In this document: positions 1 through 64,000 of the stretch, in pieces
Numbering within the stretch: the stretch's first letter is position 1
Layout: the number at the start of each line of letters is the position of its first letter
NCBI GenBank assembly: GCA_903898675.1
Contig: CAIUGM010000031.1
Coordinates: 124,001-188,000, forward strand
Length of the DNA stretch: 64,000 bases
Reading direction: 5' to 3'
Origin: an uncultured Verrucomicrobiota bacterium
GTDB lineage: Bacteria > Verrucomicrobiota > Verrucomicrobiia > Opitutales > Opitutaceae
Made by a program: the position numbers and the translations under genes
The notes under the pieces: generated by a model
What the model was told of the DNA's origin: nothing
Database searches by the model: none
Seen by the model: the letters and a program-made list of their open reading frames with translations, nothing else

Positions 1-804
1 TCCCTCGCCTGCCCCTGGGCGCACCGGACCCTGATCGTGCGCCACCTCAAGGGCCTCGATGCCGTCATCGGCGTCACGGTGGTCGATCCGGTCCGCACCG
101 ACGAGGAGGGCTGGGCCTTCCGCGACGGGCCCGGCCACTCGGCCGACCCGGTCAATGGTTTTCATTTTCTGCGCGAAGCGTATGTCGCCACCGCCGCCGG
201 CTTCCGCGGGCGCTGGACCGTGCCGGTCCTCTGGGACAAGCAAACCCGGCGGATCATCAACAACTCCGAGGACGACATCTGCCGGATGTTCAACGATGAG
301 TTCGCCGCGCCCGCGACGACCCCCGGGCTGTTTCCTCCGGCGCTCGCGCCCGCCCAGGCCGACCTGAGTGCGCGGATCTACGAGCAGATCAACAACGGGG
401 TCTACCGGGCCGGCTTTGCCACGAGCCAGGCCGCCTACGAGAAGGCGGCCCGTGAAGTCTTTGCCCTGCTCGACGAACTCGAGGCGCGGCTGGCGGGGCA
501 GCGCTTTCTCCTGGGCGCAAAATCCGTCGAGACCGACTGGCGGCTGTTCTGCACCCTGGTGCGGTTCGACGCGGTTTACCACGGGCACTTCAAGTGCAAC
601 CTGCGGCGGATCGTGGACTACCCCAACCTGCAGGGTTACCTGCAGGATCTTTATCAAACCCCCGGCATCGCGGCCACGGTGAACCTCGATCACATCAAGC
701 GGCACTACTACGTCACGCACACCGAGATCAACCCGACGCAGATCGTCCCGATCGGCCCGGAGCTGGCGCTGACGGCGCCGCATGACCGGGCCCGGTTTGG
801 ATAA
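1..804 (+). CDS. yqjG: Glutathionyl-hydroquinone reductase (Xi-class GST), 5' truncated
   Basis: The reading frame is open from base 1, so the gene starts before the window; 267 codons remain. The first visible residues include the CPWAHR motif, whose cysteine (bases 10-12) is the catalytic Cys of the YqjG/ECM4 family. These enzymes use glutathione to reduce glutathionyl-hydroquinones released during quinone detoxification. The all-helical GST C-terminal part follows, with the family-like stretch TDWRLFCTLVRFD and HIKRHYYVTH near the end. Cytosolic. It may serve the same quinone-stress physiology as the Mhq-like genes near 52-54 kb (inference). The N-terminal 40-60 residues lie outside the window. 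Confidence 0.93.
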   Translation, partial: SLACPWAHRTLIVRHLKGLDAVIGVTVVDPVRTDEEGWAFRDGPGHSADPVNGFHFLREAYVATAAGFRGRWTVPVLWDKQTRRIINNSEDDICRMFNDEFAAPATTPGLFPPALAPAQADLSARIYEQINNGVYRAGFATSQAAYEKAAREVFALLDELEARLAGQRFLLGAKSVETDWRLFCTLVRFDAVYHGHFKCNLRRIVDYPNLQGYLQDLYQTPGIAATVNLDHIKRHYYVTHTEINPTQIVPIGPELALTAPHDRARFG

Positions 805-856
805 AGTGTTACACGAAAGGATGGATTTTAAAAAACCCGCACAGAGTAACCACGCC

Positions 857-939
857 TGTCATCCTGAACGAAGTGAAGGATCCAGTGGCACAACCGATAC
901 CAACATCATCCTGGATTCTTCGCGTCGCTCAGAATGACA
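857..939. repeat. Dispersed palindromic intergenic repeat
   Basis: Two 29-base arms (857-885 and 911-939) are inverted copies of each other with five mismatches, separated by 25 bases. The left arm begins TGTCATCCTGAACGAAG and the right arm ends CTCAGAATGACA. It sits in the 216-base gap between the hydroquinone reductase and the DUF1697 gene. This motif type (TGTCATTCTGAGCGAAGCGAAG) is common between genes in many bacterial genomes. I see no gene in it; it could act as a transcript-end hairpin. Confidence 0.8.
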
Positions 940-1020
940 ACCCACTGAAATTGAATCCGGGTTGATCCGTGAAATCCGTGGTCAACCTGCTGTCGTATTT
1001 TATCCCGATCCGCCAAAACC

Positions 1021-1575
1021 ATGCCCCACTACATCGCCTTTCTCCGCGGGATCAACCTGGGCAAGCGCCGGCCGGAGATGGCCGGGCTGCGGCGGCTCTT
1101 CACGCAGCTGAAATTCACCGACGTCGCGACCTTCATCGCCAGCGGCAATATCATCTTCGCGAGCAAGACGGCGGACCGCCGCAAACTCGAAACGCAAATC
1201 CAGGATCACCTGGAGGAATCCCTCGGCTATGCGGTGGACACCTTCGTCCGCACCCGCGCGGAAGTGGCGGCGGTCGCCGCGTTCCGGCCATTTGCGGAAG
1301 CCGACCTCGCCAATCCCGCCCACACGGTGCACGCCGGTTTCCTGCAGGAGGCGCTCACCCCCGCCCAGCACCGCGGCCTGCTCGCCTGCCGGACGGACGT
1401 GGATGAATTCTGCGTGAACGGCCGGGAGTACTACTGGCTCTGCCGGATCAAGAGCAACGAATCCAAGGCCTGGACATCACCGGCCATGCGCGCGCTCAAG
1501 CTACCCACCTCGTCGATGCGCAATGTCACCACGGTCCGCAAGCTGGCCGCTCTCTACCCGGCACCCGGTGCGTAG
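1021..1575 (+). CDS. DUF1697 domain protein
   Basis: A 184-residue protein that opens with the family signature HYIAFLRGINLGKRRPEM and contains FIASGNIIF around residues 39-47. This matches DUF1697, a widespread cytosolic family of about 180 residues with no established biochemical role. Full length for the family. It stands alone, with a palindromic repeat upstream and a convergent small gene downstream. No function is assigned. Confidence 0.85.
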   Translation: MPHYIAFLRGINLGKRRPEMAGLRRLFTQLKFTDVATFIASGNIIFASKTADRRKLETQIQDHLEESLGYAVDTFVRTRAEVAAVAAFRPFAEADLANPAHTVHAGFLQEALTPAQHRGLLACRTDVDEFCVNGREYYWLCRIKSNESKAWTSPAMRALKLPTSSMRNVTTVRKLAALYPAPGA

Positions 1576-1591
1576 GAGGAACCGTTTAACC

Positions 1592-1846
1592 TCAACCCTT
1601 CTTGGCCAGGAGTTGCGCAAGCACTGCGGGCTGCACCTCGCCCTGGACGGCATGCAGGTGGTGCAGCACGCCCATGCGGTCATCGGCGCTGGCGGACGAA
1701 ATCTCGAGCATCCAGTCCTCGGTCTTGGGCGCTGAAACGACAATCTCGTCGGACCAGGCGATGACCTCGGCCGCGGTAACGAAGCCCTCGGTGATGCCGC
1801 GGATGAAATACTCGGCCATGGTACGGTGGTTGGCAGGTGTCTCCAT
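1592..1846 (-). CDS. Small hypothetical protein
   Basis: An 84-residue protein starting METPANHRTMAEYF. It is acidic and soluble, with no signal peptide or membrane segment. I chose the ATG at 1846; a second ATG ten codons in (1819) is equally possible, and a longer frame reaches 1912 but adds a low-complexity N-terminus. It lies 79 bases downstream of the FtsX-like permease on the same strand, so it may be cotranscribed. I do not recognise a family. Confidence 0.55.
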   Translation of the reverse strand: METPANHRTMAEYFIRGITEGFVTAAEVIAWSDEIVVSAPKTEDWMLEISSASADDRMGVLHHLHAVQGEVQPAVLAQLLAKKG

Positions 1847-1925
1847 AAGTTGCCGCCTAACGCAGCGGGGAACCCAGCAGGAGTCGAGTGCCAAGGTGCC
1901 AATCGGCGGCAACCAAGCCGAGCGC

Positions 1926-4373
1926 CTACTCGTCGCGCAGCGCCTCGAGGGGCGAGACGCGGGACGCCCGGTAGGACGGCAGGAAGACCGCCAGCAGCAC
2001 CACGACCACCAACAACCCGGCGGTCGCGAAGAGCACGCCTACATGGACGGTTCCGACGCCGAAGAGCACACTTTGCATTGCCCGGCCGGCCGCCCAGGAA
2101 CCGACCACGCCCAGCGCGATGCCGGCCAGCAGGAGTTTCGCCCCGAGGCCGAGGAACTGGGCCAGGACCTGTTCCGGCTGCGCGCCGAGCGCCATGCGCA
2201 CACCGATTTCCCGGCGCCGCTGGCTGACCGCGTAGGCCAGCACGCCATAGGTGCCAACGGCCGCCAGCAGCAGGGCCACGCCGGCAAAGATCCCGGCGAG
2301 CACCGCGGGCGAACGGCGCGACACGAGACTGTCGTCGATCCGCACCTGCATCGGTTTCAGGTCATCCACCGGCAGCTCGGGGTCCAGCCGGAGCACGGTT
2401 TTTTTCAAAGTGGCGGCAAGGGCCTCCGGCGCCAGCGGGGTCCGTATCACGACGGAAAGCCGGCTGGAGGAATAGTTGGGGTAGCTGTAGTAGACGGCGC
2501 CCTGGGCATTGTTATCCGACAGATCGATCTGCTTCACGCTGCCTACCACGCCGACGATCGTGCACGCCTCGTCCGCCTTGAAGGTGGGACCGTTCACGAT
2601 GCGGTGTCCGACGGCGCTTTCCTTGGGCCAGTAGCGTTTCGCGAAATCCTCGTCGACCACGCAGACCTTGGTTTTGCTGTGCTGGTCGGCCTCGGTGAGG
2701 AACCGGCCGGCGACCAGCGGAATGCCGAGTGCCTGCCAGTAATCGCCGACGGCCGCCGAGGTGTAGTGGGCCCGGATGGACTCGCCGGGAGCGGGCTCGA
2801 CCCCCTCGATCGCGGTGGCGTTGTTGTCGGTCCCGCCACTGAAGGGCAGGCCGGTGGTGAGGCCGGCGGAAGTCACCCCGGGCAGGGCCCGAAGTTCGAC
2901 CAGCAGGCGGTCGATGAACGCGAGCCGCGGCTCCGTGTCCTTGTAGTTTTTCCACGGCAGGTCGATCTGGCCGGTCAGAACCTGCGCCGGTTGGAAGCCG
3001 GGCGAAGTGGCGAGGACGTGCTGCAGGCTGAGCCCGAGCAGGCCGGCGCCGGAGAGCAGCACAAAGGCGAGCGCCACCTGGGTGATGATGAACCCGTGGC
3101 GCACCCGCTGGGCGGCCCGGCTGGCGGTGCCGCCGCGGGTCTCCGCCTGCAGGACGGGCGCAAGCTTGGCGTGCAGGTTGAACCACACGATCGGCAGCGC
3201 GAGCGCGATGCCGACGACCAGGGAAACGCCCAGGGCGACGGCGGCAACCCGGCCGTCGAAGACGATGTCGGTGCCCAGCGGCAGCTGGTCGGTGCCGAGC
3301 ACGGACAGCAGGCGGATGCCGATCGCGCCGCCACCCAGGCCGAGGAGTCCGCCGCCCACGGCCAGGACCACGGTTTCCAGCATGACCTCGCGCACAATGT
3401 GGCGGCGGCTGGCGCCGAGCGCCTGCCGGACCGCGAGCTCCTTGGCGCGGCCGCTGGCGCGGATCAGGAGGAGGTTGACGAGGTTGACGCCCCCGATGAG
3501 GAGGAGCGAGAGCACCCCGCCCTGCAGGAGCAACAGAATGGGCCGGACCTCGCGCACGTGGTCCTCGTGCAGGGAATTCACCATCGTGAAATAGCCCGCG
3601 CCCTTGAGCAGCTTGGCGTAGGGATCCTCGGCCACCTGCCGGACGTTGAGGGCATCGAGCTGGGCCTTGGCCACCGCGAGCGAGGTACCGGGCGCCAGCC
3701 GGGCGATCAGCTCAAAATTATTCGAGTGCCGGCGATCAATGCCCCGCTCCTCCTTGCTGGACGCCGCGGGCACAAAAAACTGGGCGTGACTGGAAAGATA
3801 GCGGAAGCCAGGCGGCAAGACTCCGATCACGGTGACAGGCAGGCTGTCGACCTGGAACTTCCGGCCGAGGACGTTGGGGTCGGCGTTGAAATTGTTGCGC
3901 CAGTAGGCGTCGGTCAGGATCGCCACGCTGCTGTGATCGTAGCTCATCTCCTCGTCCGTGAAGGTGCGGCCGAGCACCAGCGGCACACCGAGGGTCGCGA
4001 AAAACTCCGGGGAAACGCGGGCGCGCTCGATCCGGTTGGGCGCGCCGGCCTCGCCAACGATGGCGCTGCCACCCTGGATGATGGCGGTGGACGCGAACGC
4101 CTTGATTGCCTCGCGCCGGTCATAGTAATTGGGCAGTGAGGCCCCGGCGCGCGGCACCCCGGCACCCGGGTAGCTGTTGATGGCCGTCACCAGCTGTTCG
4201 GGATGGGGAAACGGCAGCGACCGGACCAGAATGGCGTCGACGACGGCAAAGATGGCGACGTTGGCCGCGATGCAGAGGGCCAGCGTGAGCAAAACCGTCA
4301 GGGTGAAGCCGCGCTCCCGCAGGAGCCGGCGCAGGGTTTGTCTCAAATCAGCGAGGGAAAACAGCGTGGGCAC
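1926..4373 (-). CDS. ADOP-family FtsX-like ABC transporter permease
   Basis: About 815 residues with the duplicated MacB_PCD-FtsX architecture of ADOP (acidobacterial duplicated orphan) permeases. There is an N-terminal membrane anchor, a periplasmic domain, three to four central segments (around SLLLIGGVNLVNLLLI), a second periplasmic domain, three C-terminal segments, and the classic FtsX ending ASRVSPLEALRDE. No ATPase gene adjoins it, which is why the family is called orphan. Substrate unknown; such proteins may pair with MacB-type ATPases elsewhere. I prefer the GTG at 4373, which has an AGGG upstream, but a TTG at 4400 is possible. Confidence 0.9.
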   Translation of the reverse strand: MPTLFSLADLRQTLRRLLRERGFTLTVLLTLALCIAANVAIFAVVDAILVRSLPFPHPEQLVTAINSYPGAGVPRAGASLPNYYDRREAIKAFASTAIIQGGSAIVGEAGAPNRIERARVSPEFFATLGVPLVLGRTFTDEEMSYDHSSVAILTDAYWRNNFNADPNVLGRKFQVDSLPVTVIGVLPPGFRYLSSHAQFFVPAASSKEERGIDRRHSNNFELIARLAPGTSLAVAKAQLDALNVRQVAEDPYAKLLKGAGYFTMVNSLHEDHVREVRPILLLLQGGVLSLLLIGGVNLVNLLLIRASGRAKELAVRQALGASRRHIVREVMLETVVLAVGGGLLGLGGGAIGIRLLSVLGTDQLPLGTDIVFDGRVAAVALGVSLVVGIALALPIVWFNLHAKLAPVLQAETRGGTASRAAQRVRHGFIITQVALAFVLLSGAGLLGLSLQHVLATSPGFQPAQVLTGQIDLPWKNYKDTEPRLAFIDRLLVELRALPGVTSAGLTTGLPFSGGTDNNATAIEGVEPAPGESIRAHYTSAAVGDYWQALGIPLVAGRFLTEADQHSKTKVCVVDEDFAKRYWPKESAVGHRIVNGPTFKADEACTIVGVVGSVKQIDLSDNNAQGAVYYSYPNYSSSRLSVVIRTPLAPEALAATLKKTVLRLDPELPVDDLKPMQVRIDDSLVSRRSPAVLAGIFAGVALLLAAVGTYGVLAYAVSQRRREIGVRMALGAQPEQVLAQFLGLGAKLLLAGIALGVVGSWAAGRAMQSVLFGVGTVHVGVLFATAGLLVVVVLLAVFLPSYRASRVSPLEALRDE

Positions 4374-4481
4374 ACCCTGACAACACGACAGCAGTCCCAA
4401 GAGTTACAACAAATGTTCCGCTACCCAGGGGGCGGCTGGCCCGGGTCACTGGTTTTTACCGCCAAGGGTCCTGGGGGCCTC

Positions 4482-5282
4482 TCAGGTTTTGGGCCCTGCG
4501 CTCTGCTTGTCGTGGGCGTAGGGCCAGCTCGGCATGGAAAACGCGCCGCCGTCCACGTAGATCGTCTGGCCGGTCACAAAGTCCGCCTGGTCGGTCGCCA
4601 GAAAGTGGACCACCCTGGCCACATCGGCCGGCTGCCCGACCCGGTGCAGGGGCGCGACGCCGGCCCAGGTCTCCGCATAGTCCGGCGCCTCCCGCTTGGT
4701 GCGCTCCAGTTCGATCGCCCCCGGGGCCACACAGTTGACGCGGATGCCATGGGGCCCGAGTTCGAGGGCGGAAACCTTCGTGAACTGCTCGATGCCGCCC
4801 TTGGACGCGGTGTAATCCACGAGCCGGGGAAACGGCACCTTGTTGCAGCCGGAGCCGATATTGATGATCGACCCGCGCCGGCCGTGCTCGACCATCAGCT
4901 GGGCGGCGCGCTGGGTGTTGAGAAAACAGCCCTTCAAATTGGTGCGGATGACCCGGTCCCAGTCCGCTTCGGCCAGTTCCAGCAGCGGCGCCCAGGTCTG
5001 GATGCCCGCGTTGTTCACCAGCAGGTCGGGCGCGCGGCCGAACGTGGCGACGACCGAACCGAAAAAAGCCCAGACTTCAGCCTTCACGCCCGCATCGCAG
5101 CGAACGCCCAGCGCCCGCCGGCCCGACGCCTTGATCAACGCCACGACCCCGGCGGCCTCGGTCTCATCGCCGAGATGGGAAAAGGCGACATCCCAACCAT
5201 GACCCGCGAGTGTGACGGCAATCTCGCGGCCGATGCCGCGGCTTGCGCCTGTAACCACTGCCAGTCGTGTCGTAGCTGTCAT
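4482..5282 (-). CDS. SDR-family oxidoreductase
   Basis: A 266-residue classical short-chain dehydrogenase. It has the nucleotide-binding motif VVTGASRGIGRE at the N-terminus, the structural NNAG motif (VNNAGIQ), a catalytic Ser in NIGSG, and YTASK with the catalytic Tyr and Lys. The C-terminus ends VTGQTIYVDGG, typical of FabG/glucose-dehydrogenase-like members. The conserved Arg after the TGASRGIG loop and the FabG resemblance suggest NADP(H), but the substrate cannot be read from sequence. I chose the ATG at 5282 rather than a TTG three codons upstream. Divergent from the binding-protein gene that follows. Confidence 0.9.
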   Translation of the reverse strand: MTATTRLAVVTGASRGIGREIAVTLAGHGWDVAFSHLGDETEAAGVVALIKASGRRALGVRCDAGVKAEVWAFFGSVVATFGRAPDLLVNNAGIQTWAPLLELAEADWDRVIRTNLKGCFLNTQRAAQLMVEHGRRGSIINIGSGCNKVPFPRLVDYTASKGGIEQFTKVSALELGPHGIRVNCVAPGAIELERTKREAPDYAETWAGVAPLHRVGQPADVARVVHFLATDQADFVTGQTIYVDGGAFSMPSWPYAHDKQSAGPKT

Positions 5283-5388
5283 GGCGGCCAACCATGACTG
5301 GCCCTCTTTCCCTCAACAACCACTTTCAGCACCCGGCCCGTTCCCCGCTGGCTTGCCACAGGGCATGATTTTGCTCCTCTTTCCCTGC

Positions 5389-6519
5389 ATGTCTTCGCGC
5401 TTCCGCCGGTCCTTCCTCCTGCTCGCGATTCTCCCGCTGATCGCGTCTGCCAGCCCGACCGGCGAGCCGGTGAAACTGGGATTCTTCATGTCGATCACCG
5501 GCCGGGATGCGTCCTTTGGCGAAGCCGCCCTGCGTGGCGCCCGCCTCGCCATCGACGACGTCAACGCCGCGGGCGGCATCCTCGGCCGGCCGGCCGAGCT
5601 CGTGGTCGAGGACAACCGGTCGCTGCCCGGCGAGTCCGCCACCGCGGTGAAGAAACTCATCGCCCGCGACAAGGTCGTCGCCCTGATCGGCGAGTGCGCC
5701 TCGTCCCGCACGCTGGAAGCCGCCCCGCTCGCGCAGGCCGCGGGCCTGCCCCTGGTGACACCGGCCTCGACCAACCCGCGGGTGACCGCCGTGGGCGATT
5801 GTATTTTCCGCATGTGCTTCGCCGACCCGTTCCAGGGTGAGGTACTCGCCAACTATGCCTGGAAGCAACTCGGGCTGCGGCGGGCCGCGCTGCTCATCGA
5901 TCCCGGCGCGCCCTACTCCGTCGGCCTGGCCGAGGTTTTTTCGCGGACCTTTACCGCCCTCGGCGGCCGGATCGTCGCCTCGCAAAAGTACAGCGGGGGC
6001 GACAAGGACCTGCGCGCGCAGCTCACCGCCATCCGCAGCGCCCAACCCGATACCATTTTTCTGCCCGGCTACTACGTCGAGGCCGGACTCGCGGCCCAGC
6101 AGGCCCGCGAACTCGGCTTGAAGGCGACGCTGCTGGGTGGTGACGGATTCGAGGCGCCGCAACTGATCGAGATCGGCGGGGCCGCGCTCAACGGCACTTA
6201 TTACTCGACGCATTACTCCGCGGAGAGCCAGAGCCCGGCGTCGCAGCGGTTCGTGGCCGCCTACCAGGCGCGTTATGGCGGCGTGCCGGTCGGCCTCGCC
6301 GCGCTGACCTACGACGCGATCAAGCTGATTGCCGACGCCATCACCCGCGCCGGCGGCACGGACCGGGTCGCCTTGCGCAAGGCGCTCGCCGCCACCCACG
6401 ATTTCCCCGGGGTGACCGGCCGCACGACCCTGGACGAACACCGCGACGCGGTGAAGGAAGCCGCGATCATCACGGTGCGCGACGGCCGGTGCGTCTTTGT
6501 CGACAGCATCCGGCCGTAG
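5389..6519 (+). CDS. Branched-chain amino acid-type ABC substrate-binding protein
   Basis: A 376-residue periplasmic binding protein of the Leu/Ile/Val (LivJ/LivK, Peripla_BP_6) family. It has a signal peptide (MSSRFRR, a hydrophobic stretch, cleavage likely after IASA). The fold signature runs VKLGFFMSITGRDASFGE, then ARLAIDDVNAAGGILGRPAELV. No permease or ATPase gene is adjacent, so either the transporter partners lie elsewhere or it works as a sensor-like binding protein. The ligand is unknown. The start at 5389 was chosen because it gives a proper signal peptide; an upstream ATG at 5365 would add eight residues. Confidence 0.88.
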   Translation: MSSRFRRSFLLLAILPLIASASPTGEPVKLGFFMSITGRDASFGEAALRGARLAIDDVNAAGGILGRPAELVVEDNRSLPGESATAVKKLIARDKVVALIGECASSRTLEAAPLAQAAGLPLVTPASTNPRVTAVGDCIFRMCFADPFQGEVLANYAWKQLGLRRAALLIDPGAPYSVGLAEVFSRTFTALGGRIVASQKYSGGDKDLRAQLTAIRSAQPDTIFLPGYYVEAGLAAQQARELGLKATLLGGDGFEAPQLIEIGGAALNGTYYSTHYSAESQSPASQRFVAAYQARYGGVPVGLAALTYDAIKLIADAITRAGGTDRVALRKALAATHDFPGVTGRTTLDEHRDAVKEAAIITVRDGRCVFVDSIRP

Positions 6520-6597
6520 CCAGTCATGCCGACGACAGTGGAGGGCGTTGACCTCAACCCGCCGGCTGGAAATCCGCGGCCGTTGAATCAAGCGGGT

Positions 6598-6670
6598 CTC
6601 GCGAAGGAATCGAAGGCCACGAAGGTTTGAGCCGAAGTGTTTTTCTTCGCCCCTTGGATTCCTTCGCGAG
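6598..6670. repeat. Dispersed palindromic repeat (CTCGCGAAGGAATC family)
   Basis: A perfect 14-base inverted repeat: CTCGCGAAGGAATC at 6598-6611 and its complement at 6657-6670, around a 45-base interior. It lies between the binding-protein gene and the small membrane-protein gene (convergent). Arms with the same CTCGCGAAG core recur at 39440-39519. It may serve as a bidirectional transcription end. Confidence 0.8.
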
Positions 6671-6703
6671 CCAACCTTTGAAAAGTGCGACCCGCCCAGC
6701 CAC

Positions 6704-6886
6704 TCAGCGGCTCCAGTCGCGCAGGAAAATCATCGAGCCCAGCAAGGCGATGAACCCGAGGATAAGGATGGCCAGGCCCAGCCGCGCGAGCTTTGTGTGC
6801 TCATGGTCCTCCTCATTGAAATAATAGATCGCGCCACCGGCCATGATGATCGCGAGCGAAACGACGATGCCGGCCTGAAAACTCAT
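6704..6886 (-). CDS. Small two-helix membrane protein
   Basis: A 60-residue protein with two predicted membrane helices (about residues 4-22 and 34-53) joined by a short charged loop NEEDHEHTKLAR. Its ATG overlaps the stop codon of the XerC/D gene by four bases, so the two are translationally coupled. I do not recognise a family. The length and coupling argue that it is a real gene rather than a chance frame. Confidence 0.6.
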   Translation of the reverse strand: MSFQAGIVVSLAIIMAGGAIYYFNEEDHEHTKLARLGLAILILGFIALLGSMIFLRDWSR

Positions 6887-7848
6887 TTTTTCACGCGATT
6901 GCGGGGGTGATGCCGGGCATGTTGGTCAAGTAGCCGGGAATTTTCAACTGCCGTGTAGATCTGGGTCGTCCCGATGCTGGCATGGCCGAGCATCTCCTGG
7001 ATGGCGCGCAAATCGGCGCCGCCGCTGAGCAGGTGCGTGGCGAAGGAGTGGCGGAGCAGGTGGGGTTTGACCCGCTTGGTGATCCCGGCCTTCACCGCAT
7101 ATTTTTTGACGATGACCCAGAGGGTCTTCCGGGAGATGGCCCGGCCGCGCTCGCTGATGAACAGCTCGCTGCCCGTGCGGGGTTTGACCAGCCGGGACCG
7201 GGCGGAGGCGAGGTAGGTGACCACGGCGTCGCGCGCCTGGTTGCCCAGCGGAATGACCCGCTCCTTCGAGCCCTTGCCGAAAACGCGGACAAAACCGTGC
7301 TCGAGGTCAACCTGCTGCAGCGACAGCCCGCTCAATTCGGAGATGCGCAGGCCGCTCGAATAAAACAGCTCGAGCATGGCCCGGTCGCGGATGGCATACG
7401 CATCGCCGCCGGTCGGGGCTGCCAGCAGTTTCGCCATGTCCGACTCGGAAAGCGTCTCCGGCAGTTTCCGGCGCAGCTTGGGGCCGGTCAGGAGGGCGGT
7501 GGGATCGTCCGGGCGCACCTGTTCGCGGACGAGATGGCGGCAAAGCATGCGGACCGCACTGAGCTTGCGGGACTGGCTGGCCGCGGAAAGGCCGTCGTCA
7601 CTCAGTCCGTGCAACCAGGCGGTGAGCGCCTTGGCCGACACCTTGGCCCAGCCGGCAGCCCCGTGCCTTTTGAGAAAATGGGAAGCCTGCCGCAAATCGC
7701 TCTCGTAGGACTTGGCGGTGTTGCGCGAGAGGCCGCGCTCCAATTCAAGGTAACCGAGGAAGCGGTCGATCTCGTCGGCAAAACCCCGGGGAGACGGCGG
7801 CAGCGGTTCGGGCCTGGCCGCGGGCGGGGTTACGTCGCGCTTCTTCAC
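6883..7848 (-). CDS. xerD: Tyrosine recombinase XerC/XerD
   Basis: A 321-residue recombinase. An N-terminal SAM-like DNA-binding domain (residues ~25-110, FLGYLELERGLSRNTAKSYE) precedes the catalytic domain. Visible catalytic elements are the first Arg in SSGLRISELSGL, the HLLRHSFATHLL box (His, Arg), the following His in MLGHASIGTTQIYT, and the nucleophilic Tyr in TQIYTAV. Such enzymes resolve chromosome dimers at dif. The N-terminal ~20 residues are proline-rich and nonconserved. GTG start at 7848. XerC versus XerD cannot be settled without a tree. Confidence 0.92.
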   Translation of the reverse strand: MKKRDVTPPAARPEPLPPSPRGFADEIDRFLGYLELERGLSRNTAKSYESDLRQASHFLKRHGAAGWAKVSAKALTAWLHGLSDDGLSAASQSRKLSAVRMLCRHLVREQVRPDDPTALLTGPKLRRKLPETLSESDMAKLLAAPTGGDAYAIRDRAMLELFYSSGLRISELSGLSLQQVDLEHGFVRVFGKGSKERVIPLGNQARDAVVTYLASARSRLVKPRTGSELFISERGRAISRKTLWVIVKKYAVKAGITKRVKPHLLRHSFATHLLSGGADLRAIQEMLGHASIGTTQIYTAVENSRLLDQHARHHPRNRVKK

Positions 7849-7869
7849 GGCACAAACCCGGCCGGCGCG

Positions 7870-8133
7870 TCAATAGCGGCGCGGACGACGGGGACCCGGA
7901 GGCGGCAGATTGGTCTCGCGGATGCGGTAGGTGATCCGGGCCTTGTCGAGATCGTAGGGGCTCATCTCCATCTTCACCTTGTCGCCCGCGGCGATCTTGA
8001 TGAAGTGCTTGCGCAGCTTGCCCGAGATGTGGGCCAGAACCGTGTGACCGTTGTCGAGTTGCACGCGAAACATCGTGCCGGGAAGGACGGTCGTAATCTT
8101 GCCCTCCACTTCAATCACTTTGCCGTCAGACAT
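7870..8133 (-). CDS. infA: Translation initiation factor IF-1
   Basis: An 87-residue S1/OB-fold protein. It carries the family segments [35 protein letters not shown] and [24 protein letters not shown]-1 binds the 30S A site during initiation. It has a C-terminal arginine/proline-rich tail beyond the usual ~72 residues. It lies 21 bases upstream of the recombinase gene on the same strand and is divergent from tadA. Confidence 0.96.
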
Positions 8134-8267
8134 GGTTGTGGGAGGGGTGCGGGCTGGATTTGGTCATGCAGGAAGAGCTAATAAAAGCCCCTTGTAACTG
8201 GGGAATTCCCTCCGTAGTCAAGGCTTTACCCACCTGCGCAAAACGCCGCTTGGGCCGGCCCGCCAAA

Positions 8268-8789
8268 ATGCACCCAGAAACCCGCCCGTCCCTGCCCTGT
8301 CCCTTCGACAAGGTTCACCCGTCGCAATTGGTGCGGGACGACGAGTTTTACATGTGGCAGGCCTACAATCTGGCGATCGACGCCTGGCGGCAGGACGAGG
8401 TTCCGATCGGGGCGGTGATCGAGCTGGGCGGCGAAATCATCGGCGCGGCTTTCAACCAACGGGACGGCACCCGCGACCCAACCGCGCACGCGGAGATCCT
8501 TGCCCTCGGTCAGGCGGCCCAGGCCGTCGCCAACTGGCGGCTGGTCGGGGCCACGCTCTACGTCACGAAGGAGCCCTGCCCCATGTGTTCGGGCGCGACG
8601 CTGATGGCGCGACTCAAGCGCGTCGTCTATGCCGTGCCGGACACGAAGATGGGTTGCCTCGGCGGTGCGCTTGACCTGAACGGGCTGCCCCATTCAAACC
8701 ATCATCTGGAGATCACGCGCGGCGTGTTGGAAAAACCCTGCCTGGAGCTGCTACGGGCCTATTTCCAATTGAAGCGAAGGGACGACTGA
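8268..8789 (+). CDS. tadA: tRNA-specific adenosine deaminase TadA
   Basis: A 173-residue zinc deaminase that converts A34 to inosine in tRNA-Arg(ACG). The catalytic HAE motif is in TAHAEILALG, and the zinc Cys pair is in KEPCPMCSGATLMARL. C-terminal helices follow. I chose the ATG at 8268 (MHPETRPSL). The frame stays open upstream to 8136 but that stretch overlaps the divergent infA leader and has no conserved look. A GTG at 8331 is a further alternative. Confidence 0.93.
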   Translation: MHPETRPSLPCPFDKVHPSQLVRDDEFYMWQAYNLAIDAWRQDEVPIGAVIELGGEIIGAAFNQRDGTRDPTAHAEILALGQAAQAVANWRLVGATLYVTKEPCPMCSGATLMARLKRVVYAVPDTKMGCLGGALDLNGLPHSNHHLEITRGVLEKPCLELLRAYFQLKRRDD

Positions 8790-8910
8790 AGCGGACGGAC
8801 CGGTCATAGGGGGCAACACCCCATGATCGTGAAACGCCGGAAAGTTGACGGAAGCGGCTTCGCGTGCACACTAGCCGGACATTAGCGATCAACCTAAACC
8901 CACGATCATC

Positions 8911-9540
<630 letters not shown>

Positions 9541-9571
9541 GCGCCCCTCCGATTCAATTCCTACCAGCCGC

Positions 9572-9592
9572 GCCGCAGGGTGCGGCTTTTTT
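9572..9592 (+). terminator. Rho-independent terminator after sod
   Basis: GCCGCA-GGG-TGCGGC forms a perfect six-pair stem (9572-9577 with 9581-9586) followed directly by six T (9587-9592). It lies 31 bases past the sod stop codon and also separates it from the convergent cyclase gene. Confidence 0.85.
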
Positions 9593-9630
9593 ATGGGCGG
9601 GCGCCGGGCCAGCGCGTCCGGCGGACGCGC

Positions 9631-11907
9631 TCACTTCTCCTTCATCTCATACACACCTTCCCAGTTCGCGCCAGGCGGGTGTTCCTTCATGTAATGGCAC
9701 CGCTTGGTCATGATGATCGACGGATTGCTATCGATCGCCAGCGCCTTGCTCGGCTGGTTCGGCTCGAGTGCGGCGCTTTGCTGGAAAAATTTAACCGCCC
9801 CGTCCCAATCCTGCGCGAGGTAACGTTCGACGCCTTGCGCATAGAGGCCGAGGCACTCGGAAGTTTGCGGCGTCACGTTCTCCTTGAGCCCGACGATCTC
9901 GAAGACCGGCACCGGCTGGGTGCGCCCCTTGACGATGATCCGGTCGAGGTAGCGGAAGACCACGTGGTCGCCGCCGTGCTTCTCGCACTCCAGCTTGGTG
10001 CTCTCGGTCACCATGGTATAGACGCCGAGCGACTTGGCGCCGGATTCCATGCGGGCCGCGAGATTCACGTTGTCGCCCATCATGGTGTAGCTGAAACGGG
10101 AGCGGCTGCCCATGTTGCCGATGATGGCCGAACCAGTGTTAAGACCGAGCCGGGCGCGCAGCACATGCACCACCGGCGGCCATTTGCCCGTTTCACTCTT
10201 CCACTTCTGGCGGAGTTTCTCAATGCCGAGCTGCACGCGCTGCGTGGCCACGCAGGCCCGGTACGCGTGGTCCGGCACCGGTAGCGGGGCGCCGAAAATG
10301 GCGACCACGGCATCGCCGATATATTTGTCGAGCGTCCCCTTCTCTTCCTGCACGATGTCGGTGCAGACCGTGAGGTATTCATTCATCAACTCGACCAACT
10401 GCGAGGCAGGCATAAGCTCGGAGAAGGTGGAGAAGGACTGGATGTCCGAGAAATACGCGGTGATGATCTCCTCGTGCCCGCCCAGCTGCGGATCCGCCTC
10501 GGACTCCACCATCCGGTTGACCAGTTCCGGCGCGAGGTAGGTGCCGAACATGCTTTTGATGCGACCCTTTTGCTTCTCCTCCTTCACCAGCTGCCACATG
10601 GTGGCGACGAAGCCCGTGGAGAAGGCCGCCCCGACCGGCGCTGCGAGCGGCAAAATCAGGTTGCTCTGCGCAAATTGGTGCAGGACCACCACGACAAATC
10701 CCCCGAGGACCAGCACCGCGAGGACCTTGGCAAAGAGGCTGCGGGCGCCACCGGCCACGGTCAGGGCGGTGACGGCAAAGGACAGGCCAAACACACTCGC
10801 CCACAGTACCCATTCCGGCGGGCGGATCAGGTACTGCTCGGAAATGATGGTCTTGATGAGGTTGCCATGCACGCCGACCTTGGGCACCGGATCACCGTCA
10901 AACGGCGTCGGTGCCATATCCTGCAACAAGGGATCGACCGGCCCGACCAGGACGATCGCGCCCACAAAGCGCTTGAAATAGTCCGTCGCCTCGGCGCGCT
11001 CGGCTTCCTTGTCCGACTTCAGCATTTCACCGGCAATGAGCACGTCCGCGATGCTCGAGCGGGGATTGAGGGTCTGGTTGTCCCAGAGGGAAAACCAATT
11101 GATCTCCAGGAGTTGTTTTTCGGTCAGCGGGATGCGCCGGAGCACCTGGCCGTCCTTCGTCGCAATCTCGACAAAATCGCCATTCCGGCGCGCCGAGCCG
11201 GGCGGCACGCCAAGCTCGACGCAGGACAGCTGCACGGCCATGTGCCAGAAGTTGGTGGTGGACGACTCGGTGAAAAGCGGGGCCCAGCGCGGAGTCTTGT
11301 CCCCGCCGTAGTCGGCATCCGTGTCGATCAGCCCGATCGTGCCCCAGGAACTGTTCAGCGTCGCCCCCATGATGGGATACTGGGGCAGTTCAGGCTCGGC
11401 GTTCTTTTCCCGGTTCGTGTAGCCCAGCCGGAGCAACGGGAAATCACGGAGCGCGCCCCGTTGCGTCGAGGACTCACCCCGCGTGTACTGTGCGGCCAGA
11501 ATCAGTTCCGGGTGCTTCCGGGCCACCCGGGCCAGGGCGAGATTGCCTTTCGTGGCGTCCTCCTTGTTGACGAGCTCAGAATGGCCGTAGGCCGAGAAGA
11601 CGAAATCGAAACCCACCGCCTTGGCCCCACCCTGCTCCAGCAGCAGCTGCGCCGCCTCGGCAAAGCGCGCCCGGTTCCACGGGCGCTCCCCGATGCGCTG
11701 CACGCCGCGGGTATCCACATCGACATAAAAAACCCGCACCGGCGCCTCGACCTCGCCGCGGAAACGGAAACGAACATCGAGCAGCAGATTCTCCACGGTC
11801 TGCAGCCGGCCGCTTTGCGCCAGCCACACCCAAAGCAGCGGAATTGGCAGCAGCAGCAGGACCTTCCAGTCGAACTTCTTCTTGGTCTGCGTTTTTGGCT
11901 GCGCCAC
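9631..11907 (-). CDS. CHASE2-domain adenylate cyclase (class III)
   Basis: A 758-residue membrane sensor-cyclase. It has an N-terminal membrane anchor (~16-31), an extracytoplasmic CHASE2 domain (~35-355), three C-terminal membrane segments (~365-440) and a class III cyclase domain (~453-640). Metal-binding Asp488 (AYFSDIQSFS) and Asp532 (YIGDAVVAIFG), the adenine-selecting pair Lys528 and Asp612, and the transition-state Asn615/Arg619 are all present. An active adenylate rather than guanylate cyclase is therefore predicted. The C-terminal ~90 residues look TPR-like. GTG start. It lies downstream of a FecR-domain gene, a frequent partner. Confidence 0.92.
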   Translation of the reverse strand: MAQPKTQTKKKFDWKVLLLLPIPLLWVWLAQSGRLQTVENLLLDVRFRFRGEVEAPVRVFYVDVDTRGVQRIGERPWNRARFAEAAQLLLEQGGAKAVGFDFVFSAYGHSELVNKEDATKGNLALARVARKHPELILAAQYTRGESSTQRGALRDFPLLRLGYTNREKNAEPELPQYPIMGATLNSSWGTIGLIDTDADYGGDKTPRWAPLFTESSTTNFWHMAVQLSCVELGVPPGSARRNGDFVEIATKDGQVLRRIPLTEKQLLEINWFSLWDNQTLNPRSSIADVLIAGEMLKSDKEAERAEATDYFKRFVGAIVLVGPVDPLLQDMAPTPFDGDPVPKVGVHGNLIKTIISEQYLIRPPEWVLWASVFGLSFAVTALTVAGGARSLFAKVLAVLVLGGFVVVVLHQFAQSNLILPLAAPVGAAFSTGFVATMWQLVKEEKQKGRIKSMFGTYLAPELVNRMVESEADPQLGGHEEIITAYFSDIQSFSTFSELMPASQLVELMNEYLTVCTDIVQEEKGTLDKYIGDAVVAIFGAPLPVPDHAYRACVATQRVQLGIEKLRQKWKSETGKWPPVVHVLRARLGLNTGSAIIGNMGSRSRFSYTMMGDNVNLAARMESGAKSLGVYTMVTESTKLECEKHGGDHVVFRYLDRIIVKGRTQPVPVFEIVGLKENVTPQTSECLGLYAQGVERYLAQDWDGAVKFFQQSAALEPNQPSKALAIDSNPSIIMTKRCHYMKEHPPGANWEGVYEMKEK

Positions 11908-11960
11908 GAGTGCGAAAGCTAGCGGGGGTCAATGCGAGTTAAAGCAGATTAAAGTCCGGT

Positions 11961-11997
11961 AAAGCAAAGCGCCCGGCACCATGACAGTGCCGGGCGC
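11961..11997 (-). terminator. Terminator between FecR and cyclase genes
   Basis: An 11-pair perfect stem (11969-11979 with 11987-11997, GCGCCCGGCAC) with a seven-base loop. Read on the minus strand it is followed by TTTGCTTT. It sits 17 bases past the FecR-protein stop codon. It should at least attenuate transcription before the cyclase gene at 11907. Confidence 0.7.
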
Positions 11998-12013
11998 CGC
12001 TAAAGGCAGGAAC

Positions 12014-12871
12014 TCAGCCGCCCGCGCCAGGGGTGAGGGTCGGCAGGGTCACGGTCGGCGCAGCCGGGGTTGGCGTCGGAGTCGGCGTCGGCGTGGGGGT
12101 CGGAGTTGGCGGTGGAGTCGGCGTGGGGGTCGGAGTAAACGTGGTGGCCTGCACGCTCTGGACGATCGACGTGGTGGCTTCCGTGATCAACGCCGTGGTC
12201 TTGGCCGGAATATCCTGGGTGACGACCACCGGCGCGATCGGCGTCGTGGTCTTGTTGTCCGGAACATCCACCGTCACGGTCACCTCCTTGCCCGCCGGAA
12301 TGGGAATTTCACCGGCAGTGACACCCGTCATCACAACCCGGCCCTCGGCCGTGGTGACGGTAAAGAAGGCCTTGCCGTCGGCGGAAGGACGGAAAACGAT
12401 ACGGTAAATGGTGCCGCGAATACCGGCCGCGCCGACCGGGGTCTTGATCGAGTAACTCGATGAGGTGTTCAGGTGCTTTACGTCGCCGACCATTTCGCCG
12501 TAGGAGAGGTTCAGCTTGGTCTGCGACACGCTGGGCTCATTCTTCAGCGTGCTGGGGTCGATTGAATCGGCCAGCGGATCCATCTTGAACTCGTCGATCG
12601 CCAGGCGGGAATCAGGCCCAAGCTTGACCGAGGAACCGTTCATGAACACCAGCACGACGCTCGAACTCTTCCCGGTGGTTACGGTGTCGCTCTCCGTCAG
12701 CGTATCGCCATCCTTGAGCGAAACCGAAGTTCCATTGGCGAGCAGTTTGGAAACCTGATTTTCAATCCGGGCCACCTTGATCTGGCCGGCTTGCGTCTGC
12801 GCTTCCGCGTTCAAAGACAAAAAGATTGCAACAGCTGCAACCAGCACAATGCGAAGGGCAGAAATTTTCAT
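12014..12871 (-). CDS. Secreted FecR-domain protein with Pro-Thr tail
   Basis: A 285-residue exported protein. The signal peptide ends near LNAEA. Then comes a FecR-like domain (~30-175), with the stretch GSSVKLGPDSRLAIDEF and the characteristic TPVGAAGIRGT. Residues ~235-270 are almost purely alternating Pro and Thr (PTPTPTP), giving a stiff, extended tail. FecR domains classically sense or bind at the envelope; those paired with CHASE2 cyclases are common in Verrucomicrobia and cyanobacteria, but their role is not settled. The tail DNA is a hexamer-like tandem repeat at about 12055-12145. Confidence 0.85.
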   Translation of the reverse strand: MKISALRIVLVAAVAIFLSLNAEAQTQAGQIKVARIENQVSKLLANGTSVSLKDGDTLTESDTVTTGKSSSVVLVFMNGSSVKLGPDSRLAIDEFKMDPLADSIDPSTLKNEPSVSQTKLNLSYGEMVGDVKHLNTSSSYSIKTPVGAAGIRGTIYRIVFRPSADGKAFFTVTTAEGRVVMTGVTAGEIPIPAGKEVTVTVDVPDNKTTTPIAPVVVTQDIPAKTTALITEATTSIVQSVQATTFTPTPTPTPPPTPTPTPTPTPTPTPAAPTVTLPTLTPGAGG

Positions 12872-12891
12872 AAATCCTCGTCTTATTACGG

Positions 12892-14802
12892 TTAACGATG
12901 CGCTACTAACTGTTGACGCAAAGCTATTCCCGCAGAATTTGAGGGGTCAAGAGTTAAACAGGTCTCGACCGCCCGCAGGGCCTCCTCCTTTCGGTCAGGG
13001 TACCCCGCTAGGTGATAGGCGTAGTAGTACCACCAGACTGGAACTGTCGGCGCCAGCTGCAGGGCTCGCTGGAAATACCCTTCCGCTTCCACGAGACGGG
13101 ATTGCATCGCAACGGCCACGCCCTTCCGCACCCAGAATTCAGCGTTAATGTCGCACAAAGCCAGGGCTTGATCGGCCGCCAGCTCGGAACGCCGGCCGAT
13201 GGTCAGCAGATCGCTGCCGGTGTACTGCCAGTTTTGCGACAAGGCATAGGATAAGTCGGCCCAAGCCTGGCCGTTGGTTGGGTCAGCCTTCACCGCCAGT
13301 TTGAAATTCGCCAAGGCCCCGGGAAGGATTGCGCCCAGATCACCGCGGCCGGCCGCGGCATATTTGTCGATGGCCCGGCGGGAATCGTAGCGGAAGGCCT
13401 CGGCCCGGTAGAGCGGCGAGGCCAGTCTCAGGGCAACCATGACCGAGGCCAGGGCAGCAACCAGGCCAAGGCCGCGCGTCCAGCCGGCCCCGATCGGTCG
13501 TGCAACCGCCACGTCATCGCGCACCAGAAGCGCCGCGATCACCGCGGCCAGGAAAGCGAGGGCAGGGATTTTCGTGTGGAAATCCACGAACAGATGGAAA
13601 GCGAACGCGAGCAGGCCGACGAACAGGCCCAACCGCCACTTCCAGAGTCCGAATAGATTGACCGTGGTCGTGCTTTCCCGCCGCGTTCGCCGCACCGCCA
13701 GCCAGCCCAGCCGCAAAATCCCGGCTCCGCCCACGACCCAGAGGGCGAAACCCGCCAGGCCATAATCACTGAGCGTGTTCAGGTAATCGTTGTGCGTCCA
13801 GTTGGGTTCATTCAGGAATCCGCGGGCCCGGTACTGGTCGAAGACCAGGTTGTACGATCCGGCTCCACTGCCCCACCACGGATGGTCGCGCCAGATCTTC
13901 CAGCCGGCCTTCCAAATTACCGGACGGCTGGCCTCAAACTGGCCGGCGACGAAGGGTTGAAGTCGCGCGCGCACGTTTTCGTTGAAATGAAACAGCAGCC
14001 ACCCGGCCGCGATTACCGCGGTCAAGATCACGGCGAAGCCCGCGAGCCGCCGGCGCCAGTCACCTCCGGCCAGCAGCGGCCAGAGCATCAGGGCGAGCGC
14101 CAGGGCAATCCATCCGCCGCGACTGCCGGTCAGTACGAGCGCGAAAACGAAGAGTGCCGCCAGCCAGGCGCAGGCGATTTTGACCGCAGGCCGCGTGGCC
14201 CGCGAGGCCAGCAGGGTCAGGCAGGCGGGAATCATCAGCTCGAGCAGCCCGGCCAGGCTGTTCGGAATCCCAAACATGCCGGATGAACGCCCGAAAAACT
14301 GCGCGGCCTGGGTGCGCCCCAGCATCAGCCAGGTCCGGTCGGCGAACCGCTGATAGGCCGCCAGGCCGACGCCAGCCAGAGCGAGCCCCACGAGGGTCGC
14401 CACGATTACAGCGGTCTGTTTCCGGCCACGCCCAAAGTGCAGGACGAGCCCGAATACCAGCCACATTTGCAGCCATAACAACCACTCACGCCAAGCCAGC
14501 CATTGGGCCGGCGCCAGACAAAGAACACTGAAGAGGGCATAAAGCAGAAAAGGCACCGGCAACAGTGCGGCCCAATTTAAGCCCACGGTACGCCCCCTCC
14601 GCCCAAACGCCCAAAGCAGACCGCCCAAGGCCGCCAGGGCAAACACCGCCCGGGATGTCACCACCATGGTCGCGGCCAGATAGCCGCCCAAACCAAGCGT
14701 GGTCCAGACCAGCATGGCCATCAGGCCGATCACCAGCAGCCACTCGCCCCAGACAAAGATCCGGTGATCAGCCGGAGCGGAGGGACGGGACGGCGGAAGC
14801 AT
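12892..14802 (-). CDS. O-antigen ligase-like (Wzy_C) membrane protein with TPRs
   Basis: About 636 residues with ten or more membrane helices, then a C-terminal soluble part with tetratricopeptide-like helices (~480-630, e.g. AEGYFQRALQLAPTVP). The Wzy_C signature WTHNDYLNTLSDYGLAG sits in the large periplasmic loop around residue 310. Family members ligate or polymerise surface polysaccharide, or glycosylate proteins, using undecaprenyl-linked donors. I chose the ATG at 14802; an upstream ATG at 14835 lies only nine bases past the glnA terminator. The FecR gene follows 20 bases downstream. Confidence 0.85.
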   Translation of the reverse strand: MLPPSRPSAPADHRIFVWGEWLLVIGLMAMLVWTTLGLGGYLAATMVVTSRAVFALAALGGLLWAFGRRGRTVGLNWAALLPVPFLLYALFSVLCLAPAQWLAWREWLLWLQMWLVFGLVLHFGRGRKQTAVIVATLVGLALAGVGLAAYQRFADRTWLMLGRTQAAQFFGRSSGMFGIPNSLAGLLELMIPACLTLLASRATRPAVKIACAWLAALFVFALVLTGSRGGWIALALALMLWPLLAGGDWRRRLAGFAVILTAVIAAGWLLFHFNENVRARLQPFVAGQFEASRPVIWKAGWKIWRDHPWWGSGAGSYNLVFDQYRARGFLNEPNWTHNDYLNTLSDYGLAGFALWVVGGAGILRLGWLAVRRTRRESTTTVNLFGLWKWRLGLFVGLLAFAFHLFVDFHTKIPALAFLAAVIAALLVRDDVAVARPIGAGWTRGLGLVAALASVMVALRLASPLYRAEAFRYDSRRAIDKYAAAGRGDLGAILPGALANFKLAVKADPTNGQAWADLSYALSQNWQYTGSDLLTIGRRSELAADQALALCDINAEFWVRKGVAVAMQSRLVEAEGYFQRALQLAPTVPVWWYYYAYHLAGYPDRKEEALRAVETCLTLDPSNSAGIALRQQLVAHR

Positions 14803-14843
14803 AAGGCAACCGTTTTGAATACGGCTTGCCGGCATGGAGCCAC

Positions 14844-14875
14844 AAAAAAGCCGCCCGACTTTGCAGTCGGGCGGC
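14844..14875 (-). terminator. Rho-independent terminator after glutamine synthetase
   Basis: On the minus strand an 11-pair perfect GC-rich stem (GCCGCCCGACT, 14850-14860 with 14865-14875) with a four-base loop is followed by six T (A at 14844-14849). It lies 30 bases past the glutamine synthetase stop codon. Confidence 0.9.
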
Positions 14876-14905
14876 GGAAACTAATCCCTAAGGACGGGAC
14901 GGCGC

Positions 14906-15937
14906 TCAGGTCGTCGGGACAGACTGGATCGTCTTGAGGATCCGGCCGGCGACCAGATACGGGTCGGCGGCGGAATTCGGACGACGGTCCTCAAGGTAAC
15001 CCTTGTAGTCGGCATTGACGAAGCTGTGCGGCACGCGGATCGAGGCGCCGCGGTCGGCGATACCATACGAGAACTTGTCGATCGACTGCGTCTCGTGCAG
15101 GCCGGTGAGGCGGAGATGATTCTCCGGGCCATAGACGGCGATATGCTCGTCGCGGAAGGTATTGAAGGCGGCCATGAGCTTTTCGAAGTAGGCCTTGCCC
15201 CCGACTTCGCGCATGTGCTTGGTCGAGAAGTTGGAGTGCATGCCGGAACCGTTCCAGTCCAGCGGCTGCTGGAAGGGAGCCAGGATCGGCTTGCAGCGCC
15301 ACTCGATGTCGATGCCGTACGACTCGGCGAGACGGGCGAGGATGTAGCGGGCGACCCACATCTGGTCAGCCGCGCTCTTCGAGCCCTTGCCGAAGATCTG
15401 GAACTCCCACTGGCCCTTCGCCACCTCGGCGTTGATGCCCTCGAGGTTGATACCGGCATCAAGACAGATATCGATGTGCTTCTCGACGATCTCGCGGGCA
15501 ACATTGCCGACGTTCTTGTAGCCGACACCGGTGTAATACGGACCCTGCGGGGCCGGGAAACCGCCCGCGGGAAAGCCGAGCGGCGCGCCGTCCTTGTAGA
15601 AGAAATATTCCTGCTCGAAGCCGAACCAGGTGTCCGGATCATCCGGGATCGTGGCCCGGGAGTTGGAGGGCGTCGCGACGCCGGTGTGGAGGAAAGTCTC
15701 GCACATCACGAGCACGCCGTTCTTGCGGGTCGTGTCCGGGAAAACCGCCACCGGTTTGAGCACGATGTCCGAGCTCTTGCCCTCGGCCTGCTGCGTCGAG
15801 CTGCCGTCGAAGCCCCAGACGGGCAAATCAGCCAGCTTCGGGAAGCTGGCGAATTCCTTGATTTGAGTCTTGCTGCGCAGGCTGGCCAACGGCGTGTAGC
15901 CATCGAGCCAGATGTATTCCAATTTGTATTTAGCCAT
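14906..15937 (-). CDS. glnA: Glutamine synthetase, GSII (eukaryote-like) type
   Basis: A 343-residue enzyme that makes glutamine from glutamate, ammonium and ATP. Its length and motifs are of the GSII class, not the ~470-residue bacterial GSI: IWLDGYTPLASLRSK near the N-terminus, WGFDGSSTQQAEG, WFGFEQEYFF, and DWNGSGMHSNFSTK. GSII enzymes form decamers and lack the adenylylation site of GSI. I start at ATG 15937 (MAKYKLEYIW), the conserved N-terminus; the frame extends to 16060 but that part is unlike the family. Monocistronic with its own terminator. Confidence 0.95.
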   Translation of the reverse strand: MAKYKLEYIWLDGYTPLASLRSKTQIKEFASFPKLADLPVWGFDGSSTQQAEGKSSDIVLKPVAVFPDTTRKNGVLVMCETFLHTGVATPSNSRATIPDDPDTWFGFEQEYFFYKDGAPLGFPAGGFPAPQGPYYTGVGYKNVGNVAREIVEKHIDICLDAGINLEGINAEVAKGQWEFQIFGKGSKSAADQMWVARYILARLAESYGIDIEWRCKPILAPFQQPLDWNGSGMHSNFSTKHMREVGGKAYFEKLMAAFNTFRDEHIAVYGPENHLRLTGLHETQSIDKFSYGIADRGASIRVPHSFVNADYKGYLEDRRPNSAADPYLVAGRILKTIQSVPTT

Positions 15938-16159
15938 AGGTGTAACGAGTTTTGGGTGTGAGAGGCATTGAAGGACTGGTGTGGTGACTAACCGCACTGC
16001 CTCTAATGACAGTCCAACATTCAGCACCTCATATGCCAGAGGCGAAAAGAATTTTCGCACATGACTCAGCTTTTACAAGTTCTCGGCACCCATTGGCCCG
16101 CTTTCCGGGCACAGTAATCTTGCCAGTCAGGCCGGGCCCTGAATCTTCCCCTTCACGCC

Positions 16160-17380
16160 ATGCAAGAGGTCAAAAACACCCAGCGCGCCCTGGTCCGCAT
16201 CGGCTACGATGGCCGGGTCTACAAGACCTTCCGGGGTCCCCAGGCCTACGCCCGCTTTGAAACCGAGGTGCGGGTCCTCCGTTACCTCGAGCAGCGGGGC
16301 TGCGATTTTGTCCCGCGCCTGCTGGAGGCCGACGAGCCCAACCTGAAAATCACCACTTCCAACTGCGGTTCCCGCGTCGACCAGGTGAACCCGGAGCGGC
16401 TCAAGGCGCTCTTTGCCGAGCTTGAGACCTTTGGCGTCCGGCACGACGACCCCGAAATCCGCAACATCACCTACCGGCAGGCGGACGGGCGGTTCTGTGT
16501 CATCGACTTTGAATTCGCCACGCTGATCGGCGAGGCGGCGGCGGTTTCCGGGCCGCTCCCACCCGACCTGGCGTGGTCCGGCCTGACCCACCAGGGGCAC
16601 CTGCGCCCCAACAACGAGGATACCTTCCTCGCGCTCGAATTCGATGGCCGCGAAGTCCGCTACCTGGGCAAGACCGGCGCAGCCTCGCCGCTGAAGGCCG
16701 ATTTTGTCTTCGCAGTCAGCGACGGCATGGGCGGCGCCAAGTCCGGTGAATTCGCCAGCCGCATCACCAAGGACAAGATCACGCACCTGCTGCCGAAAGG
16801 CTTCCGCCTCGCCGCGCCCGGGCCGCAAAGCGGTTACAGCGACATCCTGCTCGAACTGTTCCGCGCCATCCACCAGGACCTGATCACCCTCGGTGAATCG
16901 TATGAGGAATGCCGCGGCATGGGCACCACGCTCAGCCTCTGCTGGCTGACGCCGGGGTGGATGTACTTTGGCCACATCGGGGACAGCCGGATTTATCATC
17001 TGCCCGCGGGCGGCGGGCTGACCCAGCTGACGCACGACCACGGCCACGTCGGCTGGCTGCGACGGAACGGCCGGATCACGGAACGGGAGGCCCGGGTGCA
17101 TCCCATGCGCAACGTCCTGCACCAGTCGCTCGGCGCCGGACACCAGTTTATCGAGCCGCAATTCGGCGTCCTGCCCTGCGGGCCGGGCGACCGTTATCTC
17201 CTGTGTTCGGACGGCCTGATCGAGGGCCTGTGGGACCGCCAGCTGGAGGAGATCGTGCGTGCGCCCGATCCCGCCCCGGTGGCCGAACGCCTCGTCGCCG
17301 CCGCGCTCGAACGCGCCGGTCGGGACAACATCACCGCCCTGGTGGTCGAAGCCCTCGCGCCAACACCGTCCAAGTCATGA
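16160..17380 (+). CDS. Kinase-like domain fused to PP2C protein phosphatase
   Basis: A 406-residue cytosolic protein. Residues ~140-395 are a PPM/PP2C phosphatase with its metal-site motifs: THQGHLRPNNEDTF, VSDGMGG, GHIGDSRIYHL, LLCSDGL and DNITALV. Residues ~8-125 resemble a very compact kinase/APH-like fold: Lys22 in VYKTF, Glu36 in FETEVRVL, an exact HxDxxxxN (His95, Asp97, Asn102) and a DFE at 116-118 in VIDFEFA. All key kinase residues appear present, but the lobe after DFE is almost absent. The stop overlaps the ATG of the next gene (ATGA). Ser/Thr phospho-signalling is likely; target unknown. Confidence 0.85.
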   Translation: MQEVKNTQRALVRIGYDGRVYKTFRGPQAYARFETEVRVLRYLEQRGCDFVPRLLEADEPNLKITTSNCGSRVDQVNPERLKALFAELETFGVRHDDPEIRNITYRQADGRFCVIDFEFATLIGEAAAVSGPLPPDLAWSGLTHQGHLRPNNEDTFLALEFDGREVRYLGKTGAASPLKADFVFAVSDGMGGAKSGEFASRITKDKITHLLPKGFRLAAPGPQSGYSDILLELFRAIHQDLITLGESYEECRGMGTTLSLCWLTPGWMYFGHIGDSRIYHLPAGGGLTQLTHDHGHVGWLRRNGRITEREARVHPMRNVLHQSLGAGHQFIEPQFGVLPCGPGDRYLLCSDGLIEGLWDRQLEEIVRAPDPAPVAERLVAAALERAGRDNITALVVEALAPTPSKS

Positions 17381-17736
17381 CGCGTATTTTTGTCTACGGC
17401 ACCCTGAAGCGTGGCGGCCGCAACCACCACTACCTGGTGGGCCAGCAATTTCTCGGCGAGGCGCACACCCCGGCGGGCTACACGCTGTTTTCACTGGGCG
17501 ACTATCCCGGCATGGTGCGGGTAGCGGACGATCAGACCGGGGTCACGGGCGAAGTCTGGGCGGTCGACCCGGCAGGCCTCCAACAACTCGACGAACTCGA
17601 AGGTGTCGACGAAGGCCTCTACGAACGCACGCCAATCAGACTGCTCGCGCCCTACTCCGATCAACCGGTCGAAACTTATCTCTATTTGCGCGATCTGACC
17701 GGACGCCCGGCCCTCGGCTCGCTCTGGTCGGAATAA
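17377..17736 (+). CDS. Gamma-glutamylcyclotransferase-like (GGCT/AIG2) protein
   Basis: A 119-residue protein beginning RIFVYGTLKRGGRNH, the YGTLK substrate-loop signature of the GGCT/AIG2/BtrG fold. The general acid/base Glu is probably in LDELEGVDEGLYER, which is the expected place. Such enzymes cyclise gamma-glutamyl amino acids or gamma-glutamylamines to 5-oxoproline. Substrate not determinable. ATG at 17377 overlaps the phosphatase stop by four bases, so the two are translationally coupled. Confidence 0.88.
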   Translation: MTRIFVYGTLKRGGRNHHYLVGQQFLGEAHTPAGYTLFSLGDYPGMVRVADDQTGVTGEVWAVDPAGLQQLDELEGVDEGLYERTPIRLLAPYSDQPVETYLYLRDLTGRPALGSLWSE

Positions 17737-17747
17737 TCGCGGTCAGA

Positions 17748-18125
17748 CTAGGACTTCAGCGCGGTTTGCGGCATGCGCTTCACCGTGACGAAGCGCGCAC
17801 GGAATAACTCCTCCATCAATTCGCGGGCCGGGGCCGGAATGCGCTTCACCAGATCCTCCATCGGGGGCAGCGCCGGGTCGGCGGACTCGGGCTCGAGGTT
17901 CTCCGCCTTGGGCGGCTGGCCGTAGAATTGCTCGGATCCGCGGTCCTGCGCAAGGAAAGCGGCCTCCTCCTCCGCCGAAGGACCGGCCGGAACGGAATCA
18001 TCCGGTGGCGGCGCATCCTTCACCAGCGCGGAAGGAGCACTCTCCTCCTCAGATTCTTTACTCCGCGATCCCTGCTCCCTTTTCCCTGCACCTTGCTCCG
18101 CGCCCTCAGGCGCGGCCGTCAGCCG
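17748..18125 (-). CDS. dnaX: C-terminal (tau-specific) segment of DnaX, -1 frame
   Basis: From the A9 run at 18126-18134 the -1 frame is open without a stop to 17748, adding about 125 residues. The start is a low-complexity acidic/charged linker ([18 protein letters not shown]). The end is a compact basic helical region ([20 protein letters not shown]) that looks like a folded domain. Taken alone the only start would be a GTG at 18023, with no ribosome-binding site, within the linker. I therefore read it as the extension made by frameshifting from dnaX; a full-length product would have about 504 residues. It is inferred, not shown. Confidence 0.65.
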
Positions 18126-18134
18126 TTTTTTTTT
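18098..18134 (-). other. dnaX: Programmed -1 frameshift signal in dnaX
   Basis: On the minus strand nine consecutive A (18134-18126) are followed by C. In the dnaX frame this reads AAA AAA AAC GGC TGA, so the heptamer A AAA AAC is in the correct phase for a -1 slip, and the zero frame stops two codons later. Nine bases after the heptamer a perfect seven-pair all-GC hairpin (CCGCGCC-TGAG-GGCGCGG, 18115-18098) is placed as a stimulatory element would be. Slippery A runs with such hairpins produce gamma and tau in E. coli dnaX, and an A9 run does so by transcriptional slippage in Thermus. Confidence 0.75.
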
Positions 18135-19261
18135 GAGCCGTCGTCCGGCAGGCTTTCCGCCATGGCCGCGAGCTCCTTGATCAGGCTGTCGATCGCGCGG
18201 GCCCGGCTGGCCTCGACAGCCTTGAGCAACGCCACCTCGAAATTGATCTTCTCCGACAACCCGTGCTTCACGCCGCCCTCGCCCTCGCGCAGGCCGTCGA
18301 GCAGGCGGGTGAGCTGCTCGGTGGTCATCGGGGTGCCAAGCGCCTCGCTGCTGCCGCCCTTGGCGATGGCGTCGAGCAGGGCGGTGCGGACATTGGCCTG
18401 CACATCCACGAGCAGGCGGTAAAGGTCGCGGCCGTTCTCGTCGCAGTCATCGACCAGCTCGATGATCTTCCGGTGATCGGCGGCCGCCAGGGCCGCGGCC
18501 AGCGCGGCGATCTTGCCGGCGGAGACGAGGCCGTAGACATCCAGGACGTCCGCCTCGCTGACCTCGTTGCCGCAGAAGGAAATCATCTGGTCGAAGATGG
18601 ACTGGGCGTCGCGCATGCCGCCGTCGGCCATGCGGGCGATGCTGCCGAGGGCGCCGTCGCTGACCTTGATCTTCTCCGCCGTGGCGATCTTTTTCAGCCG
18701 CTGCACGATCAGCTCGCTTGGGATGGGCTTGAGGTCGAACCGCTGGCAGCGGGAGATGATCGTCGGCAGCACCTTCTGCACCTCGGTGGTGGCGAAGATG
18801 AACTTCACGTGCGGCGGCGGTTCCTCGAGCGTCTTGAGCAGCGCGTTGAACGCCTGGTTCGAGAGCATGTGCACCTCGTCGATGATGTAGACCTTGAATT
18901 TTCCCTGCGCCGGCGCATAGCGGACCGTGTCGCGCAGCTCGCGCACCTGCTCGATGCCGTTGTTCGACGCACCGTCGATCTCGATCACATCCAGGCAGGA
19001 ACCGTCGGCGATGGACACGCAGATCGGGTCGTTGACGTCGAAGTCGGCCTTCGGCCCGCCGGTGACGTTGAGCGCCTTCGCAAAAATGCGCGCCGTGCTG
19101 GTCTTGCCGGTGCCGCGCGGCCCCACAAACAGGTAGGCATGGGCGATGCGGTTCCGGCTGATGGCATTCTTCAGCGTGCGGACCACGTGGTCCTGCCCGA
19201 CGACGTCGTCGAACGTCTGGGGGCGCCACTTGCGCGCAATGACTTGGTAGGATCCGGACAT
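18119..19261 (-). CDS. dnaX: DNA polymerase III subunit gamma (DnaX), zero-frame product
   Basis: The 380-residue zero-frame product is the clamp-loader ATPase. It starts [20 protein letters not shown] and has Walker [19 protein letters not shown], Walker [10 protein letters not shown], the SRC sensor ([10 protein letters not shown]) and AAA+ lid and collar domains. It ends at SKKNG just after an A9 run, where a -1 shift would extend it to a tau-like form of about 504 residues. The usual zinc-site cysteines appear reduced (a single Cys in DPICVSI plus another in GSCLDV). I start at ATG 19261 (MSGSYQV); the upstream frame to 19291 is a repeat-derived extension. SRP RNA lies upstream on the same strand. 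Confidence 0.93.
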
Positions 19262-19263
19262 CG

Positions 19264-19360
19264 GGTGAAAGTTGAAGGGTGAAAGTTGCAAGAGTGCCAG
19301 CCGGAACTCACCGGCGGACCGGATTGCCGTCTTTCAACTGCGCTCTTTCAACTTTCAACC
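19264..19360. repeat. Dispersed TTGAAAG-type inverted repeat upstream of dnaX
   Basis: Tandem GTGAAAGTTG units at 19265-19289 face inverted CTCTTTCAACTTTCAACC at 19343-19360 (and CTTTCAACTG at 19331-19340). The element occupies the gap between SRP RNA and dnaX. The same vocabulary (GTTGAAAG, GTTGAGAG) forms inverted repeats at 29318-29413 and 49082-49157. Confidence 0.7.
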
Positions 19361-19374
19361 AGTCAAAATGGAGT

Positions 19375-19470
19375 GGCCAGGCAATCCACGGCACTGGAAG
19401 GACGTCGTCACCGTTGCTGCCTTCCGGCCCTGGCGGGGTTCACGCGCCTGCGCATGCATGGCGCCTGGCC
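19375..19470 (-). ncRNA. ffs: Signal recognition particle RNA, small bacterial type (4.5S)
   Basis: On the minus strand the conserved apical domain reads CCAGGGCCGGAAGGCAGCAA, the universal SRP GGAAG tetraloop/AGCA symmetric-loop region that binds Ffh. The ends pair perfectly (GGCCAGGC 19463-19470 with 19375-19382), giving a 96-nucleotide rod, normal for the small bacterial form. A promoter-like TTGAAA-16-TACGTT ends seven bases upstream. It lies just upstream of dnaX, a known neighbourhood for this RNA. It directs cotranslational membrane targeting. Confidence 0.92.
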
Positions 19471-19477
19471 AAGGCGG

Positions 19478-19505
19478 AACGTAGGTCGCACCCCTGCCCT
19501 TTCAA
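19478..19505 (-). promoter_or_regulatory. Sigma-70-type promoter of the SRP RNA
   Basis: On the minus strand TTGAAA (19505-19500), a 16-base spacer and TACGTT (19483-19478). The first base of the RNA's terminal stem (19470) is seven to eight bases downstream, as expected for a transcription start. It directly abuts the T tract of the terminator at 19507-19539. Confidence 0.55.
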
Positions 19506-19506
19506 C

Positions 19507-19539
19507 TAAAATAAAAACGGACGCCGTGTGGCGTCCGTT
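19507..19539 (-). terminator. Rho-independent terminator of the sigma-factor operon
   Basis: A perfect ten-pair stem (AACGGACGCC, 19516-19525 with 19530-19539) with a four-base loop. On the minus strand it is followed by TTTTATTTTAG. It lies 12 bases past the stop codon of the Spy-like gene. Confidence 0.88.
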
Positions 19540-19551
19540 GACCAAAAGATC

Positions 19552-20097
19552 TTAAGCCCCGCCCGGCGGCTTGTCTGCCGGCGGTGGCGGCGGCGGCTGG
19601 TCGCCGTGGTCGCCGGGCTTGGGTGGCGGCATGTCCGCGGGTTTTCCAGCGTCACCCGGGGGATGCTCACGGTCCGGGCGGGGACCGCCGGGACCAAACC
19701 CGCGGTTGGGGCCGTCCGGCATGAATTTCCGCGCCCGCTCGTGCATCTCCTTGTTCAGCTGCTCAAACTTGGTGCGTTGCTCGGGCGTCAACTGCTCGGA
19801 AATCTCCCGCTCCATCCGCTCGTAAATGGTCCGGGTCTCCTGGATGGAATAACTCCGCAGCCGGCCGATTTCGTCCATGTTGCGCCGCACGATCGGGCGC
19901 AACAGCTCAACCTGGTCGGGCTTGAGATCGAGGCGCTCGATGAGCCGCTTGAGTTGCTGCGGCGCCAGCTGGTCGGGCTTGTTCCGCCGGATCACCATTT
20001 CCCGGCCCACGCGCAGCATGACAAACGCCCCGGTCACGCCGCCGGCGATAAAGATGCCCGCCAGGAGCACGATGATTTTCCAGGGTTTGGCCGTCAT
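19552..20097 (-). CDS. Spy/CpxP-like periplasmic protein, membrane-anchored
   Basis: A 181-residue protein with one N-terminal membrane anchor (~7-27) and a helical region (~40-125) with two LTxxQ-like turns: LDLKPDQVELL and LTPEQRTKFEQL. This is the pattern of the Spy/CpxP/heavy-metal-sensor (ZraP-like) fold, which senses envelope stress or acts as a periplasmic chaperone. The last ~55 residues are proline/glycine-rich. It is the third gene of an ECF sigma operon, starting one base after the preceding stop. A role as sensor or effector of the sigma factor is inference. Confidence 0.72.
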   Translation of the reverse strand: MTAKPWKIIVLLAGIFIAGGVTGAFVMLRVGREMVIRRNKPDQLAPQQLKRLIERLDLKPDQVELLRPIVRRNMDEIGRLRSYSIQETRTIYERMEREISEQLTPEQRTKFEQLNKEMHERARKFMPDGPNRGFGPGGPRPDREHPPGDAGKPADMPPPKPGDHGDQPPPPPPADKPPGGA

Positions 20098-20098
20098 C

Positions 20099-20392
20099 TC
20101 AGGAAAGATTCAGGATTTCGCCCACGGTGTCCGTGGTCGCGTAGTCATCGGCCGGCTCGGAACTGAAGATCGTATAATTGACCGCGATGGCCGCGACGCC
20201 GCACGCCGCCGCGACCAGCAGGCCGCGGAGGGCGAAGCGTTCGAAGGCCGCCCAGGGACTGGCCGGGGGCAGCGTCACGGCCCGGGCCGCCACGCGGGTC
20301 GCGAAACCGTACGGCGCCGCGACGTCGCGCGGGTCGCCGGCCTGCCGCGCAAGCGCGGTGAGTTTCTGCCACTGGTGGTCGAATTGGTTCAT
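20099..20392 (-). CDS. Small membrane protein, candidate anti-sigma factor
   Basis: A 97-residue protein with a cytosolic N-terminal half (~50 residues, with LTALARQAGDPRDVAAP) and one membrane helix (~56-73, LLVAAACGVAAIAVNYTIF), then a short acidic periplasmic tail. It overlaps the ECF sigma gene by four bases (ATGA). Size, topology and translational coupling fit an anti-sigma factor, but no zinc-binding anti-sigma (HxxxCxxC) motif is present, so the call rests on context. Confidence 0.6.
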   Translation of the reverse strand: MNQFDHQWQKLTALARQAGDPRDVAAPYGFATRVAARAVTLPPASPWAAFERFALRGLLVAAACGVAAIAVNYTIFSSEPADDYATTDTVGEILNLS

Positions 20393-20976
20393 GACTTCTC
20401 CTTGTTTTGTAGTTCCTGAAATAGCTTTTGCAATTTCCGTCTGGCCCGGAAGGCGCGCACCTTGATGAGGGTCTGGTTCCAGCCGGTCTGGGCGCTGATC
20501 TCGGCGATGGTCTTCTGCTCCAGATCAAGCAGCTGGATGACGAGGCGGTCATCCGGTTTGAGCTGGTCGAGCAGCTTGTGCACCAGCTCGCGGGCCTCGA
20601 GGGCGTCGCCGGGGGTGACGTCGCGCTCATCCGTCAGCACGTTGTCGAGCACCTCGGCCTCGTTCTCGGACAGGTCGGCCCAGCGGAACTCCGGGCGGCG
20701 TTTCTGCGCGCGGAGCTGGTCGATGCAGGTCGTCACCGCGATGCGCGAAACCCAGTGCGGGAATGGCACGTTGCCCTGGTACTGTTCGAGGCGGGTGAAC
20801 ATTTTCAGAAAGATGTCCTGGGCGAGGTCTTCCTCGGCGACCCGCCGGGGCAGATGGGACCGCACGATGCGGATGACCAGCGGGTAAAGGTGGTCGACCA
20901 GCTCGCGGGCCGCGACCTGATCGCGACGGCGGACGCGGTCGAGGCAACCGGGCAGGTCAAAGGAGTCGTCAGCCAT
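20389..20976 (-). CDS. ECF-family RNA polymerase sigma factor
   Basis: A 195-residue sigma factor. Region 2 (~22-95) holds AEEDLAQDIFLKMFTRLEQY and FPHWVSRIAVTTCIDQLR; region 4 (~135-190) holds KPDDRLVIQLLDLEQKTIAEISAQTGW and KVRAFRARRKL. It directs transcription of a stress or envelope regulon; the group cannot be fixed by eye. First of three coupled genes with a membrane protein and a Spy-like protein. A candidate ECF promoter lies 35-62 bases upstream, suggesting autoregulation. Confidence 0.92.
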   Translation of the reverse strand: MADDSFDLPGCLDRVRRRDQVAARELVDHLYPLVIRIVRSHLPRRVAEEDLAQDIFLKMFTRLEQYQGNVPFPHWVSRIAVTTCIDQLRAQKRRPEFRWADLSENEAEVLDNVLTDERDVTPGDALEARELVHKLLDQLKPDDRLVIQLLDLEQKTIAEISAQTGWNQTLIKVRAFRARRKLQKLFQELQNKEKS

Positions 20977-20984
20977 GTCAGAAG

Positions 20985-21007
20985 TTTCCGTGCGTGATAC
21001 ACGGAAA
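20985..21007. promoter_or_regulatory. Perfect inverted repeat at the sigma-factor translation start
   Basis: TTTCCGTG (20985-20992) and CACGGAAA (21000-21007) are perfect complements with a seven-base spacer, ending eight bases before the ECF sigma start codon. On the transcript this would be a hairpin covering the ribosome-binding region; on DNA it could be an operator. Function not known. Confidence 0.5.
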
Positions 21008-21010
21008 GGG

Positions 21011-21038
21011 AGACGGTGGGCGGGCTTCCCGGGTTACC
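21011..21038 (-). promoter_or_regulatory. Candidate ECF-type promoter of the sigma operon
   Basis: On the minus strand GGTAACC (21038-21032), a 16-base spacer and CGTCT (21015-21011). This is the GGAAC/CGTC-type layout of ECF promoters, where the -35 AAC and -10 CGTC are most conserved. It is placed upstream of the sigma gene, as in autoregulated ECF operons. Confidence 0.4.
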
Positions 21039-21339
21039 TTCATCAAACACATAAGACTTTGTGGCACTGGGCTCAAATGCCAGCCTTTCGTAAAGAGAAA
21101 TTGGCCGTCCGGTCGCGTCAGCCCATCGCGCGACCCGCGTGGAACGCCCCTGGTCCCGCGAGCCGCTCCCGCCACGAATCGACCGGGCGCCGGTTTAACG
21201 CCTAGCCGGCCAGACACCTTGATCGCAACGAGCTGACAACAAACAGCTTCACGGCGCGGCCGGGCGGGCGGGCGGCGTGGGCCGGGCCGAGCAGAATGTA
21301 ATCTTGCAGCCGGCAGCGGGTTGGGTGTTCTGGGTCCAC

Positions 21340-23073
21340 ATGCACGAGGTTACCCGGGATGCTTCGCCCCTCTCTTCCGCACCACCCGGTGAGCGCAACC
21401 GTTCCTGGAGCAAGGATCTGCTGTGGCTGGCCCTGCTGTTCGCCGTATTTTACGGCCTCGGGCTCGGCCGCCACGCCCTGTCGAATCCGGACGAGGGGCG
21501 CTATGCGGAGATTCCGCGGGAGATGGTGGCCAGTGGCGACTGGATCACGCCCCGGCTGAACGGCGTGAATTATTTCGAAAAGCCGCCGCTCATGTACTGG
21601 GCGGTGGCGACCTGCCTGAAACTGTTCGGGCCGGAGGAATGGTCGATGCGCGCGATGCCGGTGCTCTTTGGACTCGGGGGCGTGCTGCTGACTTATGCGG
21701 CGGGCCGGAAACTGTATGGCCGCGACGCCGGCGTAGCTGCGGCCATCGTGCTCGGTACGTCCCTGCTCTATTTCATCATCGCCCACATCATCCTGCTCGA
21801 CATGGCCGTGTCGGTGCTGATGAGCGCGACGCTCTTCTGCTTCATCCTCGGCGTCCGCGAAGCCCCCGGGGCCACGCGGCGCTGGCTCTTCTACGGCCTG
21901 TATGCGAGCGCGGCACTGGCGACGCTGACGAAGGGGCTGATCGGTTTCCTCGTCACGGGCGCGGTGATGTTCCTGTGGCTGCTGATCTTCAACCAATGGA
22001 AACGCCTGCGGCCGCTCCATCTGCCGACCGGCCTGCTGCTCTTCCTCGCCATCGCGGTGCCCTGGCACGTGCTGGTGGCCCGGCACAACGAAACCTGGGT
22101 GCACCGTTATTTTGTGTACGAGCACTGGCAGCGGTTCTTCACGCCGGCCGCCGGCCGCACGGGCGCCTGGTATTATTATATCGGCATCATCCTGGCCGGG
22201 CTGATCCCGTGGGTCGGGTTCCTCGTGCCGGCGGTACGCGACAGCCTGCGCGGCGGCTGGGCGGCCCGGGCGAAGAACGCCGACGCCTGGTTCCTGATCA
22301 CGTGGGTGGTTTTCGTCTTTCTGTTTTTCACCAAGTCGAACTCCAAGCTCCCGCCCTATATCCTGCCGGTCTTCCCGGCGCTGGCGGTGCTGGTCGGCGC
22401 GTGGCTGGCCAGGGTGAACGGCACCGCTGACGCCACCGCGCGGATCCGTTTCGGCCTCGGTATTTTCTCCGGCTTCAGCGCGCTGCTCGCCTCCGCGCTG
22501 GTGCTGGTTGTTTCCGTGCCGGCCCTGATCGCGCGGGTCCGGCTCGATCCGGTCCAGGCCGAAAAACTCCACCCCGTGGCCCTCTCGCTCGCGGCGGTGC
22601 TGCTGGTCGGCGCCGGGCTGACGCCCTGGCTGGCCCGGAGCCGCGGGGTGCGCGGAGCCGTGGCGGGCATGGTCGCGACGATCGCGCTCTTCCTCTCGGT
22701 GCTGCAGTTTGCCGCCGGGGACATCCAGAAACCGGGCACCAAGGAACTCGCCCTGCTCGTCAGCGCCCGCGTCCAGCCGGGCGACCGGGTGGTCCATTAT
22801 CATGATTTCTTCCATGACTTCACCTTCTACGCGGGCCGCCTCGTCGACGTGGTCGGCTCCCGCGGAGAGATCGAACTGGAGGAGGACGCCGCCGCCCGGG
22901 CCAGCGGCCGGTTCATGGATGAGGCCGAGTTTCGCCGCCGCTGGAACGGTCCCGCCCGGCTGTGGGTCGTCGCGCAGAAGGACGATACCAAGGAACTCTT
23001 TGCCGACCCGGCTTTCCGTTATCATTTGATCAGCGAGACCAAGAAACATTACCTTTTCAGCAACCAGCCCTGA
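21340..23073 (+). CDS. arnT: ArnT-like lipid A 4-amino-4-deoxy-L-arabinosyltransferase
   Basis: A 577-residue GT83/PMT-family inner-membrane glycosyltransferase with about 12 membrane helices. The first periplasmic loop has the signature SNPDEGRYAEIPREM (residues ~48-62, catalytic Asp/Glu) followed by GDWITPRLNGVNYFEKPPL. ArnT moves L-Ara4N from undecaprenyl phosphate onto lipid A, lowering negative charge and binding of cationic peptides. It is first in an operon with arnB, arnC, both halves of arnA and arnD. I start at ATG 21340; an upstream frame start at 21277 adds 21 unconvincing residues. One base separates its stop from arnB. Confidence 0.88.
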   Translation: MHEVTRDASPLSSAPPGERNRSWSKDLLWLALLFAVFYGLGLGRHALSNPDEGRYAEIPREMVASGDWITPRLNGVNYFEKPPLMYWAVATCLKLFGPEEWSMRAMPVLFGLGGVLLTYAAGRKLYGRDAGVAAAIVLGTSLLYFIIAHIILLDMAVSVLMSATLFCFILGVREAPGATRRWLFYGLYASAALATLTKGLIGFLVTGAVMFLWLLIFNQWKRLRPLHLPTGLLLFLAIAVPWHVLVARHNETWVHRYFVYEHWQRFFTPAAGRTGAWYYYIGIILAGLIPWVGFLVPAVRDSLRGGWAARAKNADAWFLITWVVFVFLFFTKSNSKLPPYILPVFPALAVLVGAWLARVNGTADATARIRFGLGIFSGFSALLASALVLVVSVPALIARVRLDPVQAEKLHPVALSLAAVLLVGAGLTPWLARSRGVRGAVAGMVATIALFLSVLQFAAGDIQKPGTKELALLVSARVQPGDRVVHYHDFFHDFTFYAGRLVDVVGSRGEIELEEDAAARASGRFMDEAEFRRRWNGPARLWVVAQKDDTKELFADPAFRYHLISETKKHYLFSNQP

Positions 23074-23074
23074 C

Positions 23075-24259
23075 ATGACCGCCGCCCCCAGTCCCACCGC
23101 CGCCCCCGCCCAGCCCGTCGCGCCGTTCCTGCCTTTCACCCGGCCGACGATCGACGACGAAACCATCGCCGGCGTGGCCGAAGTCCTGCGCTCCGGCTGG
23201 ATCACTTCCGGCCCGCAGGTGAAGGCCTTCGAGGCGAAGCTTTCCGCGTATTGCGGCGGACGCCCGGTGCGGGTCTTCAACTCCGGCACCTGCACGATGG
23301 AGATCGCCCTGCGCATCGCCGGCATCGGCCCCGGGCATGAAGTCATCACCACGCCGCTCACCTGGGTCGCGACGAGCAACATCGTCCTCGATGTCGGCGC
23401 GAAGCCGGTCTTCGCGGACATCGACCCCGTCACCCGCAACATCGACCTCAACCGCGTCGAGGCCGCCATCACTCCCGCCACGCGCGCCATCATCCCCGTC
23501 GACCTGTCCGGCCAGCCGGTGGACCGCGACCGGCTTTATGCCATCGCGAAAAAGCACCATCTGCGCGTGATCGAGGACGCCGCCCAGTCCTTTGGCAGCA
23601 CTTGGCAGGGCCGGCGCATCGGGGCCTTCGGCGACTTCGTCTCCTTCAGTTTCCACGCCAATAAGAACATCACCACCGTCGAGGGTGGCGCCCTTGTCCT
23701 CAACGACGAGCGCGAGGCCAAGCTCGCCGAGCAGTACCGCCTGCAGGGAGTGGTCCGGACCGGCTACGACGGCATGGAAGTCGAGCTGATCGGCGGCAAG
23801 TACAACCTGACGGACGTCGCCGCCCGCGTCGGGCTCGGCCAGCTGCCGCACCTGGAAACGTTCACCACCAAACGCCGCGAACTGGCCCGCGTCTACTTTG
23901 ACCGGCTCGCGCAGCTCGGGGCGGCCGACCTCGGGCTCGGGCTGCCGGTCGCGGATTTTGCCCACACCAACTGGCACATGTTCCAGGTCATGCTGCCGGA
24001 GCAGCGGCTGGCGCTGAAGCGCGCCGAAGTGATGGCGCAGCTCCATGCGGCGGGCATCGGCACCGGGGTGCACTACCCCGCCATCCATCTTTTCGCCCTC
24101 TATCAGCGGCTCGGCTGGAAGGCCGGTGACTATCCCCACGCCGAGTATGCGGGCCGGAACATCCTCACGCTGCCGCTGTTCCCCGGCATGACCCCGGCGG
24201 ACGTCGACCGCGTCGTCACCGCCCTGATCGGAATCCTCAAGGCCAACCGGAAATCATGA
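23075..24259 (+). CDS. arnB: ArnB-like UDP-4-keto-pentose aminotransferase (DegT/DnrJ family)
   Basis: A 394-residue PLP-dependent aminotransferase. The PLP-binding Lys197 is in SFHANKNITTVEGG; RVIEDAAQSFGS carries the Asp and Gln that hold the cofactor; the substrate loop near 94-98 reads PLTWVAT. ArnB aminates UDP-4-keto-arabinose to UDP-L-Ara4N using glutamate. Its position between arnT and arnC supports the specific role over other DegT sugar transaminases. It overlaps arnC by four bases. Confidence 0.9.
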   Translation: MTAAPSPTAAPAQPVAPFLPFTRPTIDDETIAGVAEVLRSGWITSGPQVKAFEAKLSAYCGGRPVRVFNSGTCTMEIALRIAGIGPGHEVITTPLTWVATSNIVLDVGAKPVFADIDPVTRNIDLNRVEAAITPATRAIIPVDLSGQPVDRDRLYAIAKKHHLRVIEDAAQSFGSTWQGRRIGAFGDFVSFSFHANKNITTVEGGALVLNDEREAKLAEQYRLQGVVRTGYDGMEVELIGGKYNLTDVAARVGLGQLPHLETFTTKRRELARVYFDRLAQLGAADLGLGLPVADFAHTNWHMFQVMLPEQRLALKRAEVMAQLHAAGIGTGVHYPAIHLFALYQRLGWKAGDYPHAEYAGRNILTLPLFPGMTPADVDRVVTALIGILKANRKS

Positions 24260-25203
24260 GCGCACCCACCGTCCAACTGTCGATCGTCATCCCCGTCTAC
24301 AACGAGGAGCTGAACCTCCCCACCCTCTTCGCCCGGCTCTACCCGGTGCTCGACGCGCTCGGCCGCAGCTACGAAATCATCTTCACCAACGACGGCTCGC
24401 ACGACCGCTCGATGGCCCTGCTCGCGGCGCAGCACGCCGCCCGGCCCGACGTCACGCGGGTGATCGACTTCAACTCCAACTACGGCCAGCACATGGCCAT
24501 CATGGCCGCGTTCGAGCGCGTGCGCGGCGACATCATCGTGACCCTCGACGCCGACCTGCAGAACCCGCCGGAGGAGATCCCCAAGCTGCTGGAAAAGATC
24601 GACGCCGGCCACGACTATGTCGGCGGCTTCCGGCTGAACCGGCAGGATTCCTTTTTCCGCACCTACGCGTCAAAGCTCATCAATTTCGCGCGGGAGAAGA
24701 TGACGAGCATCGAGATGACGGACCAGGGCTGCATGCTGCGCGCCTACCGCCGGCCGATCATCGAGGCCATCGTGCGCAGCGGCGCCATCAACACCTTTAT
24801 TCCCGCCCTCGCGTACAGCTTCTCCGGCAACCCGGCCGAGGTCGGCGTGAAGCACGAGGAGCGCCACGCCGGCGTGTCGAACTACTCGCTCTACATGCTC
24901 ATCCGGCTGAACTTCGACCTCATCACCGGCTTCTCGCTCGCGCCGCTGCAGATCTTCACGATGTTCGCCATGCTCTGCGCGGCGGGCAGCTTCGCCCTCG
25001 TTCTGATCCTTGCCTACCTGCGCCTCTTCCGCCACGATGACACCAACGGCGTGTTCACGCTGTTCGGCATCCTCTTTTTCCTCATCAGCGTCACGATGGT
25101 CGGCATCGGCCTGATCGGTGAGTACATCGGCCGCACCTACCAGGTCGTCCGCGCGCGCCAGCGTTATCACGTCAGGGAAGTGCTGGAGGCGAAGGGTTCG
25201 TGA
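24256..25203 (+). CDS. arnC: ArnC-like undecaprenyl-phosphate Ara4N-formyl transferase
   Basis: A 315-residue GT2 glycosyltransferase: cytosolic GT-A domain (~7-230), with IVIPVYNEELNLP, the sugar-nucleotide/metal site in TLDADLQNPPEEIP, and QGCMLRAYRRPI. Two C-terminal membrane helices follow (~232-256 and ~267-290). It transfers formylated L-Ara4N from UDP to undecaprenyl phosphate on the cytosolic face. Its stop overlaps the GTG of the next gene. Confidence 0.9.
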   Translation: MSAPTVQLSIVIPVYNEELNLPTLFARLYPVLDALGRSYEIIFTNDGSHDRSMALLAAQHAARPDVTRVIDFNSNYGQHMAIMAAFERVRGDIIVTLDADLQNPPEEIPKLLEKIDAGHDYVGGFRLNRQDSFFRTYASKLINFAREKMTSIEMTDQGCMLRAYRRPIIEAIVRSGAINTFIPALAYSFSGNPAEVGVKHEERHAGVSNYSLYMLIRLNFDLITGFSLAPLQIFTMFAMLCAAGSFALVLILAYLRLFRHDDTNGVFTLFGILFFLISVTMVGIGLIGEYIGRTYQVVRARQRYHVREVLEAKGS

Positions 25204-26144
25204 GCGAGCGGCCGCGCATTATTTTCTTCGGCTACAGCCAGGTCGGCCACGACTGCCTGTCCCTGCTGTTGGAGCGCGGCGACAACGTGGTCGCCCTGTT
25301 CACGCACGAGGACAACCCGCACGAAAAGATCTGGTTCAAGACCCCGGCCCTCGCCGCCCGCGAAAACGGCGTACCCGTCTTCACGCCAGAGAAAATCACG
25401 ACCCCCGAGTGGCTCGAGCAGATCGCCGCGCTCAAGCCCGACCTGATCCTCTCCGTCTACTACCGGAACATGATCAGCACGAAAATCCTCGGACTGGCGC
25501 CGCTTGGCGCGTTCAACATCCACGGTTCGCTCCTGCCCAAGTATCGCGGTCGCGCCCCGATCAACTGGGCCGTGCTCCATGGGGAGCCGCGCATCGGCAT
25601 GACGCTCCACCGCATGGTCAAGAGCGCCGACGCCGGCGCCGTCGTCGACCAGGCGGGTGTCGACATCGGCCCGCGCGACACCGCCGAACAGGCCTTCCGC
25701 AAGGTGCTCCCGTGCGCCCGCCTCGTGCTGGCCCGGCAGATCGACGCGTTGCTCGCCGGCACCGCCAGGGAAACGCCGCAGGACGAGTCGCAGGTCACCT
25801 ACTTCAGCGGGCGCAAACCCGAGGACGGCCGGATCAACTGGACCCAAACCTCGACCCAGATTTTCAACCTGATCCGGGCCGTCACCGATCCTTATCCCGG
25901 GGCATTCACGGACATCGGGCCGGCGCGACTCATGGTCTGGTGGGCGGAAACGGATTCGCCCGCGGCGCAGACACTCGGCATGGCGACAAGCGCCAGCCCT
26001 ACCCCAAACCGCGCCGCGCCGGGCACTATTCTGTCCATCTCGCCGCTGGTTGTTGCCACGGGCGACGGGGCCCTGGAACTGACCAAGACCGAGTGGCGGC
26101 AGGCGCCCGCTCCAGTCCTGCAGGTCGGGCAGATGCTCCCCTGA
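25200..26144 (+). CDS. arnA: UDP-L-Ara4N formyltransferase (ArnA N-terminal half as separate protein)
   Basis: A 314-residue protein homologous to the N-terminal half of E. coli ArnA. It has the formyltransferase motif FNIHGSLLPKYRGRAPINW with Asn106 and His108, and Asp144 in SADAGAVVD. These match the Asn102-His104-Asp140 triad with the same spacing. It N-formylates UDP-L-Ara4N using 10-formyl-THF. GTG start overlapping the arnC stop. In enterobacteria this is fused to the decarboxylase; here the two are separate genes 49 bases apart. Confidence 0.88.
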   Translation: MSERPRIIFFGYSQVGHDCLSLLLERGDNVVALFTHEDNPHEKIWFKTPALAARENGVPVFTPEKITTPEWLEQIAALKPDLILSVYYRNMISTKILGLAPLGAFNIHGSLLPKYRGRAPINWAVLHGEPRIGMTLHRMVKSADAGAVVDQAGVDIGPRDTAEQAFRKVLPCARLVLARQIDALLAGTARETPQDESQVTYFSGRKPEDGRINWTQTSTQIFNLIRAVTDPYPGAFTDIGPARLMVWWAETDSPAAQTLGMATSASPTPNRAAPGTILSISPLVVATGDGALELTKTEWRQAPAPVLQVGQMLP

Positions 26145-26193
26145 TATTCTTTCGTGTCTTTTGGCGTTTTTCGTGGTTAACCAGTCCTAATCT

Positions 26194-27231
26194 ATGCCCC
26201 TCAAAGTCCTCATCCTCGGCGCCAATGGCTTCATTGGCAGCTCCCTCACCCACGCGATCCTGCGCAAGAAAGACTGGGAAGTCTACGGCATGGACGTCGG
26301 CGACCACAAGCTGACCAACTGCCTCGGGAACCCGCGCTTCAAGTTTGTCGAGGGCGACGTCATGATCTCGCACGAGTGGATCGAGTACCACGTCAAGAAG
26401 TGCGACGCTGTCATCCCGCTGGTGGCCATCGCCAACCCGGCGCAGTACGTGAAGGACCCGCTCCGCGTGTTCGAGCTCGATTTCGAGTCCAACCTCGCCG
26501 TCGTCCGCCTCTGCGCGAAGTACAAGAAACGCATCATCTTCCCCTCCACCTCCGAGGTCTACGGCATGTCGCCCGACCGCGAGCTCAACGAGGAGACCAC
26601 CAACATGGTCTACGGCCCGATCGAGAAACAGCGCTGGATCTACGCCTGCTCCAAGCAGCTCCTCGACCGCGTCATCTACGCCTACGGCGTCCGCGACAAC
26701 ATCGACTACACGCTCTTCCGCCCGTTCAACTGGATCGGGCCGAAGCTGGACAACGTCTTTGAGGCGAAGGAAGGCAGCTCCCGCCTCTTCACCCAGTTCA
26801 TCTCGAACGTCATCTTCAAGAAGCCGATCCAGCTCGTCGACGGCGGCAAGCAGAGCCGTTCCTTCACCTTCATCGACGACGGCGTCGACGCCCTGCTGCG
26901 CATCATCGAGAACAAGGACGGCCGCGCCTCGCGCCAGATCTTCAACCTCGGCAATCCGAAGAACGACGTGAGCGTCGCCCAGCTCGCGAAATACATCATC
27001 GCCGCGTTCAAGCATTACCCCGAGTACCGCGAGCACGCCGAGCAGGCCAAGGTCATCACGGTTTCGTCCGGCAAGTACTTCGGCAAATATTACCAGGACA
27101 TCCAAAAACGCGTGCCTTCCATCGCGAACGTGAAGAAGCAGCTCGGCTGGAATCCGAAGGTCGACCTGAAGACCGCCATCCGCCTCACGCTGGACTACCA
27201 TCTCGCGCACAAGGACTATCAGCTCGAGTAA
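26194..27231 (+). CDS. arnA: UDP-glucuronate decarboxylase (ArnA C-terminal half as separate protein)
   Basis: A 345-residue extended SDR. It has LILGANGFIGSSL (NAD binding), IIFPSTSEVYG (Ser and Glu of the decarboxylase), IYACSKQLLDR (Tyr and Lys) and SRSFTFIDDG with the Arg that binds the uronate. It oxidises and decarboxylates UDP-glucuronate to UDP-4-keto-arabinose. The 49-base gap before it contains a TTTCGTGTCTTTTGGCG motif of the kind dispersed between genes. The UDP-glucose dehydrogenase that would feed it is not in the window. Confidence 0.92.
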   Translation: MPLKVLILGANGFIGSSLTHAILRKKDWEVYGMDVGDHKLTNCLGNPRFKFVEGDVMISHEWIEYHVKKCDAVIPLVAIANPAQYVKDPLRVFELDFESNLAVVRLCAKYKKRIIFPSTSEVYGMSPDRELNEETTNMVYGPIEKQRWIYACSKQLLDRVIYAYGVRDNIDYTLFRPFNWIGPKLDNVFEAKEGSSRLFTQFISNVIFKKPIQLVDGGKQSRSFTFIDDGVDALLRIIENKDGRASRQIFNLGNPKNDVSVAQLAKYIIAAFKHYPEYREHAEQAKVITVSSGKYFGKYYQDIQKRVPSIANVKKQLGWNPKVDLKTAIRLTLDYHLAHKDYQLE

Positions 27232-27246
27232 GCTGTCCGGCGCGCC

Positions 27247-28155
27247 ATGGCCCTCCGACTCGCCCTCAAGATCGACGTCGACACCGACCGCGGCACCCGG
27301 GAGGGCGTCCCGAATCTCGTCGCCGACCTGCAAGCCGCGGGTTTTCCCGCGACGTTTCTCTTCTCGCTCGGGCCCGACCAGACCGGGCGCGCAATCACCC
27401 GGGTTTTCCGGCCGGGCTTTCTAAAAAAGGTCGGCCGCACCAGCGTGGTGCAACTCTACGGCGTGCGCACGCTGCTCAACGGCACGCTGCTGCCCGCGCC
27501 ACATGTCGGCCGGCGCAATGAAGCGGTCCTGCGGGCCGGGCGGGACGCCGGCTTCGAGCTCGGCATCCATTGCAACAACCACTACCGGTGGCAGGACTAC
27601 GTCCACACCATGGGCGCGGCGGCCGTCAAGGCGGAGTTCGATGCCGCGCGTGCCGAGTTCCGCCGCATCTTCGGTTCCGAGGCCCCGACCGCGGGCGCCC
27701 CGGGCTGGCAGGCCAACGCGATCAGCCGGGAGGTCTACGACGGCGCCGGGCTGCTCTACGCGTCGGACTCCCGCGGGACCGCGCCGTTTTTCGCCCGCCT
27801 CGACGGCCGGACCTTCACGACCCTGGAAATCCCGTCCACGCTGCCGACCCTCGACGAGCTGATGGGCCGGCCGGAATATCCGGACGAGCGCATCGTGCCG
27901 CACCTCGTCTCGCTGCTGCGGCCGGATGCGCTCAATGTGTTCACGCTCCACGCGGAACTGGAGGGCATGGGCAAGCGCGCGCTTTTTGGGGAATTCCTGG
28001 CCGCGGTAAAACGCGCCGGTGTGGAGGTGGTGTCGCTTGAACAGGCGGCCCGGGCCCTGCTCGCGCAGCGGGATCGGATCCCCGTTTGCGAAATGATCCA
28101 GGCGCCGGTCGACGGACGCTCCGGCCTGCTGGCAGTGCAGGGCGCGGTGGTTTGA
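27247..28155 (+). CDS. arnD: ArnD-like deformylase (NodB polysaccharide deacetylase fold)
   Basis: A 302-residue NodB-fold protein. It has ALKIDVDTDRGTREGVP (catalytic/metal Asp), an active-site His region GIHCNNHYRWQDYVHTM and the downstream VFTLHAELEG. ArnD removes the formyl group from undecaprenyl-phosphate-Ara4FN so that transport to the periplasm becomes possible. Last gene of the operon, 15 bases after the decarboxylase. A hairpin at its stop codon ends the operon. ArnE/ArnF flippase genes are not seen. Confidence 0.88.
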   Translation: MALRLALKIDVDTDRGTREGVPNLVADLQAAGFPATFLFSLGPDQTGRAITRVFRPGFLKKVGRTSVVQLYGVRTLLNGTLLPAPHVGRRNEAVLRAGRDAGFELGIHCNNHYRWQDYVHTMGAAAVKAEFDAARAEFRRIFGSEAPTAGAPGWQANAISREVYDGAGLLYASDSRGTAPFFARLDGRTFTTLEIPSTLPTLDELMGRPEYPDERIVPHLVSLLRPDALNVFTLHAELEGMGKRALFGEFLAAVKRAGVEVVSLEQAARALLAQRDRIPVCEMIQAPVDGRSGLLAVQGAVV

Positions 28156-28172
28156 GCCGGTTGAAACCGGCT
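28155..28172. terminator. Hairpin between arnD and the convergent LptF/G gene
   Basis: AGCCGGTT-GA-AACCGGCT is a perfect eight-pair inverted repeat placed between, and touching, the two convergent stop codons. It has no T tract on either strand, so it may only be a weak bidirectional terminator or mRNA-end stabiliser. Confidence 0.45.
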
Positions 28173-29311
28173 TACGACCGGTCCACCTTGTAGAACATCC
28201 ACAGGCCCAGGCCCTGGAAGGCCAGGTTGGGCAGCCACATCAGCAGGTCGGGCCGCAACGCGGGCTGGTTGTCGATCCAGCCGATCACAATCGTGGCAAA
28301 GTAATAGGCCATGACCAGCGCCAGCCCGATGCCGAGGTTGGCGGAGGTCTCCTTGCGCGAAACCTTGATGCCGAGCGGAATCGCGACGAGGGCGAAAGAC
28401 AGCACGGAAAAGGCCGTGGCGAATTTCTCGTGGATGGTGATCTGGACCCGCATCTGCAGCTTTTCCCGCTCGGCGGCGGACAGGGCCGGGTCTGGCCGCC
28501 CCAGGCGGCGCCACTCCTCCACCAGCTGGTCAAACGTGTACCACCTCAGTTTCCGGTGCACGCCCTGCGCCCCCCCGAGCTTGCCCAGCGGCAGGTCGAA
28601 CGTGGCCTGTTCCCACGCCGCCGAGCCGCGCGCCTGGGTGAAGTTCTCCGGGTCCTTCTCGTCGCGCACCTCGGCCTGCGCGTGCTCGAGGGTGAGCACG
28701 AGCGTGTTTCGCTTCTCGTCGAAATCGAGCCGGCCGGTGTCGGCCCGCGCGAAGCGCTTGACCCGGTTCTGCGCATCGAGCTCCCACAGCCAGAAATCGC
28801 GCAGCTGCGCCCCCTTCTTGTCACCCGCGTAGATCACGAGACCGGGGAAGTCGCGGATGAACGTGCGGGGCACGATGAAACTGAGGGGATTCTGCCGCAC
28901 CGCCTCGGCCAGCTCCGCCTCATAGGCCACCTTGGCCCGCGGCATGAACTCGAAGTTGATCGCGAGGTTCAGCACCACCCCGATCAGCGCGCAAAACAGG
29001 ATCGGGGCCGACAGCCACGCCACGCTCAGCCCGGAAGCGCGCAGGGCGGTGACCTCGCGGTCGGATGACATCCGGCCCAGCACCAGCAAAATGCCGGTCA
29101 GCATGCCCATCGGCAGCGCATAGGACACGACCACCGGGATGGTCAGCAGCACCAGATGCAGGAAGGTATCCACCGCCATCTGGCCGGCGACCAGCAGGCC
29201 GAGCAAATCCTTCAGGACGTTGCCCACCATCAGCACGAAGGCGAACAGCCCGACGCCGGCCGCGCAGGTCAGCACGACGTTGGCAAAAATGTGCCGGTGG
29301 ATGAGGTTCAT
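28172..29311 (-). CDS. LptF/LptG-family (YjgP/YjgQ) LPS export permease
   Basis: A 379-residue inner-membrane protein with six membrane helices, three before and three after a large periplasmic beta-jellyroll (~125-270). It starts MNLIHRHIFANVVLTC and has the conserved first-helix region VLKDLLGLL and RASGLS (coupling to LptB). It extracts LPS with LptB (58.2 kb) and LptC. Only one LptF/G gene is here; a partner must be elsewhere. I start at 29311 because the upstream frame consists of dispersed repeat. Confidence 0.88.
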   Translation of the reverse strand: MNLIHRHIFANVVLTCAAGVGLFAFVLMVGNVLKDLLGLLVAGQMAVDTFLHLVLLTIPVVVSYALPMGMLTGILLVLGRMSSDREVTALRASGLSVAWLSAPILFCALIGVVLNLAINFEFMPRAKVAYEAELAEAVRQNPLSFIVPRTFIRDFPGLVIYAGDKKGAQLRDFWLWELDAQNRVKRFARADTGRLDFDEKRNTLVLTLEHAQAEVRDEKDPENFTQARGSAAWEQATFDLPLGKLGGAQGVHRKLRWYTFDQLVEEWRRLGRPDPALSAAEREKLQMRVQITIHEKFATAFSVLSFALVAIPLGIKVSRKETSANLGIGLALVMAYYFATIVIGWIDNQPALRPDLLMWLPNLAFQGLGLWMFYKVDRS

Positions 29312-29317
29312 CAGAGT

Positions 29318-29413
29318 AGTTGAAAGTTGAAGGTTGAGGGTTGAGAGTCCGACCGCAACGCCGCGTTTTCGGCTCAAGCATTCTCTCAACGCTCAACTTT
29401 CAGCTCTCAACTT
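29318..29413. repeat. Dispersed TTGAAAG/TTGAGAG inverted repeat
   Basis: Tandem units (GTTGAAAGTTGAAGGTTGAG) at 29318-29347 face inverted units (CTCTCAACGCTCAACTTTCAG) at 29383-29413. It fills the divergent gap between the LptF/G gene and rlmN, so it probably overlaps or neighbours both promoters. Same family as 19264-19360 and 49082-49157. Confidence 0.75.
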
Positions 29414-29422
29414 CCGGCCTAA

Positions 29423-30547
29423 ATGCAGTTCACGCCCGCCAAGCCGACCATCTACGGCGAAACCCTCGACTCGCTCACCGCGGTGCTCACGGCGCACGGC
29501 CACCCGGCTTTCCGCGCCCGCCAGATCCTCGAGTGGCTCTACAAGAAGCGGGTCGGGACGTGGGACGAGATGACCAACCTTTCGCGCCCGCTGCGGGCGT
29601 GGCTCGCGGCGCAGTTCGAACTGGACCCGACCAGCTTTGTGCTGACGAAGCAGTCGGAGGATGTCACCGACAAGCTCCTGCTGGAACTGGGCGACCGGTC
29701 GCTGATCGAAACCGTGATCATCCGCGCCCCGCAGCTCGGGGTGGGCCAGGAAAACTCGCGCAAGACCATCTGCATCTCCACCCAGGTCGGCTGCGCCATG
29801 GGCTGCCGGTTCTGCGCCTCCGGCCTGGAGGGACTGAAGCGCAACCTTTCGGCGGGCGAGATTGTCCACCAGCTCATCCAGGTCTGCCGCCAGGAGGACA
29901 GCCGCACCCCGCGGGCGCACGCCGAGCTGGTATCGTTCGACAACCTCGTCGTGATGGGCATGGGCGAGCCCCTGCACAACTATGACGCCATCATGCGGGC
30001 CCTCACCATCCTGAATGCCGAGTGGGGCCTGGCCTTCGGCGCCCGCCGCATCACGCTCTCCACCTCGGGCCTCGTGCCCCGGATCAAGCAGCTCGCCGAC
30101 GAGCCACTCGGCATCCGCCTCGCCATCAGCCTGCACGGCGCCACCAACGAGGTGCGCGAGAAGATCATGCCGGTGAACAAGGCCTGGCCGCTCGAGAAAC
30201 TGCTGCCGGCGGTGCGCGAGTTCTCGGACAAACACGGCCGGATGGTGACACTGGAGTTCATTTTGATCGAGGAGATCAACGATTCGCTGGAGCAGGCCGA
30301 AAAACTCCGCGACATCGCCTACGACCTGCACGCCCACGTGAACCTGATCCCTTACAACACCGTCGAGGGCCTGCCGTGGAAACGCCCCAGCCTCACCCGG
30401 CAGGAAAAGTTCGCCAACATCCTGTTCGACGGCGGGGTCTCCGTCACGCTTCGCCGGGAAAAGGGCCACGCGATCGACGCCGCCTGCGGCCAGCTGCGCT
30501 TGAAGACCGAGAAGGCCCGCGAGGCCGCGGCCGGCAGCCCGGTTTAG
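29423..30547 (+). CDS. rlmN: 23S rRNA/tRNA adenine-2 methyltransferase RlmN
   Basis: A 374-residue radical-SAM enzyme that methylates A2503 of 23S rRNA and A37 of some tRNAs. The [4Fe-4S] cluster motif is C124xxxC128xxC131 (GCAMGCRFCAS). The mechanistic Cys pair is the Cys in TICISTQ (117) and a C-terminal Cys in DAACGQLR. The N-terminal HhH-like domain includes RQILEWLYKKRV. Length is normal. Confidence 0.96.
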   Translation: MQFTPAKPTIYGETLDSLTAVLTAHGHPAFRARQILEWLYKKRVGTWDEMTNLSRPLRAWLAAQFELDPTSFVLTKQSEDVTDKLLLELGDRSLIETVIIRAPQLGVGQENSRKTICISTQVGCAMGCRFCASGLEGLKRNLSAGEIVHQLIQVCRQEDSRTPRAHAELVSFDNLVVMGMGEPLHNYDAIMRALTILNAEWGLAFGARRITLSTSGLVPRIKQLADEPLGIRLAISLHGATNEVREKIMPVNKAWPLEKLLPAVREFSDKHGRMVTLEFILIEEINDSLEQAEKLRDIAYDLHAHVNLIPYNTVEGLPWKRPSLTRQEKFANILFDGGVSVTLRREKGHAIDAACGQLRLKTEKAREAAAGSPV

Positions 30548-30548
30548 C

Positions 30549-30637
30549 GGCAAGACTCCGTGCCTGTCGGTATTTGGTAGGGGCGCAGCATCAACCTCCG
30601 CCTAGCCTGCGGCTGACAGGAGTCTGTGCCCCTACCC
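30549..30637. repeat. Complex palindromic repeat upstream of the carboxylase cassette
   Basis: Nested inverted repeats: AGACTCC (30553-30559) with GGAGTCT, CCTGTC with GACAGG, and GTAGGGGC (30578-30585) with GCCCCTAC (30628-30635). It begins two bases after the rlmN stop. The remaining 110 bases to the next start hold a 16-base palindrome ATGCCGGAACCGGCAT and a pair of GTAACAC boxes. Confidence 0.65.
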
Positions 30638-30711
30638 CCTTGCCGAGGCCGATTCCAGTGTCATGCAGCCGAAAAATGCCGGAACCGGCATGCGATCTGC
30701 TTTTTCAGCGG

Positions 30712-30740
30712 CGTAACACGCTCCATTAAATTCGTAACAC
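30712..30740. promoter_or_regulatory. Candidate operator: CGTAACAC direct repeat, 21-base period
   Basis: CGTAACAC occurs at 30712-30719 and again at 30733-30740, exactly two helical turns apart, nine bases before the binding-protein start codon. A related pair (CGTCATAC and CGTAACAC, also 21 bases apart) is found upstream of the first DUF1989 gene at 34266-34294. Ribbon-helix-helix proteins such as the regulator encoded at 33789 often bind repeated half-sites. Binding is inference. Confidence 0.45.
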
Positions 30741-30748
30741 AGAAATCC

Positions 30749-31741
30749 ATGAAGCCCATCCGCCGCCTGACCTGCCTTCTGCTCCTTGCCCTGACCGCCC
30801 TCGCGCCCGCCCTGCGGGCCGAGCCCCTCAAGATCGCCTACAGCGACTGGCCCGGCTGGGTGGCCTGGGAGGTCGCCATCCAGAAGGGCTGGCTGAAGGA
30901 CGCCGGCGTCGACGCCGAGTTTCTGTGGTTTGAATACGGGCCCTCGATGGACGCCTTCACCGCCGGCAAGGCCGACGCGGTCATGGTGACCAACGGCGAC
31001 TCGCTCGTGACCGGCGCCAACGGAGCCAAGAATGTGGTCATCATGCTCACCGACTACAGCAACGGCAACGACATGATCATCGCCAAGCCGGGCATCAAGT
31101 CGCTCAAGGATCTCAAGGGGAAGAAAATCGGCCTCGAGGTCGGCGTCGTCGAGCACCTCATGCTCCTCAACGCGCTGAAGAAAATCGGCCTGACCGAGAG
31201 CGACGTGACCATCGTCAACACGCCCACCAACCAGACCCCGCAGGTCCTCGCCTCCGGCCAGGTCGACGCCATCGCCGCGTGGCAGCCCAACGCCGGCCAG
31301 GCCCTCAAGGCCGTCGCCGGTTCCACCGCCGTGTACACCAGCGCGGACGAGCCCGGCCTGATCTACGACACCATTGTGGTCTCGCCCCAGAGCCTGGCCC
31401 AGCACCGCGCCGAGTGGGTGAAGCTGGTCTCCGTCTGGGACAAGACCCTCGCCTACCTCACCAATCCCGCCACCAAGGACGACGCGTTGAAGATCATGGC
31501 CGCGCGCACCGGCTCCACGCCCGCGGAGTACGCCGCGTTCATCGGCGGCACGCACTTCCTGACGCTCGCGGACAGCGCGAAGATCATCGCCAAGGCGGCC
31601 CCGGGCTTCGACTCGCTCGCCGGTTCGTCGGCCGTGGCCAATGAGTTCAACGTGAAGAACAGTGTCTACAAGGAAGCGCAGGACGTCTCCGCCTACATCG
31701 ACGCCAAGCTCACGGCGGAGGCCATCGCCGCGAAAAAGTAA
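30749..31741 (+). CDS. ABC transporter substrate-binding protein (guanidine/urea cassette)
   Basis: A 330-residue NitT/TauT-type periplasmic binding protein with a signal peptide (MKPIRRL, leucine-rich core, cleavage near ALRA). Mature start EPLKIAYSDWPGWVAWEVA. It has the family segments DAFTAGKADAVMV and DLKGKKIGLEVGVVEH. It heads a cluster with permease, ATPase, DUF1989 proteins, carboxylase and allophanate hydrolase, so guanidine, urea or a related small amide is the likely ligand. I start at ATG 30749, which gives a clean signal peptide. Confidence 0.88.
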   Translation: MKPIRRLTCLLLLALTALAPALRAEPLKIAYSDWPGWVAWEVAIQKGWLKDAGVDAEFLWFEYGPSMDAFTAGKADAVMVTNGDSLVTGANGAKNVVIMLTDYSNGNDMIIAKPGIKSLKDLKGKKIGLEVGVVEHLMLLNALKKIGLTESDVTIVNTPTNQTPQVLASGQVDAIAAWQPNAGQALKAVAGSTAVYTSADEPGLIYDTIVVSPQSLAQHRAEWVKLVSVWDKTLAYLTNPATKDDALKIMAARTGSTPAEYAAFIGGTHFLTLADSAKIIAKAAPGFDSLAGSSAVANEFNVKNSVYKEAQDVSAYIDAKLTAEAIAAKK

Positions 31742-31779
31742 CCTGCCCGGGGCGCGCGGCCGCGCCCCTTCCCCGCTTC

Positions 31780-32817
31780 ATGCCTCGCTCGCGCAGGTTT
31801 GCGATCGGCCAGCCCTTGGCGCCCCGGCCGCGCCTGGTGCTGACATTGCTCTCCTTTCTCGCGCCCCTGCTGGCGTGGGGCCTGGTGAGTTATGTGCCGT
31901 GGATCTGGCATCCGTTGATCCGGGTGGGGTCACCCGGGGACGTGGCCTGGTTCCAACCCGGACTGCTCGTCGAACGCCGCGTCTTCGCCGAGGAGAACGC
32001 CAAGGCCGTGGCCGCCGGCGGGCACGCGGCGAACGGCACCCGGGCGAACCCGATCTTTCTCCCCGCCCCGCACGAGGTCGGCCAGGCCTTCTACACGGCC
32101 TTCCACACCAAGCCGCTGCTGCGCGGCGATCTCTGGCTCCACGAGAGTCTCGCGCTCAGCATCAAGACCATCTTCTGGGGCTTTTTGCTCTCGTCTCTCT
32201 TCGGCGTTCCCCTCGGCATCCTGTGCGGGGCGTACGCCCCCATCTCGCGGTTCGCGGAGCCGGTCATCGATTTCGTGCGCTACATGCCCGCCCCGGCGTT
32301 CGGTGCGCTCGCGGTCGCCGTCCTCGGCATTTACGACGCCCCCAAGGTGGCGATCATTTTTATCGGCACTTTTTTCCAGCAGGTCCTCGTCATCGCCAAC
32401 ACTGTCCGGCGCCACGACCCGGCGCTCATCGAGGCGGCCCAGACCCTGGGCGCCAGCCCCCGCCGTCTCCTGCTGCGGGTGATTGTGCCGAGCTGCATCG
32501 TCGATCTCTACAACGACCAGCGTATTTTGCTCGGGTGGGCCTGGACCTACCTGATCGTGGCCGAGGTCGTCGGCGTCAGTAGCGGCATCACTTTTTTCAT
32601 CAACCAGCAGGCGAAATACCGCAACTTCGACAACGTCTACGCCGCCATCATCATCATCGGCGTCATCGGCCTCGCCACCGACCAGCTGCTCGCGTTGATC
32701 GGCCGGCAGCTCTTCCCCTGGAAACACACCCGGCCCAGCCGGCTCAGTCTTCTTCTCGGCCGTCTTTCCGTCGGGCGCGCCACCGCCGCGCCTTCCAGTC
32801 CGCCGGCCTCGCCATGA
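31780..32817 (+). CDS. ABC transporter permease (guanidine/urea cassette)
   Basis: A 345-residue BPD_transp_1 permease with six or seven membrane helices. The EAA loop is in [20 protein letters not shown]. An extra periplasmic insertion (~45-95) between the first helix and the core is typical of urea-carboxylase-linked permeases of this type. The C-terminal ~25 residues are a Ser/Pro/Ala tail. The stop overlaps the next ATG by four bases. Confidence 0.9.
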
Positions 32818-33722
32818 CCGCGCCTTCCAGCCCCGGCCTCCCCGACTACCGCGCGCAATCGCCCGCCGTCGCGGAACGTTTCCGGAAATTGCAGGAGCGG
32901 CCCGTCGTGCTCGAGATCGAGCATCTCGGCCGCCAGTTCCCCGGGCAGGCCGGGCCCGTGACCGCCTTGCGCGACATCTCCCTGAAGATCCACCGGCGCG
33001 AACTCGTCTGCGTGATCGGCCCGTCCGGTTGCGGGAAGTCCACGCTCATCCGGATCATCGCCGGCCTCGACGACCCCAGCACCGGCCGGATGCTGGTGGA
33101 CGGCAAGGAAACGAGCGGCCCCTGCCCGGAGCGCGGCATGGTGTTCCAAGGCTACACGCTCTTTCCCTGGCTCAGCGTGAAGCGCAACATCATGTTCGGG
33201 CTGGAAATGGGCGGCATGGCCCGCGACCAGGCCGACGCCGAGGCCCGGCAGTGGATCGACCTCGTGGGCCTGACCAAGTTTGCCAACAACTACCCGCACC
33301 AGCTGTCCGGCGGCATGAAGCAGCGGGTCGCGATTGCCCGCGCGCTCGCGCCCAACCCGCGGGTGCTGCTCATGGATGAACCCTTCGGCGCCCTCGACGC
33401 CCAGACCCGCGCCCAGATGCAGGCCCATCTCCTCGAGATCTGGCGGAACGTCGATGTCACCATCCTCTTCATCACCCATGACCTCGACGAGGCCATCTTC
33501 CTCGCCGACCGCATCGTGGTGCTCAAGGCCCACCCCGGCGAGGTCCAGGAAATCATCGAGGTCCCCGTGCCGCGCCCGCGCCACCTCTCCCAGGTCACCT
33601 CGCCGGAGTTCCTCGCCACACGGCGCCGGCTGGACGAGCTGATCCATCCCCGCGACGTCCATGCGCCGGTGGAAAAACTGCCCATCGTCCGGCTGACTCA
33701 GGCGGGGGACGACGTGGAATGA
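32814..33722 (+). CDS. ABC transporter ATP-binding protein (guanidine/urea cassette)
   Basis: A 302-residue NitT/TauT-type ATPase: Walker [15 protein letters not shown]-loop ([10 protein letters not shown]), signature [15 protein letters not shown], Walker [14 protein letters not shown] and H-loop ITHDLDEA. An N-terminal extension of ~30 residues precedes the domain. Energises import by the adjacent permease and binding protein. Confidence 0.93.
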
Positions 33723-33788
33723 CCGGGCCTACGGTTGTTTTGCCATTGGCCGGCGCGCCGGCCCCAGCCAACATGAACTTCTCCTCCC

Positions 33789-34223
33789 ATGCCCCGCCCC
33801 CGCTCCAGTCTCGCCCGCTTCAGTGTTTCACTGCCTTCCGACCTGCTCGACGAACTCGACGACATGGTGGCGCGGCGCAAATTTCCCAGCCGGTCGCACG
33901 CGATCGCCGAGATGGCCCGCGAGCAGTTGCTCGAGCATGCGCAGGAACTCGGCACCAAGAGCATGGCCGGCACCATCAGCCTCGTTTACGACTACCGGAA
34001 GCGCAACCTGCAGCGCCGGCTCGCGGACATCCAGCACCAGCATTACCTGCTCGTCGTGGCCTCCATGAGCGTCCACCTCGAGCACCATCACTACCTCGAG
34101 GTGCTCCTGGTGCAGGGACCGGCCCGTACGCTGCGCGACCTGTCGGACACGCTCGCCAGTTGCAAGGGGGTCAAGCACGCCCGCCTGCAGCTGACGGCCA
34201 ACCCCATGCCCCCGCTCCTTTGA
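33789..34223 (+). CDS. NikR-like ribbon-helix-helix regulator
   Basis: A 144-residue protein with a ribbon-helix-helix N-terminus ([18 protein letters not shown], then [14 protein letters not shown]) and an ACT-like C-terminal domain as in NikR. Aligned by eye to E. coli NikR, ligand His76 and His89 are kept (His83, His96). His87 is Ser94 and Cys95 is Tyr102. The square-planar nickel site is therefore broken, so it probably senses something else, plausibly a cassette-related ligand. It sits between the transporter and the DUF1989 genes. Target sites may be the GTAACAC pairs. Confidence 0.8.
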
Positions 34224-34265
34224 GCGGAACCGGCCGGTCCCGGCCGGGACTGTGCCGGGCCTTGA

Positions 34266-34294
34266 CGTCATACGAAATGTCACAAACGTAACAC
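34266..34294. promoter_or_regulatory. Candidate operator upstream of the DUF1989 genes
   Basis: CGTCATAC (34266-34273) and CGTAACAC (34287-34294) share six of eight bases and are spaced 21 bases start to start, the same layout as at 30712-30740. TCATAC is also the half-site of classical NikR operators. The second box ends eight bases before the start codon at 34303. Confidence 0.4.
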
Positions 34295-34302
34295 TATTTT
34301 CC

Positions 34303-35049
34303 ATGGACCCGATCATCAACCTTTCGCCGGCCGCCCCCCTGCTCAGCCAGCTGCTCACCCATGCCGGCATGTGGTCCGGCGTGATCTCCCGCGGCAAGAC
34401 ACTCCGGCTCACCGACCTCGAGGGCGGCGCCAATGTCGGCCTGCTCCTCTACAACGCCGATGTGACGACGGAGCGCTACAACCTGCCGGACACCCTCAAG
34501 GGCCAGCACATTTTCTACTTGCGCCATCCCTACTGCCTGCATTCCGACATGGGCCGCGTGTTCGCCTCCCTCACCGCCGACACGGTCGGCTGGCATGACA
34601 CGGTCTGCGGCTGCTCCGACGCAAAACTCGTCGAGGCCAGGTACGGCGTGAAGAATTACCAGGACGCCCGCAACGACTGGCACCGCAACGCCCGCGACTG
34701 TTTTCTCATCGAGCTCGCCAAGTGGGGCCTGGGCCCGCGCGACCTTGTGCCAAACCTGAACCTGTTCAGCAAGGTAGTCGCCGACGAGGCGGGCGCCCTC
34801 ACCTTTGTCCCTGCCCACTCAAAGCCCGGCGACCACGTCGACCTGCGCTTCGAGCTGGACACCCTGGTGGTACTCAACACCTGCCAGCACCCGCTGGATC
34901 CGGATCCGCGCTATCATCCCCGGCCGGTCCGACTGGAAGTGTTCCGTTCCGCGCCGCCCGCCGGGGACGACGCCTGCCGGGTTTCCCGCCCGGAAAACGA
35001 GCGCGCGTTCCGCAACACCGAGACGTACGTGGCCCTGCGCACCGCCTGA
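34303..35049 (+). CDS. Urea-carboxylase-associated DUF1989 protein (UAAP1 type; carboxyguanidine deiminase subunit)
   Basis: A 248-residue DUF1989 protein. Features include [21 protein letters not shown], the cysteine-containing [12 protein letters not shown] and PNLNLFSKV. Proteins of this type occur in pairs beside so-called urea carboxylases. In recent work the pair is a carboxyguanidine deiminase (CgdAB) that converts carboxyguanidine to allophanate. It precedes the second DUF1989 gene by 18 bases. The UAAP1 label is given by gene order. Start at ATG 34303. Confidence 0.85.
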
Positions 35050-35067
35050 CGCCAAAGCTTCCCGCCC

Positions 35068-35703
35068 ATGACCACTAGCACCCTCGACCCGGCCCAGGCC
35101 GTCTACCGCCACGTCATCCCCGCCGGCGATCCGTGGACGCACGAGATCAAGCAGGGCCAGATTTTGCGCATCGTTGACCTCGAGGGCAACCAGGCGGCTG
35201 ACACCCTGTTCTACGACGCCCATGATCCGGCCAACCGCTACAGCGCGTCCGATACCATCCAGCGCCAGGCCGCGCTTTACCTGAGCACGGGCACCCGGCT
35301 GATTTCCACGCAGGGCGACGAACTGCTCACCATCATCGCCGACACTTGCGGCCGGCACGATACGCTCGGTGGTGCCTGCTCGCGCGAAAGCAACACCATG
35401 CGGTACGCCTTCGACAAGGAATACATGCACGCCTGTCGCGACAGCTTCATCTGCGGTGTGCACGCCTGGCGGGCGGATCTCGGGAAGCGCGACATCACCT
35501 GCAACATCAACTTCTTCATGAATGTGCCGGTGACACCCGACGGCCGGCTCACCTTCGCCGACGGCGTCTCCGCGCCGGGCTACTACGTGGAGCTCCGCGC
35601 CGAGCGCGATGTGGTGTGCGTCCTCTCCAACTGCCCGCAGCTGAACAATCCGTGCAATGCGTACAACCCGACGCCGGTCGAAGTCCTGATCTGGAATCCC
35701 TGA
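35068..35703 (+). CDS. Urea-carboxylase-associated DUF1989 protein (UAAP2 type; carboxyguanidine deiminase subunit)
   Basis: A 211-residue DUF1989 protein, paralogous to its upstream neighbour. It has [37 protein letters not shown] with the conserved cysteine, [14 protein letters not shown] and [19 protein letters not shown]. The metal/catalytic cysteines are intact. With its partner it should form the heteromeric deiminase that acts after guanidine carboxylation. A repeat separates it from the carboxylase gene. Confidence 0.87.
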
Positions 35704-35711
35704 TTTTTTTG

Positions 35712-35791
35712 AACGCAAAGACGCGAAGCTGCAAAGAAGTGATCAAAGCATCATCTTGGCGCCAATCTTAGCGCCTTCGCACCTTTGCGTT
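35712..35791. repeat. Dispersed AACGCAAAG inverted repeat
   Basis: AACGCAAAG (35712-35720) is inverted as CTTTGCGTT (35783-35791), with internal GCGAAG/CTTCGC and TTGGCGCCAA pairs. It sits between the second DUF1989 gene and the carboxylase gene and ends 13 bases before that start codon. Confidence 0.7.
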
Positions 35792-35804
35792 TAATCCGAC
35801 CCTG

Positions 35805-38800
35805 ATGTTTTCAAAAGTCCTCATCGCCAATCGCGGTGCCATCGCCTGCCGCGTCATCCGCACCCTGCGCAAGATGGGTGTGAAGTCCGTCGCGGTCTAC
35901 TCCGACGCCGACGCCCACTCGCTCCACGTGCAACAAGCCGACGAGGCCGTCCATCTCGGGCCTTCGCCCGCCGCCCAGAGCTACCTCGACGCCGACAAGA
36001 TCATCGCCGCCGCCCGGGCGACCGGCGCCCAGGCCATTCATCCCGGCTACGGTTTCCTCAGCGAAAACCCGGCCTTTGCCGATGCCTGCGCCGCGGCCGG
36101 CCTGGTTTTCATCGGGCCGACCGGCGACCAGATGCGGATGTTCGGGCTCAAACATTCCGCGCGCGCCATCGCCAGGCAGCACAACGTACCGCTGCTGCCC
36201 GGCTCTGACCTGCTCCGCGATGAGTCCCACGCGCATACCGAGGCCGTCCGCATCGGCTACCCGGTCATGCTCAAGAGCACCGCGGGCGGGGGCGGCATCG
36301 GCATGTCGCTCATCCGCCAGCCCGCCGAATTGTCCGCCGCTTTCGCCGCGGTCGGCCGGCTGGCGAAAAACAACTTCAAGGAGGGCGGTATATTCCTTGA
36401 GAAATTTGTCGAGCACGCCCGCCACATCGAGGTCCAGATCTTCGGCGACAGCCGCGGCCACGTCGTCGCCGTGGGCGAACGCGACTGCTCCGTCCAGCGC
36501 CGCAACCAGAAGGTCATTGAGGAAACCCCGGCCCCGGGCCTCACCCCGGAACAGCGCGCCCGCCTGCTCGAAACCGCCGCCCGGCTCGGCCAGGCCGCCG
36601 GTTACCGGAATGCCGGCACGGTGGAATACGTCTACGACAACGCCACCGGCGAATTTTATTTCCTCGAGGTCAACACGCGCCTCCAAGTCGAGCACGGCGT
36701 GACCGAGGAAGTGACCGGCGTCGATCTCGTCGAGTGGATGCTGCGCGCCGCCGCCGGCGAGCTGGACCTGAAGGACTGGTCGGCGGCACCGGCCGGCGCC
36801 TCGATCCAAGTGCGCGTCTATGCCGAGGATCCGGGCCGCAATTTCCAACCTGCGGCCGGGACCCTGACCGACGTGCATTTCGCGACCACCGCCCGCATCG
36901 AGACCTGGGTCGAGCGCGGCACCGAAGTCTCCGCCTTCTACGATCCCCTCCTGGCCAAGATCATCGTGAAGGGCCGCGACCGCGCCGAGGCCCTGTCGCG
37001 GCTGGATGTCGCCCTGGCCGACACCCGGCTGCACGGCCTTGAGACCAATCTCGACTACCTGCGCCAGATCGCGGCCTCGGCCGGCTTCCGGGCCGGCGGT
37101 GTCACCACCAAATATCTCAGCACGCTCCCCTACCGCGCCTCGACCGTCGAGGTGCTTGAGGGCGGCACCCAGACCACGGTGCAGGATTATCCCGGCCGGC
37201 TCGGGTACTGGGCGGTCGGCGTGCCGCCGTCCGGCCCGATGGACGGACGCTCCTTCCGTCTGGCCAACCGCCTCGTCGGCAATCCCGACACGGCCGCCGG
37301 CCTTGAACTCACCGTGCAAGGTCCGTCGCTCCGGTTCAACACCGCCGCGGTCATTGCCCTCACCGGCGCCCACCTGCCGGCCACGCTCAACGGGAAACCC
37401 CTGCCGTATCATCGCGCGCTCCGGGTGAAAGCCGGCCAGACGCTGCGCCTCGGCGCGGTCGACGGCGCCGGTCTGCGCGCCTACCTCGCCATCCGCCATG
37501 GTTTCGATGTGCCCGATTACCTCGGCAGCAAGGCCACGTTCACGCTCGGTCTTTTCGGCGGGCACGCCGGGCGCGCCCTGCGGACCGGCGATGTCCTTCG
37601 GGTCAACCGCCAGACGGCCGCCGGCGTGATTGACGCCGCACCCCTCCTCCGGGCTCCCGTTTCCATCCAGCCGCCGCTGACCCGGGAATGGGAAATCGGC
37701 GTCCTCTACGGGCCGCATGGCGCGCCTGATTTTTTCACTGACGAGGACATCGCCGTGCTTTTTGGCACCGCTTACGAGGTCCACTACAACTCCGCGCGCA
37801 CGGGCGTCCGCCTGATCGGCCCGAAACCGCAATGGGCCCGGCGCGACGGTGGCGAGGCCGGCCTGCATCCGTCGAACATCCACGACAACGCCTACGCCGT
37901 CGGCGCGATCGATTTCACCGGCGACATGCCGATCATCCTCGGGCCCGACGGCCCGAGCTGCGGCGGATTCGTCTGCCCGGCGACCATCGTGCAGGGCGAA
38001 CTCTGGAAAATGGGACAGCTCAAGCCCGGCGACCAGGTCCGCTTCCGCGCCTTGACCGCCGAGGAAGCCCGCATCGCAGCCACCGCCCAGGACGCCGAGA
38101 TCGAATCGCTCCTGCCGGCCCGCCGCGGCCGTGCATCTCAAATCTCGGATTTCAAATCTCAAATCCCCACCGAGCCCGCCGTCCTGCATCAAATCCCCGC
38201 CCGGCCCGATGCCCCTGCCGTTTGCTACCGCCGCGCCGGCGACTCCTACCTGCTGGTGGAATACGGGCCGCTGGTGCTCGACCTCGCCCTCCGCATGCGG
38301 GTCCACGCGCTGCAGACGTGGCTCGAACGGCAGCATATCCCCGGGCTGGTTGACCTGACACCGGGCATCCGCTCGCTGCAGATCCATTTTGATTACCGCG
38401 CGCTGCCGCTGGAACGGCTGATGGAAATCCTGCTGCGCGCGGAGGGCGAACTGGCCGCGGTCGACGACATCGAGGTGCCGTCCCGCATCGTGCACCTGCC
38501 GCTTTCCTGGGAGGACGAATCCACCCTGCTCGCCATCCGCAAGTACATGCAGATCGTCCGCAAGGACGCGCCGTGGTGCCCGAGCAACATCGAGTTTATC
38601 CGCCGCATCAACGGCCTCGAATCCGTCTCGGAGGTGCAGCGCATCGCCTTTGCGGCGAGCTACCTCGTGCTGGCGCTGGGTGATGTTTACCTCGGCGCGC
38701 CCGTCGCCACGCCCGTCGACCCGCGCCACCGGCTGGTCACGACGAAATACAATCCCGCCCGCACCTGGACCCCGGAGAACGCCGTTGGCATCGGCGGCGC

Positions 38801-39428
38801 CTACCTCTGTGTCTACGGCATGGAAGGCCCCGGCGGCTACCAGTTCATCGGCCGCACCTGCCAGATGTGGAACCGCTACAAGCAGACCACGGAGTTCACC
38901 TACGGCCGGCCCTGGCTGCTGCGGTTCTTCGACCAGATTCGCTTTTATCCGGTGTCCAACGCGGAGCTCACGAAATTCCGGGAGGATTTCCCCCAGGGCA
39001 AGGTGTCGCTCCGGATCGAGGAAACCACCTTCCGGCTGCGCGACTACCACGCCTTCCTGGCCGCCAACGCCGGGACGATCACCACCTTCAAGGCGCAGCA
39101 ACAGGCCTCGTTCGAGGCCGAGCGCAAACGCTGGGAGGACAGCGGGCAACTGAACTTCTCCGCCGAGTCCGAGTCTGCGGCCGCGGTCGACGAGCAGGCC
39201 ATCCCGGCCGGCTGCACCGCCGTGCCCGCGCATATCCCCGGCAACATCTGGAAGATCGCCGTGACGCCCGGTGATACGGTGAAGGACGGCGACCCGCTCG
39301 TCATCCTCGAGTCAATGAAGATGGAAGTCACCGTGGTCGCCAACCGCCCGGGCATCGTCCGGGAGGTGCGCTGCGCCGAGGGCCGGCCGGTCAGCGCGGG
39401 CGAAACGTTGATCGTCATCGAGGGTTGA
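35805..39428 (+). CDS. Biotin-dependent guanidine/urea carboxylase
   Basis: A 1207-residue multidomain enzyme. A biotin carboxylase domain (~1-450, ATP-grasp loop TAGGGGIGMS, EVNTRLQVEHGVTE), then carboxyltransferase domains of the KipA/AHS2 type (~450-770, GPSCGGFVCPAT) and KipI/AHS1 type (~795-1000), then a C-terminal biotinyl domain with ESMKMEV and biotin Lys1172. Family members were called urea carboxylases; with DUF1989 partners, carboxylation of guanidine is more likely. Residues ~778-787 (SQISDFKSQI) derive from an AT-rich repeat inserted in a linker. The next enzyme is allophanate hydrolase. Confidence 0.92.
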   Translation: MFSKVLIANRGAIACRVIRTLRKMGVKSVAVYSDADAHSLHVQQADEAVHLGPSPAAQSYLDADKIIAAARATGAQAIHPGYGFLSENPAFADACAAAGLVFIGPTGDQMRMFGLKHSARAIARQHNVPLLPGSDLLRDESHAHTEAVRIGYPVMLKSTAGGGGIGMSLIRQPAELSAAFAAVGRLAKNNFKEGGIFLEKFVEHARHIEVQIFGDSRGHVVAVGERDCSVQRRNQKVIEETPAPGLTPEQRARLLETAARLGQAAGYRNAGTVEYVYDNATGEFYFLEVNTRLQVEHGVTEEVTGVDLVEWMLRAAAGELDLKDWSAAPAGASIQVRVYAEDPGRNFQPAAGTLTDVHFATTARIETWVERGTEVSAFYDPLLAKIIVKGRDRAEALSRLDVALADTRLHGLETNLDYLRQIAASAGFRAGGVTTKYLSTLPYRASTVEVLEGGTQTTVQDYPGRLGYWAVGVPPSGPMDGRSFRLANRLVGNPDTAAGLELTVQGPSLRFNTAAVIALTGAHLPATLNGKPLPYHRALRVKAGQTLRLGAVDGAGLRAYLAIRHGFDVPDYLGSKATFTLGLFGGHAGRALRTGDVLRVNRQTAAGVIDAAPLLRAPVSIQPPLTREWEIGVLYGPHGAPDFFTDEDIAVLFGTAYEVHYNSARTGVRLIGPKPQWARRDGGEAGLHPSNIHDNAYAVGAIDFTGDMPIILGPDGPSCGGFVCPATIVQGELWKMGQLKPGDQVRFRALTAEEARIAATAQDAEIESLLPARRGRASQISDFKSQIPTEPAVLHQIPARPDAPAVCYRRAGDSYLLVEYGPLVLDLALRMRVHALQTWLERQHIPGLVDLTPGIRSLQIHFDYRALPLERLMEILLRAEGELAAVDDIEVPSRIVHLPLSWEDESTLLAIRKYMQIVRKDAPWCPSNIEFIRRINGLESVSEVQRIAFAASYLVLALGDVYLGAPVATPVDPRHRLVTTKYNPARTWTPENAVGIGGAYLCVYGMEGPGGYQFIGRTCQMWNRYKQTTEFTYGRPWLLRFFDQIRFYPVSNAELTKFREDFPQGKVSLRIEETTFRLRDYHAFLAANAGTITTFKAQQQASFEAERKRWEDSGQLNFSAESESAAAVDEQAIPAGCTAVPAHIPGNIWKIAVTPGDTVKDGDPLVILESMKMEVTVVANRPGIVREVRCAEGRPVSAGETLIVIEG
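38134..38167. repeat. AT-rich repeat inserted in the carboxylase gene
   Basis: A 34-base AT-rich stretch (ATCTCAAATCTCGGATTTC, then AAATCTCAAATCC) within a gene that otherwise is very GC-rich. It contains AAATC-TCG-GATTT and repeated CTCAAATC units, like the simple dispersed repeats between genes here. It is in frame and encodes SQISDFKSQI in the linker between the two carboxyltransferase domains. Confidence 0.6.
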
Positions 39429-39439
39429 GGCGTTTTATG

Positions 39440-39519
39440 TCTCGCGAAGAGGTCGATGGGACCGAAGGAAGATTTATCTTGGCTGGAAACTAGCTTACCG
39501 ATTCCTACCCTTCGCGAGA
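39440..39519. repeat. Dispersed palindromic repeat (CTCGCGAAG family)
   Basis: TCTCGCGAAG (39440-39449) is inverted as CTTCGCGAGA (39510-39519), with a 60-base interior. It lies between the carboxylase and allophanate hydrolase genes. The arms share CTCGCGAAG with the element at 6598-6670. Confidence 0.75.
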
Positions 39520-39529
39520 TGACTTCCGC

Positions 39530-41332
39530 ATGAACCTCTCCCTTGATCTCGCCTCGCTGCGCGACGCCTATGACCGCGGCACGCTCACCCCGACCAAGCT
39601 CGTGGAGGAGATCCTGGCCCGCATCGACGCCTACGCCGACCCCGCGGTCTGGATCCACCGGTTGTCGCGCGACGAACTGGTCACGCACGCCCGGCGGATC
39701 GAGGCCCGCGGCCAGGCGACCCAGCCGCTTTACGGCGTGCCCTTCGCGATCAAGGACAACATCGACCTAGCCGGCGCACCCACGACCGCGGCGTGCCCCG
39801 AGTTTGCCTACATTCCGGCCGAGTCCGCCCCGGTGGTGCAGCGACTGCTCGACGCCGGGGCGATTCCCATCGGGAAAACCAATCTCGACCAATTCGCCAC
39901 CGGACTGGTGGGCGTCCGCTCACCCCATGGCGTGCCGCGCAATCCCTTTGACGCCGCCATGATCCCCGGCGGCTCGAGCAGCGGTTCCGCGTGCGCCGTG
40001 GCCGCCGGCCTCGCAAGTTTTTCGCTCGGGACCGACACCGCCGGTTCGGGCCGGGTACCCGCCTCGTTTCAAAATCTCGCGGGCGTCAAGCCGACGCGCG
40101 GCTGGCTCAGCACCCGCGGAGTCGTGCCCGCCTGCCGTTCGCTGGACTGCGTTTCAGTCTTCGGGCTCACCGTGGGCGATGCGGCCTTTGTCACGCAGAT
40201 TGCCGCCAGCTTCGACGCCGCCGACCCCATGGCCCGCGCCGTCCCGGCCGCTCTGCCGCCGGTGGCGGGCGCCACGTTCCGCTTCGGGGTGCCGGCCGCG
40301 GACCAGCTCGAATGGTTCGGCGACACGCAAAATCCTGCGCTTTACGCCGAGGCCTGGCGCACCCTTGAGTCACTCGGCGGCACGCGCGTCGAAATCGACT
40401 TCACGCCCTTTCGCGACGCCGCCCGCCTGCTTTACGAGGGTCCCTGGGTCGCCGAGCGCTGGGCCGCGGTGCGGGTTTTTCATGCGCATCATGCCGGCGC
40501 CATCTTCCCGGTCACCCGTCGGATCATTGAGGGCGGGGCCACCCCGCTGGCAGTAGACGCCTTTGAGGCGGGCTACAAGCTCGCGGCGCTGCGCCGGGCG
40601 GCGGATGCCACCTGGACGCAGATCGACACGCTGGTCCTCCCCACGGCGGCCACGATCTACTCGCGGGCCCAGGTAGAGGCCGACCCGATCACGCTGAACT
40701 CGCGGTTGGGTTATTACACCAACTTTGCCAACCTGCTCGATACCGCCGCGCTCGCGATCCCGGCCGGCTTTCGTTTGGACGGCCTGCCCTTCGGCATCAC
40801 CCTGTTCGGGCCGGCGTGGAGCGACGCCCGTCTCGCCGGGCTCGGCGAAGCTTTCACCGGCAGCCGCTCGCGCACGCTCGGCGCCACGAAAATTTCCGCG
40901 CCCGCCACGCTGCAGCGGTCCCTCGCCGCACCCGCGGCCAACCGGGTGTGGCTGGCGGTCGTCGGCGCTCACCTCTCGGGCCAGCCGCTGAACCACCAGC
41001 TCACGAGCCGCGGCGCCTTTTTGGTCCGCGCCACGCACACGGCCGACTGCTACCAGCTGTTCGCGCTGGCCGGGACGAAACCACCGAAGCCGGGTTTGAG
41101 GCGGACCGCCTCCGGCCCGACGGCGCCGATCGAGGTCGAGGTATGGAGCCTGACCCAGGAGGCGTTCGGATCCTTCGTGGCCGAGGTACCGCCCCCGCTG
41201 GCCATCGGCACGGTGCAGCTCGCGGATGGCACCACGGTGAAAGGATTCGTCTGCGAACCAGACGGCTTCAACGGCGCAACCGATATCACTTCGTTCGGCG
41301 GCTGGCGGGCCTACCTGCAAGGCCCGCGCTAG
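39530..41332 (+). CDS. atzF: Allophanate hydrolase
   Basis: A 600-residue amidase-signature enzyme that hydrolyses allophanate to two ammonium and two CO2. The Lys-cisSer-Ser triad is visible: Lys75 (PFAIKDNID), Ser149/150 (PGGSSSGSAC) and nucleophile Ser173 (DTAGSGRVP). The C-terminal ~150 residues (from ~455) form the extra AtzF/DUR1 domain with NHQLTSRGAFLVRATHTADCY. Last gene of the carboxylase cassette. Confidence 0.95.
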   Translation: MNLSLDLASLRDAYDRGTLTPTKLVEEILARIDAYADPAVWIHRLSRDELVTHARRIEARGQATQPLYGVPFAIKDNIDLAGAPTTAACPEFAYIPAESAPVVQRLLDAGAIPIGKTNLDQFATGLVGVRSPHGVPRNPFDAAMIPGGSSSGSACAVAAGLASFSLGTDTAGSGRVPASFQNLAGVKPTRGWLSTRGVVPACRSLDCVSVFGLTVGDAAFVTQIAASFDAADPMARAVPAALPPVAGATFRFGVPAADQLEWFGDTQNPALYAEAWRTLESLGGTRVEIDFTPFRDAARLLYEGPWVAERWAAVRVFHAHHAGAIFPVTRRIIEGGATPLAVDAFEAGYKLAALRRAADATWTQIDTLVLPTAATIYSRAQVEADPITLNSRLGYYTNFANLLDTAALAIPAGFRLDGLPFGITLFGPAWSDARLAGLGEAFTGSRSRTLGATKISAPATLQRSLAAPAANRVWLAVVGAHLSGQPLNHQLTSRGAFLVRATHTADCYQLFALAGTKPPKPGLRRTASGPTAPIEVEVWSLTQEAFGSFVAEVPPPLAIGTVQLADGTTVKGFVCEPDGFNGATDITSFGGWRAYLQGPR

Positions 41333-41381
41333 AAAGATACCTCTCCTGTTAACACCCCACCGCACCACGCCCCAACCCATT

Positions 41382-41402
41382 TTGTAACGCAATACGTTAC
41401 AA
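41382..41402. promoter_or_regulatory. Perfect inverted repeat TTGTAACG/CGTTACAA
   Basis: TTGTAACG (41382-41389) and CGTTACAA (41395-41402) are perfect complements with a five-base AT-rich centre. This is the form of a dimeric regulator's operator. It lies between the allophanate hydrolase gene and the next membrane-protein gene. It shares GTAAC with the GTAACAC boxes earlier in the cassette, but in inverted rather than direct order. Confidence 0.45.
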
Positions 41403-41478
41403 ACGATCGGGTGGAGCAACCGGGAAACGAGGCCGGGGATTGCGTTGCGGTTGCATCCTGCTACCTCTGCCCCGCCCC

Positions 41479-43323
41479 ATGAACCTGCCCGGCCTCATCG
41501 AGAATTTACTCCGCCTGGGGCTGCTGCTGGCCGGATTGCTCCTGCCGGGCTCGATGGTGATCCGGGCCCTGCGCCTGCCGTGGTCACTGGCTGCCGCCTT
41601 CGTGACTTCCAGTGCGGTGCTCTATACCGTGGTGCTGCTTTTTTCCTGCACCGGCTGCCCGATCACACTGCTCACGCTCGGCGGCGCACTCGGACTCGTG
41701 GCGCTGATCGGGCGGCTGGTACCGGTGCGCCGAATCTCGTCTGAACTGACCTCCTCGTTTTCCTGCTTCACCAAAATGGGCGCGTGGCTGCCGCTCTACC
41801 TGGCATTCTGGGCGATCGTCGGCTACCGGCTGGTTGCCCAGCCGCTCAGCGGGCCGGATGTCTTTTTCCGCTGGAGCTGGCTGGGTGAACAGATGTTGCA
41901 GGCGGGTTCGCTCAACTTTTATCCGGCGCGGACCGGACCAGATTTCGTCCATTACTTCTGGGCCGAAAGCATCCCGCCCGGCATCGCCAGCCTCTATGCG
42001 TGGGCCTATGGTTGCGGTGGCAACACAAACGCCCTGTGGACGTCACCGGTCGTCGCCCTGCAATTGCTCTCGCTGCATGAAGTCGTCTGGCGGCTGGCCA
42101 GCCGTTGGGGCGGGGAAATTGTCGCCCGGCGGGCGGTGCTGCTCGCGGCGGCCTGCCCGTTGCTGACCTGGTCCTGCCTGATCGGACAGGAAACGGGTCT
42201 GACCGCCCTCAGTGTGTGCGGGTTGGTGTGGTGTCTGCATCACTCACACGAGGAGGACGGCCTGCGCTGGGTCGCACTCGCGGGCGTGTTTGCCATCGCC
42301 GGTTCCAGCACGCGGAAATACGGGCCGATTTTCGCCGTGGCCGCGATCGTCGCGATGCTACTGCTGGCCGCACCCCGCCGGCAGACGCTCCTGCTCGCGC
42401 TGGTTTCACTCCCGATCGCCCTCGCCTGGCCGCTGCGGGTGTGGCTGCTGACGGGCAATCCATTTTACAGCCTCACCCTGGGCGGATTTTTTCCCGACAA
42501 CGCGCTTTTCAAGGAATGGAACAACGCCTTCCGTGGTCCGCATGCGTTCACCCTCACCGCCCGGGAAAACTGGCTGGCGATCAGCCGCTATCTTTTAATC
42601 TGGGCCCTGCCCGCGGTCGGGGGATTGGTGGCGTTGCTGGCCCTGCTGGTGCAGCGACTGCGCGATGCCCAGATGGTCGCGATCTTTGTGCTGCTCCTAG
42701 CCGGCCTTTGGTTTTCGTCGGTGGCCTACACGGCCGGCGGATTGTTCTATTCCCTGCGGCTGCTGAGTCCGGCGCTCGCGCTGCTCGCCGTCGTAGCCAG
42801 TTATGCCCTCGTGTTTTTCTTCCACTCCAAGCTCAGTGGACGGCTGATCGCCCTCGGCGTGATCCTGGTGTCGCTCGAGGCGCTGCCCAAAACCCTCGCA
42901 TTGCCGGAGAATCCCTACCGGGTCGCACCCCGGGCCTGGCTGCAAGCCGGCAGCACCTTCATTGATTCGGTGCGGGCCTCCGATGCCGAACTGGCGGTCC
43001 GGATCAAGGCGCTGCCCGGCCGATACCGGATTATTTCTGATCAGGCCGGCTTGCCCCGGGCTTTGGCGCCGGTTGGTAGCGAGGTCATTCCCCTGTGGAG
43101 CCCGGAAGTGGCGTGGCTGTTCGACCGCAACCTCAAGTCGGAGGAAATCGCCCGGCGCTGGAAGAAGTCCGGACTCCACTACTTCATCCTCGGCAAGGCC
43201 GGGCCGGCCTCGGACTTCGTGGGCACCCGGGCCCAGTGGCGGGCTCCCTACTTCACGGTGAAGACAATCCTGACGACTGAAACCTCGGTCGTATTGGAGG
43301 TCACGGTTGGTGCTTTACCTTAG
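41479..43323 (+). CDS. Polytopic membrane protein, unknown function
   Basis: A 614-residue protein with 12 or so hydrophobic segments over the first ~480 residues, and a soluble C-terminal part (~480-614). It resembles GT-C-type or polysaccharide-related membrane enzymes in overall shape. PLSGPDVFFRWSWLGEQML in an early loop could be the acidic catalytic loop, but I find no decisive motif. Start at ATG 41479. Downstream MetF is 57 bases away. Function not assigned. Confidence 0.7.
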   Translation: MNLPGLIENLLRLGLLLAGLLLPGSMVIRALRLPWSLAAAFVTSSAVLYTVVLLFSCTGCPITLLTLGGALGLVALIGRLVPVRRISSELTSSFSCFTKMGAWLPLYLAFWAIVGYRLVAQPLSGPDVFFRWSWLGEQMLQAGSLNFYPARTGPDFVHYFWAESIPPGIASLYAWAYGCGGNTNALWTSPVVALQLLSLHEVVWRLASRWGGEIVARRAVLLAAACPLLTWSCLIGQETGLTALSVCGLVWCLHHSHEEDGLRWVALAGVFAIAGSSTRKYGPIFAVAAIVAMLLLAAPRRQTLLLALVSLPIALAWPLRVWLLTGNPFYSLTLGGFFPDNALFKEWNNAFRGPHAFTLTARENWLAISRYLLIWALPAVGGLVALLALLVQRLRDAQMVAIFVLLLAGLWFSSVAYTAGGLFYSLRLLSPALALLAVVASYALVFFFHSKLSGRLIALGVILVSLEALPKTLALPENPYRVAPRAWLQAGSTFIDSVRASDAELAVRIKALPGRYRIISDQAGLPRALAPVGSEVIPLWSPEVAWLFDRNLKSEEIARRWKKSGLHYFILGKAGPASDFVGTRAQWRAPYFTVKTILTTETSVVLEVTVGALP

Positions 43324-43380
43324 TGACGCACGAAACTCTTTACTTTACATATCATCAGATACAGATGCATTGATACACCA

Positions 43381-44259
43381 ATGAACGCCGACCGGCCCAT
43401 CTCTGAATTACTCGCCACGAAGCGCACCGTGCGCTCGCTGGAGTTCTTTCCGCCCAAGGATGATGCGGGGGTCGAGGCGTTGCGTCAGACCGCGACCGCG
43501 TTGAAGCGAATCGCACCGGACTTCGTGTCGGTGACGTACGGCGCCGGCGGCAGTACGCGGGAGCGGACGGCCCAGGTCAGCCGGCTGCTCCGGGAGGAAA
43601 TCGGCTTCACCGTCATGCCCCATCTTACCTGCGTCGGCCACACGCGCGAGGAGTTGAACGGGGTGGCCGATCTGTTGCACGCGGGTGGCTACCGGAACAT
43701 CATGACGCTGCGCGGCGATCCGCCCAAAGGTGAAACGGAATTTGTGCCGTACAAGGATGGCCTGCGCTACGCGAGCGACCTGGTGGCGCTGCTAAAAGCG
43801 CGGCACGCAGACTTTTGTCTCGGCGTCGGTGGTTACCCGGAAAAACACCCCGAGGCTCCGTCGGCCGAGGTCGATCTGGACAACCTCAAGCGCAAGGTCG
43901 ACGCCGGCACCTCGTTCATCACGACACAGCTCTTTTTCGACAATGCCGTTTACTACCGCTTCGTGGACCAATGCCGCGCCCGCGGCATCACGGTGCCGAT
44001 CGTTCCCGGCATCATGCCCGTGCTGTCGCTGAAGCAAATCCGTCGCTTCACCGAGATGTGCGGTGCGACGCTGCCCGATAAACTCATCAAGCGCCTCGAG
44101 GCCGCCGGCGAAGCGCCGGAGATCGTCGAGACCGTCGGCAACGAGTGGGCCATCACGCAAATCCGCGACCTGCTCGCGCACGGCGCGCCCGGCTATCATC
44201 TTTATATCATGAACCGCGCCAAGAGCGCGCTGGCGCTGGCGGCGGGATTGGCGGCTTAA
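43381..44259 (+). CDS. metF: 5,10-methylenetetrahydrofolate reductase
   Basis: A 292-residue FAD enzyme that makes 5-methyl-THF for methionine synthesis. Signatures are SLEFFPPKDDAG (catalytic Glu), FVSVTYGAGGS, MPHLTCVGHTREEL, ITLRGDPP-like MTLRGDPPKG and FITTQLFFDN. Length is normal. Its stop codon overlaps the convergent SUI1-like gene's stop by four bases. Confidence 0.96.
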   Translation: MNADRPISELLATKRTVRSLEFFPPKDDAGVEALRQTATALKRIAPDFVSVTYGAGGSTRERTAQVSRLLREEIGFTVMPHLTCVGHTREELNGVADLLHAGGYRNIMTLRGDPPKGETEFVPYKDGLRYASDLVALLKARHADFCLGVGGYPEKHPEAPSAEVDLDNLKRKVDAGTSFITTQLFFDNAVYYRFVDQCRARGITVPIVPGIMPVLSLKQIRRFTEMCGATLPDKLIKRLEAAGEAPEIVETVGNEWAITQIRDLLAHGAPGYHLYIMNRAKSALALAAGLAA

Positions 44260-44642
44260 CCTCCCGCAAAGACCGGCCGGAATCCCGCCTCGGACAGCAC
44301 CTTCGCGACGATTTCGCGGCGGTCGCCTTGGATCTCAATGCGGCCGTCCTTGACGGTGCCGCCAGCGCCGCAGGCTTTCTGCATCTTTTTCGCGAGTTGC
44401 TCCTTCTCGGGCAGCCCGATGCCGGTGAAATTTGTGACAACCGTCACGGTCTTGCCGCCGCGGCCGGCGGTTTCCCGCAGGATATCAACGCGACCGCGAT
44501 TCTTTACTGGCGCAGCTGCGGGAGCGAGCTTGCCCGCGACTGCCGGCGGCGGCGACGGCAACCCCGCCGCGCTCAACGCACCAAACGGATTCGATCCGAG
44601 CGACTGACCGCCGCTCACGGAAATCTTGCCGGCATCACTCAT
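44256..44642 (-). CDS. SUI1/eIF1-like translation factor (YciH type)
   Basis: A 128-residue protein with a SUI1 domain in the C-terminal ~80 residues: GGKTVTVVTNFTGIGLPEKEQLAKKM (partly) and CGAGGTVKDGRIEIQGD. The N-terminal ~45 residues are flexible and Pro/Ala-rich. Bacterial SUI1 proteins are eIF1 homologues that can influence initiation fidelity. Overlaps the small upstream gene by eight bases and the metF stop by four. Confidence 0.9.
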   Translation of the reverse strand: MSDAGKISVSGGQSLGSNPFGALSAAGLPSPPPAVAGKLAPAAAPVKNRGRVDILRETAGRGGKTVTVVTNFTGIGLPEKEQLAKKMQKACGAGGTVKDGRIEIQGDRREIVAKVLSEAGFRPVFAGG

Positions 44643-44892
44643 GACCGCCTCCGCAACCGCCCGGAGGTGAAGCCGGCCTCACGGTCAGCTCATCGCCCCC
44701 GCCCAGGTAGGCCAGGGCCTTGGCGTAGCTGCGACCGCTCAGAAAATGCTCAAGTTGCGGATGCAATTCGTGCCGGTGCTCCGCGAGGATGGCCTCCACT
44801 TGGTTCAAGGCCGAGGAAACCGCGGTTCCATCAGAGTTTTTTATCCCAACGTGCAGTTGGATAAGGGCTGCTTTGATATTTGCCTCAACCAT
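44635..44892 (-). CDS. Small hypothetical protein upstream of SUI1
   Basis: An 85-residue helical protein, ATG at 44892, overlapping the SUI1-like gene by eight bases, so probably translated together. It has two amphipathic helices (ALIQLHVGI, VEAILAEHRHEL) and a glycine-rich end. I do not recognise a family; coupling and codon use support a real gene. Confidence 0.6.
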   Translation of the reverse strand: MVEANIKAALIQLHVGIKNSDGTAVSSALNQVEAILAEHRHELHPQLEHFLSGRSYAKALAYLGGGDELTVRPASPPGGCGGGHE

Positions 44893-44987
44893 GTTGCGAA
44901 TTACCCATTAAGCATTATTAATCAATTTCTTGCCCACATCTAATCCTGCAATTCTGAATCAAAATTTAACCTGAATCAACTTGTGTC

Positions 44988-45040
44988 GCCGGAGGCTGAA
45001 TGCTCCCCTTCACCTCCCAAGCTTACTTGGCGCCTCCGGC
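44988..45040. repeat. Nested palindrome in the sucA leader
   Basis: GCCGGAGGC (44988-44996) is inverted as GCCTCCGGC (45032-45040), and inside lies CCAAG-CTTA-CTTGG (45017-45030). It ends 44 bases before the sucA start codon. The 90 bases before it (about 44893-44985) are markedly AT-rich and probably carry the divergent promoters, though no clear consensus pair is visible. Confidence 0.6.
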
Positions 45041-45084
45041 TCTAGGCAAGCCCCCATCCGACACTTTCCTTCATCACTCCCGTC

Positions 45085-47856
45085 ATGAATCCCGTTTCTG
45101 TCTCCGCCCCAGCCAACGCTGGTCTCATCGAGGAATTTTACCAGCGCTGGCTCGACAACCCGGACTCGGTCGACCCGACGTGGCGCGCGTTCTTCCAGGG
45201 TTTCACCTTGGGCAGCAACGGCCAGCCCCCGACGGGCGTGATCGCCAACGGCAGCAATGTCGTCATCGACAGCCTCAAGCAGGCCTACGTGCACTACCTG
45301 ATCAACGCCTACCGCGCGATCGGTCACACCCAGTCCCACCTCGATCCCCTGAGCGGTCCGCCGCCGGCCCAGCCGAAGCTGCAGCTTTCCCAATTCCAGC
45401 TGGGCGACGCCGACCTCGACACCGTGTTCGACACCGGCACCTACCTCGGCGGCGCCCAACTGAAGCTGCGCGACATCGTCGCCTCGCTGCAGCAGACCTA
45501 TTGCGGCCATGTCGGCGTCGAGTACGCGTCCATCCAGGACACCGACTGCCGCCGCTGGCTGCAGGAACGCATCGAGTCCTCCAAGCTCCAGCCGAAATTC
45601 ACCAAGCCGCAGAAGGTCCGCATCCTCCGCCGCGTCCACAAGGCCGAGCTCTTCGAAAAATTCCTGCACACCAAGTACGTCGGCCAGAAGCGCTTTTCCC
45701 TCGAGGGCGGCGAGACCATGATCGCGGCGCTCGACGCGATCATCGACCACTGCCCCGGCTCCGGCGTCGAGGAGATCGTCCTCGGCATGGCCCACCGCGG
45801 CCGCCTCAACGTCCTCTGCAGCGTCATGCGCAAGTCGTTCGACCAGCTCTTCGAGCAGTTCTCGGAAAACTACATCCCCGACACGGTCGCCGGCGACGGC
45901 GACGTGAAGTACCACCTCGGCTACGAGTCCATCCTGACCACCACCTCGGGCCAGAAGGTCGAGGTCCGGCTCGCCGCCAACCCGTCCCACCTCGAGATCG
46001 TCAATCCCGTCGTCGAGGGCAAGGCCCGCGCGCGCCAGCGCATCCGCGGTGACGCCAAGGAACGCGTGAAGGTCATGCCGGTGCTCATCCACGGGGACGC
46101 CGCCGTCGCCGGCCAGGGCATCGTGGCCGAGACGCTGCAGTTCTCCCAGCTGCCCGGTTACCGGACCGGCGGCACGGTGCATTTCGTCATCAACAACCAG
46201 GTGGGCTTCACCACCGACCCGGCCGACAGCCGCTCGACGCGCTACTGCACCGACATCGCGAAGATGATCGAGGCCCCGATTTTCCACGTGAACGGCGACG
46301 ACCCCGAGGCGGTCTGCATGGTCGCGCAGCTGGCGGTGGACTTCCGCGTGCAGTTCAAGCGCGACGTGTTCATCGACATGTACTGCTACCGCAAGCACGG
46401 CCACAACGAGACCGACGAGCCTTCGTTCACGCAGCCGACACTCTACAAGAAAATCAGCGCCCACAGCCTGGTCTCCGCGCTCTACACCAGCCAGCTTGTC
46501 GCCGATGGCAGCATCACACTCGCCGAGGGTGACGCGATCAAGACCGAGTACTCCGCTTCCCTCGACGATAACCTGGGCAAGGCCAAGGCGCGCGAGGCTG
46601 CCAAGGCGGAGAAGCGGAAGGCCGCGGCCGCCGAGGGCGCCGAGACCAACGTTTTCAAGGGATCCACCGCGGTCTTTCAGCCCGTCTTCACCCACCGTCC
46701 GGTGGAAACCGCCGTGAACGCGACCGTAATCGACCAGGTGGTGAAGGGCCTGACCACCGTGCCCGAGAGCTTCAAGCTCCACCCGAAGATCAAGCGCTTC
46801 ATCGAGAACCGGGCCGAGGCGCACAAGAACGGCGGGCCCTACGACTGGGGCATGGGCGAGGCGCTGGCCTTCGGCACGCTGCTGCTCGACGGCACGCCCG
46901 TCCGCCTGAGCGGTCAGGATTCCGAGCGCGGCACCTTCACCCACCGGCACTCGGTCTTCAACGATACCGAGACCGGCGCGAAGTACACGGCCCTCAACCA
47001 GCTGGCCGAGAAGCAGGCCCGGTTCTGCGTGTACAATTCCCTGCTCTCCGAGGCCGCCGTGCTTGGGTTCGACTACGGCTACTCGCTCGACTACCCCGAC
47101 ATGCTTTGCATCTGGGAGGCGCAGTTCGGGGATTTTGCCAACGGCGCCCAGGTGGTCATCGACCAGTTCATCGCGAGCGGCGAATCGAAGTGGCAGCGCA
47201 GCAGCGGCATCACCCTGCTGCTGCCCCACGGTTACGAGGGCCAGGGCCCGGAGCACTCCTCGGCCCGGCTCGAGCGTTTCCTCCAGTCCTGCGCCGAGAA
47301 CAACATCCAGGTCGCCAACCTCACCACGCCGGCCCAGCTGTTCCACGCCCTCCGGCGGCAGATGAAGCGCGATTTCAAGAAACCCCTGGTGATCATGGCG
47401 CCCAAGTCGCTGCTGCGCCACCCGGCCGCGGTCTCGCGCCTCGATGATTTCACCCGGGGCGCGTTCCAGGAGATCATCGACGACCCGACCGCCTCGAACA
47501 AAACCGAGCGCCTGATCCTTTGCTCCGGCAAGGTGTACTACGACCTCTGCGACTACCGCAACCGGGACAAGAGCGAGCACACCGCCATCGTCCGCGTCGA
47601 GCAGCTCTACCCGCTCCACCGCGACCGCCTGGCGGAGATCGCCGACGCCTACGGCCGCAACGCCCGCCTCGTCTGGTGCCAGGAGGAACCGCAAAACATG
47701 GGCGCCTGGTCCTACATCGCGCCCCAGATCGAGGAGATCTTCGGCCGCAAGGCGGTCTACGCCGGACGCGACGCCGCCTCCTCGCCCGCGGTCGGCCTGC
47801 TCGCGCTGCACCGCATGCAACTCACCACCTTCCTCCAGAAAGCCTTCACGTTCTAA
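45085..47856 (+). CDS. sucA: 2-oxoglutarate dehydrogenase E1
   Basis: A 923-residue TPP-dependent E1 of the TCA cycle. It begins with the E1-type N-terminus ([21 protein letters not shown]). TPP/metal binding is seen in [19 protein letters not shown] and [21 protein letters not shown] and the pyrimidine-domain [16 protein letters not shown]-like [17 protein letters not shown] are present. First gene of the sucA-sucB-lpd operon; sucB starts 14 bases later. Confidence 0.97.
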
Positions 47857-47870
47857 CCTTCCCTCTATCC

Positions 47871-49073
<1,203 letters not shown>

Positions 49074-49081
49074 CGCAACCG

Positions 49082-49157
49082 GGTTGAGAGTTCAGAGCTG
49101 AGAGTTGAGAGACTTTTCAGCGCCACTCTCAGCTCTCAACACCCTACTCTCAACTTC
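49082..49157. repeat. Dispersed TTGAGAG inverted repeat between sucB and lpd
   Basis: GGTTGAGAGTTCAGAGCTG at 49082 onward, then GAGAGTTGAGAG, faces CTCTCAGCTCTCAAC and CTCTCAAC at 49126-49157. It ends five bases before the lpd start codon and would form a hairpin in the operon transcript. Confidence 0.75.
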
Positions 49158-49161
49158 TTCC

Positions 49162-50553
49162 ATGGACTCCTTCGATCTCATCGTAATCGGCGCCGGCCCC
49201 GGCGGTTATGTGTGCGCCTTTCGCGCCCAGCAACTCGGCCTGAAGGTGGCGATCGTCGAGAAGCGGGCCACCCTCGGCGGCACCTGCCTGAACGTCGGCT
49301 GCATCCCGAGCAAGGCGCTCCTCCACACGAGCGAGCAGTATGCCTGGGCCAAGCATCACGCGGCCGAGTCCGGCATCAAGCTGGGTTCCGTCGAGGCTGA
49401 CCTGCCCGCCATCCTCAAGAAGAAGGACGCGGTCGTCACCAAGCTCGTGGGCGGCGTCGGCCTGCTCGCCAAGGGCCGCAAGATTCCGGTCTACACCGGC
49501 ACCGCCCAATTCGTCTCGCCCACCGAGATCGAGGTCGGGGCTGTTGCCCCCAACAGCCCGGTCCGCCTCACCGCAAAAAATTTCGTCATCGCCACCGGCT
49601 CGGCGCCGGTGGAGCTGCCGTTCATGAAGTTTGACGGCGAGACCATCGTGTCCAGCGACCACGCCATCAATTTCCCAAGCGTGCCGAAGAAACTCGTGGT
49701 GGTAGGCGGCGGTGCCATCGGCCTTGAACTCGGCTCCGTCTGGTCGCGCCTCGGCGCCGACGTGACGGTCGTCGAGTTTCTCCCGAAGATCATCGCGACC
49801 TACGACGACGACATCGTCCGCAACTTCACCCGCCTGCTCACGAAGCAGGGCCTGAAGATCGAGGTCGGGGCCAAGGTCACCGGCTACAGCAACGGCGTCC
49901 TCACCGCCGAGCGCGGCACGGAGAAGCTGTCCTTTCCCGCCGACAAGGTGCTCGTCGGCGTCGGCCGCCGGCCCTACACCGACGGCCTCGGCCTCGACCG
50001 GGCCGGCGTGCAGCTCGACGACAAGAAGCGCGTCAAGGTCGACGCCCACCTCCGCACAAACGTGGCCCACATCTGGGCGATCGGTGACGTCGTCGCCGGC
50101 CCGATGCTCGCGCACAAGGCCGAGGAAGATGGCGTCGCCGTCGCCGAATGGATCGCCGGCAAGGCCGGCCATGTGAACTGGGACCTTGTCCCCGGCGTCG
50201 TCTACACCGATCCGGAAGTCGCCTCGGTCGGCCTCGGCGAGGATGCCGCGAAAGCCGCCGGCATCGCGGTCAATATCGGCAAGTTCAATTTCGCCGCCAA
50301 CGGCCGCGCCATCGCCGCCGATGCCACCGACGGCTACGTGAAGATCATCGCCGACGCCAAGACGGACAAGATTCTCGGCGCCCAGATCCTCGGCCATGGC
50401 GCCGGGGAGCTCATCTCGGAAATTGTGACACACATGGAATACGGCGGCAGCGCCGAGGACCTCGGCCGCACCATCCACGCGCACCCGACCATGAGCGAGG
50501 CGATCAAGGAAGCCGGATTGGCCGTGAGCAAGAGCGCCATTCACGCGCTGTAA
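49162..50553 (+). CDS. lpd: Dihydrolipoamide dehydrogenase (E3)
   Basis: A 463-residue flavoprotein. FAD-binding VIGAGPGGYVCAFRAQQLG, the redox disulfide GGTCLNVGCIPSKALL, the NAD site VVGGGAIGLELGSVW, the second FAD motif AIGDVVAGPMLAHKAEEDG, and the C-terminal catalytic HAHPTMSE (His-Glu pair). It reoxidises lipoamide for the 2-oxoglutarate, pyruvate and branched-chain complexes. I start at ATG 49162; the frame upstream is repeat. Confidence 0.97.
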   Translation: MDSFDLIVIGAGPGGYVCAFRAQQLGLKVAIVEKRATLGGTCLNVGCIPSKALLHTSEQYAWAKHHAAESGIKLGSVEADLPAILKKKDAVVTKLVGGVGLLAKGRKIPVYTGTAQFVSPTEIEVGAVAPNSPVRLTAKNFVIATGSAPVELPFMKFDGETIVSSDHAINFPSVPKKLVVVGGGAIGLELGSVWSRLGADVTVVEFLPKIIATYDDDIVRNFTRLLTKQGLKIEVGAKVTGYSNGVLTAERGTEKLSFPADKVLVGVGRRPYTDGLGLDRAGVQLDDKKRVKVDAHLRTNVAHIWAIGDVVAGPMLAHKAEEDGVAVAEWIAGKAGHVNWDLVPGVVYTDPEVASVGLGEDAAKAAGIAVNIGKFNFAANGRAIAADATDGYVKIIADAKTDKILGAQILGHGAGELISEIVTHMEYGGSAEDLGRTIHAHPTMSEAIKEAGLAVSKSAIHAL

Positions 50554-50623
50554 GGTCCGCGCGCCGCTCCGCACCGAGTCCAAGCTTGATCGGCCCCGGC
50601 CCGGCGTCTTGCTTGGTGCACCC

Positions 50624-51313
50624 ATGCCGGCAAAAAAACTCATCCTCTGGGACATTGACGGCACGCTGATTGTCAGCGGCCGCGCCGGCATCTTCGCCCT
50701 GACACAGGCCTTCAAGAATCTCCACGGCCGGGAGCCGGATCTGGGCAGGATCGAGGTGTCGGGACGCACCGACAAGTGGATCGCCGGTCAGGTGCTGGAG
50801 CAGCAGGGACTGGCGGCCTCGCCGGAAAACATCCACGACTACCTGGAGGCCTACCTGCAGGTGCTGCCCGGGGAAATCCAGGCGCGGGAAGGCCGGGTGC
50901 TGCCGGGGATCATCACCCTGCTGGATACCTTGCAGGCGCGGACCGATATCGCCCAGGGCCTGCTGACCGGCAACCTGCAACGCGGGGCGCGGATCAAGCT
51001 CGGACACTACAAGGTCTGGCACTATTTTGAGTTCGGCGCCTTTGGTGATGACAGTCCTTGGCGGAATGAACTCGGTCCGCACGCACAGCGCCGGGCCAGG
51101 GAGCAACACGCCGTGAACTTCGAGCCGGCGAACACGTTTGTGATCGGGGATACGCCGCACGACATCGAGTGCGGCAAGGCGATCGGCGCAAAGACGATTG
51201 GCGTCGCCACCGGGCGTTTCTCGGTGGCCGAGTTGCAGGCCTGTCAGCCGACCGCGGTGTTTGCCGATTTTTCCGATCCGGCGGCTTTCTTGGAATTGAT
51301 CGACGCCGGCTAG
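50624..51313 (+). CDS. HAD-superfamily hydrolase (phosphoglycolate phosphatase-like)
   Basis: A 229-residue HAD phosphatase: motif I LWDIDGTLI (nucleophile and acid Asp), motif II LLTGN, motif III Lys near RIKLGHYKVW and motif IV FVIGDTPHDIE. The alpha-helical C1 cap lies between motifs I and II, as in Gph-like enzymes. The substrate cannot be named. Start at ATG 50624. Confidence 0.88.
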   Translation: MPAKKLILWDIDGTLIVSGRAGIFALTQAFKNLHGREPDLGRIEVSGRTDKWIAGQVLEQQGLAASPENIHDYLEAYLQVLPGEIQAREGRVLPGIITLLDTLQARTDIAQGLLTGNLQRGARIKLGHYKVWHYFEFGAFGDDSPWRNELGPHAQRRAREQHAVNFEPANTFVIGDTPHDIECGKAIGAKTIGVATGRFSVAELQACQPTAVFADFSDPAAFLELIDAG

Positions 51314-51360
51314 GCGGATGTGGGGCCGGCGCTACGCGGGAAACCATCCCCGCTTATCTC

Positions 51361-51780
51361 CTACTTCGTCAGGACTTCGACCGCCGTGACGTGGCCGTCG
51401 CGAAACTCAACCCGCGTTTTTTCCTCCGGATCGTAGCCGCCACTCGAGACGCCGACGCCACCGCCCATCGCGGAACCGCGGCCACCCGAGGCGAAGCCGA
51501 GGCCGAAGCTGAACTCGGGAGTGTTGTCATGGTAGCCCCAGACTTCCATTTCACCCATCTCGGTCTTGCGGGTGAACTTCCGCGCCGGTTCGCCCAGCGC
51601 CATCAGCACCATGTCCGGGGTGAAGCCGACGCCAACATGGCCCGACTTGATCTGTTGCTGGACCTCGGGCGGATACGCCTCGAAGGCGGCACGGTGCGCG
51701 GAGATGCGGGAGTCGGGCGAAGAGCAGGCGGCCAGCAACAGCACAATGGCGGCAAGGGGGAGGGTATGGAATAGGCGCAT
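51361..51780 (-). CDS. Lipoprotein, BamE/SmpA-like fold possible
   Basis: A 139-residue protein with a lipoprotein signal peptide, lipobox LLAAC at residues 15-19. The mature part holds GVGFTPDMVLMALGEPARKF, similar to the GMTxxQVxxxLGxP signature of the BamE/SmpA fold, then a glycine/serine-rich stretch and a final beta-like DGHVTAVEVL. Envelope-located. Role in outer-membrane assembly is only a possibility. Confidence 0.7.
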   Translation of the reverse strand: MRLFHTLPLAAIVLLLAACSSPDSRISAHRAAFEAYPPEVQQQIKSGHVGVGFTPDMVLMALGEPARKFTRKTEMGEMEVWGYHDNTPEFSFGLGFASGGRGSAMGGGVGVSSGGYDPEEKTRVEFRDGHVTAVEVLTK

Positions 51781-51864
51781 GGCGGAATTTTGTTTGCTGA
51801 ACGGGAATGTGACCGGAATAACGACAGCCGCAACCCTCGCAGGTTCTCCCTGTCACCCTCCCCA

Positions 51865-52305
51865 ATGAAAAAATTCACCATCGCCATTGGTTCCGATCAC
51901 GCCGGCTTCGCCTACAAGGAGAAGATCAAGGCCATGCTCCTGACCGAGGGCTACACGGTCCGTGACTGCGGCACCAACTCCGAGACGCCGTGCGATTATC
52001 CCGACTTCATCCGGCCGGTGGCACTGGCGGTCGCCAAGGGCGAAGTGGAACGAGGCATCGTGCTCGGTGGCTCCGGCAACGGTGAGGCCATTGTCGCCAA
52101 CCGCATCAAGGGCGTGCGCTGCGGACTTTGCTGGAATGAACAGGTCGCGATCTGGAATCGCTCGCACAATGACGGGAATTGCCTCTCCCTGGGCCAGCGA
52201 ACAATCACCGAGGAAGAGGCCTTCAAGATCGTTAAGATTTGGTTGGAGACACCCTTTGAAGGCGGCCGGCACCTCGCCCGGATTCAGAAAATCGATGCCA
52301 TTTAA
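51865..52305 (+). CDS. rpiB: Ribose-5-phosphate isomerase B
   Basis: A 146-residue RpiB/LacAB isomerase. It has IAIGSDHAGFAYKEKIKAML, then YPDFIRPVALAV, RGIVLGGSGNG (phosphate-binding loop) and AIWNRSHNDGNCLSLG. The usual catalytic Cys in the GxCGTGIG loop is replaced (GGSGNGEA), as in Cys-less subgroups of the family. Start at ATG 51865. It interconverts ribose-5-P and ribulose-5-P. Confidence 0.9.
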   Translation: MKKFTIAIGSDHAGFAYKEKIKAMLLTEGYTVRDCGTNSETPCDYPDFIRPVALAVAKGEVERGIVLGGSGNGEAIVANRIKGVRCGLCWNEQVAIWNRSHNDGNCLSLGQRTITEEEAFKIVKIWLETPFEGGRHLARIQKIDAI

Positions 52306-52340
52306 TAGGTTAGGCAAAATTACTCATTTCCATGTTTTGC

Positions 52341-52367
52341 TTTGACATCATACTATATGTCATCAAA
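52341..52367. promoter_or_regulatory. Candidate MarR-family operator
   Basis: A 27-base imperfect palindrome TTTGA-N3-CATA-N3-TATG-N3-TCAAA, ending eight bases before the MarR start codon at 52376. It overlaps TACTAT, a possible -10 sequence. Its outer halves (TTTGA/TCAAA) are repeated in the 12-base palindrome at 52841-52852. Autoregulation is likely. Confidence 0.6.
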
Positions 52368-52375
52368 GTAAAGCC

Positions 52376-52819
52376 ATGGGAACAAGACACCGCGGCGCAA
52401 TCGAAGAGATCAACGCACTCAATGCGTTCATCAAACTTCAGCGTTCGGCCGAGTCGGTTTCAGTCCGGATCCATGCCGTCCTGCCCGACGGACTGACCAT
52501 CACCCAGTTTGGCGTGCTCGAGGCCCTGCATCACATCGGTCCGCTTTGCCAGAGCGAGCTGGCCGAGAAGCTCCTGAAGAGCGGCGGCAACCTCACTCTC
52601 GTGGTCGATAACCTGGAGAAGGCCGGTTATGTGCTGCGCGAGCGCGACCCGGCGGACCGCCGCTTCGTCGTGGTGAAGCTGACCGAGAAGGGCCAGGTGT
52701 TTATCGCCGCCCTCTTTCCGAAAGTGGTCGCCAACGTGACCCGGGAAATGAGCGCGCTCTCCTCCACCGAGCTCGCCGACCTGGGTCGGCTTTGCAAAAA
52801 GATCGGCCTGCAGCGCTGA
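52376..52819 (+). CDS. MarR-family regulator (MhqR-like)
   Basis: A 147-residue winged-helix regulator. DNA-binding region ~50-110: LCQSELAEKLLKSGGNLTLVVDNLEKAGYVLRE (as parts), then the wing RDPADRRFVVVKLTEKG. It is followed by a ring-cleaving dioxygenase and a carboxylesterase, the same order of functions as the MhqR-controlled quinone-response genes of Bacillus. It likely represses itself and the two downstream genes through the TTTGA/TCAAA palindromes. Confidence 0.9.
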   Translation: MGTRHRGAIEEINALNAFIKLQRSAESVSVRIHAVLPDGLTITQFGVLEALHHIGPLCQSELAEKLLKSGGNLTLVVDNLEKAGYVLRERDPADRRFVVVKLTEKGQVFIAALFPKVVANVTREMSALSSTELADLGRLCKKIGLQR

Positions 52820-52840
52820 TATATTTTTTTTAACCGATAC

Positions 52841-52852
52841 TTTGATATCAAA
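52841..52852. promoter_or_regulatory. Palindrome TTTGATATCAAA upstream of the dioxygenase gene
   Basis: A perfect 12-base palindrome eight bases before the dioxygenase start codon and 22 bases after the MarR stop. Its halves match the outer arms of the palindrome at 52341-52367, so it is a candidate second operator for the MarR protein. Confidence 0.55.
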
Positions 52853-52859
52853 TCTTAAT

Positions 52860-53792
52860 ATGAAAACACCAAATAAAGGCATCCACCACATAACCGCCAT
52901 CTCTTCCGACGTGCACCGGAACATACAGTTCTACACGCAGGTGCTCGGTCTGCGCTTCGTGAAGAAATCGGTCAATCAGGACGACCCGGGCACCTATCAC
53001 CTCTACTATGGTGATTACGCCGGCTCGCCCGGCACCATCCTGACCTTCTTCCCGTGGGCCGGACTGCAGCGTGGCCGGCCTGGCACGGGCCAGTCCTACG
53101 CGACCGCGTTCTCGGTGCCCGCCGGCTCCCTGCCCTTCTGGCAGAAACGCCTGGCTGAATTCAAGGTCACGTCCCTGCCGGTCGAAAAGCGCTTCGCCGA
53201 CGAGGTGCTGCCGTTCTTCGATGTCGATGGTCTGCGGCTGGAACTGATCGCGACGAGCGAGTCCGATTCGCGTCCGCCCGCGCCTTCCCGCGAAGTTGCG
53301 GCGGACTACGCGATCCGCGGCTTCCACGGGGCCACCCTCGCACTGACTGACGCCAAGGCCACCGCCTCAGTCCTCACGGAAAGCATGGGCTATTCTCTCG
53401 TGAGCCAGGACGGCCATCGCGCCCGCTATGCCGCCGCCGGCGGTCCGGGCAGCTATGTCGACCTGCTCACCGATCCCAGCCTGCCGCGCGGCCTGAATGG
53501 CGCCGGGACGGTTCATCACATCGCCTTCCGGGTGCCGGATGACGCCGCCCAGGTGGCCGCCCGCGGCGTCCTCGCCAAGCGCGGGCTGCAGGTCAGCCCG
53601 GTGATCGACCGCGCCTACTTCAAATCAATCTATTATCGCGAGCCGGGTGGCGTGTTGTTCGAAATCGCCACCGACCAGCCCGGCTTTGCGATCGACGAGC
53701 CGGTCGAAACCCTGGGCCAGCGCCTCTCGCTGCCGCCCCACCTGGAACCGCATCGCGCCGAGATCGAGGCTGCGCTGCCCAAAATCAACTGA
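52860..53792 (+). CDS. Ring-cleaving dioxygenase/glyoxalase-family protein (MhqO-like)
   Basis: A 310-residue vicinal-oxygen-chelate protein with two modules. It has GIHHITAISSDVHRNIQFYT at the N-terminus (His ligand), VHHIAFRVPDD (second His) and GGVLFEIATDQPGF (Glu ligand), giving a 2-His-1-Glu metal site. Homologues such as MhqO/MhqA cleave hydroquinones. It lies between a MarR regulator and a MhqD-like esterase; two bases separate it from the latter. ATG at 52860. Confidence 0.9.
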   Translation: MKTPNKGIHHITAISSDVHRNIQFYTQVLGLRFVKKSVNQDDPGTYHLYYGDYAGSPGTILTFFPWAGLQRGRPGTGQSYATAFSVPAGSLPFWQKRLAEFKVTSLPVEKRFADEVLPFFDVDGLRLELIATSESDSRPPAPSREVAADYAIRGFHGATLALTDAKATASVLTESMGYSLVSQDGHRARYAAAGGPGSYVDLLTDPSLPRGLNGAGTVHHIAFRVPDDAAQVAARGVLAKRGLQVSPVIDRAYFKSIYYREPGGVLFEIATDQPGFAIDEPVETLGQRLSLPPHLEPHRAEIEAALPKIN

Positions 53793-53794
53793 CC

Positions 53795-54412
53795 ATGCGC
53801 ACCCTCTCCTACCAACACCGTTTTGAGCCCGGCACCGACCCTTCGGCCCCTCCCTTGCTGCTGCTGCACGGGACCGGTGGCGATGAGACCGACCTGCTCC
53901 CGCTCGGCCGCAAACTGTCGCCCGGCTCGGCCCTGCTGAGTCCCCGCGGCGACGTACTGGAAAACGGCATGCCGCGTTTCTTCCGTCGTCTGGCCGAGGG
54001 CGTCTTCGATCTCGACGAAGTCGCCCGCCGCACCCAGGCGCTGGCAGACTTCGTCGCGACCGCGGCGGCCGAATACCATTTCGACCAAAGCCGCCTGCTC
54101 GCCATCGGCTTTTCCAACGGCGCCAACATCGCGGCCTCGCTGCTGCTGTTGCGCCCGGAAACGCTCGCCGGCGCCGCGCTGCTGCGCCCGATGATCGTGC
54201 TGGAACCGGCGCACCTGCCCGACCTCAAGGGCAAGCGCGTGCTGATTTCGTCCGGGACCCAGGATCCGATCGTGCCCGCGGACCACCCGGAACGGCTCGC
54301 CCGGCTGTTCCGTTCAGCCGGGGCGACGGTCCGGCTGCAGACCAACGCCGCCGGCCACGGCCTGGTCTCAACCGATATCGTCGCTGCGGGCAAATTTGTG
54401 ACCGGACACTGA
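53795..54412 (+). CDS. Phospholipase/carboxylesterase (MhqD-like alpha/beta hydrolase)
   Basis: A 205-residue alpha/beta hydrolase. LLLLHGTGGDETDLLPL near the N-terminus forms the oxyanion region; the nucleophile is in AIGFSNGANIAASL (Ser in GFSNG); the acid is in SSGTQDPIVP and the His in NAAGHGLV. It belongs to the YpfH/MhqD carboxylesterase group linked to quinone and aldehyde stress. Probably cotranscribed with the dioxygenase. Confidence 0.9.
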   Translation: MRTLSYQHRFEPGTDPSAPPLLLLHGTGGDETDLLPLGRKLSPGSALLSPRGDVLENGMPRFFRRLAEGVFDLDEVARRTQALADFVATAAAEYHFDQSRLLAIGFSNGANIAASLLLLRPETLAGAALLRPMIVLEPAHLPDLKGKRVLISSGTQDPIVPADHPERLARLFRSAGATVRLQTNAAGHGLVSTDIVAAGKFVTGH

Positions 54413-54534
54413 AAGATCGACCGATCGCTGGGTGGAACCCGGCCACCCTAAGCAGCGGACGGCGCCGCTTACTCCTTCTGGCGGAAAAGTTTTTTCTGGA
54501 AGCCGCCGGGACCGGCCGGCAGCTTCTGATTTCA

Positions 54535-56580
54535 ATGAATTTTCCGCCAACCCCGGGCCGGTTCGAGCGCCGTGATATTGGGCTCTCGGATCTGGACCAG
54601 CCGGAGAGCCTGCTGCGCGTCTATGCCTGGATGCAGCTGGCTCGCACTGGAGACAACCGCATCCTCGACCTCTTCCGCCAGGGTCTGATCCGCGGCACGG
54701 TGACCGGTGGACAGGGCAACGAGGCCCTGATCGTGCCCCTCGCGTTGCTGGCCGACAAGGCGGTCGACGTGGTCTGCTTCTCCCACCGGGGATTCGGCGG
54801 CCACCTGATCTGGAGCGGCCACCTGGGCGACCACCTCTGCCAGTATTTTGCCAACAGCGGCAGCCCGACCAAGGCGCGCGAGGGCAACATCCACCATGGC
54901 GACCCGGTAAACCGCAGCCTGCCGATGATCTCCCACCTCGGCATCATGCTCTCCAACGTCATCGGCAGCACCGACTCCCAGCGCCGGCTCGGCCGGCCCG
55001 CCGTGGGCTTCGCCTTCTTTGGCGACGGCTCCTCGAGCACGGGCGACATCCATGAGTCCCTGAACCTCGCCGCCGTGCTCTCGGTGCCGGTCGTTTTCGT
55101 CATCGAGAACAACCAATACGCCTACTCCACGCCCATCAGCGAGCAGTTCGCCTCGGCCAACCTGCATGACCGCGCCAAAGGCTACGGCATGGAAGGTTTC
55201 GCGATGGATTGCGGCGATCCCGGGGCCGTCCTGCAGACCCTCGCGGGCGCGATCGACCGCGCCCGCCAGACCGGCCGGCCCGTCTTGATCGAGGCCCATA
55301 CCTTCCGACTGCGCGGCCATGCCGCCTACGATACCTGCGACTACATGAAGCCCGGCGAAGCCGAGGCCATCCTGGCCAAGGATCCGCTGCCAAAATTCCG
55401 CGCCCGGCTCGCCGCCGCGGGCCATGCGGCCGCCCTCGATGCCATCGACGCCGAGGTCCACGACTTCGTGGAGGCCACGATCAAGGCGTCGCTTGCCCTC
55501 CCGCCCATCAGTGCGGCAGGCATGGGCGATGACGTGTTTGCCCCGCCCGCGCCGCCCATGCCGTGGCAGGCCTCGCTGGGCGCCGGGGAAAATCCGGCAG
55601 GAAAAGTCGAGCACCTCACCATGGCGCAGGCCCTCACCCAGGGTTTGCGCAAAATCCTGCGCGAGCGTCCCGAGTCGATCGTGCTGGGCCAGGACATCGG
55701 CACTTACGGCGGCGCCTTCAAGGTCACCGAGGGACTGGTCAGCGACTTCGGCCGCCCGCGCGTCCTCAGCACGCCGCTCTGTGAATCCGCCAGCACCGGC
55801 TATGCGCTCGGGCTCGCCGTCAACGGTCACCGCCCCATTGAGGAGTTCCAGTTTGCCGACTTCGCCACCGACGCGACGACCCAGATCGTGCTCAACGCCG
55901 CGACCTACCACTTCCGGGCCGGCCAGAAATGCCCGGTGGTGTTCCGGCTGCCCTGCGGGGGAGGCCTGACCTTCGGTTCGTTTCACTCCCAGGAACTGGA
56001 GAGCGCTTTTCTGTCCTTCCCCGGCCTGAAGGCGCTCTACCCCAGCAATCCGCAGGATGCGTTCAACGCGCTGCTCGCCGCCTACGAGGACGACAACCCG
56101 GTCATCCTGTTCGAACACAAGGCGCTCTACCGCCATGGCAAGCACCCGGTGCAGTGGGATCCCGCCTACCGCGACATCTGGCAGCCGAGAAAACTTTGCG
56201 CCGGTGACCACGCCACCGTGGTCACGTACGGCGAGATGGTGCTGCTGGCCGGGGAAGCCTGCGATTACTTTGCCGCGGAGTACGAAAAGACCTTCGACCT
56301 GTTCGACCTGCGCGCCCTGGCGCCGCTGCAACTTGGGGCGATCAAGGATTCACTGGCCCGGACCGGCCGCCTGATCGTGATTCACGAGGGCCGCCGCACC
56401 CATGGTTTCGGGGCGGAACTGGTGGCCCGGCTCACGGAGGAGCACTTCGCCCAGCTCAAGGCGGCACCCCTGCGCATCGCCGCCCTGGATATGCCGGTGC
56501 CCTTCGCGCCCGAACTGGAATCCGTTTACCGTCCGTCCCGGGACAAGATCATCGACGCGATCACCGCCTGGCTGGGCTGA
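54535..56580 (+). CDS. Fused E1 alpha-beta 2-oxoacid dehydrogenase
   Basis: A 681-residue fusion. Residues ~15-330 are an E1 alpha subunit with the TPP motif FFGDGSSSTGDIHESLN and NNQYAYSTP. Residues ~360-681 are E1 beta with MAQALTQGLRKILRE, EFQFADF and HSQELESAF. Branched-chain 2-oxoacid (2-oxoisovalerate) or pyruvate are the likely substrates; the beta part is closest in appearance to branched-chain E1 beta. No E2 gene adjoins it, so it may use one elsewhere. Confidence 0.88.
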   Translation: MNFPPTPGRFERRDIGLSDLDQPESLLRVYAWMQLARTGDNRILDLFRQGLIRGTVTGGQGNEALIVPLALLADKAVDVVCFSHRGFGGHLIWSGHLGDHLCQYFANSGSPTKAREGNIHHGDPVNRSLPMISHLGIMLSNVIGSTDSQRRLGRPAVGFAFFGDGSSSTGDIHESLNLAAVLSVPVVFVIENNQYAYSTPISEQFASANLHDRAKGYGMEGFAMDCGDPGAVLQTLAGAIDRARQTGRPVLIEAHTFRLRGHAAYDTCDYMKPGEAEAILAKDPLPKFRARLAAAGHAAALDAIDAEVHDFVEATIKASLALPPISAAGMGDDVFAPPAPPMPWQASLGAGENPAGKVEHLTMAQALTQGLRKILRERPESIVLGQDIGTYGGAFKVTEGLVSDFGRPRVLSTPLCESASTGYALGLAVNGHRPIEEFQFADFATDATTQIVLNAATYHFRAGQKCPVVFRLPCGGGLTFGSFHSQELESAFLSFPGLKALYPSNPQDAFNALLAAYEDDNPVILFEHKALYRHGKHPVQWDPAYRDIWQPRKLCAGDHATVVTYGEMVLLAGEACDYFAAEYEKTFDLFDLRALAPLQLGAIKDSLARTGRLIVIHEGRRTHGFGAELVARLTEEHFAQLKAAPLRIAALDMPVPFAPELESVYRPSRDKIIDAITAWLG

Positions 56581-56643
56581 ACGGATTTACGATTGTAGAT
56601 TTTGGAATTACGCGTTGGCTGACCCGCGCCCTCCCGCTTAACC

Positions 56644-57168
56644 GTGCCCAAGCCAAAATCCGCCACCCGCAAGCCCAGTATTCGCCAGGCTGATTGGGCC
56701 GCCATCCGGTTGTTTGCCATGGATGTGGATGGCGTGCTGACCGACGGCACGGTGTCCATTTCGTCCGATGGCAGCGAGTCCAAGCGTTTCTCCGTCCTCG
56801 ACGGCATGGGCCTCACCCGCCTGCACCAGGCCGGCGTCGCCGTAGCCTGGATTTCCGGCCGGCTGTCCGCGGCCACCACCCTCCGGGCCACGGAACTGCG
56901 CATCGTTCATGTCGTGCAGGGCCGCACGGACAAGCTCGTGGCCCTCCAGGAACTGGCCCACCGCCTCGGCGTCCCGGCCCGGCAGGTTTGCTACATGGGT
57001 GACGACGACATCGACGCCCCAGCCATCGCCTGGTCCGGCATCGGCGTTGCCCCGGCCCAATCCATGCCCGCGGCGCTCAAGAGCGCCAGGTATGTACCGG
57101 CCCGGCCCGCCGGCGGCGGCGCGGTCCGCGAAATTTGTGAACATATCCTGGCCGGCCGGGGTCAATGA
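56644..57168 (+). CDS. kdsC: 3-deoxy-D-manno-octulosonate 8-phosphate phosphatase
   Basis: A 174-residue capless HAD phosphatase of the KdsC type. It has FAMDVDGVLTDGTVSI (Asp nucleophile pair), AWISGRLSAAT, a Lys region GRTDKLVALQE and CYMGDDDIDAPAI. It makes KDO for the LPS inner core. GTG start at 56644. First of a KdsC-LptC-LptA-LptB run, a classical LPS-biogenesis order; it overlaps the lptC start by four bases. Confidence 0.93.
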   Translation: MPKPKSATRKPSIRQADWAAIRLFAMDVDGVLTDGTVSISSDGSESKRFSVLDGMGLTRLHQAGVAVAWISGRLSAATTLRATELRIVHVVQGRTDKLVALQELAHRLGVPARQVCYMGDDDIDAPAIAWSGIGVAPAQSMPAALKSARYVPARPAGGGAVREICEHILAGRGQ

Positions 57169-57626
57169 ACCGCTGCGTGTTAATTCCCCGCAAACGTCTT
57201 TTCAGCGCCTTGCTGCCCGTCGTCGCGACCGTCGCCGCCCTGGCCGCGTCCACCCAGATCGCGCCGGACAAGCCCGTGATTAATTTCCGCCTGCCCACCT
57301 TCACGGCCGAGGGCAACCGCTCGTGGCTCGTGCGCGGATCGGAAGCGATTTTCGTCAGCCAGGACCAGATCGACATCAAGGAACTCACCCTCTCCCTTTT
57401 CTCGGGCAAGCCGGATGGCAAGGTCGAGACCATGATCCTCAGCCCGACCGCCCGGGTATTGCCGGCTGAATCCGTGGTGACCGGGGACAATACGATCCGG
57501 GTGATCAACGACGAGTACGAGGCCACCGGTTCCGGCTGGCGGTACGCGCACAAGGAGCAAAGGGTCAACATCGCCCGGGACGTGCGGGTGTCATTCAACA
57601 TCGAACTTAAGGAATTCCTGAAATGA
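57165..57626 (+). CDS. LptC-like LPS export protein
   Basis: A 153-residue protein with one N-terminal membrane anchor (~10-29) and a beta-rich periplasmic part (~35-150): FTAEGNRSWLVRGSEAIF and NTIRVINDEYEATGSGWRYA. Sequence identity to LptC is low, but size, topology and position between kdsC and the LptA-like gene support the call. It would link LptB2FG to LptA. Confidence 0.75.
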   Translation: MNRCVLIPRKRLFSALLPVVATVAALAASTQIAPDKPVINFRLPTFTAEGNRSWLVRGSEAIFVSQDQIDIKELTLSLFSGKPDGKVETMILSPTARVLPAESVVTGDNTIRVINDEYEATGSGWRYAHKEQRVNIARDVRVSFNIELKEFLK

Positions 57627-58183
57627 AACGCTTCATCCTGATCCTCGCCTTGTCCGGCCCGTTGCTTGCCTTCGGTCAGGCCCCGGAGGTGCAGCCCACC
57701 GTCATCGTCAGCGACCAGCTCGACATGAGCAGCACCGACGCCTTCACCACCTTCATCTTCACCAAGAACGTCGTTGTCACCGGCACGAACCTGAAGCTGA
57801 CCTGCGACCGCCTGCAGGTCATCACGACCCGCAAGGGCGACCCCACCGCCACCATCGGCAAGCTGGGCCGCTTCAAGTCCCTCATCGCCGAGGGGCACGT
57901 CTACATCGTCCAATCCGACCGCGAGGCCGCCTGCGGCCGCGCCGAGGTGCTGCCGGATGACGACAAGATCATCCTGACCGACAATCCCGTGGTGAAGGAC
58001 CTCGCGAACGGCGCCACCGCCTCCGGCCCGCGGATGGTCCTGTACCGCGGCGAACGCCGGGCCGTGATCGAAGGCGCCGAGAACTCCCCTTCCCGCATCG
58101 TGCTGCCCGCCATCAAGGACCTCGGCTTCGACAAGGAACTGAAACCGGCCGCACCGGCGGCCGAAAAGCCCAAGCAGCCCTGA
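57623..58183 (+). CDS. lptA: LptA/OstA-like periplasmic LPS transport protein
   Basis: A 186-residue secreted protein with a signal peptide (cleavage near AFGQA) and an OstA/LptA beta-jellyroll (~30-165). Family-like strands include FIFTKNVVVTGTNLKLTCDRL and AEGHVYIVQSDREAACGRAEV. It bridges LPS across the periplasm. It overlaps the LptC-like gene by four bases and lies two bases from lptB. Confidence 0.85.
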   Translation: MKRFILILALSGPLLAFGQAPEVQPTVIVSDQLDMSSTDAFTTFIFTKNVVVTGTNLKLTCDRLQVITTRKGDPTATIGKLGRFKSLIAEGHVYIVQSDREAACGRAEVLPDDDKIILTDNPVVKDLANGATASGPRMVLYRGERRAVIEGAENSPSRIVLPAIKDLGFDKELKPAAPAAEKPKQP

Positions 58184-58185
58184 CC

Positions 58186-58917
58186 ATGGAGAACGTCAGC
58201 GAGATTCGCACGGAGGGTCTGGTGAAGGTCTACGGCCAGAAGGCGGTCGTGAACGGCATCAGCATTCACATCAAGGCCGGTGAAGTGGTCGGCCTGCTCG
58301 GCCCGAACGGCGCGGGCAAGACAACCACCTTCTACATGGTGGTCGGACTCGTGCCCGCCACATCCGGCCACGTCTTCATCAACAACCTGGATGCCACCCA
58401 CCTCCGCATGCACCGCCGCGCCCGGCTGGGTGTGGGCTACCTGCCGCAGGAAGCCTCGATTTTCCGCAAGCTGACCGTCGAGGAGAACATCCTCGCCATT
58501 GTCGAGACGCTGCCCGGCAAGTCCAGCGAACGGGCCGCGCTCGTCGCGCACCACCTGGAGGAGCTCAGCCTCAGCCACCTCGCCAAGCAGAAGGCGTACA
58601 CCCTTTCCGGCGGCGAGCGCCGCCGGCTGGAAATCGCCCGCGCCCTCGTGACCCGGCCGAAGTTCCTGCTGATGGACGAGCCCTTCGCCGGCGTGGATCC
58701 CATCTCGGTCGCCGAGGTGCAGAAGATCATCCTCGAGCTGAAGCAACGCGGCATCGGCGTGCTGATCACCGACCACAACGTCCGCGAGACGCTGCGTATC
58801 GTCGACCGCGGCTACATCATCCACAAGGGCAAGGTCATGACCGAGGGATCCGGGAACTTCCTCATCAACGACGCCCAGGCCCGGGAGCTCTACCTCGGCA
58901 AGGATTTCAATCTTTAG
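58186..58917 (+). CDS. lptB: LPS export ABC transporter ATP-binding protein LptB
   Basis: A 243-residue ATPase. Walker A GPNGAGKTTTFYM, Q-loop GYLPQEASIFRKLTVEEN (the LptB-specific form), signature LSGGERRRLEIARAL, Walker B FLLMDEPFAGVDP and H-loop TDHNVRETL, all as in LptB. It drives LPS extraction with LptF/LptG (one is at 28.2 kb). Confidence 0.96.
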   Translation: MENVSEIRTEGLVKVYGQKAVVNGISIHIKAGEVVGLLGPNGAGKTTTFYMVVGLVPATSGHVFINNLDATHLRMHRRARLGVGYLPQEASIFRKLTVEENILAIVETLPGKSSERAALVAHHLEELSLSHLAKQKAYTLSGGERRRLEIARALVTRPKFLLMDEPFAGVDPISVAEVQKIILELKQRGIGVLITDHNVRETLRIVDRGYIIHKGKVMTEGSGNFLINDAQARELYLGKDFNL

Positions 58918-58925
58918 GTAAGCCT

Positions 58926-58989
58926 TAAGCGCTAAGCTGAAAGCTTTAAGCTTCCGACTTCGAATTCCTCGCTTATAGCTTATCGCTTA
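58926..58989. repeat. Dispersed TAAGC-type inverted repeat between lptB and hprK
   Basis: TAAGCGCTAAGCT (58926-58938) is inverted as AGCTTATCGCTTA (58977-58989) with one mismatch. Inside are further AAGCTTT and TTAAGCTT units. It fills most of the 92-base gap. Confidence 0.7.
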
Positions 58990-59009
58990 GAGCCAATCGC
59001 TTTCCCGCC

Positions 59010-60053
59010 ATGCCCACCAAAGCAATCCACGGCATCACCGTTGCACATTTCTACGAGACCTATCGCGAGAAACTGCAGCTCGAGCTCCTGACCGGCGGCG
59101 CCGGTCTGCACCGGCTCATCCGCGAGGGCTCGATCAACCGGCCCTCGCTCGCCCTCACCGGGTTCTTCAAGTATTTTGCCAACAAGCGCATTCAGGTCTT
59201 CGGCGCGGCCGAGATGACCTACCTCAAGACGCTGCCGCAGCGCCAGCAGATCGAGATCTTCCAGGAGATGGTGAAGCGCGGCATTCCCGGCATCGTGCTC
59301 ACCCGCAACTTCGTGGCCACCCACCCGATGCTCGCCGTCTCCGAGGAGATGAAGCTGCCCATCTTCCGCACGCCGATGATCACGATGAACTTCGTGAACG
59401 CCGCCACGCTGTGCATCGACAACGAGTTCGCCGCGTCCTGCACCGAGCACGCCACCACCCTCGACGTGAAGGGCATCGGCGTGATGATCCGCGGCGACAG
59501 CGGCATCGGCAAGTCCGAGTGCGCCCTCGCCCTGATCGAGCGCGGGCACTCGCTCGTCGCCGACGACCTCACCTGCATCAAGCTCCTCGACGAGCGCGAG
59601 CTCTCCGCCAGTTCCCGGCCGCTGAACCGCGGCTACATGGAGTGCCGCGGCATCGGCATCATCAACATCGCGGAAATGTTCGGCGTGAAAAGCGTCCGGC
59701 TCGAAAAACGCGTCGACCTTGTCGTCTCCCTCCGCGAGTGGTCGCCCGAGGTCATCGAGGAGCGCACCGGGCTCGAGGAAAATTTCTACGACATCCTCGG
59801 CGTCAAGGTGCCGCACATCGAGTTCTACGTCCGCCCGGGCCGCGACATCGCCCGCCTCGTGGAGGTCGCCGCGCTCGTCCAGGCGCTCAAGAACATGGGC
59901 CATGATCCCGCCAAGACCTTCAACGACCGGCTCATCGCCCACATGGCGGAGCAGCAGGCGCCGAAGCCGACGAGCCACAAGGTCACCGCGCCGACCACGC
60001 CCTTCATCATTCCCCCGGACGAGGAGGATGAGCCGAACGACGACCCGTCGTGA
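59010..60053 (+). CDS. hprK: HPr kinase/phosphorylase
   Basis: A 347-residue HprK. N-terminal MurF-like domain (~1-140), then the catalytic domain with Walker A RGDSGIGKSECALAL, the following LVADD and the HprK signature MECRGIGIINIAEMFG. It phosphorylates or dephosphorylates HPr on Ser46, linking sugar status to regulation. The C-terminal ~30 residues are a Pro/Asp-rich tail. Its last bases sit 59 before the RNase PH start. Confidence 0.95.
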   Translation: MPTKAIHGITVAHFYETYREKLQLELLTGGAGLHRLIREGSINRPSLALTGFFKYFANKRIQVFGAAEMTYLKTLPQRQQIEIFQEMVKRGIPGIVLTRNFVATHPMLAVSEEMKLPIFRTPMITMNFVNAATLCIDNEFAASCTEHATTLDVKGIGVMIRGDSGIGKSECALALIERGHSLVADDLTCIKLLDERELSASSRPLNRGYMECRGIGIINIAEMFGVKSVRLEKRVDLVVSLREWSPEVIEERTGLEENFYDILGVKVPHIEFYVRPGRDIARLVEVAALVQALKNMGHDPAKTFNDRLIAHMAEQQAPKPTSHKVTAPTTPFIIPPDEEDEPNDDPS

Positions 60054-60111
60054 CCGCCGGTTTGCCCGGCCTGCCGGCCGAACGCGCGACATTTTCCCAA
60101 CCCATCCCACC

Positions 60112-60846
60112 GTGCCCCGTCCCGACAACCGCAGCGCCGACCAGCTGCGTCCCCTCACCTTCGAAGCCAACATCGCCCCCTACGCCTCGGGCTCCGTGCT
60201 CATCGGCTTCGGCTCCACCCGCGTGATCTGCGCCGCGACCGTCGAGGCCAAGGTGCCGTCGTGGATGAAGCAGCAGGGCGTCAAGGGCGGCTGGCTGACC
60301 GCGGAATATTCCATGCTGCCCTACAGCACGCTCGACCGGAAGCCGCGCGACATCACCAAGGGGCGCATTGACGGCCGCACCATCGAGATCCAGCGCCTGA
60401 TCGGGCGCTCGCTCCGCGCCGTGCTCGACCTGCAGAAACTCGGGGAACACACGCTCTGGATCGACTGCGATGTGCTGCAGGCCGACGGCGGCACCCGCAC
60501 CGCGGCGATCACCGGCGCCTACCTCGCCGCCCGCCTCGCCATCCAAAAGCTGCTGGATGCGAAAAAAATCGCCGAGAACCCGCTGACCGACACCGTCGCC
60601 GCCGTGAGCGTCGGCCTCGTGGGCGGACAGGAACTGCTCGATCTCGCCTACCTCGAGGACCGCGACGCGGAGGTCGACGCCAACGTCGTCATGACCGGCC
60701 GCGGGCAATTCGTCGAGGTGCAGAGCAGCGGCGAGGAAGCCACCTTCTCCCATGCACAGCTGCAGGGCCTCCTCGCCCTCGCACAGAAGGGCCTGCAGGA
60801 ATTGAACGTGCGGCAGGCCGAGTTCCTTGCCCGGCACCTGCCATAG
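60112..60846 (+). CDS. rph: Ribonuclease PH
   Basis: A 244-residue phosphorolytic 3'-5' exoribonuclease that trims tRNA ends. Family segments RPDNRSADQLRP, SVLIGFGSTRVICAATVE, GWLTAEYSMLP, RTIEIQRLIGRSLRAV and IDCDVLQADGGTRTAAI are complete. GTG start at 60112 (encoding MPRPDNRS), as the frame upstream is the shadow of hprK. Confidence 0.95.
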   Translation: MPRPDNRSADQLRPLTFEANIAPYASGSVLIGFGSTRVICAATVEAKVPSWMKQQGVKGGWLTAEYSMLPYSTLDRKPRDITKGRIDGRTIEIQRLIGRSLRAVLDLQKLGEHTLWIDCDVLQADGGTRTAAITGAYLAARLAIQKLLDAKKIAENPLTDTVAAVSVGLVGGQELLDLAYLEDRDAEVDANVVMTGRGQFVEVQSSGEEATFSHAQLQGLLALAQKGLQELNVRQAEFLARHLP

Positions 60847-60957
60847 GATTTGCGCCGATGGCTTTGCTTGCCGTGCTCCCGTTGTGCCCGAGTCAGGACG
60901 CAAAGGTTGGCGCCGCCACCTAATGCCGGACCCGGGCCGCTCTGAGTAGACTTTAAC

Positions 60958-62760
60958 ATGAACCTTTCCCACCACGCCTGTTCTGTTCTCCGCCTCGCCC
61001 GGCCGCTGCTGGGCGGCACCTGTTTGCTCGGCCTGCTGCTGACGGCGCGGGCCGAGGACCCCGCCTGGATCGAAAAGAGCAACGCCTACGCCAAGGTACT
61101 GCTCGACGCCACCAACGGCTTCCAGCCCGAGGGCGCGTCCTCGCAGGGTTTCCCCGGCTTTGATGAGAGGATCGCCGACCTGTTGCCGGGCGTCAACGCC
61201 CGCTACCGTACCGCCGAGACGGCCGCGCGCGATGAACTCGAGCGGCGGGCGCTGGGCGAGACCGACCCGCTGGTGCGGCAGGACCTGGAGATCCTGATCA
61301 AGGCCGCCAGCGACGATCTCACGACCAACCGCCTGCAGGAAAAAAACCTGCTCCCCTATGTCGATGTCGGCCAGCTGGTGTACCTGGGCGAGTTCGGCCT
61401 GCTGCAGTCTGACATTAATCCGGCGCGCCGGCCGGCCGCCCTCAAGCGCCTGAAACTTTACACCGGGCTGGAGCCCGGCACCACCCCGATCACCGAACTG
61501 GCCAAGGCGCGTTATGCCGAGGCCGCCACCGATCCCAAACTCCTCGGTTCCTTCAAGGACCGCGTCGAGCAGAGCCTCGCCAACACCGAGCGGTACATCG
61601 CCGGCATCCGGAAGCTTTTCACCGAGTATAAACTCGACCAGCTGGACGGCGCCCCGGCCGCGCTGGCCGCGCTGGAGCAGCAGCTGAAGGACTACGCCGC
61701 CTGGACCCAGGCCACCGTCCTGCCGCGCACGCGCACCGATTTCCGGCAGCCCGCCGAGATCTACGCCGACAACCTCAAGGCCGTCGGCCTCGACATTCCG
61801 CCGGAGGAGTTGATGCACAAGGCGCTCGTGGCGTTCGGTGAAATCCGCAACGAGATGAAGAGCCTCGCGCCGTTGGTGGCCAAGGAGCACGGCTTCGCCG
61901 ACCCCGACTACCGCGCGGTGATCCGCGAACTCAAGCGCGACCAGCTCACCAAGGATCAGGTCGAGCCCTACTATCACGAGGTGATCGGACACATCGAGGA
62001 CATCATCCGCCGCGAAGGCATCGTCACGCTGCCGGACCGCGCCATGAACATGCGCCTGGCTTCGGAGGCCGAAAACGCCGTCCAACCGGCGCCGCACATG
62101 CAGCCGCCGCGGCTCGTCGACAACAAGGGCGAGCGCGGGACCTTTGTCCTCACGACCGGCAATCCGCCCAAGGTCGGCGGCGCCACCCAGTTCTACGATG
62201 ACTTCACCTTCAAGGCCAGCGCCTGGACGCTGACCGCGCACGAGGGTCGCCCCGGCCACGAGCTCCAGTTCTCCGCGATGGTCGAGCGCGGGGTGTCGCA
62301 GGCCCGGACCATCTTCGCTTTCAACAGCGTCAACGTCGAGGGCTGGGCCCTGTACGCCGAGGCCGAGATGAAGCCCTTTGAACCGCTCGACGGCCAGCTC
62401 ATCGCGCTCCAACACCGGCTCATGCGTGCCGCCCGCGCCTTCATCGACCCGATGCTCAACCTCGGGCTCATGACCCGCGAGCGGGCCCATGACATCCTCA
62501 CGCAGGACGTCTGCATCTCCGAGCCGATGGCGAAGCAGGAAATCGACCGCTACACCTTCCGCATGCCCGGCCAGGCGACCGCCTATTTCTACGGCTACAT
62601 CAAGCTGATGGAATTGCGCACCGCCACCGAGATTGCCCTCGGGCCCAAGTTCAACCGCCAGGCCTTTAATGACTTCATCATCGGTGAAGGCCTGCTGCCC
62701 CCGGCCCTGCTCGCCAAGTCGGTGCAGGAACGGTTCATTCCCTCCCAGCGCGCGAAGTAA
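60958..62760 (+). CDS. DUF885 family secreted protein (metallopeptidase-like)
   Basis: A 600-residue exported protein with a signal peptide cleaved near LTARA. The DUF885 core includes a zinc-site-like HEGRPGHELQFSAMVERG (HExxxH variant) and the following VEGWALYAEAEM, which supply the third ligand in M32/DUF885-type peptidases. It lacks a standard HExxH, but that is normal here. Probably an envelope peptidase of unknown substrate. Confidence 0.85.
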   Translation: MNLSHHACSVLRLARPLLGGTCLLGLLLTARAEDPAWIEKSNAYAKVLLDATNGFQPEGASSQGFPGFDERIADLLPGVNARYRTAETAARDELERRALGETDPLVRQDLEILIKAASDDLTTNRLQEKNLLPYVDVGQLVYLGEFGLLQSDINPARRPAALKRLKLYTGLEPGTTPITELAKARYAEAATDPKLLGSFKDRVEQSLANTERYIAGIRKLFTEYKLDQLDGAPAALAALEQQLKDYAAWTQATVLPRTRTDFRQPAEIYADNLKAVGLDIPPEELMHKALVAFGEIRNEMKSLAPLVAKEHGFADPDYRAVIRELKRDQLTKDQVEPYYHEVIGHIEDIIRREGIVTLPDRAMNMRLASEAENAVQPAPHMQPPRLVDNKGERGTFVLTTGNPPKVGGATQFYDDFTFKASAWTLTAHEGRPGHELQFSAMVERGVSQARTIFAFNSVNVEGWALYAEAEMKPFEPLDGQLIALQHRLMRAARAFIDPMLNLGLMTRERAHDILTQDVCISEPMAKQEIDRYTFRMPGQATAYFYGYIKLMELRTATEIALGPKFNRQAFNDFIIGEGLLPPALLAKSVQERFIPSQRAK

Positions 62761-62831
62761 TCCGCCGGTTTGGCCGGATCCACTGCCACGATGAGATTGC
62801 AGCTTGGCCTGCAAACTGCTCTTTTCGCGCC

Positions 62832-63410
62832 ATGAAACTGACCCGTTTTCTCGCCTTGGCCGCCTTCGCGCTGCCGGTGCTGGCCCAAGCCCACCCCGGC
62901 CACGACGGACATGAACTCACCTGGGATTTCGCGACCGGCGCGGCCCACCCGCTTTCCGGCTGGGATCATCTGCTGGCCATGGTCGCGGTCGGCCTCTGGG
63001 CCGCGCAGCTCGGCGGCTGCAGTCGCTGGCTCGTGCCGGCGGCGTTTGTCGGGGTGATGACCCTCGGCGCCGTACTCGGGCACAATGGGGTGGCCCTGGC
63101 TGGCGTGGAACAGGGTATCGCCGCGTCGATTCTGATTTTGGGCCTGCTCATCGCGGCGGCGGTGCGGCTGCCCGCTCCCGCCAGCATGGCGATCGTGGGT
63201 CTTTTCGCCTTGTTTCACGGGGTGGCCCATGGCGCGGAAATGCCGGCCACGGCCGGCGGGCTTTCCTATGGCGCCGGCTTTGTTGCCGCCACGATTCTGC
63301 TTCACGCCGCCGGTCTTGGCCTGGGTTTACTGCTGCAGAAACAGCAGAATATCGCCCGCTTCGCTGGTGCGGCCGTGGCAGTCGCCGGCGCCGCCGCATT
63401 CGTCCTCTGA
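62832..63410 (+). CDS. HupE/UreJ family membrane protein
   Basis: A 192-residue protein with a signal peptide (cleavage at LAQA) exposing HPGHDGHE at the mature N-terminus, followed by six membrane segments. The signature FATGAAHPLSGWDHLLAMVAVG is complete. HupE/UreJ proteins are nickel permeases or maturation proteins of hydrogenases and ureases. The adjacent UreD-like gene at the window edge points to urease. Confidence 0.92.
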   Translation: MKLTRFLALAAFALPVLAQAHPGHDGHELTWDFATGAAHPLSGWDHLLAMVAVGLWAAQLGGCSRWLVPAAFVGVMTLGAVLGHNGVALAGVEQGIAASILILGLLIAAAVRLPAPASMAIVGLFALFHGVAHGAEMPATAGGLSYGAGFVAATILLHAAGLGLGLLLQKQQNIARFAGAAVAVAGAAAFVL

Positions 63411-63416
63411 GCCCTT

Positions 63417-63476
63417 TGTAGCCGGGGTCGCTGACCCCGGTCAGGGCGAGAGTCGGGGTCAACGACCCCGGCTACA
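63417..63476. repeat. Palindromic TGTAGCCGGGG intergenic element
   Basis: A 60-base element with terminal arms TGTAGCCGGGG/CCCCGGCTACA and two internal hairpins: CCGGGGTC-GCT-GACCCCGG and CGGGGTC-AAC-GACCCCG. It lies between convergent hupE and ureD. Its ends and layout match the element inside sucB (48113-48161). It could terminate both genes. Confidence 0.85.
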
Positions 63477-63491
63477 TTTTGGAAAATCGCC

Positions 63492-64000
63492 CTAAAGCTT
63501 GCGCAGGTCGGCCCCCAGCTTGGGGAAGCTGGCCGCGAGAATCCGCCGCACCTCGCGAAGGCCCTGACGGAGCTTCACACTGTCCGGCGCCACCAGCCGC
63601 AGACTCCAGCCGCCCCGGCGGAGTGCACTGACCCCGAGCCACAGCCCGTCGCGATGCAGCTGTTTTAACTCGTCGCGCCAATTGCCGCCGGTTTCTTCGC
63701 TGATCAACACCGCGTTGGCAAAACACGCCGCCGGCCCCGAGCCGGCCAGGGCCGCCAGGGCCCGCAGTTCCTCGCCGGTCTGGTCAAGCCGCTCGCGCAA
63801 GATGATCTCGCCGGCGAGCCTCACCGTCAGGTCCAGGCAAAGCCGCTCCCACTGCCAGGCCTCGTCATGCCCCACCCGGCCGGGTTGCAACTGGTCGACG
63901 AAGAACAAGCCGCCCCCGGGGGCGATCTCCACGCTCGTCACCTGCCGGAAGCGCGAGCCCCGGTGCGGCACGAGCGGCTCGGGCGCCACCTCCAGCCAGC
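63492..64000 (-). CDS. ureD: Urease accessory protein UreD (UreH), 5' truncated by window end
   Basis: The frame runs to the window end with 169 codons visible and no start fixed (a GTG at 63989 is internal). It has LEVAPEPLVPHRGSRF, then FFVDQLQPGRVGHDEAWQW and VRLAGEIILRERL, matching the UreD region around the GR..GE motif. UreD is the scaffold chaperone for nickel insertion in urease with UreF and UreG. Downstream it converges on hupE. The N-terminal part lies outside the window. Confidence 0.75.
   Translation of the reverse strand, partial: WLEVAPEPLVPHRGSRFRQVTSVEIAPGGGLFFVDQLQPGRVGHDEAWQWERLCLDLTVRLAGEIILRERLDQTGEELRALAALAGSGPAACFANAVLISEETGGNWRDELKQLHRDGLWLGVSALRRGGWSLRLVAPDSVKLRQGLREVRRILAASFPKLGADLRKL

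Follow-up and report, generated by a model that had tools for sequence, protein, structure and literature searches.

Structure of the split dnaX gene

The dnaX gene on the minus strand of the window (the whole 64,000-nucleotide stretch of Opitutaceae DNA analysed here) ends just past a run of nine A, while an open -1 frame continues beyond it. This raises the question of whether one gene yields both a short gamma and a long tau form of the clamp-loader protein and, if so, by what kind of slip. The features concerned are the following.

18119..19261, minus strand: dnaX zero frame, gamma form, 380 aa, with ATG at 19261 (TIGR02397, 421.7 bits; Pfam matches)
18126..18134, minus strand: putative A9 slippage run, which with C18125 also forms the heptamer A_AAA_AAC in phase
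18119..18121, minus strand: zero-frame stop TGA, two codons past the A9 run, ending gamma
18106..18108, minus strand: TGA of the +1 frame, within the loop of the hairpin, closing the third register after 6 codons
18098..18115, minus strand: seven-pair GC hairpin, CCGCGCC-TGAG-GGCGCGG, not conserved
17748..18125, minus strand: -1 frame tail, tau-specific, 125 aa, a poorly conserved linker and a conserved C-terminal module

The gamma-form product comprises the clamp-loader AAA+ ATPase, the lid and domain III, as assigned by TIGR02397 and by the Pfam families PF13177 (delta2), PF22608 (ATPase lid) and PF12169 (gamma/tau domain III, residues 234-360). At residue 376 begins the stretch TCA AAA AAA AAC GGC TGA, with a GGC codon before the TCA. 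The -1 frame begins with CGG CTG ACG at 18125 and runs for 125 codons to a TAG at 17750-17748. The zero frame and the -1 tail together predict a tau of about 504 aa, and the junction peptide KKKRLT would be expected if one A were added to the A9 run. Direct reading of the letters bore out the initial annotation on this anatomy, namely the nine A at 18134-18126 with the following C, the in-phase heptamer, the stop two codons on, the -1 frame of about 125 codons and the lengths of both products.

Nowhere else in the 3,519,022-base genome, on either strand, is there a run of nine A besides the one in dnaX. About five would be expected genome-wide from a first-order chain derived from the window, a figure that appears too low judging by the run lengths observed there; that the single run sits in dnaX is thus more than chance. 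The Lys codons of the window dnaX upstream of the run number 20 AAG and only 2 AAA, so the uninterrupted A run does not reflect codon habit. Counts of nine-A runs vary greatly among relatives. The window genome holds one A9/T9 match versus 18 (overlapping windows counted) in a genome of the same genus (G037), and in some relatives the matches elsewhere run to dozens or hundreds, so that the presence of an A9 need not imply its use.

The surroundings of the gene were also read. A small SRP RNA (RF00169, 59.6 bits) lies at 19372-19470 on the minus strand, directly upstream of dnaX and on the same strand as it. On the plus strand, a gamma-glutamyl cyclotransferase-like gene (PF06094, 17377-17736) is convergent with dnaX and ends 11 bases from the tau stop. 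A further plus-strand gene (16160-17380) encodes a kinase-like N-terminal part fused to a PP2C phosphatase (PF13672, 55.4 bits); the matches of its N-terminal part to Kdo/APH phosphotransferases were all below threshold.

Conservation of the split across the family

We searched 61 genomes of the family, of which 58 had dnaX, and 57 loci were readable through the site. The three genomes without a match are 67-87% complete. One locus that ends before the run (L061, in G018), a second, partial copy without the motif (L064, in G033) and a shorter duplicate of L065 (L039) were left out of the counts. The A run was present at the site in all 57 loci, as A10 in 46, A9 in 10 and A11 in one. In 56 of them, from 44 genera, the tau tail lay in the -1 register, and every one of these split genes had a zero-frame stop 1-6 codons past the run. 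The initial annotation had proposed an alignment of related dnaX genes; in this comparison A9 or A10 and the -1 tail are shared by 56 of the 57 loci. The exception was a family member with A11 (L007, in G032), whose dnaX lies in a single frame (register 0), a natural change of register by one A.

The third frame was closed as well. The +1 frame was shut within 7 codons in 53 of the 56 split genes, compared with a background of 20% in the rest of the tail (p 3e-33, a value that is overstated because the sequences are related). The +1 stop is partly bound to a shared motif, CTGATTGA, and the 56 genes are therefore not 56 independent events. In one family gene (L009) the +1 frame stays open for 81 codons.

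The same split was seen in fourteen named records (L169-L181 and L184). They are titled Opitutaceae, Opitutae, Opitutia or Opitutales, apart from L179, which is titled plainly Verrucomicrobia, and L177, titled Cephaloticoccus primus CAG34, and at least five of them appear to be loci already in the family count. Two other named records were read, one cut off (L182) and one Puniceicoccales MAG without the run (L194).

These data bear on the suspicion that the split is a sequencing or assembly error in the homopolymer and that the true gene is one frame. Homopolymer runs are error-prone, L007 does have a single frame, and one long frame is found in most class loci read from other orders. However, the split recurs throughout the family comparison, including the isolate record of Cephaloticoccus primus CAG34 (L177), and the zero-frame and +1-frame stops are conserved with it. 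The recurrence of the same split rules out sequencing error, and we give this explanation a negligible probability.

A run whose length differs between cells at the DNA level could also switch tau on and off by phase variation. The range of 9-11 A and the drift of register between species would suit such a switch, but A9-C is shared with L057, L046, L045 and L169, all of them near relatives, and both products would be expected to be necessary in every cell. Phase variation is accordingly very unlikely.

Selection and structure of the tau tail

The tails of the family end in a common module, LPxLxxLVxRIPxxxRExLDELFRAKFxxVxRV, and outside the C-terminal 40 residues they are poorly conserved. We compared 18 pairs of tails, hand-picked as close relatives (12 from the family and 6 from the order), with the first 18 bases omitted and out-of-phase columns uncounted. 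Mismatches by codon position numbered 660/648/1017, and by a hand count on the same pairs 57 of the 74 internal gaps were multiples of three. The third-position excess was absent or slight in two pairs (60/59/60 in L017/L024 and 48/46/53 in L072/L079). On the whole, the pattern is that of a translated sequence under purifying selection.

The poor conservation of the linker might instead be taken as a sign of a defunct tail, with gamma as the sole product. Decay of this kind is very improbable given the third-position excess, the mostly in-frame gaps and the conserved C-terminal module. In addition, where the run is missing in the wider order, the tail lies in frame 0.

An attempt to place the tail as a known tau domain, such as the C-terminal domains IV/V that bind helicase and polymerase in bacterial tau, gave no match. 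The tau-specific tail gave no Pfam match, an HMM built from the family tails matched none of 109 dnaX C-termini outside the order (no detectable similarity to them), and its AlphaFold model was poor, mostly low-confidence with a pTM of 0.23. The initial annotation had described the end of the tail as a compact basic helical region. What was predicted there is two short helices, at tail residues 89-94 and 98-109, with a pLDDT of 76-89 for the block.

Possible signals for ribosomal frameshifting

The in-phase heptamer would suit programmed -1 ribosomal frameshifting at A_AAA_AAC/G as the source of tau in the family, perhaps with some transcriptional slippage in addition. In 55 of the 56 split family genes the run ended at codon position 2 with the heptamer in phase, as A_AAA_AAG in 46 and A_AAA_AAC in 9, and the -1 direction is uniform within the family. 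Against this, the window site itself ends in AAC, a weaker heptamer in E. coli. Both tRNA-Lys genes, TTT and CTT, are present in the genome, so that the single-Lys-tRNA state of the E. coli type is not found here.

The perfect seven-pair, all-GC hairpin that the initial annotation had placed nine bases past the heptamer was present on direct reading, with a stability of -14.7 kcal/mol. However, it is not unusual for sequence of 65% GC, with z from -0.4 to -1.5 depending on the stretch chosen. The site ranked within the top 10% of tail positions for hairpin stability in only 5 of the 56 family genes, hairpins as stable being common elsewhere. The hairpin is therefore not conserved, and a role for it as slip stimulator gained little support.

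A slight excess of structure was seen downstream of the site in the family. In the stretch +2..+52 the mean z of the 56 genes was -0.68 and 25% of them fell below -1.5, compared with mean z values of -0.28 to +0.09 and 5-12% of genes in three distant controls. The corresponding share was 18% in the stretch just upstream and 12% in the longer stretch +2..+72. Shine-Dalgarno-like words occurred upstream of the run in 12 of the 56 genes (21%), against a background of 12.7%, and the window dnaX has no such word upstream of its run. On these 56 genes, the hairpin and the Shine-Dalgarno-like word were rejected as parts of a conserved signal, and the weak downstream structure excess remains.

Two features of the family loci described above also tell against the ribosome as the slipping machine. 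None of the 57 family loci has a run shorter than nine A, and the +1 frame is closed too, a closure for which -1 ribosomal slippage provides no reason. Together with the +1-register relatives in the order described below, these observations make the ribosomal explanation unlikely, though ribosomes may add to tau in the family. Thus recoding into gamma and tau, as first proposed, gained strong support from the comparison, while a hairpin-stimulated -1 ribosomal slip did not.

Three registers at one run in the order

To the family loci we added an order sample of 52 genomes. Three of these had no match, four belonged to the family and were included in its counts, and L168 was set aside as a duplicate of L164. 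The run was found at the same place in 39 of the 45 order loci outside the family. The tau register of these 39 loci was 0 in 15, -1 in 15 and +1 in 9, and the +1-register loci were spread over four families (f7, f13, f15 and f18). Across all 102 family and order loci, the run measured 9-11 A in 96 and was missing in 6; none had 7-8 A. Both non-tau frames were shut within 14 codons in 95 of the 96 run-bearing loci, and within 7 codons in 86.

The family-tail HMM matched 23 of the 40 loci tested (the 39 order loci and L007), always in the open frame and in four cases in +1. It found no match in the other 17, five of them +1, several of which looked similar at the end by eye. Among the six order loci without a run, the tail lay in frame 0 in five (judged by eye on the translations), and L164 had no tail. 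A broken A run accompanies a frame-0 tail in L076, while its sisters L072 and L079 are in register +1. Tails out of frame were thus found in 24 of the 39 order loci with the run, versus none of the six without it (Fisher p 0.007).

The register has changed repeatedly. A tree of 57 dnaX proteins, on which we relied, held 15 of the 57 family rows, 41 of the 45 order rows and one outgroup row, and gave at least eight register changes among run-bearing genes. The run-less, long-branched L162, L163, L164 and L167 were left out of it. An earlier tree gave 12 changes without the 'norun' rows and 16 with them; two of its outgroup rows, L124 and L130, had been given the label 'norun' despite their A9 runs, which affects the count of 16 and leaves that of 12 untouched. 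Stop signs were removed from the rows used for both trees. Sisters of unlike register included L166 (0) beside L160 and L161 (+1), and L165 (0) beside L154 and L156 (+1).

A proposed slippage mechanism for gamma and tau

The three registers bear on the choice of mechanism. In the +1-register genes a -1 ribosomal slip cannot make tau, while slippage of RNA polymerase could serve all three registers. Transcriptional slippage is also suggested by the criterion of PMC3711429, by which a direction that differs among orthologs indicates transcriptional realignment. The length of the run points the same way. The ribosomal heptamer needs only seven A, yet the minimum run at the site is nine. Closure of the +1 frame would likewise be expected from a mixture of A lengths. 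Further points in favour are the frame-0 tails of the run-less order loci and the two Lys tRNAs of the genome. The uniform direction within the family, with 56 of 57 loci in -1, speaks against this reading. Judging from the comparison of the genes, we consider programmed transcriptional slippage at the A9 the probable source of gamma and tau. The initial annotation had named transcriptional slippage of the Thermus kind as an alternative, and it is the one favoured here.

Under transcriptional slippage, RNA polymerase would stutter on the A9 run and release mRNAs with varying numbers of A. Those with nine A, or with any length that leaves the tail out of frame, would be translated to the nearby zero-frame or +1 stop and yield gamma. 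Those that had gained one A or four, or had lost two, would bring the tail into frame and yield tau, whose tail would link the clamp loader with the other parts of the replisome. We infer the slippage itself, its rate, the ratio of the two proteins and the task of the tail in tau.

The drift of the tail may be understood in the same terms. We lean towards the reading that the genomic frame of the tail moved between registers 0, -1 and +1, with the run and the stops of the two other frames retained throughout. Since slippage of RNA polymerase at the run would supply every register, the site would be register-neutral and the frame nearly neutral to selection.

Runs in dnaX beyond the order

For the class and phylum, 57 loci were fetched from a larger set of matches and 53 were read; L105 and L116 had no stop in the locus, and the motif did not pick up L126 and L128. 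In 10 of the 53, domain III was followed by nine or more A in a row. Two of these were split like the window gene (L129 and L136) and eight were fused, with both other frames shut within 8 codons in all eight. In the 43 loci without the run, Walker A and the stop were 437 codons or more apart.

Among 80 named loci (78 with the motif), nine carried an A8-A10 run after domain III in a fused frame (L199, L207, L209, L210, L214-L217 and L248). Both other frames were shut within 10 codons in seven of the nine; the +1 frame was open for 62 codons in L214 and for 49 in L217. The groups with such fused genes were Chthoniobacter flavus, Spartobacteria, Pyrinomonadaceae, Verrucomicrobiales, Bdellovibrionales and unclassified records. 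These fused loci of other groups are candidates for Thermus-like slippage, and slippage-type dnaX may be wider than the known cases.

Significance and comparison with known systems

The order provides a natural experiment, in which the same run is followed by a tail in each of the three registers, with run-less, single-frame genes alongside. Such a pattern helps to distinguish, on comparative grounds, recoding in transcription from recoding by the ribosome. It also illustrates how an essential gene with a disrupted frame can persist through a whole family, and it bears on why many bacteria retain gamma as a separate clamp-loader form. The anatomy suggests that gene callers are likely to annotate such dnaX genes as truncated.

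Split dnaX genes with A10 and suspected slippage have been in print since 2013. The GeneTack survey of that year, which took in four Verrucomicrobia genomes, described two-ORF dnaX with tau needing a shift in 17 genes from 12 genera (PMC3711429). Nine of the 17 had A10, three in Chlorobi had A9, A8 and A7, and transcriptional slippage was suggested (PMC3711429). Among the titles and abstracts returned by our searches of the open-access literature, none dealt with dnaX recoding in Verrucomicrobia or Opitutales, though the A10 species of PMC3711429, unnamed in its main text, may include the group; nor did we find the order-wide three-register pattern there. As far as these searches show, what is new is that the split is conserved across the family, that both wrong registers are closed and that the tail has drifted among three registers within one order. 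The window gene and its family resemble the GeneTack genes in that the zero frame is gamma with a stop directly past the run and the -1 frame is tau, and in the proposed transcriptional slippage; most family loci also share the A10 run. All 17 GeneTack genes were -1, unlike the Opitutales loci in registers 0, -1 and +1.

Two other systems have orthologs that differ in register at a slippery run. In Blochmannia, two of three genomes have a dnaX frameshift in a poly-A tract, for which transcriptional slippage was put forward as a rescue (PMC3017870). The orthologs there also differ in register at the tract, but this endosymbiont tract lies inside the tau-only region, and the case was interpreted as the rescue of a damaged gene and not as a switch between gamma and tau. 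Transposase orthologs of the IS630 family have their second frame in -1 or +1, which was taken as a sign of transcriptional realignment (PMC3711429). The dnaX loci share this property, the difference being that IS630 is a mobile element and dnaX a core replication gene.

Transcriptional slippage in Thermus dnaX and ribosomal frameshifting in E. coli dnaX are both established (PMC5009743). The E. coli gene slips at A_AAA_AAG, with a stem-loop and a Shine-Dalgarno element as stimulators. The window gene has the same kind of in-phase heptamer as E. coli dnaX and also a hairpin. It differs in the reversed roles of the frames, in a run of 9-11 A in place of a bare heptamer, and in a hairpin and Shine-Dalgarno-like word that are not conserved. 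There are also likenesses to Thermus thermophilus. Its dnaX undergoes transcriptional slippage on A9 (PMC1088944, PMC5009743), both wrong registers end soon after the run (PMC1088944), and its two Lys tRNAs may be relevant to polymerase slippage (PMC5009743). Nine is also the run length at which selection against slippage-prone runs appears in many bacterial genomes (PMC1088944). The window gene shares with Thermus the A9 run after the gamma region, the early end of the wrong registers, the two Lys tRNAs and, as we propose, gamma and tau from one gene. In Thermus, however, tau is encoded in the unslipped frame, whereas in the window dnaX gamma is the unslipped product and tau would need the slip.
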